Virus record (IMG/VR): IMGVR_UViG_3300021474_000030
Coordinates: 1-24,511 of that record
From: a virus
Length of the DNA: 24,511 nt
Strand: one strand, 5' to 3'
In this document: positions 1 through 24,511 of the stretch, one piece after another
How positions within the stretch are numbered: the first letter of the stretch is position 1
Layout: each line of letters opens with the position of its first letter
Notes under the pieces: model-generated
Seen by the model: the letters and a program-made list of their open reading frames with translations, nothing else
Told to the model about the DNA's origin: nothing
Databases searched by the model: none
Made by a program: the position numbers and the translations under genes

Positions 1-2211
1 TTTGAATAGCTCTTTACCTTCTTTAGTTGTTTCCAAAGCTCTGCGAAGTTTTCTAATCCCCTCTACAGTATTCATTTGTGCCATAACTTCTTCAGGTTTT
101 TTCTCTTCCAATGCCTCACCAAGTTTATTGCGTAATCCGGCTTTCCCTCTCTCTGTTCCTGTGTCAGATATATTTCGTCCATTAATGGATTTGGTTGCTT
201 GAGTTTCAGGAGCATTTATATTCACGCCAAGTCTAGGCTGTTGTGCAGCACGAGGTAATGGATGCTCAAGAGCTGCTTGTCGATCACGAACAAATTCAAG
301 AATAGGACCATCAAATTCAGGGCCAAGAACTTGTTGTAAATCAGCTATATCCCTGGCCGTCAAATCAGGTTTATTGATTATTTCTTGCGCATAATCTCTC
401 TTAATCTGATTTATTAATTCCTCACCCCTAGGAGTATTATAAAATATATCTTCAAGAGCACGTAATTTATCAGGGTTATTAACAAACTCTTTATATATTG
501 AATTGTAGTTATGATTCTTAGGATTGAATAAATTTTTTAAGTTCTTATCTTCGAAACTGTTTTTAAAGGCTTCATAATCCGCATTAAGATTTAACCATTC
601 ATTTCTAAGTTCAGGATTGTCACCGATAGCTCTTTCTATTGCCGCATTTAGATCAGATACTAATGTTTTATATGCTGAAGTAAAATCTGAAGTACTCATT
701 TCCCAGTTAGCTACATCTGCGAGAGTTCTTTTAGTTTTAATTAATTCATCTAATGTAACGCCTCTTAATCCTCCTTCTGGCCGCAAATGTTCAAGTAAAC
801 GTTCTGCTGTGGCTAATACTCTTGCTTCTGCGGCAGATTCTCCAAGAAGTAAGGAACCTTGATGATCATTAATAAAGTTTTCTAATCTATTGACTAACTG
901 TGCTTGTGGCCCGGCTTCTATCTCCGACAATCTTTCATTAATATTTGCCCAACGATTATTAAATTCTTCCTTGATTGGTGCTCTAATATCCTCTGCTGCT
1001 ATCTTTAGGTTTTCTCCCCCTTGATAACTATTTGGCACTGGATTTTCTGAGATAGTGTTAAGGAGATTCTGTTGGTAATCAGGACGTTCTTCTAATGCCA
1101 CTCTGCCAGCTAATGACGTTCTTTCGCGTGCTTCTTTAGCTTGTTGAGGCAAAGAACCAATTTGATTTCCTAGATTTACCTCTTCGACTTTTAATGCGTT
1201 TTTTATAGCTTCGGAAGCTTGATGATTATTTTCGAAAGTAAGTTCAGCTAAATCACCTAATATATTATTGTATTCATTAGTTATCTGTGCCGATAGTTCT
1301 TTTCTAAAATTATCTAATGCTGATCCTGTTAAACCTGATTGAGATAGCCTAGCCTGCATCATTTGAACTAAAGGAGAACCTGTTAATGTTCCGGCATCTA
1401 CTTGTAATCCACTTTTATTAAAGTCTTCTATTAATTGTTGCGCGGCTTGTCTTTTTGTATTGTTTAGAGTGAGTAAGTTAACTGTTTCAGCCGCAACTTT
1501 TTTTGGATTCTTTGCAACATATAAGGATGCTTTAGGGCCATGTCCAACTATATCTCCGACAATTGCCGCCCCAAGATGACCAATTGGCCCCCATTGACCA
1601 TCTTCTGCCATTTGCATTGCTGTACCTGCGCCAATTCCCCTAAATACATCAGTAGGATATGGTAATATTGCCTTTGATATCTCTTTAGGATTAGTGCCTA
1701 TTTCTTTAAGGTTTTTTAAGTTCTTTGGGTTCTTTATAAAACCGGCCCAGTTAGCTGCTTTCTCTGCCACGCCCTCTGGATGCAGGTCTATTCCTGTTAC
1801 CTTCTCTGCGAGGCCTCTAATGCTTAAATCGGCGGTGTTTACGAATGGTTCTGACTTGCTTACATCCTTAGCTTGCTCGATTAGATTGTCATACAGCTCC
1901 TGATCTTTCTCATCCCACACACCAGTTTGTTTTTGTTCCTGAAGTCTTTCAATGTCCTGGAATAAATTTTCTCTGTAATTAACCGTTTGAGCTTCTTTGC
2001 TAGCAAGAGGTGCAACGGCGACATCATAAGCAATAGCACTTGGAGTTCCTTCTAATACACCTAAGCCATATTGAGTACCTATTCTAGCACCTTTTTCGGC
2101 AATAGTTCTTTCTGGTTTAGCTTCATTGTCTTCTACAAAGTCATCAGCAACAAAATCATCTGTATCTGGTTGAAAATCATCTTCTACAAAGTCATCCTTA
2201 GATTCTGTCAT
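1..2211 (-). CDS. Large ejection-type internal virion protein, 3' end outside window
   Basis: I read this frame by hand: it stays open for 737 codons from its ATG to the window edge, so the protein is incomplete at its C-terminus. The first 28 residues are strongly acidic with a repeated DDFV/DDFVED pattern. A Gly/Ala-rich, mildly hydrophobic stretch follows at about residues 191-226. The rest is mostly predicted helix, rich in Glu, Lys, Asn and Gln. No lysozyme or transglycosylase motif is visible in the part present. Size, helical character and position as the last of three genes after the nozzle fit a DNA-ejection protein such as P22 gp16/gp20 or T7 gp15/gp16. The ATG lies 11 bases inside the preceding gene (2198-3052), so translation is probably coupled. 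The ORF is certain; the role is inferred from context. Confidence 0.78.
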   Translation of the reverse strand, partial: MTESKDDFVEDDFQPDTDDFVADDFVEDNEAKPERTIAEKGARIGTQYGLGVLEGTPSAIAYDVAVAPLASKEAQTVNYRENLFQDIERLQEQKQTGVWDEKDQELYDNLIEQAKDVSKSEPFVNTADLSIRGLAEKVTGIDLHPEGVAEKAANWAGFIKNPKNLKNLKEIGTNPKEISKAILPYPTDVFRGIGAGTAMQMAEDGQWGPIGHLGAAIVGDIVGHGPKASLYVAKNPKKVAAETVNLLTLNNTKRQAAQQLIEDFNKSGLQVDAGTLTGSPLVQMMQARLSQSGLTGSALDNFRKELSAQITNEYNNILGDLAELTFENNHQASEAIKNALKVEEVNLGNQIGSLPQQAKEARERTSLAGRVALEERPDYQQNLLNTISENPVPNSYQGGENLKIAAEDIRAPIKEEFNNRWANINERLSEIEAGPQAQLVNRLENFINDHQGSLLLGESAAEARVLATAERLLEHLRPEGGLRGVTLDELIKTKRTLADVANWEMSTSDFTSAYKTLVSDLNAAIERAIGDNPELRNEWLNLNADYEAFKNSFEDKNLKNLFNPKNHNYNSIYKEFVNNPDKLRALEDIFYNTPRGEELINQIKRDYAQEIINKPDLTARDIADLQQVLGPEFDGPILEFVRDRQAALEHPLPRAAQQPRLGVNINAPETQATKSINGRNISDTGTERGKAGLRNKLGEALEEKKPEEVMAQMNTVEGIRKLRRALETTKEGKELFK

Positions 2212-3052
2212 ATTTAGCATCCATTCCCTCAAAAGGGGTTACTGTGCCTGTCTTACCTGTCTTTTTATCTCGGACTCGAATCTTGCCTTCGGGGATTTTT
2301 TTAGATTGTCCGGTTTCTTCAGCAATCCTTTCTCCTTTATTACCTAACTCCCTAAGAATGATATTTTCCATCGCATCCAAAATACCTGATCTAGCTGAAT
2401 CTCTAATGCTAGGATCAAATAATTTATGAGCAAGAGTTTCAAATTCCTGTCTGTTTCGAATAGTTATAGTGGAAGCAAGAGGGATCAATGATTTTCCAAG
2501 TTGTTCATATTGAGCTGCATCTTTAGCTGCTTCTGAACTAAAAACCTGCCTAATTCCCGTACCTATGCCCAGATTGTTTTTCTTTCCAATATCTCGCATT
2601 TCTTTGACAGTTTGAAGGCCTGCATTAAGTTGCTGTTCCGAATGAATCTCTTTTTGAACTTTATTTGCTTTGTTTTCCTGGATATCTAAAGCTCGATCTG
2701 TTTGTTTTTCAGCTACTGAACTAGCCCTTTTTCTTTCTTCAAATTCTTCTCTTTTTTCTTGTTTTTCTTGTTCTTTACCAATCTCAGAAGCTTTAGCACG
2801 TCTTTGTATCTCTTCGAATTCTGCTGCGCCTAAATAATTTTTGAACAAGTTCTGCTTCGCTGCCGGGTTATAAGTCTTTGCGCCGGTAATAGCATCGAGT
2901 ATTTGCCTTGGGGAAGGGTTCTCTCCTAGATCTCCAATCACCTTCTGCAGGGCCATCTCGTCTGCTCTGTTCTGGTATCCTTGCGTCGCACCTTGACCAA
3001 ATAGTTGACCCACTTCGGACCAGTCATGTTCTTTCGGTAGAATTTGCACCAT
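2198..3052 (-). CDS. Coiled-coil internal virion (ejection) protein candidate
   Basis: A 284-residue protein. Residues about 80-150 form a long Glu/Lys/Arg/Gln-rich helix typical of a coiled coil. A short Gly-rich break (GIGTGIRQVF) near residue 162 is followed by further helices. The C-terminus is a basic tail (IRVRDKKTGKTGTV) of a kind I associate with phage internal proteins. There is no signal peptide and no membrane segment. The start is supported by a G-rich Shine-Dalgarno-like sequence (GCGGGG) six bases before the ATG. It is the second of three consecutive helical genes downstream of the nozzle gene, the usual place for ejection proteins. I do not recognise a specific family. Confidence 0.75.
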   Translation of the reverse strand: MVQILPKEHDWSEVGQLFGQGATQGYQNRADEMALQKVIGDLGENPSPRQILDAITGAKTYNPAAKQNLFKNYLGAAEFEEIQRRAKASEIGKEQEKQEKREEFEERKRASSVAEKQTDRALDIQENKANKVQKEIHSEQQLNAGLQTVKEMRDIGKKNNLGIGTGIRQVFSSEAAKDAAQYEQLGKSLIPLASTITIRNRQEFETLAHKLFDPSIRDSARSGILDAMENIILRELGNKGERIAEETGQSKKIPEGKIRVRDKKTGKTGTVTPFEGMDAKYDRI

Positions 3053-3055
3053 GTT

Positions 3056-3544
3056 TTACCCCGCTATTGCTGCACCTGCTGCGTTTCCGGCACCTTGAGC
3101 AAAGCCTTTCGCCACGCCTTGTAATAGGCCTTCAGTTCCCGGCTTGTAAATGTTCTCCACAGATTGCCGGCCGACAGCAGTGTTAACGCCAGCGATCTTG
3201 TTCTGCTTCTGCTGCTGCTGCGCTTGATACAACAACTGCGCTAAGCTAGATTGCAAATCACTGCCGGCTTTTGTTGCTGCGTTTATGTTTGCAGAGCCAA
3301 AGCCTTGACCAGCAAACTTCTCCAGAATCCCCGGAAGTATCTTCTCTTGGAAATTCTTCAGTGCCGGCTGCGAGACGCCTTTCTCAAACTCCTCAGCATT
3401 AAAGCTACCGAAGATGTCTTTCAGCGGACCCTCTCCAGTTGTGATGCCTTCCTTGATAAGCGACAGCAACTCTTCTTGATCAGGTGTCAGCAAGGAGGCA
3501 CTTTTAAGCTTTCCTTTCGTTCCTGTTAAAAACCCTTTAGGCAT
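3056..3544 (-). CDS. Small Ala/Gly/Gln-rich ejection protein candidate
   Basis: A 162-residue protein. Its N-terminal half is helical and amphipathic. The middle has a Gln run (QAQQQQKQ, around residue 113), and the C-terminus is an Ala/Gly-rich segment (GAGNAAGAAIAG). Ala/Gly-rich helices of this kind occur in small ejection proteins such as P22 gp7 and T7 gp14, which cross or bind the host membrane. A good Shine-Dalgarno sequence (AGAGAGG) lies before the ATG. The gene ends three bases before the next start. The family is not certain; position and composition give the call. Confidence 0.72.
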   Translation of the reverse strand: MPKGFLTGTKGKLKSASLLTPDQEELLSLIKEGITTGEGPLKDIFGSFNAEEFEKGVSQPALKNFQEKILPGILEKFAGQGFGSANINAATKAGSDLQSSLAQLLYQAQQQQKQNKIAGVNTAVGRQSVENIYKPGTEGLLQGVAKGFAQGAGNAAGAAIAG

Positions 3545-3553
3545 GTTTCCTCT

Positions 3554-4021
3554 CTATACTTTTGTATATTCTATCGTTACGTAAAATGGATATCCGTTGA
3601 ATGCGCCGTTTCCTGTCGTAATAACCACTTGAGTCGTATTTACATATATTCCTACATTATTTGCCGGTGTTACAGGGTCTACAAAAGGCAGCGTAAATCC
3701 CACGGTAGTAAGCGGTATAGCATTCTGCGCCGTAGCTATTATGTTAACGATCTTATTTATTCCTGTTATGCCATGTAAATAAGGCGTTACAGCAGTTCCT
3801 ACTAACACGCCAGTAATTGTCTTTGTATAAATGAATTTACCGTCAACCCATGCAAAACTTGTCTGCCGTTCCTTTAAGAAAAAGCTCTCGTCATCAATGG
3901 TTGCGTTTATTGCATTTGCTACTACAATATGCTCTTGCTGAAGCTGATATTGAAATTGCTCCTTCTGGTCTTCGCTCTTTCCTTCGTATTTCTGCCAACT
4001 AAAATTCGGTTGCACTTTCAT
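3554..4021 (-). CDS. Tail-associated structural protein, unrecognised family
   Basis: A 155-residue protein. The N-terminus is helical (about residues 15-45), followed by a beta-rich body with a WVDGKFIYTKTITG segment and a C-terminus ending YPFYVTIEYTKV. I associate this 'YVTIEYTK' ending with small podophage virion proteins that lie beside the nozzle gene, but I cannot name the family. Its ATG shares one base with the TAA of the nozzle gene (TAATG). A moderate Shine-Dalgarno sequence (AAGGA) sits about ten bases upstream inside that gene, so translation is likely coupled. It could be a fibre adaptor or a plug/needle-type protein. Confidence 0.68.
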   Translation of the reverse strand: MKVQPNFSWQKYEGKSEDQKEQFQYQLQQEHIVVANAINATIDDESFFLKERQTSFAWVDGKFIYTKTITGVLVGTAVTPYLHGITGINKIVNIIATAQNAIPLTTVGFTLPFVDPVTPANNVGIYVNTTQVVITTGNGAFNGYPFYVTIEYTKV

Positions 4022-6339
4022 TAGTTAAATATCCTTCCTGCCGGCTTAAAGTAGAGCACCATAGCATGAATATATATCGGCTGATTCACGTCGTCTTCCA
4101 TAGTATAATTCTGATAGAACCTTATGGTATGCTCCTTACCTATTGCGCCGACATAGATTCGTTTCCATACTTTTGTTTGATTGGTTGTCGGACTCATCGC
4201 ATCTTTTGTGTTGAATTGCAGGGTATTCTCTTGATAGAACCCTTGAGGATTACCAGCTCCATCGATGTATAATTGGTCGTTAATATAGAACTGAACTTTC
4301 AAGGTAGAAGTCTGATTAGCCGAAACAAACAAATCAATATAGCCAAGCCGAGCAAATTGACCTGTTTCTATAAAGGGATTGAAGTTTTTAGTGATTACAT
4401 TCATCAAAACAGGAACATATGCGCCAGCAATGTTGGTCTGCAAATTATCTATGTTTAGCTCAAATACCCTATCATATTGATCGCCGCCAAGGTCTAATAA
4501 TGCATCCTGTTGAAGCTGGTAAGATCCCCATGTATCGAGCATATCCTCCCATCTCGTAAATGTCGTGCTCCAGACTGGAACATTTATAACCTCACCAAAG
4601 CCTAAGCAGCTAAGAGGAAACGAATATACAGCATAGGTACTATCGAGATAGTTAAAGGCAAGAACATTATCAGATGCAGTGTTTGTTAATTCATAGTCCG
4701 GCACGCTATTGTAGCAAAGCCAGCCTTCTTTTAGGTCATCGAACCTCTCTCCATAGCACTGTTGTATGCTTGTCTGGTTTAAGAACGGCATAGGAACCTG
4801 CTGAGAAAGCCGAGTAGGATCTGTAAAGTCTGGAATAATCTCATCGGCCCTTGCTGCATTTACTCCATCTGACTTGACCAATGCCGGCTTGCCAACTGTC
4901 GAGAACCAAGTATCATAGTTAATCTCGCCAAAGTCAGAGTCGCAAGCCCATACGTTATTTGTTGAATCCCACCTGAAAGGATCATTCTCGTCGGCAGTGT
5001 AACGGAAAACTCTCTCTGACGCTGCAAACCTGACAATCAAGTCGGTGTTTATGTAACCAAAAGTTCGTATAGATTCACTAGTTGGAGCTTGCCGAAAGCC
5101 ACCATTTACAAAATTCAGAGGCTGCAAAATAACTGACCAATAGATAGTATTAGGCTGCTGACCACCAACGGCTAAGGTAACATTCATAAGAAGAAGCCTG
5201 TCACGATAAGCGAAAACATGCAGACACCGCGTAATGTCAAAATTTAAAGGGATGCCAGCAGCAGACCTAACTAACTTTGTTGTAAGGTTTGTGTTAAGAT
5301 AATGTATCGAGATGCCATCATAGTAGAAAATAGGATCTACATTGTTGGTAAAAAAAGCTTTAAATTGAAAGTTAGTTAATGAAAAGAAATTGGTTATGCT
5401 TCCATGAAATAAGTCTCCGTATATTCCAACAGTGACATCGAAGACATCCCCTGCTGCTGGAGCTGTATTGAATGTTACTGTATAAGCACCTGTGACATAG
5501 TTTATGCTTCCTGTAACAAAACCAGGCACATTGAAGCCGCCAACACCATCATCTGTAAAAGATTCAACGAAACCTCCAGCAGACGTGTATTCGCTTATTA
5601 CAACAGTTCCTGGGACAAAAGGATGCGCTGTTAACGTTCCTGTAAAAGTTACTGTAGCACCATCGCCTGTAAAAACTGCTGATTGGTAGTAGTCATGTGG
5701 TATTTCGCTTACTCCGTTTATTGCTCCGGCTTGCATTGCTAATATACCTGCTAAAGGAACAATAATACCCACACGCTTTTGATCGAATATCATGACCTGC
5801 TGGGAACTGTTTTGTGCATAGTACTGCTTGATACCCATGATAGCATAAGGTCCAAGCCCCCCACTGGTTCCCGGCACTGCACTATCCCATATAATAAAGA
5901 TAGAGCTATATGTATTCGCTGGAGGTGCCGTGTTAAATGTAATCGAATAAGATCCCGTAGCGATATTGACAGTTCCTGAGCCGCCGGCAGATCCTATTAA
6001 ATTAATCACCGTAGCCGAAGCATCTGATAAATAAGAGAAAGTTTCTGCCGAGGCACCTACAACAATTGTTCCATAAGCAAAGAAATTAGTAGTAATCGGC
6101 AAAGGTGATAGCGTGCCGGTAAATGTCTTAGTACCTCCGTCAGGCACACCTAAGCTCATTATATTCCTATTACTCATGTCAGCAAAAAGCCGGTAGCCTT
6201 CGATCTTCTCAATAACACCACGATAAAGATGGGCATTAATCATAACCTGGTAAGCATCACGAGGAAGCAGCCAAGGTTCTACTGCCTCGTCAAAACCAGT
6301 GCGGAAGTTAGATATTGCAAAACCTTGATACTCTTTCAT
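4021..6339 (-). CDS. Tail nozzle / DNA-stabilisation-like tail protein
   Basis: A 772-residue protein from the ATG that forms a TAATG junction with the previous gene. An in-frame TTG 12 bases upstream (6351) is a weaker alternative. The N-terminus (GFAISNFRTGFDE then PWLLPRDAYQVMINAHL) resembles the start of P22 gp10 and T7 gp12 nozzle proteins, where a strand-rich lead precedes a propeller-like domain. Two copies of a small beta module are inserted near residues 65-150 and 220-310. Each has an FTGTL motif, a Gly-rich middle and a TFNTAP ending. The remainder is aromatic and beta-rich, as expected for the nozzle body. The size matches gp12 (about 790 residues). Confident as a major tail protein; the exact homology is inferred. 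Confidence 0.8.
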   Translation of the reverse strand: MKEYQGFAISNFRTGFDEAVEPWLLPRDAYQVMINAHLYRGVIEKIEGYRLFADMSNRNIMSLGVPDGGTKTFTGTLSPLPITTNFFAYGTIVVGASAETFSYLSDASATVINLIGSAGGSGTVNIATGSYSITFNTAPPANTYSSIFIIWDSAVPGTSGGLGPYAIMGIKQYYAQNSSQQVMIFDQKRVGIIVPLAGILAMQAGAINGVSEIPHDYYQSAVFTGDGATVTFTGTLTAHPFVPGTVVISEYTSAGGFVESFTDDGVGGFNVPGFVTGSINYVTGAYTVTFNTAPAAGDVFDVTVGIYGDLFHGSITNFFSLTNFQFKAFFTNNVDPIFYYDGISIHYLNTNLTTKLVRSAAGIPLNFDITRCLHVFAYRDRLLLMNVTLAVGGQQPNTIYWSVILQPLNFVNGGFRQAPTSESIRTFGYINTDLIVRFAASERVFRYTADENDPFRWDSTNNVWACDSDFGEINYDTWFSTVGKPALVKSDGVNAARADEIIPDFTDPTRLSQQVPMPFLNQTSIQQCYGERFDDLKEGWLCYNSVPDYELTNTASDNVLAFNYLDSTYAVYSFPLSCLGFGEVINVPVWSTTFTRWEDMLDTWGSYQLQQDALLDLGGDQYDRVFELNIDNLQTNIAGAYVPVLMNVITKNFNPFIETGQFARLGYIDLFVSANQTSTLKVQFYINDQLYIDGAGNPQGFYQENTLQFNTKDAMSPTTNQTKVWKRIYVGAIGKEHTIRFYQNYTMEDDVNQPIYIHAMVLYFKPAGRIFN

Positions 6340-6911
6340 TATATCGGCCAATAGATGTATTTGATAAAAGCGTTGTAACTTGCACCGTTTGTAGCTACCT
6401 GAAAATCACTTCCTACAATAGCAGGAGAAAGAACAACTTGGCTGCCTGTCACTGGATAAGTTTGTTGCCAGAAAGGAGTTCCACTAAAGATATTAAAATT
6501 AAAAGTAATGGATAAGTTTGTTGCCGGAGGGGTATTGCCTTGAATCATCACAAAGCCTATACAATCCGCCGGAACAGTGAATAAAGTAGTAAATGCCGGG
6601 GAAATAGCAACCACTGCCGCCCCAGAAATTCCAGAAATAGGTCTCTTTGCTCCATTATAAGAGAATACGTTCCCCCCTTTTGCATACATAACTGCATTGA
6701 TACCTGTCGGCAAAACAGCAATATCCGCCCCTTGATTCGGCATAGAAAGCTTATTATGCGAGCCGTCACTTGGCGTATTAGCAAGATTATCCGTCCAGAT
6801 GTGATCGACCTGCATCGCTGTGTTTATGTATTGAAAGTTATTAAGAATAGGCACTTGCGTTTGTGCTATCTGCTGGTTTGGCTGAGGAACGTTCGGTGTG
6901 TATATTGTCAT
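6339..6911 (-). CDS. Virion structural protein between connector and nozzle
   Basis: A 190-residue protein. The N-terminal third is Asn/Gln/Pro-rich (YTPNVPQPNQQIAQTQVPIL, then LNNFQYINTAM and a segment ending DGSHNKLSMP). This pattern is common in short structural proteins of podophages with N4-gp56-type capsids. The C-terminal two thirds look like a beta-sandwich and end at an aromatic YIYWPI tail. Start support: AGAGG lies seven bases before the ATG. The stop shares its last A with the ATG of the nozzle gene (TAATG). Possible roles are a tail fibre anchor or a head-decoration protein; nothing in the sequence decides between them. Confidence 0.7.
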   Translation of the reverse strand: MTIYTPNVPQPNQQIAQTQVPILNNFQYINTAMQVDHIWTDNLANTPSDGSHNKLSMPNQGADIAVLPTGINAVMYAKGGNVFSYNGAKRPISGISGAAVVAISPAFTTLFTVPADCIGFVMIQGNTPPATNLSITFNFNIFSGTPFWQQTYPVTGSQVVLSPAIVGSDFQVATNGASYNAFIKYIYWPI

Positions 6912-6921
6912 TGATTAACCT

Positions 6922-7911
6922 CTAAAATGCTGGTATAGACCTCGTATAGATCAGTTCTTCATATGTGTCCTGCATACAAACATCCTTAAATCTATTGTAC
7001 TCGGGCAGGTATTGATCGTACTGGTCCATTTGGTTGAATAATTTGAATCTATGTAATGCTGCGCCTAGAGCAATCAGCGGCCCAAGATCAGGTCGGAATG
7101 GGACGTCGGTATAGTTAATGAAAGGCGCTGGTATCTTGATGCCTTGCATTTTGATGAGATAGACTTGATCAGGAATAGGCCTTAGAACGAACATATTGAC
7201 TGCATTGAGGGTAGCCTGCGTCGCATCGGTGATAGGCTGCTGTGGAAAGAATAAGATGCCTTGCGGACGATTTGAGAAATATGTCTGCGACGTGGCTACG
7301 ATACTTGTATTTGCTGCCGGGGGAAGAGGGAATGCCAGCGAAGAAACAACGCCGCTTACATAGGTAACAGTACCGCTGCCGCCAGTAAAAGGAGCAAGAG
7401 CATTAACAAGGTTTCCTGTGGTGGCATTGATTGGGATATCCTGCATGACTTGTGTGCCGTCTGTGACATATAGACTCCTTTGTATGATTGGATAAGCTGA
7501 GGTATTGAAAGGAAAATTATTCAACGTGCCATTTCCAGTCCCTACCGTAATCTTATTTTCTTGGGCAGGATAATCTTGATAAAATGTATCAGGGCTAATG
7601 TACCACTCGATAGGGAAACCGTCTGCCCATACACTAGGATTCACTGTCTGAAACCCTGCCGGCGCTAAGTACTGATCCACTCCTTGCTGCGTGAAAAATT
7701 GATAAAATGTGTAACCCCAGAAGATTTTAAGCTCCTTGGGCAACACATATTGATAGAAATAATTAATTAACGTGGCACACTGAGCATCGGAATACATAGA
7801 CGCATCAGGAATACCACAGATAGATCGGAACTCACTCAGGATAGCATTGAAGTTCCATCCCGCCGTAGAGTTCCAGTTTGGCAAAGGATAACCGGGGATC
7901 ATTCCAGTCAT
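6922..7911 (-). CDS. Head-tail connector / tail tube (adaptor)-like protein
   Basis: A 329-residue protein. The N-terminal part is helical (about residues 20-75, with LSEFRSICGIP and YSDAQCATLINYFYQYVL) and the C-terminal part is also helical (residues 270-325). This split helical bundle is typical of podophage adaptors. Between them (about residues 120-215) sits a beta insertion beginning GTGNGTLNNFPF, with a GGSGTVTYVSG stretch. It resembles the two modules in the nozzle protein downstream. The gene begins at a TAATG junction and lies two genes before the nozzle, where gp4/gp11-type adaptors are found. I infer the adaptor role from fold pattern and order. Confidence 0.7.
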   Translation of the reverse strand: MTGMIPGYPLPNWNSTAGWNFNAILSEFRSICGIPDASMYSDAQCATLINYFYQYVLPKELKIFWGYTFYQFFTQQGVDQYLAPAGFQTVNPSVWADGFPIEWYISPDTFYQDYPAQENKITVGTGNGTLNNFPFNTSAYPIIQRSLYVTDGTQVMQDIPINATTGNLVNALAPFTGGSGTVTYVSGVVSSLAFPLPPAANTSIVATSQTYFSNRPQGILFFPQQPITDATQATLNAVNMFVLRPIPDQVYLIKMQGIKIPAPFINYTDVPFRPDLGPLIALGAALHRFKLFNQMDQYDQYLPEYNRFKDVCMQDTYEELIYTRSIPAF

Positions 7912-8309
7912 TATGCAGCCCTCTCACATACGAAGTGCGTTTTGTATCCAGCAATGTAAATCTCAGGAAGCCCGGTCTGCGAATTCTTACGATACTTCTC
8001 AATGTTCTCTCGGCAGCCCTCAAGGTTCTTAATCACCTCTCTAGGCAACTGATATTCTTGTCCATCAATTAGGGTGTAATTCTTAAAAGGATGCGTCTTG
8101 CTGGCATAGTGAAATTCTAGTGCATGCCCAGGATCTCTCTGATTGCGGAATATAATCTTCTCAAGCTTAGGAACCTCATGAGTAACTACGACTTTATCGA
8201 CTTTCAGAGCTTCTTTTACTTCTTCTATCGATTCTTGCGCCGGGCCTGTTAAATGGTTCTCCTGCAATTCTTCGACAGGAACTTTCTTTTCTTTCTTTGT
8301 AAATACCAT
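7911..8309 (-). CDS. Uncharacterised virion-region protein
   Basis: A 132-residue protein from the second in-frame ATG, which has an AAGGA Shine-Dalgarno sequence four bases upstream. The first ATG (8324) lies inside the previous gene and has no such signal. The N-terminal 45 residues are charged and probably disordered. The C-terminal part has alternating charged and hydrophobic strands (LEKIIFRNQRDPGHALEFHY) and ends with IYIAGYKTHFVCERAA. I do not recognise a family. It sits between the small beta-domain protein and the connector, a position used for head-completion proteins. Confidence 0.65.
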   Translation of the reverse strand: MVFTKKEKKVPVEELQENHLTGPAQESIEEVKEALKVDKVVVTHEVPKLEKIIFRNQRDPGHALEFHYASKTHPFKNYTLIDGQEYQLPREVIKNLEGCRENIEKYRKNSQTGLPEIYIAGYKTHFVCERAA

Positions 8310-8316
8310 ATTTTCC

Positions 8317-8682
8317 TTAAACATTTATTGGTTGTGTGTTGTACATAAGTCCCGGAGGTTGCCCTGCCAATGATGGGTATGAGATAATGTTGATCTGCCC
8401 TCCACCTACGTACGAATTAAATGTACTTGTATCAATCGGAAAGCCTTGAATGTCATACAATGCAAAAGTCATAGCGCCTGTATTCAAACTTCCTATGATG
8501 TATCTGTTTCGATTCACTTGGAACATACCCCGCACGCCGGAGAAAGTGATCGTCATGCCATTGACCAGATAGAAAGCTCCATTCTCAGCCACAGAAGATA
8601 CGGTCACCACGCCAGGTTTGCCCTGTATAATGTTCGTTACCGTGTATATCGTTGCTGGCGGATAACCTACCGGCGATGTCAT
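8317..8682 (-). CDS. Small beta-domain protein, paralogous to the C-terminal half of the next-upstream gene
   Basis: A 121-residue protein made of one beta-rich domain. Its motifs are PGVVTV, then LVNGMTITFSGVRGM, NRNRYIIG, TFALYDIQGFPIDTS and INIISYPSL. The same order of motifs appears in the 248-residue protein encoded at 8743-9489. In databases this pattern is often labelled 'ubiquitin-activating enzyme E1 FCCH-like domain' in phage proteins; that label comes from memory. The likely role is capsid decoration or a tail-associated surface domain. The start has a strong Shine-Dalgarno sequence (AAGGAG, four bases before the ATG). Confidence 0.72.
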   Translation of the reverse strand: MTSPVGYPPATIYTVTNIIQGKPGVVTVSSVAENGAFYLVNGMTITFSGVRGMFQVNRNRYIIGSLNTGAMTFALYDIQGFPIDTSTFNSYVGGGQINIISYPSLAGQPPGLMYNTQPINV

Positions 8683-8704
8683 AAAACTCCTTGTGCATAT
8701 AATT

Positions 8705-8731
8705 CGAAGAGGAACACGCCGCTCCCCTTCG
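8705..8731 (-). other. Intergenic 9-bp hairpin
   Basis: An inverted repeat with arms 8705-8713 and 8723-8731 pairs over nine positions, one a G-U pair on the minus-strand transcript, around a nine-base loop. It fills the short gap between two paralogous genes. No U-run follows it, so it is not a classical terminator. It could be an mRNA processing or stabilising element that sets the relative expression of the two products. Confidence 0.45.
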
Positions 8732-8742
8732 CAGTTAAGTTG

Positions 8743-9489
8743 TTACCAACCTGTAGGCGTTTGCCAGATAGCTTCCCACCAGAGCACGTTACCGTTAGCA
8801 CCTAGAACAGCAGAGCCAAGAGTAAGTCCTTCGTAACCAATGTCGTACTGCAAGCCCGCTGGGGAACCTGGAATAAGAACTTGGCCATTGACCGGATTTA
8901 GTGTCGGAGCTGTAGGAGGGTAAGAAATAACGTCTAGTTCTGCGTTTGGTGAAGTAGTAAACGTACCTAGCGCAGTGGTGTTAACAGGCTGACCAAAAGT
9001 GTCGTACAAATTAAATGTCTGACTACCTGTAGATCCTGAAATACCTGCCACAATGAAACGATTAGTATTTAAACCAGTCATTCCATTAACGCCTGAGATC
9101 GTGACAGTCATACCGTTAGCAAGAACCATGGAGTTAGCAGGGTTCACTGGGTTGACTGTTACCACACCCGGATTAGCGTTAGAAATCCCTGTGATCTTAT
9201 AAGTAGTATTCTGCCAGTCAGCACCTAAGATGACAGGTGTAATACCGTTACTTGTGATGTAAGAGACCGCAGGCGCACCACCAGTATAGGTTGTCTGCAG
9301 GGCACTCGCATTAGGCATAGGCTTCAGCCAGAGTGTCTCCGCTACTGTCGCACTATTCGGCGGGTTAACTTCCAAGATCGATAGATTGTAGATCTGAAAC
9401 CTATCCGGAACGAAACCCAGCATTAGATTAACCCCACTGCTGATCAAGGCAGTCGTAGAGTTAATAATTCCACTTCTATATTGAACCAT
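8743..9489 (-). CDS. Capsid-proximal structural protein with FCCH-like beta domain
   Basis: A 248-residue protein encoded directly downstream of the major capsid gene. Residues 1-95 form an N-terminal beta region that includes LMLGFVPDRFQIYNL. Residues about 95-215 carry the domain shared with the 121-residue protein next to it: PGVVTVNPV, LANGMTVTISGVNGM, LNTNRFIV, TFNLYDTFGQPVNTT and LDVISYPP. The C-terminus is aromatic (VLWWEAIWQTPTGW). Position immediately after the capsid gene suggests a decoration or head-stabilising protein. Start support is strong: AGGAG six bases before the ATG. Confidence 0.74.
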   Translation of the reverse strand: MVQYRSGIINSTTALISSGVNLMLGFVPDRFQIYNLSILEVNPPNSATVAETLWLKPMPNASALQTTYTGGAPAVSYITSNGITPVILGADWQNTTYKITGISNANPGVVTVNPVNPANSMVLANGMTVTISGVNGMTGLNTNRFIVAGISGSTGSQTFNLYDTFGQPVNTTALGTFTTSPNAELDVISYPPTAPTLNPVNGQVLIPGSPAGLQYDIGYEGLTLGSAVLGANGNVLWWEAIWQTPTGW

Positions 9490-9506
9490 TTGTATCTCCT
9501 TCTATT

Positions 9507-10463
9507 TTACAGACGTTGTGTTGACAATAGGCGTGTGATCCAGTTGTCATTAAGGAGGCGTGTCGCAAACGGATATTTGTAACCTACCGAACCTCTTTGG
9601 TTTAATGGGTCCGCTGTACCGCTAGAACCAAGTGGCTTAACGATGAATTCGGCCTCTTTAGAACCAAGTTTGACAACGCCGTAAGCTTCCTGGCCAAGGA
9701 TAATGTTATTCCAAACAGGTAAGCTGCTAGGGGTTGAAACACCACTGAAGGTACCGTTTGTTGACAAAAGCCATCTCACGTTGTTTGTGGAGCCCCATTC
9801 GGCCTCTAGCGCATCCATAGGGTTAGGATAGTTAGCTGCAGAGAGGAAGTCAGCACATGCCTCTAAGTCCACCTGCAAAGTAACATCCATGAATCCCCAG
9901 TAGGAGCTACGTACAGGGCTGGTTGCAAAGCGGTTTTCGCCAGCAATAGGTTTAGTCATCAGCCTTGCATTACCAAGACGAAGTGCTCGCACCGCTGTCT
10001 TAATATCTGCAGTAGTTATTTCTGTTGGAGTTTCACCATTTTGTCCCTGTGAGCATAGTATAGAGGATGCTGTGGCGACCATCATGTTTCTGATTAGAGT
10101 ATCAATAGTCAACCCTAATTGGAGTGAAAGTACCCTTGTAGCCTCATTCAGAACCCTATCTTGCACAGTGAACTGCACCTGGTCTGTAATTGTAACAAAG
10201 TTTCCGTACCACTTGATCTGTGTCGAGAAGTCTGTAACCGCCAAGCTGTCTCCTGGAGGGGTTGTACCATCTGTAATAGGCACTGTAGCCGCTGACAGGG
10301 TTGAGTAACGTCTGAAGACCATCTGATCGCCAGAGTTCAACGGAATAGTTCGCTTCTGTGCAAACATGTCGTAGATATAGTATGGACGGGCTAGTGTAAG
10401 CAAAAGCCTGTCAAAATAGGTTCTTACTTCTGGAGGAACCTGTGCTGTTGTTGTAATTGGCAT
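9507..10463 (-). CDS. Major capsid protein, N4-gp56 family
   Basis: A 318-residue protein that forms the icosahedral shell. The N-terminus (MPITTTAQVPPEVRTYFDR, then LARPYYIYDMFAQKRTIP) and the segment NSGDQMVFRRYSTL with LSAATVPITDGTTPPGDSL match the N4-gp56-type HK97-fold capsid pattern as I know it. The following YGNFVTITDQVQF and RVLSLQLGLTIDTLIRN segments also fit. The C-terminal part contains GQEAYGVVKLGSKE and the closing GYKYPFATRLL. Length is near the usual 300-400. The gene follows the scaffold gene, and an AGGGA Shine-Dalgarno sequence precedes its ATG. It is one of the most secure calls here. Confidence 0.93.
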   Translation of the reverse strand: MPITTTAQVPPEVRTYFDRLLLTLARPYYIYDMFAQKRTIPLNSGDQMVFRRYSTLSAATVPITDGTTPPGDSLAVTDFSTQIKWYGNFVTITDQVQFTVQDRVLNEATRVLSLQLGLTIDTLIRNMMVATASSILCSQGQNGETPTEITTADIKTAVRALRLGNARLMTKPIAGENRFATSPVRSSYWGFMDVTLQVDLEACADFLSAANYPNPMDALEAEWGSTNNVRWLLSTNGTFSGVSTPSSLPVWNNIILGQEAYGVVKLGSKEAEFIVKPLGSSGTADPLNQRGSVGYKYPFATRLLNDNWITRLLSTQRL

Positions 10464-10479
10464 ATCTTCCCTTTATGGG

Positions 10480-11232
10480 TTAGATATTCGCCAGATTCTT
10501 ACCTGCAATCTTCATAAAGTCTTCATCAGACATGCTTGCATAATAGTCAGCCGAGCTTAGCGATCCGTTTCCACCAACAGAATTTATCGTTAGCGGTTTC
10601 TGTGCATTAGCGATAGCCCTCTGTGCGTCTCCGTTTGGTTGGTCGCGCTGTGTCTGGCTCTTCGCGTTTAATTCAGCTAACAAGTACGCAGCCTCATATG
10701 GGTTGCTTGCGTTTCGAATCATCTCTGCGAATATCGGATTTTTACTTGTTAATTGTGGTACGTGCTGAGTGACCATGTTGTTCCAGTCGGAGTGCTGAGA
10801 TTTAGTCTGAACTACTGCCAGTTGGTCCCTGAACTCCTCACGAAGTCTTTGGTTCTCACGGCGCATCAACTCAAATGCCTGCTTCACGTTCCCTGACTCG
10901 CCCCAGTCGGATTCATCCCACTTGCTCGTAGGGTCTTCTCTCTGCGGCTCGGCTTGGGTCTGCGGTGCTTTTGCAAAGGCCTCTGCTTGACCCTTCCAGT
11001 ACTCACGCTCCTCTTTCATTTTGCTCACTTCATTACGTAGTGCCTCGAAGTTCATTTCCTTCTGAGACAACTGCACCTGACCGGCGACTTCAGAGCTTGG
11101 TTTAACGCCCATGTCTAACGGATCACCGACGGCATGACCCACATTTACGTCTTGATACGAGTTGTATGCTTGTGCTACCGGCGCTTCAGAAAACAACTCA
11201 CTTCCTGGGCGCGACATATCTAAATCTTCCAT
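10480..11232 (-). CDS. Scaffolding-like protein
   Basis: A 250-residue acidic, helical protein directly before the capsid gene, the usual place for a scaffold. The first 55 residues look disordered. Residues about 58-90 and 115-145 form charged helices with coiled-coil character (EALRNEVSKMKEEREYWKGQ; RRENQRLREEFRDQ). Residues 145-190 form a more globular helical part (NPYEAAYLLAELNAK). The C-terminal helix (SADYYASMSDEDFMKIAGKN) resembles the capsid-binding tail of phage scaffolds. The start has AAGGA five bases before the ATG; an in-frame ATG at 11217 is an alternative. Function rests on position and composition. Confidence 0.8.
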   Translation of the reverse strand: MEDLDMSRPGSELFSEAPVAQAYNSYQDVNVGHAVGDPLDMGVKPSSEVAGQVQLSQKEMNFEALRNEVSKMKEEREYWKGQAEAFAKAPQTQAEPQREDPTSKWDESDWGESGNVKQAFELMRRENQRLREEFRDQLAVVQTKSQHSDWNNMVTQHVPQLTSKNPIFAEMIRNASNPYEAAYLLAELNAKSQTQRDQPNGDAQRAIANAQKPLTINSVGGNGSLSSADYYASMSDEDFMKIAGKNLANI

Positions 11233-11335
11233 TAATTTCCTTATGGCCTCGGCGACAGACCTGGTTACGCCCTTTTAAAATAAAAACTTGACACTTAAGG
11301 CAAATTTTTTTTTAAGACAAATTAGTTCCTTCTTA
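11233..11335 (-). promoter_or_regulatory. AT-rich gap before scaffold and capsid genes, possible promoter
   Basis: This 103-base gap is the longest inside the virion operon. On the minus strand it has A/T runs of nine or more, a TTGCCT element and, 18 bases on, TTTAAA, each four of six to the sigma-70 consensus. A separate promoter before scaffold and capsid would make biological sense because these products are needed in bulk. The match is weak and AT-rich DNA gives such matches by chance. Confidence 0.25.
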
Positions 11336-11746
11336 TTATGCTAGCAGTATGGAACCACTCTTCTCTGCCGCTTTTCCAATAGATATAATGACATCTTCCT
11401 TGCGATTAGACATTTCCGATTCACTGATTGGTATGTCAAATGGCAAACTAAGGTCAGTCTCTACCTCTAACTTCTTGTCTACAGAATTCCATCTAAAGAC
11501 CATAACCCCTACCATTGCTCGCGGAGGTCTCTTTGCAATGACTTCCCACCCCATGACCAACGCATTAGGCTGTTTCACGTGTGGCTTTGCTGCAAACAGT
11601 ACCCAGAAGTCACCATCAAGCTTTTCTGCGTACTTCTCGGCTAAACGGTTAGCATCGGACCAACAGTCTCTCGCCATCGGTTCTCTCGTCTCGCCCATCT
11701 CCTGCATGTTAGAGTTGCGCTTTTGGCCTATTAAAGTTGTCTGCAT
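11336..11746 (-). CDS. Hypothetical protein, alpha/beta
   Basis: A 136-residue protein, unrecognised. The N-terminus is polar; residues 25-45 form a helix (CWSDANRLAEKYAEKLDG). A run of strands follows (GDFWVLFAAKP, GWEVIAKRPPRAMVGVMVF) and then a helix near the C-terminus. The pattern resembles a small alpha/beta fold. The ATG has an AGGTGA Shine-Dalgarno-like sequence. A plus-strand ORF of similar length lies opposite but has no ribosome site and breaks the gene order. It is the last gene of the small-gene block between portal and scaffold, so a virion or assembly role is possible but not shown. Confidence 0.62.
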   Translation of the reverse strand: MQTTLIGQKRNSNMQEMGETREPMARDCWSDANRLAEKYAEKLDGDFWVLFAAKPHVKQPNALVMGWEVIAKRPPRAMVGVMVFRWNSVDKKLEVETDLSLPFDIPISESEMSNRKEDVIISIGKAAEKSGSILLA

Positions 11747-11754
11747 CTATTCAC

Positions 11755-11997
11755 CTATGCCCATGGATATTCTCTAAACTGAGACTTGGCCATACCATGA
11801 CTCTTCTCACAACCACGCTTACCTGCTAGGCCATAAGCTTCGTCCATAGCTTCTACCTTCATCTCCATGACAGCACTCCAATCCATTGCCACGCCTTCCG
11901 GTGTCGTCTCAGATTGATGACTAACCATAGGACTGCGCTCGTTGTAATGCTCCATGCTTTCGAATCCACCTTGTCGTCCACTCGGATTCTCTTTCAT
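11755..11997 (-). CDS. Small hypothetical protein
   Basis: An 80-residue polar protein rich in Glu, Met, Ser and Gly, unrecognised. A strong Shine-Dalgarno sequence (AAGGAG) lies six bases before the ATG, the best evidence that it is translated. It contains MEHYNERSPM and ends SQFREYPWA. No fold is evident beyond a central helix (residues 38-58). It belongs to the block of short genes between portal and scaffold. Confidence 0.6.
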   Translation of the reverse strand: MKENPSGRQGGFESMEHYNERSPMVSHQSETTPEGVAMDWSAVMEMKVEAMDEAYGLAGKRGCEKSHGMAKSQFREYPWA

Positions 11998-12012
11998 GCT
12001 GCTCTCCTTTTG

Positions 12013-12144
12013 TTACTTACTAGGCTTGCCTTTGGGCGACCTAGCTTTCTTTAACCTCTTTTTGATACTAGAGGGTGTGTGTGCATGCTCTGCCTTCTTC
12101 AACAGACTGCGTGCTTTTTCTAATGCGCTTTTCTTTTCTACCAT
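12013..12144 (-). CDS. 43-residue basic protein
   Basis: A short ORF that standard length cut-offs would miss. The product is very basic: MVEKKSALEKARSLLKKAE forms a Lys-rich amphipathic helix, and the C-terminus is a Lys/Arg/Pro/Ser tail (KKARSPKGKPSK). GAGGATAGGA immediately before the ATG is a convincing ribosome site, and the start overlaps the stop of the 91-residue gene by seven bases. Such basic peptides may bind nucleic acid or acidic proteins, but the role is unknown. Confidence 0.55.
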   Translation of the reverse strand: MVEKKSALEKARSLLKKAEHAHTPSSIKKRLKKARSPKGKPSK

Positions 12145-12413
12145 TTCCTATCCTCTACATTCAGACGAAACATCACGCACTTACCTTGGAATTCATTTGG
12201 ATAATTAATAATGATTCGATTACCCCATTCCTTTTCTTGCAGTAATTGCTTAAATCTTTCTTCTGGAAGCCTTTGCAATCCTAAAAAGAACTGCTTGACT
12301 AATTCTAAAATAATGTCCTTACAAGGAGTTTCTTCTTTCTTTTCCATCATTTGTCTCATTACCTGATCATGTTTCTCTAAGAGAATTTTTCCCCAGGCGA
12401 TATCATTATCCAT
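12138..12413 (-). CDS. Small helical hypothetical protein
   Basis: A 91-residue protein from an ATG preceded by AAGGACGAGG; the stop of the preceding gene lies just inside it (ATGGATAA). An ATG 21 bases upstream (12434) would add seven residues but lacks a ribosome site. The sequence is largely helical (WGKILLEKHDQVMRQMMEK; ILELVKQFFLGLQRLP) with a short C-terminal strand region (NRIIINYPNEFQGKCVMF). Family not recognised. Confidence 0.58.
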   Translation of the reverse strand: MDNDIAWGKILLEKHDQVMRQMMEKKEETPCKDIILELVKQFFLGLQRLPEERFKQLLQEKEWGNRIIINYPNEFQGKCVMFRLNVEDRKW

Positions 12414-12732
12414 AGCCTCGTCCTTCTGTCCCATACTTAGCGCTCGGTAATAGTGTGTTCTGTAGCTCTCGCGGATTCTCGTATACTGCTTTACCAGGCT
12501 TCACACCTTGCCACTCTTCCCAGTATTCATGTTGCGCTCTTTCTGCTGCTAATGCTCGGCTAATCTCTGTCTTCTCCGATATATGAGACTTCTCCGGTGA
12601 GGTATATCGTCTTGCCATACCATTCATCTGTTCCTGCGCCCAAACTCCCGGCAACGGATGGAACTTCGGGTTGTAACTGCTGTACTGACCCGGCTGCGGC
12701 TTCAATGTGTTTAATGGCTCGTTCCCTTTCAT
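12406..12732 (-). CDS. Hypothetical protein, polar and low complexity
   Basis: A 108-residue protein rich in Pro, Gln, Tyr, Glu and Gly, unrecognised. The N-terminal third is Pro/Tyr-rich and probably disordered (LKPQPGQYSSYNPKFHP). A helix follows (residues 52-75, with AERAQHEYWEEW). The start is set by a TAATG junction with the 47-residue ORF; no independent Shine-Dalgarno sequence is visible, so translation probably depends on re-initiation. A competing 68-residue ORF in another frame (12560-12766) has no such support. Confidence 0.55.
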   Translation of the reverse strand: MKGNEPLNTLKPQPGQYSSYNPKFHPLPGVWAQEQMNGMARRYTSPEKSHISEKTEISRALAAERAQHEYWEEWQGVKPGKAVYENPRELQNTLLPSAKYGTEGRGYG

Positions 12733-12875
12733 TATTGCTCATGTTTTTTTTGTTCCAGATATTCATAAAACATCTTCATCAGCTTGGTAAATTCGATCAC
12801 TGCATTATGTACATTTGCTTCGGGCTTTAAATGCCATTTCATTAATTCGAACTGTTTTTCTAAATCTTTATCCAT
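12732..12875 (-). CDS. 47-residue small protein between two TAATG junctions
   Basis: A short ORF found by reading the gap left by larger genes. Its ATG shares one base with the TAA of the gene before, and its own TAA shares one base with the ATG of the gene after. AAGGA lies about nine bases upstream of the start. The product is one or two helices (MDKDLEKQFELMKWHL; IEFTKLMKMFYEYLEQKK). The double junction makes chance unlikely. Function unknown. Confidence 0.6.
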   Translation of the reverse strand: MDKDLEKQFELMKWHLKPEANVHNAVIEFTKLMKMFYEYLEQKKHEQ

Positions 12876-13108
12876 TAAAATGATCCTTTTCCAAGTGGCG
12901 CGCTTCCATCGTTGTGCCCATGTTCGTATATGTATGTTTGCTCATGCTGCCTGCGCTCGTTTTCCTGCATCACCTGCATGTCGCTCTTCGGCTTGTTAGG
13001 CTGCCCTTGGATTAGCGGTTCGATAGCTGGTCCTGGTAGTTTCGCCTTTGTCTTCGGTCCGACCACTGATTGATAACCGCCTTCTCCTTGGAACATACTC
13101 GCTGTCAT
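12875..13108 (-). CDS. Small polar hypothetical protein
   Basis: A 77-residue protein, unrecognised. The N-terminus is Gly/Pro/Lys-rich (VVGPKTKAKLPGPAIEPL), the middle is charged (QENERRQHEQTYIYEHGH), and it ends in a Gly/Ser tail. It is probably disordered with one short helix. The start is at a TAATG junction, with GGGGA upstream inside the preceding gene. It is part of the portal-to-scaffold small-gene block. Confidence 0.57.
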   Translation of the reverse strand: MTASMFQGEGGYQSVVGPKTKAKLPGPAIEPLIQGQPNKPKSDMQVMQENERRQHEQTYIYEHGHNDGSAPLGKGSF

Positions 13109-13440
13109 TATGGCATCCCCGAAAACTGAATACCGTTGCAGTAATCAATCTCTTGGCCCGCAATCATGGTATATTTCCTTGCGCTTCTCATGCCGATCTC
13201 GTCTCTCTCTAGATATTCCCTTGAATGCGGCTGCATACCTACCGTATCAAGCTGCGTAGACCAACTCGGCTCAAGTTCCCCGGTTTCATAGGCATCAAGT
13301 CTTCGTGTCGGCTCATGCGATATAAAATCATTGCCATGACTTAAATTCGCATCTCTCATGCCATACTCTTCTTCCCTTCTCGATGACCTGAACTCTTGCT
13401 TGATTGTCTGATCGTCACCTTTCCATCTCTGATTCTTCAT
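13108..13440 (-). CDS. Highly charged hypothetical protein
   Basis: A 110-residue protein, rich in Arg, Glu, Asp and Met, unrecognised. Charged segments (QEFRSSRREEEYGMRD; SREYLERDEIGMRSARKY) alternate with polar ones, with little hydrophobic core, so it may be disordered or act within a complex. AAGAGG lies before the ATG. Its TAA shares one base with the ATG of the next gene. Confidence 0.57.
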   Translation of the reverse strand: MKNQRWKGDDQTIKQEFRSSRREEEYGMRDANLSHGNDFISHEPTRRLDAYETGELEPSWSTQLDTVGMQPHSREYLERDEIGMRSARKYTMIAGQEIDYCNGIQFSGMP

Positions 13441-13442
13441 TG

Positions 13443-13664
13443 CTACCTCTTGTAATGCTTGGCTAAATGCTCTAATCTTGTCGCTCTGCCTTCTTTGTGC
13501 CGCTCTGTTTCATGCATCAAGGCTTCATGCACCTCAATCTGCGATACTGGCGTGCTATGCTCTGCCTGGTTGCCACTGCGCTTCTGCCTGTGATGCTGCA
13601 AGTCTTCGCCGGCGATCCTCATGTCAGACTGTCCGGCACCCATCTGCCCTATTCCGTCTCGCAT
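13443..13664 (-). CDS. Small charged His-rich protein
   Basis: A 73-residue protein rich in His, Arg, Gln and Glu, unrecognised. The second half is probably a long helix (VSQIEVHEALMHETERHKEG). Its ATG shares a base with the portal stop (TAATG), with GAAGGA upstream inside the portal gene, so it is probably translated together with the portal. Confidence 0.57.
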   Translation of the reverse strand: MRDGIGQMGAGQSDMRIAGEDLQHHRQKRSGNQAEHSTPVSQIEVHEALMHETERHKEGRATRLEHLAKHYKR

Positions 13665-15646
13665 TATTTCTTTCCTTCTTTCACTGCCGGCTGAGGTACC
13701 ACCGTGTCTGCCGCGTTCAGTCGCTGATTCTCTTCGATCGCCAAGATCATGTTCAGTATCTTCTCTGCGTGCTCGACACCCTTACCATGCAAGTTAGCGT
13801 CCATCTCTTCGAATTCCTTGCTTGCCCTAATAATATCCAGCACACTCCTTGCTCGCTCTTCCTGCGCCGCCGCCAGCCTTTCCTCCGAGAGAGCCGCATC
13901 GTACTTGATCCTGCTAAGCCGCTCTTCTCCAAGTGCCACGTCGCCATACGCTTTCGCCTCTAGCAGCTTGTTCACTCGTGCCTTGTCTTCCAGGTCTGCC
14001 TTCTGCTGCGCCTTGGCCATCTCGTTTTGCTCCTCGATCTTCTCCATGAATTTCTTGTTGATCGGGAATGGTGATAGCTCCCATAGCATCTCATCCGGCA
14101 CCGCAACACCTCCCGCCTTCATCGTCCAGGACTGCAGGAATGCTTGCTGTTTCTGCGTATCAGTCATCACGGCCGGCACAATGTCTACGTCATACTCAAG
14201 GAATGTCCTGTTGTAAAACTCTGGTGTCGGTGTCTGTTTTATGATCCGCTGCACTTTTTCCGGCGTATAGTTCTGGATCATCTTCAGGACTTTCTTGCTT
14301 AATAGGTACTGCGCTTCTCTCAGGTTGTCAAATATCGGCCCTAGTCCCATCATCCCCAATGCCTGCTTCATCTGGAATAACACCGAACTCATCCTGTCAG
14401 TGTCATCAACCGTCAAAGCATTCAGGTCAACCATATCGCTCATGTCTTTATCAAAAGTGTCGGACAAGGCAAACAAGCTCTCTGGAATTGTCGGCGCATC
14501 AATCCTTTCAGCGTCAGAAGTTTCATACCCCGGATTGAAGAAGATAACCTTGCCCTGACCAGACTGAAACAATGACTTAGGATTCGATACCGCACCCGAC
14601 TTGACTTTCCAGCCGCTGCCAATCTGCGAATCGACGATATCAAGCAGCTTGGATCGGCGCATATTTAGTTCCTCTTGCGGGTCTCTCAATATGCGAACTA
14701 AAGATTGAATTTTCCATTGATACAGGTCGTAAGATGGGTCGAAGACAGTGTAGAAGGGCACAAATGGATACTCGCCTATGCCCCAGGGATCATCGCCGCT
14801 GTAAAGAAGTCTGTTCTCAACAATCACGTTATATTCAACAGTCTTATAGTATCCATCGATGACAGCAAGATTCGGGAACATTCTCTGCATCATAGCCAGT
14901 CTGCGCTTGTCCCCTTTCCATGGCTTCTGTTCCCCTGTAACTTTGTCTATAAGCAGCGAACCCTTCTTGTATCTCTGTTTCCAGTACTCGTTGTATGCTA
15001 AAAGCTCCTGTAGACCCCACTGGCGGGAATATGGCTCATAAGTAAATTTTTCATCCCTGTTACCATATCCCATAGAATCCACTTCACGCTCGCACCCAGG
15101 CACCATCGACTTGATCACATCCTTAGCTAGGTACTTCCTGCGGGCCACAAAGGTGCAGTCCTCCAAGTCCATACGGTAGCTGAAGGGGTCCCAGATCACG
15201 TCATTCCAGTGGTCAAGGTGAAAGGAGATCCTGCCATTAACATAGTCCTGCCGATAGTCCACCCAAGGCGATACCCATGCAAGGCCGGAACATAAGCTCG
15301 CTAGAAACGCCTGGCTGATAATCCTGTAACCTTTAGGCTGCATCACATGGCGTAATAGCTCCGTCAATTGCTCTGCCGTCTCTTCGTTACCTGTCTCAAA
15401 CGGAACCACTATACTTGAGTTCGCATGTGCCTTCTGAAACCCTGATACCATGTTGATAATCTTGCGCACCTTGTTGAATGTAAAAGAATTCCTTCGCTCT
15501 TCATTCAAGTAACGCATCTGTTCAAGCGACCACTGATTGCCCAAGTAATAGCCGACGTCTCTGTATGCCTCTGCATAGTAAGTGTTTAGGAGCATGTAAG
15601 CGCGGTTATAGTCCTGCGTAAAGTCCGAAACTATGTCGTAATCCAT
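13664..15646 (-). CDS. Portal protein, P22-like
   Basis: A 660-residue protein, close to the P22 portal (725). It forms the twelve-part ring at one capsid vertex through which DNA enters and leaves. Seen in sequence: an N-terminal helical part (YYLGNQWSLEQMRYLNEERR), then FNKVRKIINMVSGFQKAHAN, the usual portal 'return to common fold' segment. A mixed wing region follows (WVSPWVDYRQDYVNGRISF; HWNDVIWDPFSYRMDLEDC). A long stem/crown helix region contains QKADLEDKARVNKLLEAKAY and ERLAAAQEERARSVLD near residues 540-620. These fit the P22-type portal family. It is the first gene of the virion operon and lies after a terminator and an AT-rich gap that probably holds its promoter. Confidence 0.9.
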   Translation of the reverse strand: MDYDIVSDFTQDYNRAYMLLNTYYAEAYRDVGYYLGNQWSLEQMRYLNEERRNSFTFNKVRKIINMVSGFQKAHANSSIVVPFETGNEETAEQLTELLRHVMQPKGYRIISQAFLASLCSGLAWVSPWVDYRQDYVNGRISFHLDHWNDVIWDPFSYRMDLEDCTFVARRKYLAKDVIKSMVPGCEREVDSMGYGNRDEKFTYEPYSRQWGLQELLAYNEYWKQRYKKGSLLIDKVTGEQKPWKGDKRRLAMMQRMFPNLAVIDGYYKTVEYNVIVENRLLYSGDDPWGIGEYPFVPFYTVFDPSYDLYQWKIQSLVRILRDPQEELNMRRSKLLDIVDSQIGSGWKVKSGAVSNPKSLFQSGQGKVIFFNPGYETSDAERIDAPTIPESLFALSDTFDKDMSDMVDLNALTVDDTDRMSSVLFQMKQALGMMGLGPIFDNLREAQYLLSKKVLKMIQNYTPEKVQRIIKQTPTPEFYNRTFLEYDVDIVPAVMTDTQKQQAFLQSWTMKAGGVAVPDEMLWELSPFPINKKFMEKIEEQNEMAKAQQKADLEDKARVNKLLEAKAYGDVALGEERLSRIKYDAALSEERLAAAQEERARSVLDIIRASKEFEEMDANLHGKGVEHAEKILNMILAIEENQRLNAADTVVPQPAVKEGKK

Positions 15647-15783
15647 GTAGCCTGCTGGGTCAAATATTCAGTATATATATCTATTTGATCCGCTACATAA
15701 TTTTTTTTTTAATTAATTGCAAGAAAAATTTTTAGGAGTGTAATTATTTTGACAAGAGGGAAAGAAAAGTGTAAGTTGAATTT

Positions 15784-15821
15784 AGAAAAAAAGAAAGGGC
15801 TGCCCGACATGTAGCAGCCCT
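15784..15821 (-). terminator. Rho-independent terminator ending leftward transcripts
   Basis: Arms 15796-15803 and 15814-15821 pair over eight bases (AGGGCTGC / GCAGCCCT) around a ten-base loop. On the minus strand the hairpin is followed by TTTCTTTTTTT. It would stop transcription arriving from the terminase side before the virion operon. Confidence 0.72.
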
Positions 15822-15835
15822 AACAAGACAAACTA

Positions 15836-15973
15836 ATTGCACTTCTAGTGGGAAGTATTTGCAAACTAAAACTAAAATTCAGGAATTCAGGAATCTTAGA
15901 TTAAAAAAACCAAAAAAATTCAGGAATCTTAGATCTAATTCGGATTATCTATGATTCCTGATTTTAGTGCAAT
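15836..15973. repeat. Iteron-like array flanked by an inverted repeat
   Basis: An exact 18-base direct repeat occurs at 15884-15901 and 15917-15934. Its core CAGGAAT occurs at 15880, 15888 and 15921, and inverted (ATTCCTG) at 15954. The last three are spaced exactly 33 bases apart, about three helical turns. The array is bracketed by an 8-base inverted repeat, ATTGCACT at 15836-15843 and AGTGCAAT at 15966-15973. It ends 30 bases before the start of the winged-helix protein, which could bind it. Confidence 0.6.
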
Positions 15974-16002
15974 GCTAAAAAAAAAAAGGAATTTTAAACG
16001 AC

Positions 16003-17094
16003 ATGAAGTGCGAAACACAAAACACACAAAGACAATACGCTCCAAATCCCAATATTCACGACATTAAACATAATGATATCATCTATGAAGAAAGCGAAGC
16101 CGATTTTATAGAGCGTTGTCCCCACGATAAAGAAAATCCCTATGTTATGATTAATGTAGAGATCTTAAGAAATCCAAATATTTCTCCAGAATGTCGTTGG
16201 CTTATATGTTACCTACTTGCAAATGATAAAGGCTGGCGTATCAATAGAAAGCAAGTAGCCAATCACGTAAAAGAATTTCTTGGTAGAGATAGAACAGATA
16301 AGATTTTTCAAGAAGCGATGGATGCCGGGTATATGAAAAGAGTAGAGATATTAGTTAAAAGAAAAGGGGGAGGGGCTTTAAGAAGGTGTAAGTATTTCAT
16401 ATCCGAAACACCAAAATTCAAAAATTCTTTCCAATGCCCTAGAATCCAGGGGTCTGGTGTCCAATGCACGGGTAATCAGGGTGATAAAGTAATAATATAT
16501 GAAGAAGTATCATCTTTAAGTATATCTCCTCCTCCTCTAACTCCTCCATCGAAAGAGCCGTTGCCGGACAAGTCTTCTACAGTATCGCTTCGCTCGGAGG
16601 AGGAGGATTTCTCTTCATATGATTTTTTAGAAGGCACCAATCTCTCCCCAAAAGAAAAAAAACGTCTCAGCAAAGATTTTTCCCGGGAACAAGTCCTTCG
16701 CGCATTAAAGATATCAGAGACGCAAACTATAAAAAAGACGCTAATGGGCCTTCTTTTGAATATCTTGAATAATCCGGAGCAATGGGATGACCCCGACAAG
16801 ATAACTCAACCAAAGCCAAATAAAGAAGAATTAAGACCATTCAGAAACATCGAGCTAGCCAAAGAATACAATAAATCATTAAATGAATCCAAAAATGACG
16901 TTATTGAAGTAAGAACCTATACTAGTAAAAAAATATTGAACGTAGATTTGTCCAAAATTTCAAAAGCCAACGAAAAAACTTTATTTGAAAACAATACCAT
17001 ATGCATAATTAATGATGGATATATAAGCACGATTTCGCTAAACTCCCCTGATTTTGAGCAAGATATCAAGAACGCCATCGCATACTTGAGGTGA
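16003..17094 (+). CDS. Winged-helix replication-initiator-like protein
   Basis: A 363-residue protein on the plus strand, against the general gene direction. Residues about 46-135 look like a winged helix: PYVMINVEILRNPNISPECR opens the domain, followed by WLICYLLANDKGWRINRKQVANH, a recognition-helix region (GRDRTDKIFQEAMDAGYMKR) and a wing before RRCKYFISE. This order is typical of phage and plasmid replication initiators of the RepA/DnaD-like group. A Ser/Pro-rich linker (about 173-215) leads to a helical C-terminal half. The start has AAAGGA, but at a long spacing of about 13 bases, so a later start is possible. The iteron-like array just upstream supports a DNA-binding role; a transcription regulator is the alternative. 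Confidence 0.7.
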   Translation: MKCETQNTQRQYAPNPNIHDIKHNDIIYEESEADFIERCPHDKENPYVMINVEILRNPNISPECRWLICYLLANDKGWRINRKQVANHVKEFLGRDRTDKIFQEAMDAGYMKRVEILVKRKGGGALRRCKYFISETPKFKNSFQCPRIQGSGVQCTGNQGDKVIIYEEVSSLSISPPPLTPPSKEPLPDKSSTVSLRSEEEDFSSYDFLEGTNLSPKEKKRLSKDFSREQVLRALKISETQTIKKTLMGLLLNILNNPEQWDDPDKITQPKPNKEELRPFRNIELAKEYNKSLNESKNDVIEVRTYTSKKILNVDLSKISKANEKTLFENNTICIINDGYISTISLNSPDFEQDIKNAIAYLR

Positions 17095-17149
17095 CCAGAC
17101 CTGATTATGCGAAGTAAAAACAAATATACAACTAAGACAAGGAGAAACC

Positions 17150-17761
17150 ATGATTAATTCAGACACCCCCGCAGGAGCTAATCGAAATTCGTATACCTCT
17201 GGAGATAAACGACCTAAAACATTTGAAGATGAAAACATAACGCTAAAAGACCTCATTTGTTCTTACATTAACGATGTGCTCGACTCTAGACCTTCCAACC
17301 CCAGCGATCCTTCATCAGTCCATACTGAGAATCATCGACACCCATGTCCGGTCGAAAGTCTGATTCAGTTATTGCCAAATATCGAAAAGCATCTGCGCCG
17401 TGACTCGTGTAATCATGGAAAGGTTTGTCTCCGTACACCCGAAACTTCTCGTTGTAGCTCTTGCGATAATTCATCAGACACTTTAACCCATGCTCACACC
17501 TCTTCTCATCAAACCAGCAACGAGAGAGTATCATTCGCACAGCTTCTATGCCAGATTCTAGCGAAAGCCTTGGAGCAACCCGAAAGTTCAAACCTAGCCG
17601 CCTCGCTGTCTCAAGCCTTGTCTTCCCTGTTGTCAACTCACGAGCTTGTATGTCATGCGGCGCTACATGAAGATCGTATACACATCCAGTTTCTCGACGA
17701 AAATCATCCAAGACTCGTGCATAGTGAGCTAATCCTTCACCGGAATTTTCATAATAGTTGA
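17150..17761 (+). CDS. ORF with strong ribosome site that runs antisense into terminase
   Basis: A 203-codon ORF. AAGGAG lies six bases before the ATG, the best ribosome site of the plus-strand island, so translation probably starts here. Only the first 45 residues (MINSDTPAGANRN; NITLKDLICSYINDVL) lie outside the terminase gene. From there the ORF is opposite the 3' third of that gene for 476 bases. The C-terminal part is Ser/His/Cys/Leu-rich, as expected of a sequence dictated by the other strand. Either this is a true antiparallel overlap, or a short gene lost its stop and picked up a random tail. No family recognised. Confidence 0.5.
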   Translation: MINSDTPAGANRNSYTSGDKRPKTFEDENITLKDLICSYINDVLDSRPSNPSDPSSVHTENHRHPCPVESLIQLLPNIEKHLRRDSCNHGKVCLRTPETSRCSSCDNSSDTLTHAHTSSHQTSNERVSFAQLLCQILAKALEQPESSNLAASLSQALSSLLSTHELVCHAALHEDRIHIQFLDENHPRLVHSELILHRNFHNS

Positions 17762-18617
17762 TAAGATGAATTTCTTTCCCGACAAATTGCGCAAACCAAA
17801 TGGCAGTGCTGTCGCCGATACCCAAATCCCAGTAGGTGCGTATTGGCATCGCTGGGTCAAAAGGCACATGGCACACCTGAGATTTCTTGCGGAGATCATC
17901 CATTTGCCTGCCATAATACGAACCTTCTTGACCCCTGTTAAAGTTACAATAGAATTCCTGCTGTATCATGTCTTCCGGCATGCCCTTTCTACGCTCGGCT
18001 TCAACCTGCTCAACAGAAAGTACTCCGGTATCTTTTACAGTAAGTATTTCGAAAAACCACTCGTCTGGGTTTCTTCTGGCAATCTCGGCAAGCTCTTTAC
18101 CATGGTTCGCACCTCTCGGAGTATAAATAAATGCTGCCCAGCCTCCATTCGCCGCCAAAATAGGTTTGATAAACTCATAAGCCATAGGGTCCATAAGAGA
18201 CCACTCAGAGAATACTACGCCTCTAGGGTTCGTGCCCATAATCGCATCGTAACTATCCGCACCTATAAGCTGTATAAGAGATTGACCATTGGCACCATTG
18301 ATCCAAATCTTCATCTCTGTGTTATTTGGGTTCCCATCTATAACTGCCTTTGGAATATAATCTAGCATCCTTTTACCGTCGTTAGTCATGCCATCCCAGA
18401 TAACTCGCTTAGCCTGGGCAAATGACGGCAGGAAATAATAATACGTCCCCGGCTCTAGATAGGCACGCTTGATCATATAGTTCCACATCGTTGTATCCTT
18501 ACCTCCCCGGCGATGCACCACCCAGCATACGTTCCGGCAGCCATCATCTAGCGCCTGTAAAACTTTTTCTTGATAATGTCTCGGCTCGTAGCCATAAGGT
18601 ATCGTAATCGTAGCCAT
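17286..18617 (-). CDS. terL: Terminase large subunit
   Basis: A 443-residue DNA-packaging motor, with ATPase and nuclease parts. Visible motifs: Walker A-type HRRGGKDT at 35-42 (Lys40), Walker B-type VVFSE at 134-138 with Glu138 as the likely catalytic residue, and the coupling motif TPRG at 166-169. The C-terminal RNase H-like nuclease follows, with Asp264 in YWDLGIGD, an acidic site at HD331-332 and Asp419 in SHGADAFRY. Length is normal for the Terminase_6-type group. AAGGA six bases before the ATG supports the start. No small terminase subunit was recognised nearby. A strong terminator lies upstream, so the gene needs its own promoter in the 75-base gap; no clear one was found. Confidence 0.93.
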   Translation of the reverse strand: MATITIPYGYEPRHYQEKVLQALDDGCRNVCWVVHRRGGKDTTMWNYMIKRAYLEPGTYYYFLPSFAQAKRVIWDGMTNDGKRMLDYIPKAVIDGNPNNTEMKIWINGANGQSLIQLIGADSYDAIMGTNPRGVVFSEWSLMDPMAYEFIKPILAANGGWAAFIYTPRGANHGKELAEIARRNPDEWFFEILTVKDTGVLSVEQVEAERRKGMPEDMIQQEFYCNFNRGQEGSYYGRQMDDLRKKSQVCHVPFDPAMPIRTYWDLGIGDSTAIWFAQFVGKEIHLINYYENSGEGLAHYARVLDDFRRETGCVYDLHVAPHDIQARELTTGKTRLETARRLGLNFRVAPRLSLESGIEAVRMILSRCWFDEKRCEHGLKCLMNYRKSYNEKFRVYGDKPFHDYTSHGADAFRYLAITESDFRPDMGVDDSQYGLMKDRWGWKV

Positions 18618-18691
18618 TGAAAATCCTTGGTTAAAGAATCTTCTAAATAACTAAAACTTTAATTTGATACAACTTTTAAGAAAAATTCGAC

Positions 18692-18735
18692 AAAAAAAAA
18701 CCGACTGCTTAGTTACCTACGACTAAACAATCGGT
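18692..18735 (-). terminator. Rho-independent terminator after the tRNA cluster
   Basis: ACCGA(CTG)/(CAA)TCGGT and an inner TTAGT/ACTAA arm pair to a stem of about 13 bp with small mismatches (18700-18735). On the minus strand nine T follow directly. It lies between the last tRNA and terminase and would end the right-hand transcript. Confidence 0.82.
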
Positions 18736-18764
18736 CACCTCAAAGAGGATTATTATGCAAGAGA

Positions 18765-18835
18765 TGCTCTTTGAAGGAATCGAACCCCCACACTCTGAGT
18801 ACAAAACAGAAGGTCTACCATTAACCTAAAAGAGC
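18765..18835 (-). tRNA. tRNA-Thr (UGU)
   Basis: A full cloverleaf of 71 bases. The acceptor arms GCTCTTT/AAAGAGC pair completely. D-arm GGTT..AATGGTAG..ACC. Anticodon stem TCTG/CAGA with a tolerated T-T pair at 31-39, loop TTTGTAC with T33, anticodon TGT and A37. T-arm GGGGG TTCGATT CCTTC. Discriminator A73; G1-C72 and C2-G71 agree with Thr identity. CCA is not encoded. Confidence 0.88.
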
Positions 18836-18838
18836 ATT

Positions 18839-18909
18839 TGGAGACGGCAGGAATCGAACCTACACTTCAGCCTTGCAAAGACCACTAGCTACCATTACAA
18901 CACATCCCC
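18839..18909 (-). tRNA. tRNA-Ala (UGC)
   Basis: A cloverleaf of 71 bases. Acceptor GGGGATG/CGTCTCC includes G3-U70, the key alanine identity pair, and the discriminator is A73. Anticodon loop TTTGCAA gives TGC; the alternative reading GCA (Cys) breaks the anticodon stem and lacks the U73 expected for Cys. The anticodon stem has several G-U pairs and the D-stem one mismatch. T-arm GTAGG TTCGATT CCTGC. Three bases separate it from the Thr tRNA. Confidence 0.85.
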
Positions 18910-18913
18910 ATAA

Positions 18914-19018
18914 TGAAGAAGGAGGGACTTGAACCCCCGACACCGCATGAAAACACTACCAGGCCCCGGAAACCAGAACCAGTGCTCATCGCCCCTCTAC
19001 CAACTGAGTTACTTCTTC
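18914..19018 (-). tRNA. 105-base tRNA-like gene with hairpin in place of a normal anticodon arm
   Basis: Perfect acceptor arms (GAAGAAG/CTTCTTC), position 8-9 TA, a standard D-arm (CTC AGTTGGTA GAG) and a standard T-arm (GGGGG TTCAAGT CCCTC) with A73. Between D- and T-arms are about 59 bases instead of the usual 27. They contain an 8-bp hairpin GGTTCTGG-TTT-CCGGGGCC with only a three-base loop, extended by CACT/AGTG and ATGA/TCAT. I found no 5-bp stem with a seven-base T33 loop, so no anticodon can be assigned. Removing the 31-base CACT...AGTG element leaves 74 bases, a normal tRNA length, but still no canonical anticodon arm. It may be an interrupted tRNA, a decayed tRNA or a tRNA mimic. Confidence 0.6.
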
Positions 19019-19020
19019 GT

Positions 19021-19066
19021 AAAAAATCCCACGTATTTAACGACTTTTAGTGGGGGACCTGTCGTT
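19021..19066 (-). other. Pseudoknot-capable element with U-run between tRNA genes
   Basis: Two inverted repeats interleave: 19028-19032 pairs with 19050-19054 (CCCAC/GTGGG), and 19039-19044 pairs with 19061-19066 (AACGAC/GTCGTT). This is the topology of an H-type pseudoknot. On the minus-strand transcript the second stem is followed by ATTTTTT, so the simpler CCCAC/GTGGG hairpin could act as a weak terminator in competition with the other stem. Confidence 0.45.
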
Positions 19067-19120
19067 GGACTTACCTTGGATTCCATCTATGGCTAGACAG
19101 ACCAATTCTTGTGCCAAAAG

Positions 19121-19194
19121 GGCCGGATGCAGGAATCGAACCTACGCATAGCTCCCGGGTGAGGGGTGCTGCTTTCCCACTTAGCTAATCCAGC
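19121..19194 (-). tRNA. tRNA-Val (CAC)-like, atypical
   Basis: A cloverleaf of 74 bases. Acceptor GCTGGAT/ATCCGGC (one T-G pair), D-arm GCT..GTGGGA..AGC and T-arm GTAGG TTCGATT CCTGC are normal. The anticodon arm AGCACCC / GGGAGCT has an A-A mismatch around loop CTCACCC, giving T33 and anticodon CAC. Position 37 is C instead of a purine and the discriminator is C73, rare outside tRNA-His, so isotype and function are doubtful. Its 5' acceptor bases also encode the last codons and stop of the secreted protein gene upstream. Confidence 0.6.
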
Positions 19195-19529
19195 ATTACC
19201 ATATATTTTGAGGGACAATCTACATTCTGACAAGGGACACCTATCGGCCAGTAGTTATAACAATATGGGCACTTCCATTCTTTCTGGTAACCCACTTCCT
19301 TGGCCGGCTTAACCGTTTTCGCTAAGCTGTTTTCGTATATATATATTCCGCTGCCGTCTCTATATAGCTGATCAGTATGTACCCAAACATTATGACCCAA
19401 ATGTATGTAAAAGGCATCTTTAGTATAACCAATCTGCTCCTCGTCTACATATACCCGGTCATTATTCGCATGTTTAGCACACAAGGGACTTATACACAAT
19501 AGGCAAAACAATAAATATCTTAAAAACAT
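19185..19529 (-). CDS. Secreted small protein with C-terminal Cys4 zinc-binding-like motif
   Basis: A 114-residue protein. Residues 1-18 (MFLRYLLFCLLCISPLCA) form a Sec-type signal peptide with likely cleavage after Ala18. The middle is beta-rich (DAFYIHLGHNVWVHTDQLY). The C-terminus has CPYC at 87-90 with Cys100 and Cys105 (PIGVPCQNVDCPSKY), a Cys4 arrangement that could bind zinc or form disulphides after export. AAGGAG precedes the ATG. The style recalls small exported proteins of environmental Chlamydiota; this is recollection, not a search result. It may be a lysogenic conversion-type or envelope-acting factor. The stop lies inside the next tRNA gene. Confidence 0.72.
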   Translation of the reverse strand: MFLRYLLFCLLCISPLCAKHANNDRVYVDEEQIGYTKDAFYIHLGHNVWVHTDQLYRDGSGIYIYENSLAKTVKPAKEVGYQKEWKCPYCYNYWPIGVPCQNVDCPSKYMVMLD

Positions 19530-19559
19530 AGGTGTCTCCTTGAAATACAGTTTATAAGC

Positions 19560-19688
19560 CTAACACTTGCACTTCTTGTCCATCTTTTCGACTTTCTTAT
19601 CCATGACTTTATCGGCTTTCTTCAATACTGCATTATCTTTCTTTGCTTTGTCAATATCTTTGTCGACTTTATTAATCAATTTGTCCAT
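19560..19688 (-). CDS. 42-residue Lys/Asp-rich protein
   Basis: A short ORF in a gap, read by eye. AGGAG lies six bases before the ATG. The product is one charged helix with a KxDK-type repeat (LINKVDKDIDKAKKDN; DKVMDKKVEKMDKK) and ends KCKC. Heptad-like spacing suggests a coiled coil. Function unknown. Confidence 0.58.
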   Translation of the reverse strand: MDKLINKVDKDIDKAKKDNAVLKKADKVMDKKVEKMDKKCKC

Positions 19689-19696
19689 TTTTTCTC

Positions 19697-19882
19697 CTAT
19701 TTTTTCATACCTTTTAATGTTTCAGCCAAACGCGCTCTCTGGCCTTCTTTCCCCGGTTTATGTGCCGCAGCTTCTAACTTCTTCTCAGGGATCTTCTTCC
19801 CCTCCGGCACGCCAAGCTCCTTATGCAATGCCCCCGGCTTCTTAATCGCCCCTTGAATCCACTTTTTCTTCTCTTTTGACAT
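19697..19882 (-). CDS. Conserved small phage-type protein
   Basis: A 61-residue basic protein. WIQGAIKKPGALHKELGVP at the N-terminus and EGQRARLAETLKGMKK at the C-terminus match a type of small phage protein I know from many tailed phages, in which a 'W-I-Q-x-A-I-K-x-P-G-A-L' start is conserved. No function is established as far as I know. The start lies 40 bases inside the phosphoesterase gene, with GAGGA upstream. Confidence 0.72.
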   Translation of the reverse strand: MSKEKKKWIQGAIKKPGALHKELGVPEGKKIPEKKLEAAAHKPGKEGQRARLAETLKGMKK

Positions 19883-20534
19883 ACTTATCCTCTATTTCTA
19901 TGTTTAGTATCCTGTTTACTGGTCTGTAACTTCGATCCATTCTTGCCACGTTATAGGTCTTCAAGCCACCTTCCTCATGCTCCCCATAAGCCTCGTGTAT
20001 GTGCCCATGGAAATGATACTTTAGTTTGTTGCCGCGGAGATAGTCTACCTGCCGTCTAAGCGCCTCACAGCCAGCGTAATCCCCATATATTGTTCTATCT
20101 AACCGCATATAACATGGCCCATGGCTTATCAATATGTCTGTGTTATATGGAATTTTCTCGAACTTATCTACCAAATCAAACTCACTTCGAAGCATAAAAG
20201 CTGTGCAATCCGGATTTACACCATGAAACCACCGCGTCCAAGGCGACCCCCATATCTTATAGCCTTCGTATTCAGTTCCAGAATCACACAGATAATCAAT
20301 GCCCAGTTTTTCTATATACTTAAAAAATGAAGATGCCGCAGTCTGAAATAAGTTATCATGATTCCCCGCTATCATTACCTTTTTTTTGTAATCTTGCTTT
20401 TCCATCCATAACAAGAAATCATCATACTGCGAAGGTTTATCCCTTGATGTCATGTCGCCGGCAAAAATGAGCAGATCGCCACCCTTTAACTTCGGCCTAT
20501 CGCCATGCACGTCACTAATCGCTGTTACCCTCAT
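19842..20534 (-). CDS. Calcineurin-like metallophosphoesterase
   Basis: A 230-residue enzyme with the whole two-metal site: D8-x-H10 (SDVHGD), GD 26-27 (FAGDMTS), GNHD 57-60, His138 in ISHGP and HGHIH 176-180. Substrates in this superfamily include phosphoproteins, nucleotides, cyclic nucleotides and nucleic-acid ends, so the substrate cannot be read from the sequence. Length is normal. GAGGAG lies before the ATG, which overlaps the previous stop (ATGA). It lies in the same gene run as two RNA ligases. A role in trimming RNA ends is therefore possible, as in clostridial Pnkp, where the phosphatase domain is of this fold. Confidence 0.87.
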   Translation of the reverse strand: MRVTAISDVHGDRPKLKGGDLLIFAGDMTSRDKPSQYDDFLLWMEKQDYKKKVMIAGNHDNLFQTAASSFFKYIEKLGIDYLCDSGTEYEGYKIWGSPWTRWFHGVNPDCTAFMLRSEFDLVDKFEKIPYNTDILISHGPCYMRLDRTIYGDYAGCEALRRQVDYLRGNKLKYHFHGHIHEAYGEHEEGGLKTYNVARMDRSYRPVNRILNIEIEDKYVKREEKVDSRGD

Positions 20535-20734
20535 TTTCTCCTCAACTTCGGCACATCCCAGTACCCACCCTTGTGTTCCATCGGTGAGGTCCAGACTTCA
20601 TTTTGCTTCTTAAAGTGATTACCATCCACCAATTCCATCTCTTTATCTCGTCTTATTCGCCTGTTTGCTTCCTTCTTCCATTTCTTAGCCCCATCTGCAT
20701 TTCCATAGTAAGGCTCTCTGTATGACTTGCTCAT
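20531..20734 (-). CDS. Small basic hypothetical protein
   Basis: A 67-residue protein, rich in Lys, Arg, Tyr and Trp. The N-terminal half is a helix (NADGAKKWKKEANRRIRRDK), followed by an aromatic tail (WTSPMEHKGGYWDVPKLRRK). This type of short protein is found in phage accessory regions, but I cannot name a family. The ATG is at a TAATG junction with the FmdB-type gene; AAAGGGA lies just upstream. The stop overlaps the phosphoesterase start. Confidence 0.65.
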   Translation of the reverse strand: MSKSYREPYYGNADGAKKWKKEANRRIRRDKEMELVDGNHFKKQNEVWTSPMEHKGGYWDVPKLRRK

Positions 20735-20931
20735 TACTTCCCTTTATAATCAGTTTCATAGAAGCCAGTCCCGCTAAAATGCACTGCCGGCTTCGATAGT
20801 TGCTTGACCATCATTGCGTTCTTGCCATCCATCATACACTCGCCGCAAATCCTTACAAACTTTTCCTTCGCCTTGTGCATCAATTCCACTACCACGCCGC
20901 AGTTAGGGCACTTGTAATCATATATCGGCAC
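20734..20931 (-). CDS. FmdB-type zinc-ribbon protein
   Basis: A 65-residue protein. PIYDYKCPNCG at the N-terminus and a second Cys pair (Cys29, Cys32) make a CxxC..CxxC ribbon with Cys8 and Cys11. Together with the closing VHFSGTGFYETDYKGK this is the FmdB/putative regulatory protein pattern. The family is widespread; its role is poorly defined, with suggestions of regulatory or nucleic-acid binding functions. The start is GTG, sharing its G with the TAG of the co-chaperonin gene (TAGTG), so translation probably depends on coupling. Confidence 0.85.
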   Translation of the reverse strand: MPIYDYKCPNCGVVVELMHKAKEKFVRICGECMMDGKNAMMVKQLSKPAVHFSGTGFYETDYKGK

Positions 20932-21197
20932 TAATCATCTCTCAATATGCCAAGGATCTCTTTCTCTGCCACAAGAAAATAAGGCTCCTCGTCACTGCCG
21001 CCTTTTATCTTGCACCCTGCATACGACGCCAGCAACACAAAGTCACCCACCTTGATCGGCGCCTCTACCTTCTCCCCCACTCCCTTGACCTGCGCTCTCA
21101 TCGGCTCGTCGTCCATCCGCGGCAGCAAGAGCATTCCTTTTCTCTCTGGCGGCTTGATTTGCACCACCAAACCTCGACCAATAGGCTGCATCCCCAT
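20931..21197 (-). CDS. GroES-like co-chaperonin
   Basis: An 88-residue protein from ATG, with AAGGGG seven bases upstream; a TTG at 21203 is the longer alternative. The pattern is that of the 10-kDa chaperonin fold: QPIGRGLVVQIKPPERKGML opens the barrel with its mobile-loop region. MRAQVKGVGEKVEAPIKVGD and FVLLASYAGCKIKGGSDE form the core, and YFLVAEKEILGIL the last strand. T4 gp31 is a phage protein that replaces GroES during capsid folding. This protein may lid the host GroEL for the phage's own capsid protein. No GroEL-type gene is in the window. Confidence 0.85.
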   Translation of the reverse strand: MGMQPIGRGLVVQIKPPERKGMLLLPRMDDEPMRAQVKGVGEKVEAPIKVGDFVLLASYAGCKIKGGSDEEPYFLVAEKEILGILRDD

Positions 21198-21369
21198 ATT
21201 CAAACCCCTTCATCACTTGTGAATGTTTTGTCCAATTAATTTCCTCACCGTCCTTGGCCCTCCAAACACGGTATTTCAGTATCGGCTTAAAGATCTTGTG
21301 ATCCGGCAGCCGCTCCCACTCATCGTCCAGAAAAATATAATTAGGCATGTACTTACTTTTCCAAATCAT
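21043..21369 (-). CDS. Hypothetical protein with long same-strand overlap into the co-chaperonin
   Basis: A 108-residue ORF. The first about 57 residues (YIFLDDEWERLPDHKIFKP; YRVWRAKDGEEINWTKH) look like a normal small protein. The rest lies in another frame of the co-chaperonin gene for 155 bases and reads Gly/Ala/Arg-rich, as a shadow would. The ATG overlaps the RNA ligase stop (ATGA), which supports real translation from here. Either the C-terminal tail is genuine overlap coding or the original stop was lost. Family not recognised. Confidence 0.5.
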   Translation of the reverse strand: MIWKSKYMPNYIFLDDEWERLPDHKIFKPILKYRVWRAKDGEEINWTKHSQVMKGFEYGDAAYWSRFGGANQAAREKRNALAAADGRRADESAGQGSGGEGRGADQGG

Positions 21370-22340
21370 CGCTCATACCCTAAATTTATCACCTTGAAAC
21401 TTATAGGCTTATTTCCAAAGTTTTCCTGCGAACGAACCACTACACCTTCTCTTTCCTTTCCATTAACATATTTTCCTTCACCTAGCAATTCAATTCCTTC
21501 TCTGCTAAATGATCTTCCAATCTTAAAGACTCTGCATACAGGTATCTCCAAATCGATGCATAGACCAACAAATTCCATCATCGTTAAATATCTTTGTTCA
21601 ACAATATTATATGCACTAAATGCCAAACCATCGATATCCTTGAAACCCATCGGATTGCCTTGTATCTTAGGTCCACATGTCTCCCATTGCAGAGCGATAC
21701 CTTCCGGAAGCTTCTCCTCTAATCCGTATTTTATCGCCACCTTCCAGTATCCATTCTTTTCATTCTTTTCAATTTCATAATTCCTGCTGCAAACTCCGAA
21801 TATGCCTTTATACCTGTATGCGGTTGAACTTGACCCATCGGCTTTCTCAGTAATATAGTACGGATTTCCTACCAACTGATCTACCAATTCGGGATATTTT
21901 TGATAATTCAACTCATCTGTCTTCGGGATAAAACTAGGAAAATCGCCCTTTGCCACACCCAAAAGATTGATAGGTATAGGTTTATGATACTTTGTTACGA
22001 ACCTTTCACCAGTAAGATCATAGCCAATAGGGTAGTTATTATATTTCCAGAGAATGGGCATAATAACCACTTCACTAGGCGCACCACGGAACCTACGCAT
22101 CTTAACACGCCAGCCGCTCGCCTTCATGAATCCCATGCGTACGTCATCCTCCGGCACCAATGCATCAGGCAAAAAAACCTCACACAAATCACCCAAAGAA
22201 TATTCTGACTTACGAACTATACCTCGCCATTTACCCCCCTGGCCGCAGACCACCGTAGCACTGACAATCTGGTCTGCCTCCGGTATTTGATCTAAAGAAA
22301 TAATCTTGCCTACATATACTAAACCATTGCTCTTTTCCAT
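21366..22340 (-). CDS. RNA ligase, DRB0094/Rnl5 type
   Basis: A 324-residue ATP-dependent ligase that seals 3'-OH to 5'-phosphate RNA ends. The nucleotidyl-transferase motifs are present: motif I K166-A-D-G (TEKADGSSS), motif Ia SRNYE at 185-189, Glu220 with GPKIQGNPMG (motif III-IIIa), REGVVVRS near 298 (motif IV) and SFKVINLGY with Lys316 (motif V). The N-terminal 120 residues form a separate beta-rich domain, as in the Deinococcus DraRnl group (Rnl5), where an OB-fold precedes the catalytic part. The gene is joined to the 28-residue ORF by TAATG. It is a different mechanism from the RtcB ligase next to it, and the two together suggest an RNA-repair block. Confidence 0.9.
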   Translation of the reverse strand: MEKSNGLVYVGKIISLDQIPEADQIVSATVVCGQGGKWRGIVRKSEYSLGDLCEVFLPDALVPEDDVRMGFMKASGWRVKMRRFRGAPSEVVIMPILWKYNNYPIGYDLTGERFVTKYHKPIPINLLGVAKGDFPSFIPKTDELNYQKYPELVDQLVGNPYYITEKADGSSSTAYRYKGIFGVCSRNYEIEKNEKNGYWKVAIKYGLEEKLPEGIALQWETCGPKIQGNPMGFKDIDGLAFSAYNIVEQRYLTMMEFVGLCIDLEIPVCRVFKIGRSFSREGIELLGEGKYVNGKEREGVVVRSQENFGNKPISFKVINLGYER

Positions 22341-22426
22341 TAGTCTCCCTCTAATACTCTGAGGATCTCTTCTAATAAACTCTTAATGTCTCTCAGCAAC
22401 TCTCTATCGTATTCACACATTGACAT
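22340..22426 (-). CDS. 28-residue ORF between the two RNA ligases
   Basis: A short ORF with a perfect AGGAGG Shine-Dalgarno sequence four bases before ATG. Its TAA shares a base with the start of the downstream ligase (TAATG), which itself lacks a good separate ribosome site. The peptide (MSMCEYDRELLRDI, then LLEEILRVLEGD) is an acidic amphipathic helix with a leucine pattern that could pair. It may act as a coupling leader for ligase translation or as a small partner protein. Confidence 0.6.
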   Translation of the reverse strand: MSMCEYDRELLRDIKSLLEEILRVLEGD

Positions 22427-22434
22427 AGTACCTC

Positions 22435-23598
22435 CTAATCTTTATATGGATCAAATTCTCTTCCGTCTGCCATGCAAACCCCTATAGGCCGCAATGTATG
22501 TAATATCTTTATTGTATCTTTATGGTATTCCAGTATTTTTTCAATGCGCTTATAGGCCAGAGGTGATTCGTCGAGATCGCCCCCACGCACTTCGACTCCC
22601 ATCTTTTTAATGTATTCCTCGTGTGCATCCTGTAAGACCAATCCCTCTCGTATGACATTCCCCCGACGATCTCTTTTGCCTTTCGCTTGCATTCTTCCCA
22701 TCGCACGGCCTGCTCCATGTACTGTAGAGTATAGCAATTTTTGTGATTGGGCGGATTCGACGCCTTCCAAGATAACTGAAATATCTCCCATAGAGCCTCC
22801 GACAAATCCTTTCTGACCTGGGAAAGCTGGTGTAGCTCCTTTTCTGACAACCCATAAGTCTCGATCAAAATGCCGCTCTTTCCAGGCAAAATTATGGTGG
22901 TTATGTACTTCTTCGACGACATTTCCACGTAATATCTTTGCAACCCTCGAACAAACCCAGTCTCTTCCCGCATAAGCATATCTACCAGCGAGTTCCATGC
23001 ACTTAAGATATTGCTGTCCAAGGTCGCTAGCCTCATCAAAAATAACCGGCGCCGCGTGCACTCCATCCTTCCCCCCACCCTTCTCTATAAAATATTTGCA
23101 AATACTATGGCCAAAACCCCTGCTCCCAAAATGAACCCCAACCCAAACGCGATTAAGCTCGTCCAGAAAAATATCCACATAATGGTTTCCACTTCCAACC
23201 GTACCAAGCTGATCCATAGCTTTCTGTTTGAGTCCTCCAAGGAGTGGTATATCGCCAAATAATGGGTCAGCAAATACATCTGAATCCACCTTTTCATCGT
23301 TCTTTCTCCCCACTCCGAAGCTTATATGTTTCCTTACTTCGTTCATTGTTCGGTATATGCCTTTCTTGACTTCCTCGGCATCACAGTCCAGTCGCACTGC
23401 CTTGTTTCCGCATGCAATATCAAACCCCACACCATTGACACAAATGCCCCCATCAAAGGCTACCACACCCCCAACAGGGACACTATAACCCAGATGATGG
23501 TCTGCCATTAATGCGCAGTGCACCGGGCCATACTTCGCTATTTCTTCCATCTGCTTCACTGCGTCCTCTTCCGGCTCGCCCATCACGTGAATTTGCAT
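22435..23598 (-). CDS. rtcB: RtcB-type RNA ligase
   Basis: A 387-residue GTP- and manganese-dependent ligase that joins 2',3'-cyclic or 3'-phosphate ends to 5'-OH ends, as made by tRNA-cutting nucleases. The family motifs are all present: MADHHLGYSVPVG, then GFDIACG with Asp60 and Cys63 as metal ligands, GSGNH with Asn138 and His139, HFGSRGFG with His156, VHNHHNFAW around 231, VVRKGATPAFPGQ at 250, and STVHGAGRAMGR with His294, the residue guanylated in the family. Length is close to E. coli RtcB (408). AGGA lies nine bases before the ATG. Archease, which helps some RtcB enzymes, was not seen. Confidence 0.95.
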   Translation of the reverse strand: MQIHVMGEPEEDAVKQMEEIAKYGPVHCALMADHHLGYSVPVGGVVAFDGGICVNGVGFDIACGNKAVRLDCDAEEVKKGIYRTMNEVRKHISFGVGRKNDEKVDSDVFADPLFGDIPLLGGLKQKAMDQLGTVGSGNHYVDIFLDELNRVWVGVHFGSRGFGHSICKYFIEKGGGKDGVHAAPVIFDEASDLGQQYLKCMELAGRYAYAGRDWVCSRVAKILRGNVVEEVHNHHNFAWKERHFDRDLWVVRKGATPAFPGQKGFVGGSMGDISVILEGVESAQSQKLLYSTVHGAGRAMGRMQAKGKRDRRGNVIREGLVLQDAHEEYIKKMGVEVRGGDLDESPLAYKRIEKILEYHKDTIKILHTLRPIGVCMADGREFDPYKD

Positions 23599-23609
23599 AA
23601 TATTTAATC

Positions 23610-23921
23610 CTATTTATTTGTAATGCTTTTTATAAAATTCATGTCATTAACAATATCTCTATACTGTTGATCCAAGTCCCGCCAAGCTACAACCACTCCC
23701 GAATTTGGCATTTTCCAGCCTACATGCGGATTAAACTGTGCAAAACAAAGTTTCATCCCAGTATCTTCGTAATCCCTAGGGGCAAAGACTATAACCTGAA
23801 CCTTTCTATCACTGCTCGGCAGGCCATCTTCACACTTGGTCCACTTCTCTGCCGTGCCTTCCTCGACTATTTCATTGCCTTCTCTGATCTCTCTTATCCA
23901 TTTCTGTACAAACTTTATCAT
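23610..23921 (-). CDS. DUF551-like small protein
   Basis: A 103-residue protein. KWTKCEDGLPSSDRKVQVIV, then FAQFNPHVGWKMPNSGVV and AWRDL follow the DUF551 pattern (W-x-x-V-x-x-x-L-P ... V-L-V ... W-x-x-x-G-x-V-x-x-W). That domain is common in phage accessory regions without an agreed function. The C-terminal 20 residues are extra. The ATG overlaps the previous stop (ATGA) and has AGGAG upstream. Confidence 0.66.
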   Translation of the reverse strand: MIKFVQKWIREIREGNEIVEEGTAEKWTKCEDGLPSSDRKVQVIVFAPRDYEDTGMKLCFAQFNPHVGWKMPNSGVVVAWRDLDQQYRDIVNDMNFIKSITNK

Positions 23922-24253
23922 ATATTTCTCCTGTTTAAATTAGGCACCATGTTTAAGTCCAAAACCTTCTTTTCATAAGCTTTTATTGGATTATTTTCAT
24001 TCCATTTGTTAAACAATTCATCAACTTTTTCCAAAAACCTGTCCAAAATACACTTACTGGTGTTCCTAATAGAAACTTTTGCCTCCGATTCAACCCTACA
24101 AGCACACCTTATCTTCCAAATCCATGTCTTATCTTCCCCGGCACCAACTTGATCTAGCGGCATAGACAAATCAGGCGTTTTTCGGCACCAAGGACACGGA
24201 CTCAATGCCGCCTCAACAAAATTTCTTGTGATTTTTATCTGCTTGTATGTCAT
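23918..24253 (-). CDS. Lar-like zinc-ribbon protein
   Basis: A 111-residue protein. LSPCPWCRKTPDLS with Cys20 and Cys23, a second Cys pair (Cys50, Cys52, in KIRCACRV) and a C-terminal helix containing FNKWNE follow the restriction-alleviation (Lar) layout 'L-x-P-C-P-x-C-G ... C-x-x-C ... W-N-x-R'. Rac-prophage Lar relieves type I restriction. The match is partial: the second pair is CxC, not CxxC. TAATG joins it to the membrane protein gene. Function in anti-restriction is inferred. Confidence 0.62.
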   Translation of the reverse strand: MTYKQIKITRNFVEAALSPCPWCRKTPDLSMPLDQVGAGEDKTWIWKIRCACRVESEAKVSIRNTSKCILDRFLEKVDELFNKWNENNPIKAYEKKVLDLNMVPNLNRRNI

Positions 24254-24444
24254 TAGCTCTTATACTCCTTAATACAACCGAAAATTACCATAGTAATAAA
24301 AATAATAGTAATTAATATCCAAAAAAATGCTGTAATTAATAAAGGCAAAAAAACTACAAACCAACTAATAGCCGCCAGACCACACAATTTAAGCACCAAT
24401 AACACCAAAAATACGATACTCATTAATCCAATCCTCATTCCCAT
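24253..24444 (-). CDS. Small membrane protein, 'transmembrane Fragile-X-F'-like
   Basis: A 63-residue protein with two hydrophobic helices (about residues 7-30 and 33-57) and a short KEYKS tail. GLMSIVFLVLLVLKLCGL followed by SWFVVFLPLLI matches a short phage and bacterial family labelled 'transmembrane Fragile-X-F protein', with no known role in phages. GAGGGG lies four bases before the ATG; a second ATG at 24438 would make an ATGA overlap with the gene before. Confidence 0.7.
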   Translation of the reverse strand: MGMRIGLMSIVFLVLLVLKLCGLAAISWFVVFLPLLITAFFWILITIIFITMVIFGCIKEYKS

Positions 24445-24511
24445 TCCCCCTCTATCCTGTCATTCTCTTTAGAAACCCCACCACGAAAGCTCCCCAATTC
24501 ATCCACAGAAC
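24435..24511 (-). CDS. C-terminal fragment of an upstream gene
   Basis: One frame is open from the right edge and ends TGA after 24 codons (SVDELGSFRGG, then NDRIEGEWE). Its stop overlaps the start region of the membrane protein, in keeping with the gene packing elsewhere. The fragment is too short to identify; another frame ending at a TAG just upstream cannot be excluded. Confidence 0.35.
   Translation of the reverse strand, partial: SVDELGSFRGGVSKENDRIEGEWE

What the first reader, a model, noticed from the sequence alone, without database searches (positions are those of the whole stretch)
18914..19018. tRNA-like gene with an 8-bp UUU-loop hairpin where the anticodon arm should be
Acceptor stem (7/7 pairs), D-arm and T-arm are those of a good tRNA, but the centre is about 31 bases too long and forms GGTTCTGG-TTT-CCGGGGCC with flanking pairs; no anticodon loop with T33 can be drawn. 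Excising the hairpin gives 74 bases. It could be an interrupted tRNA, a group of decayed tRNAs, or a deliberate mimic, for example a decoy for anticodon nucleases. The intact 7-bp acceptor pairing argues against simple decay.
Basis: partly seen in the sequence, partly recalled or inferred. Interest (0 to 1): 0.7.

Follow-up and report, generated by a model that had tools for sequence, protein, structure and literature searches.

The report
Phage tRNA look-alike without an anticodon
This virus of microbes carries a conserved small RNA that is folded like a tRNA but has a long bulged hairpin where the codon-reading arm should be, so it probably binds tRNA-handling proteins rather than reading the genetic code.

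Summary
The - strand of 18914-19018 (105 nt) has a 7/7 acceptor stem, D arm, T arm and an extra-long centre. ARAGORN misses it; Rfam tRNA scores it 39.6 bits, with the anticodon arm unaligned. Comparison decides what it is. Ten distinct homologues (100-128 nt), all in uncultured phage contigs, keep the elbow nucleotides, a compensated acceptor stem and the frame 5'-GAYGAG...UUUUCRUGC-3'. Between these lies a hairpin whose sequence is free but whose pairing is kept (31 of 32 pairs, against 18.8 with shuffled partners; 4 of 40320 permutations as good). So it is neither decay nor chance. No single excision restores a U33/R37 loop on a five-pair stem; the bulges are not bulge-helix-bulge; no splicing endonuclease was found; phage RtcB is missing from some carriers. 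An ordinary interrupted tRNA is therefore unlikely. Best reading: a phage tRNA-mimic RNA family that does not decode, built like bacterial Y RNAs (tRNA body plus a long bulged stem at the anticodon position), but unpermuted and without the Ro60 site. T4 rnaC may be a distant analogue. The likely role, as decoy or scaffold for tRNA-handling proteins, is inferred, not shown.

The parts
18914..19018 (-). whole 105-nt tRNA-mimic RNA gene
   Evidence: Rfam tRNA body match; ten distinct homologues in phage contigs
19012..19018 (-). acceptor stem 5' strand GAAGAAG
   Evidence: 7/7 pairs; 49/49 pairs over 7 lineages with compensatory changes
18915..18921 (-). acceptor stem 3' strand CTTCTTC (discriminator A at 18914)
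18994..19009 (-). D arm, with G18 G19 kept in all homologues
18922..18938 (-). T arm GGGGG-TTCAAGT-CCCTC
18945..18992 (-). long bulged arm replacing the anticodon arm
   Evidence: same constrained fold in nine homologues
18985..18989 (-). conserved AYGAG strand of the basal helix (bulged G29 at 18990)
   Evidence: U-A replaced by C-G in L005
18947..18953 (-). conserved UU bulge followed by UUCRU, partner of AYGAG
18980..18984 (-). helix H, 5' strand CACUG
   Evidence: covarying helix
18954..18958 (-). helix H, 3' strand UAGUG
   Evidence: covarying helix
18959..18962 (-). CUGG bulge on the 3' side (CUGGU in 6 of 8 lineages)
18963..18979 (-). apical hairpin GUUCUGG-UUU-CCGGGGC, sequence and loop not conserved
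19120..19194 (-). tRNA-Val(CAC), upstream neighbour
18838..18910 (-). tRNA-Ala(TGC), downstream neighbour
18763..18836 (-). tRNA-Thr(TGT), downstream neighbour
18699..18736 (-). intrinsic-terminator-like hairpin after the tRNA cluster
   Evidence: consensus match only
22435..23598 (-). RtcB RNA ligase gene (context; not required by all carriers)
   Evidence: PF01139 E 2e-67
21366..22340 (-). ATP-dependent RNA ligase gene (context)
   Evidence: PF09414 E 2.5e-20; common in this phage group anyway

Best explanation
This is a phage-encoded, non-decoding tRNA-mimic RNA. The transcript would be made with the neighbouring tRNAs, trimmed by tRNA-processing enzymes and folded into an L shape with a normal elbow and acceptor end. 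In place of an anticodon arm it has a long stem: GC pairs, a bulged G, AYGAG/UUCRU, a UU bulge, a 4-8 bp variable helix, a CUGG bulge and a variable tip. The conserved bulged base of that stem is probably a protein-binding site. The most likely role is to occupy or tether a tRNA-handling host protein (anticodon nuclease, tRNA-cleaving defence protein or RNA-decay enzyme) as a decoy or scaffold, in phages that often also carry RNA-repair ligases. Shown by comparison: conserved non-canonical RNA with a tRNA body. Inferred: expression, processing, partner and decoy/scaffold action. I put the non-decoding mimic at about 0.85 and the decoy/scaffold role at about 0.35.
For: The RNA model finds full-length elements in 13 contigs at 72.8-116 bits, plus L219 at 86.1 bits; ten distinct sequences aligned. 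U8, A14, G15, C48, G18, G19, U54, U55, C56 and A58 are invariant. Acceptor 49/49 pairs over 7 lineages with double changes. Helix H 31/32 pairs, permuted mean 18.8, 4 of 40320 permutations as good. Same arm fold in nine sequences. Tip sequence and length vary, so no anticodon is kept, and no excision creates one in all lineages. RtcB and RNA ligase lie 3-5 kb away.
Against: No expression data. Energy alone slightly prefers other folds for the window sequence. No binding partner is known and the host is unknown. Phage RtcB is not detected in several carriers: G018, G030, G359 and the fragment G003; G016 holds only a broken copy. A decoy should perhaps keep an anticodon loop, which this RNA lacks.
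Confidence: 0.55

Rival explanations
1. Interrupted tRNA: the central hairpin is an intron cut out by an endonuclease and the halves are joined by the phage RtcB or RNA ligase.
For: RtcB and an RNA ligase lie nearby. Related phages carry other tRNA-like genes with long anticodon arms. UUUUCR resembles a UUC anticodon loop with U33 and R37.
Against: No single excision gives a five-pair stem with U33 and R37 in all lineages: best 19 of 35 stem pairs, with a 3-nt variable loop. Both larger bulges lie on the 3' strand, so this is not bulge-helix-bulge. No tRNA-splicing endonuclease in 32 phages. RtcB not detected in G018, G030 and G359.
Confidence: 0.1
2. Phage-borne Y RNA: the bulged stem binds the host's Ro60 (Rsr) and tethers it through the tRNA-like body.
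For: Y RNAs combine a tRNA-like domain (D, T and acceptor arms) with a long protein-binding stem (PMC8394870). In YrlA examples that stem sits at the anticodon position. Both have GGCGA at the start of a bulged stem. rsr, Y RNA and rtcBA form one operon in some bacteria (PMC7790460).
Against: RF02553 YrlA does not match the element at E up to 10. The Ro motif GGCGAAUGCCU/UUGUCGCC is not there. The order of parts is not permuted. No Ro60 gene in 29 phage records. The host is unknown.
Confidence: 0.12
3. A working tRNA with an aberrant anticodon arm that still decodes.
For: Acceptor, D and T arms and elbow intact; it lies among ordinary tRNA genes.
Against: Tip loops differ in sequence and size among homologues (UUU, GUAAAA, AGAUUU, CUAU and others), with no conserved triplet and no U33.
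Confidence: 0.05
4. Decayed tRNA gene or chance resemblance.
For: ARAGORN does not call it; the free-energy z-score is only -1.47.
Against: Conserved with compensatory changes in ten distinct homologues.
Confidence: 0.02

Closest known systems
Bacterial Y RNA, YrlA (Rfam RF02553), partner of Ro60/Rsr
   Same: tRNA-like body with D, T and acceptor arms; long bulged stem at the anticodon position; about 90-150 nt; RNA-repair gene neighbourhood in some bacteria (PMC8394870; PMC7790460).
   Different: YrlA is circularly permuted (T arm, closed acceptor hairpin, D arm; ends in the Ro stem). Ours has an open 7-bp acceptor stem and a closed arm. No RF02553 match, no Ro motif, no phage Ro60.
T4 phage stable RNA rnaC (species 1 RNA)
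   Same: Lies in a phage tRNA cluster; 139 nt; canonical T arm; long bulged hairpin where the anticodon arm would be.
   Different: No clear D arm, extra long variable hairpin, no AYGAG/UUUUCRUGC motif; our model gives only 12.4 bits.
Archaeal and eukaryotic intron-containing pre-tRNA (EndA plus RtcB)
   Same: tRNA with extra sequence in the anticodon arm; RtcB in the same phage genome.
   Different: No bulge-helix-bulge, no EndA, no canonical spliced product.
Phage tRNAs that counter tRNA-cleaving defences (PMC10264068, PMC11555353)
   Same: Phage tRNA-cluster genes thought to act against host tRNA attack.
   Different: Those are decoding tRNAs with normal or point-mutated anticodon loops.

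Membership tests
Canonical tRNA | 7-bp acceptor stem, D arm, T arm and elbow nucleotides | tested here: met
   RF00005 39.6 bits; invariant U8, A14, G15, C48, G18, G19, U54, U55, C56, A58
Canonical tRNA | five-pair anticodon stem and seven-base loop with U33 | tested here: not met
YrlA (RF02553) Y RNA | match to the Rfam model | tested here: not met
   no hit at E<=10 in the region, while true Y RNAs beside Ro60 genes score up to 79.4 bits
YrlA (RF02553) Y RNA | Ro60-binding helix GGCGAAUGC/UUGUCGCC formed by the RNA ends | tested here: not met
YrlA (RF02553) Y RNA | Ro60 gene nearby | tested here: not met
   PF05731 absent from 29 phage records; host unknown
Bulge-helix-bulge intron tRNA | two bulges on opposite strands flanking a 4-bp helix | tested here: not met
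   UU and CUGG bulges both lie on the 3' strand; helix H is 4-8 bp
Bulge-helix-bulge intron tRNA | tRNA-splicing endonuclease available | tested here: not met
   PF01974 absent from 32 phage records; host not tested
Bulge-helix-bulge intron tRNA | spliced RNA in cells | not testable with these tools
   needs small-RNA sequencing
T4 rnaC-like stable RNA | sequence or structure homology | tested here: inconclusive
   12.4 bits with R1; long hairpin and T arm shared, D arm not evident
Anticodon-nuclease decoy | binds or inhibits such a nuclease | not testable with these tools
   needs biochemistry

The most novel reading that the evidence does not exclude
A new family of phage regulatory RNAs that pair an intact tRNA elbow and acceptor end with a conserved bulged protein-binding stem in place of the anticodon arm, as an anti-defence decoy or scaffold against tRNA-attacking host proteins.
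Probability: 0.35. Interest if true: 0.8.

Novelty: new variant of a known kind. Interest (0 to 1): 0.66.

Why it matters
Phage tRNA clusters are usually read as codon supply or tRNA replacement. A conserved tRNA body without an anticodon in such a cluster cannot serve either purpose. It suggests that phages use the tRNA shape itself as a binding surface, as bacteria do with Y RNAs. It also gives a handle on older unexplained phage RNAs such as T4 rnaC, and shows that tRNA finders skip such genes: ARAGORN calls none of the elements it was run on.

Tried and rejected
Splicing: enumerated every single excision over seven lineages, none gives a normal anticodon arm in all; searched for tRNA-splicing endonuclease, none. 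Y RNA: searched Ro60 in phages, none; fetched Y RNAs beside Ro60 genes in a bacterial phylum for comparison, no match to the Ro site. RtcB dependence: RtcB is not detected in several carriers and is a broken fragment in G016. RNA ligase: present in 18 of 30 phages of the group whether or not they carry the element, so not specific. GTDB genome scan: four pattern hits, all without tRNA arms, taken as chance. Phage and plasmid collections: no homologue, only ordinary tRNA-like or short matches. The RNA-ligase query for more relatives returned only the near-identical contig. Two accession guesses for Bxz1 failed. The main Y RNA papers are not held in the library.

Full report
What is there. On the - strand, 19018 to 18914, lies a 105-nt tRNA-like gene between tRNA-Val(CAC) and tRNA-Ala(TGC). 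Its acceptor stem pairs 7 of 7, D and T arms are normal, and the centre is too long. ARAGORN does not call it. Rfam's tRNA model scores it 39.6 bits over a gathering score of 29 when the cluster is searched alone, but leaves 48 central bases unaligned. The window is an IMG/VR virus fragment with portal, major head protein and terminase genes, and with RtcB and ATP-dependent RNA ligase genes 3-5 kb away.

Relatives. The terminase of the window finds many uncultured phages, mostly about 40 kb. Homologous elements lie in the same tRNA neighbourhood in several of them. A model built from eight sequences finds full-length elements in 13 contigs; a pattern scan of IMG/VR added L090 and L093 and L219. 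That makes ten distinct sequences of 100-128 nt. One scan of 84,980 bacterial and archaeal species gave only chance hits, and the phage and plasmid collections gave no homologue.

What is conserved. The nucleotides that make the tRNA elbow are invariant in all ten: U8, A14, G15, C48, G18, G19, U54, U55, C56, A58. The acceptor stem is paired 49 of 49 in seven lineages although its sequence changes. The near-identical L022 and L090 elements differ by two compensated pairs there. By contrast the frame 5'-G-N-GAYGAG ... UUUUCRUGC-3' is almost fixed. Between its halves the sequence is free, but the first four pairs of the next helix form in 31 of 32 cases, against 18.8 on average when partners are exchanged; 4 of 40320 exchanges did as well. 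Constrained folding gives the same arm in nine sequences: GC pairs, bulged G29, AYGAG/UUCRU, UU bulge, variable helix H, a bulge that is CUGG in six of eight lineages, and a variable tip. The sequences share ancestry, so the permutation figure is a guide, not a strict probability.

What it is not. Decay is excluded by this pattern. A decoding tRNA is unlikely: tip loops differ in length and sequence and none holds a conserved triplet or U33. An interrupted tRNA is unlikely: enumerating all single excisions over seven lineages gave at best 19 of 35 anticodon-stem pairs with U33 and R37, and then with a three-base variable loop. Both larger bulges lie on the 3' strand, so no bulge-helix-bulge is formed. 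The splicing endonuclease family was absent from 32 phage records. RtcB is present in the window and its nearest relatives, but not detected in L022's 38.5-kb record, L093's 42-kb record or L219's 20-kb record, and is a broken fragment in L019's record. Records may be incomplete.

What it resembles. I fetched true Y RNAs beside Ro60 genes from a phylum of bacterial genomes; they score up to 79.4 bits with RF02553. Their alignment shows a circularly permuted tRNA body whose anticodon position runs on into the long Ro60-binding stem; PMC8394870 describes the same anatomy. The window's RNA has the same plan without the permutation: open acceptor stem, closed long arm. It lacks the Ro60 motif and any RF02553 match, and no phage in the group encodes Ro60. 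It works like a Y RNA in plan; it is not shown to be one. T4 rnaC, a stable RNA from the T4 tRNA cluster, folds with a canonical T arm and a long bulged hairpin (z -4.57) but no clear D arm, so it may be an analogue.

Mechanism. Shown by comparison: a conserved RNA with a tRNA elbow and acceptor end, and a structured arm that cannot read codons. Inferred: it is transcribed with the cluster, trimmed like a tRNA, and binds a protein through the fixed bulged base of its arm, with the tRNA body as second contact. Since these phages often carry RNA-repair ligases, and phage tRNAs are known to counter tRNA-cleaving defences (PMC10264068, PMC11555353), a decoy or scaffold for a tRNA-attacking or RNA-decay protein is my leading guess, at about one in three. 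PMC7790460 makes a similar suggestion for YrlA as a competitive inhibitor of an anticodon nuclease.

Limits. There are no expression data, the host is unknown, and most relatives are metagenome fragments. The free MFE of the window RNA is slightly lower in a non-cloverleaf fold (-36.9 vs -35.9 kcal/mol).

Noticed in passing
window 19022-19119 (- strand); L004:5278-5376; L036:5228-5324: A conserved spacer of about 97 nt between tRNA genes looks like an H-type pseudoknot (AACGAC/GUCGUU interleaved with CCCAC/GUGGG) followed by a T run; CCCAC/GTGGG becomes CCCAG/CTGGG in relatives. No Rfam match at E<=10.
   Followed up: partly
L034:5425-5520; L147:5180-5284 (same sequence in L184:6412-6516); L004:5037-5158: Related phages carry further tRNA-like genes with unusually long anticodon arms but different sequence, so long-arm tRNA mimics may be common in this phage group.
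   Followed up: partly
L178:113-222: A tRNA-like gene with an ordinary-looking anticodon arm but a giant variable arm of about 13 pairs.
   Followed up: no
L185:9326-9457: A 132-nt class II tRNA-like gene that does not fold as a simple cloverleaf.
   Followed up: no
L018:1453-1523; L027:5590-5661; L135:14027-14110; L167:7898-7970: ARAGORN reports tRNAs with 2-base or 4-base anticodons in these phages.
   Followed up: no
G016:C1:3848-4135 (locus L224): A broken RtcB fragment (57% identity, one internal stop) in a phage that keeps the tRNA-mimic element.
   Followed up: no
L223:1409-1547 (T4 rnaC): T4 species 1 RNA folds with a canonical T arm and a long bulged hairpin; it may itself be a tRNA mimic.
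   Followed up: partly

Follow-up and report, generated by a model that had tools for sequence, protein, structure and literature searches.

Gene run with two RNA ligases and a phosphoesterase

The window, that is, the whole stretch of 24,511 nucleotides that was analysed, comes from an uncultured virus of bacteria and carries two RNA ligases and a phosphoesterase within one minus-strand gene run. In the direction of this strand, RtcB is separated by a 28-codon ORF from an ATP-dependent RNA ligase, after which come a metallophosphoesterase, tRNA genes and a terminator. From the RtcB gene at 22435-23598 to the tRNAs the run is nearly without gaps, and all its genes lie on the minus strand. The 3' end of the run contains three tRNA genes and one odd tRNA-like gene, followed by an intrinsic terminator-like hairpin (18699-18736, minus strand) with a 15-pair stem and then a T run, which ends the run ahead of the terminase gene. 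The near-identical contig L002, obtained from another sample (98-100%), has an identical arrangement, and thus the arrangement is not an assembly accident. The coordinates and strands of the three enzymes in a preliminary description of this DNA were correct on re-check.

The first gene (22435-23598, minus strand) encodes an RtcB-type RNA ligase of 387 aa, in agreement with its earlier identification. The RtcB domain spans the full protein length (PF01139, E = 2e-67; PHROG 1075, 1e-74). Residues D60, C63, N138, H139, H156, H234/H235 and H294 align with the metal-binding and guanylylation residues of Pyrococcus RtcB. Positions D60, C63, N138, H139, H156, H235 and H294 are invariant in 21 homologues, and the region of H232 is nearly invariant. 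The RtcB2/PrfH type (release_rtcB) was considered and rejected, the scores against TIGR03073 and PRK09588 being under the cut-offs (92.6 of 271.8 and 122.6 of 407 bits, respectively).

As had been stated, the ligase genes are separated solely by a 28-codon ORF (22340-22426, minus strand), whose stop overlaps the start of the second ligase gene. The same slot and start are used in L003, L004, L005 and L006, and the ORF between the ligases of the relatives is 32-68 aa long, e.g. MSMCEYDRNLLKEV. The 28-codon ORF is real but short, a shortened form of the gene present in the relatives.

The second ligase (21366-22340, minus strand) is an ATP-dependent RNA ligase of the Rnl5/DRB0094/Naegleria type, hereafter Rnl, with an OB domain and a nucleotidyltransferase domain in 324 aa. 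It matches PF09414 (2.5e-20), PF21189 (8.5e-9) and the PHROG category 'RNA ligase' (1e-39), and the best PDB match is NgrRnl (E = 3.5e-30). The AF2 model has a pLDDT of 86 and 6vtf as the top Foldseek match (E = 5.8e-26); over the full length the fold matches NgrRnl with a TM-score of 0.57, the domain orientation being uncertain. Residues K166, D168, E220, E298 and K316, representing the KxDG nucleophile and motifs IIIa, IV and V, are invariant in 12 homologues; the key residues of both ligases are thus intact, as described previously. The architecture, motif residues and fold are shared with DraRnl (DRB0094) of Deinococcus and NgrRnl of Naegleria. However, the phage protein is about 28% identical to NgrRnl, is linked to RtcB and a phosphoesterase, and scores 79.2 bits with the DRB0094 equivalog model TIGR02306, under the cut-off of 151.15 bits. 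The earlier assignment to the DRB0094/Rnl5 type therefore stands as regards family, fold and motif residues, but not at the level of the equivalog. Judged by its sequence, the enzyme is Rnl5-like and not a DRB0094 equivalog, and it belongs to the nick-sealing Rnl5/DRB0094-like group, with nick sealing itself as a prediction.

Four minus-strand ORFs follow. An ORF of 108 aa with no assigned function (21043-21369) has about 54 N-terminal amino acids conserved in L003, L006 and L016; its 3' half overlaps the ORF of a GroES/Cpn10-like protein (20931-21203; PF00166, 5e-9). Next are an FmdB-type zinc-ribbon protein (20734-20931; TIGR02605, 1.8e-10, above the cut-off) and a 67-aa protein with no assigned function (20531-20734) that has 64-81% identity in L004, L005 and L016.

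The phosphoesterase, placed correctly in the same run as the ligases by the preliminary description, is an MPPED-like metallophosphoesterase of 230 aa (19842-20534, minus strand; PF00149, 1e-13; MPPED2 in PDB, E = 3.7e-24). Its AF2 model (pLDDT 87.5; top Foldseek match 3rl4, E = 1.9e-16) has a calcineurin fold nearest to MPPED2 with every metal ligand kept, and D8, H10, D27, N58, H59, H138, H178 and H180 are invariant in 13 homologues. The fold and metal ligands are common to MPPED1, MPPED2 and the Rv0805 class III phosphodiesterases, whereas the phage gene adjoins RNA ligases, and its product is about 30% identical to MPPED2. Identification as SbcD or PdeM was rejected, the scores being weak compared to the clear match to MPPED2. 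MPPED enzymes prefer 2',3'-cAMP, a preference known for the eukaryotic relatives only, and have no monoesterase activity (PMC10547211). By analogy, the phage enzyme is likely a 2',3'-cyclic phosphodiesterase that trims broken RNA ends.

Linkage of the genes in related phages

Co-occurrence was analysed in 72 distinct phage RtcB groups, a sample in which close phage relatives are over-represented. Single-sequence patterns for Rnl recovered the twin contig alone, whereas an alignment query succeeded. An Rnl gene of the same family was observed in 15 of the 72 groups, always on the same strand (15/15). Instead of occurring independently and far apart, the two genes lie within 2.5 kb of each other in 14 of these 15 groups. 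The distance between co-occurring genes is far below that of random placement (Fisher-combined p = 2.5e-7, eight lineages; p = 2e-6 after adding two pairs of distant homologues whose genes are far apart). The pairing shows eight state changes on the RtcB tree and occurs on divergent phage backbones; in an unrelated phage (L165-L167) the pair has reversed order and the enzymes are divergent. Thus the expected co-occurrence of the two families is recurrent, close and on one strand. On the other hand, 57 of the 72 RtcB groups have no Rnl, and the majority of Rnl records have no RtcB, and hence neither enzyme requires the other. RtcB and Rnl together make up a module that is frequent yet optional. 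No cultured phage with an adjacent pair was found; Rnl does not adjoin RtcB in the RtcB relatives Tunturi_5, AP-16-3 and Mwe-JY26, and in pf16 both genes are present but far apart.

The phosphoesterase goes with Rnl rather than with RtcB. It is present in 12 of the 15 RtcB groups with Rnl and in 6 of the 57 without it (p = 4e-7), and its gene overlaps that of Rnl in some relatives. If independent tree contrasts only are counted, this linkage is not significant (sign test, median p = 0.25). The neighbouring slots may also hold a second RNA ligase (L059, L125, L138, L026) or a PNKP-type phosphatase (L146, L128, L008).

tRNA genes and a tRNA-like RNA

The four tRNA or tRNA-like genes reported initially, all on the minus strand, comprise three good tRNAs, supported by both ARAGORN and Rfam, and one unusual gene. 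The former are tRNA-Val(CAC) at 19120-19194 (41 bits in Rfam), tRNA-Ala(UGC) at 18838-18910 (48 bits) and tRNA-Thr(UGU) at 18763-18836 (60 bits). The latter (18914-19018) encodes a tRNA-like RNA of 105 nt that is missed by ARAGORN and scores 39.6 bits with the Rfam tRNA model under relaxed filters. The acceptor, D and T arms are normal; the canonical 17-nt anticodon arm is missing, and its position in the 55-nt gap between the D and T arms is taken by a long bulged hairpin. In nine members 23 of 23 pairs are kept, with 25 double changes. The comparison of these sequences indicates a conserved virus-only RNA family, hitherto undescribed.

Several other assignments of this RNA were rejected. Against an intron, the intron modes of ARAGORN make no call, and excision at the conserved borders yields no standard anticodon arm. 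The order of the bulges is wrong for an archaeal bulge-helix-bulge. No match to the Rfam Y-RNA families was observed. A bacterial origin was rejected, the three genome matches having no T arm and being due to chance. There is no strict tie to RtcB, which is missing from five of the six records tested.

Possible role of the cassette

What is observed, namely the families of the enzymes, their intact active sites, the gene run and the conserved linkage, points to an RNA-repair cassette covering both types of RNA breaks, with presumed substrates, timing and role in defence; we assign this reading a probability of about 60%. As relatives often keep the repair genes together, the cassette is probably a kit undoing RNA cuts made by host defence. 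The phage RtcB, as its family suggests, likely joins 2',3'-cyclic phosphate or 3'-phosphate ends to 5'-OH ends, and in this way would reseal the cuts of metal-independent RNases. The Rnl5-type ligase would reseal breaks with 3'-OH and 5'-phosphate, as left by metal-dependent nucleases, most likely where base pairing holds both ends as a nick. Indeed, the Rnl5-type ligases so far characterised are sealers of duplex nicks and not anticodon-loop ligases, and thus cut anticodon loops need not be a substrate of Rnl. The complementary end chemistry of the two families, already noted in the preliminary description, is established knowledge, whereas the families themselves and their closeness are seen here. 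The phosphoesterase may open 2',3'-cyclic phosphate ends, so that the end becomes usable, or else it may stop cyclic-phosphate RNA or nucleotides from building up as a signal. The ligase and phosphoesterase genes are probably co-transcribed with the phage tRNAs, and the cassette would keep the translation machinery running while defence RNases of the host cut tRNA or rRNA.

The MPPED-like enzyme could also act on cyclic nucleotides instead of RNA ends. It would then be a signal-degrading counter-defence enzyme, loosely tied to RNA repair; this explanation is tentative, and it does not conflict with the other parts of the repair reading. Candidate signals are the cyclic nucleotides of CBASS, Pycsar and type III CRISPR systems, or 2',3'-cNMP. 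MPPED-like enzymes hydrolyse cyclic nucleotides (PMC10547211), and this role has already been proposed for calcineurin-like phage enzymes (PMC7824862). However, the phosphoesterase tracks the Rnl ligase, sometimes to the point of gene overlap.

It is rather improbable that the enzymes serve the RNA metabolism of the phage itself, that is, maturation or repair of its tRNAs or circularising and turnover of transcripts, and not counter-defence. RtcB serves archaea and animals as their tRNA-splicing ligase, and the run does end in tRNA genes and in a tRNA-like gene whose anticodon arm is enlarged. However, removal of this hairpin does not restore a canonical arm, the Pfam scan, in the window proteins that it covered, showed no gene of splicing-endonuclease type, many ligase-bearing relatives have no nearby tRNA genes, and L088 and L091 have the tRNA-like RNA but neither ligase. 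Equally doubtful is a gene-gain hot spot, in which independent auxiliary genes share a variable region: each of them is often alone, Rnl may be upstream, downstream or 3.8 kb off, and RtcB remnants lie close to Rnl in four records, as optional genes would show, but the adjacency and same-strand bias are strong, the partners (Ro60, second ligase, PNKP-type phosphatase) are specifically RNA-repair ones, and the pair recurs in reversed order in an unrelated phage.

The RNA-repair cassette was initially compared to that of T4, where Pnkp and Rnl1 repair tRNA-Lys cut by PrrC. Both cases involve phage-encoded RNA resealing in a tRNA-encoding phage. However, the ligase here is not Rnl1-like, and no Pnkp-type polynucleotide kinase (PF13671) scored above the cut-off in 17 related records, the window record being incomplete. 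With no kinase found in these relatives, the cassette is not a parallel of Pnkp/Rnl1. It would do without Pnkp end-healing; sealing by RtcB needs no kinase.

Jumbo phages combine RtcB with ATP-grasp RNA ligases (Rnl1/Rnl2), which has been proposed as non-redundant repair against different RNases, and some phages encode Ro/TROVE (Iyer et al. 2021, PMC7824862). Since the combination of RtcB and an ATP-grasp ligase has already been published, the present cassette is a variant of it. In contrast to the jumbo phages, the relatives here have genomes of about 40 kb; the repair genes are side by side, with no kinase found, the ATP-dependent ligase is Rnl5/Naegleria-like, and its partner is an MPPED-like phosphoesterase. 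The text of PMC7824862 does not mention Rnl5, DRB0094 or MPPED. Thus small phages, besides jumbo or T4-like ones, may carry compact RNA-repair modules. The recurring triad of RtcB, Rnl5-type ligase and MPPED-like phosphoesterase, the last of which probably processes ends for ligases of the Rnl5 type, leads to a testable prediction of the RNA ends produced by host defences.

In bacteria, an RtcB operon has been linked to cut tRNAs (PMC7790460). The operon rsr-yrlBA-rtcBA resembles the phage locus in having RtcB and a tRNA-like RNA, but RtcA, RtcR and Ro60 were not seen among the window genes scanned, and the phage RNA does not match Y-RNA. As in the operon, Ro60 adjoins RtcB in the relatives L069, L077 and L079, and it is also present in L036, a phage with both RtcB and Rnl.

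Organisation of the gene run

The 24.5-kb window of the IMG/VR virus encodes a P22-like portal protein and a terminase large subunit. Between 24444 and 19560 all its main genes share the minus strand, and most are separated by no more than about 11 bases or overlap slightly. Two small genes and a 103-aa ORF are followed by the RNA ligase gene rtcB (22435-23598), a 28-aa ORF, the gene of the ATP-dependent RNA ligase Rnl (21366-22340), a 108-aa ORF, a GroES-like gene, a zinc ribbon gene, a 67-aa ORF, a metallophosphoesterase gene (19842-20534), small ORFs, tRNA-Val, a tRNA-like gene, tRNA-Ala and tRNA-Thr. A strong terminator-like hairpin (18736-18699, minus strand) closes the run. This nearly gapless order, together with the enzyme matches, confirms the preliminary description of two ligases and a phosphoesterase in a single run ahead of four tRNA or tRNA-like genes. 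Between the genes of the run neither a strong promoter nor a strong terminator is apparent, and promoter motifs match no better than in shuffled sequence; thus co-transcription is likely. Some transcripts could stop earlier, at a hairpin followed by a T run (about 19066-19029) that lies immediately upstream of the tRNA-like gene.

The 108-aa ORF (21043-21369) overlaps the GroES-like gene (20931-21203) by 161 nt in a different frame. In relatives only the first half of this ORF has a match, and thus its stop may have been lost from the copy in the window. The cysteine-containing 111-aa protein encoded at 23918-24253, which is conserved ahead of RtcB in relatives too, weakly resembles Lar-like restriction-alleviation proteins (PHROG 599, E 0.0013).

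The three enzymes

RtcB matches PF01139 (2e-67) and can be aligned with Pyrococcus and human RtcB. Its metal ligands and guanylylated histidine are present and invariant among 21 homologues, in line with the earlier claim of intact key ligase residues. The PrfH-linked RtcB2 type was ruled out by NCBI's models. The second ligase has the OB plus nucleotidyltransferase layout of DRB0094 and the Naegleria gruberi RNA ligase, and the Naegleria nick-sealing ligase is its closest PDB relative both in the sequence search and in the search with its AlphaFold2 model. Both family names were correct; because Rnl scores only half of the NCBI DRB0094 equivalog cut-off, it counts as Rnl5-like and not as the DRB0094 equivalog.

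The closest match of the phosphoesterase is MPPED2, both in sequence (3.7e-24) and in fold (TM 0.79 of the query), and all its metal ligands are kept across 13 homologues. MPPED enzymes are phosphodiesterases that prefer 2',3'-cAMP and have no detectable monoesterase activity (PMC10547211). By analogy, this suggests that the phage enzyme may act on RNA 2',3'-cyclic ends.

Linkage of the ligases and their partners

The search of viral contigs yielded 80 RtcB loci, reduced to 72 groups after near copies were dropped; an alignment search yielded 78 Rnl loci. Conserved co-occurrence of the two ligases is partly borne out. An Rnl of the window's family is present at the locus in 15 of the 72 groups, always on the same strand (15/15) and within 2.5 kb in 14, whereas 57 groups lack it. 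Where a record spans 20 kb or more, the distance between the ligases is far below random (p 2.5e-7, eight lineages) under uniform placement, a generous null since auxiliary genes cluster. Rnl presence changes state eight times along the RtcB tree. The phage backbones bearing the pair differ; terminase identity to the window is 83-92% in contigs L003, L004, L006 and L016 and 34-48% in L012, L036, L052 and L070. A divergent pair in reversed order was found in L165-L167, and only distant homologues, far apart, in G052 and G087. Four records with Rnl (G067, G057, G054, G055) contain RtcB fragments with stops or truncation, two of them weak matches, which suggests repeated loss of RtcB in Rnl-bearing phages. 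Since recurrent linkage stands beside real counter-evidence, namely these fragments, the far-apart distant homologues and the groups without Rnl, the pair is best seen as a module repeatedly assembled and lost.

Of the 15 groups with Rnl, 12 have the phosphoesterase at most 4 kb from RtcB, against 6 of the 57 that lack Rnl (Fisher p 4e-7); in L135, L146 and L158 the phosphoesterase gene abuts that of Rnl or overlaps it. Independent tree contrasts of the phosphoesterase-Rnl trend have the same direction, but are too few for significance. Further genes of RNA repair are found close by. Ro60-like genes (TROVE + vWA) are directly beside RtcB in L069 (6439-7923), L077 (6541-7962) and L079 (9588-11096), mirroring the bacterial rsr-rtcB operon, and 5.4 kb from it in L036 (1254-2573). 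A second RNA ligase (PF09414) occurs near the Rnl5-type ligase or RtcB in L059/L142 (8570-9295), L125 (6816-7553), L138 (6928-7674) and L026 (6934-7620); L059 has RtcB, the phosphoesterase and two ATP-dependent RNA ligases inside about 5.5 kb. PNKP-type HAD phosphatases occupy neighbouring slots in L146/L139, L128, L008 and L039. No P-loop polynucleotide kinase families exceeded the cut-off in 17 relatives.

RtcB joins a 5'-OH end to a 3'-phosphate or 2',3'-cyclic phosphate end; the ends joined by ATP-grasp RNA ligases are 3'-OH and 5'-phosphate. Jointly they would cover both common break chemistries with no need for a kinase, and cyclic phosphates may be the target of the phosphoesterase, which would open them. 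Such repair would probably benefit the phage by keeping translation alive while host nucleases cut tRNA or rRNA. The proposed RNA-repair toolkit is a plausible, predicted function and is partly strengthened. A Salmonella RtcB operon has been linked to cleaved tRNAs (PMC7790460). The concept that phages combine RtcB, Rnl1 and Rnl2, each in a specialised role, has already been published for jumbo phages (PMC7824862). As far as the literature searched extends, it is new that the two ligase genes recur side by side, that the second ligase is Rnl5-like and that an MPPED-like enzyme is their partner, although this may partly have been described already.

The tRNA-like RNA

The 105-nt tRNA-like RNA (18914-19018, minus strand), not called by ARAGORN, is a conserved, virus-only RNA. 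Its acceptor, D and T arms are normal, but a long hairpin with conserved bulges takes the place of the anticodon arm, giving 55 nt in a stretch that measures about 23 nt in a tRNA. Besides the window, members are L003:12432-12535, L004:12298-12404, L006:12818-12921, L091:1498-1605, L141:4724-4812, L053:2908-3014(-), L088:4570-4687(-) and L158:7577-7676 (nine in total, ten with L133:9922-10030). They have at least six different acceptor stems with pairing intact in all. The 23 pairs are 100% paired, with 25 cells changed on both sides (0/500 shuffles as good), and covariation is strong in the acceptor and T stems. On either side of a variable hairpin with same-strand bulges, the flanks GGCGATGAGC and GTTTTCATGC do not vary among the nine RNAs.

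The pattern scan matched 12 viral contigs, including a chance match in L191, and only chance matches were observed in bacterial genomes. Counting L088, which came from the first pattern, there are 12 carrier contigs. Eight have RtcB or Rnl of the window's family, L085 and L086 are fragments, and L088 and L091 have neither ligase; thus the RNA is not strictly tied to the ligases. The Salmonella operon also encodes a tRNA-like RNA, YrlA, which was proposed, not shown, to inhibit the anticodon nuclease competitively (PMC7790460), and the phage RNA could, by analogy, act similarly. Other over-long tRNA-like genes, at L003:12092-12214, L019:5180-5284 and L057:6412-6516, may be tRNA-Tyr genes whose anticodon loop and variable arm carry insertions.
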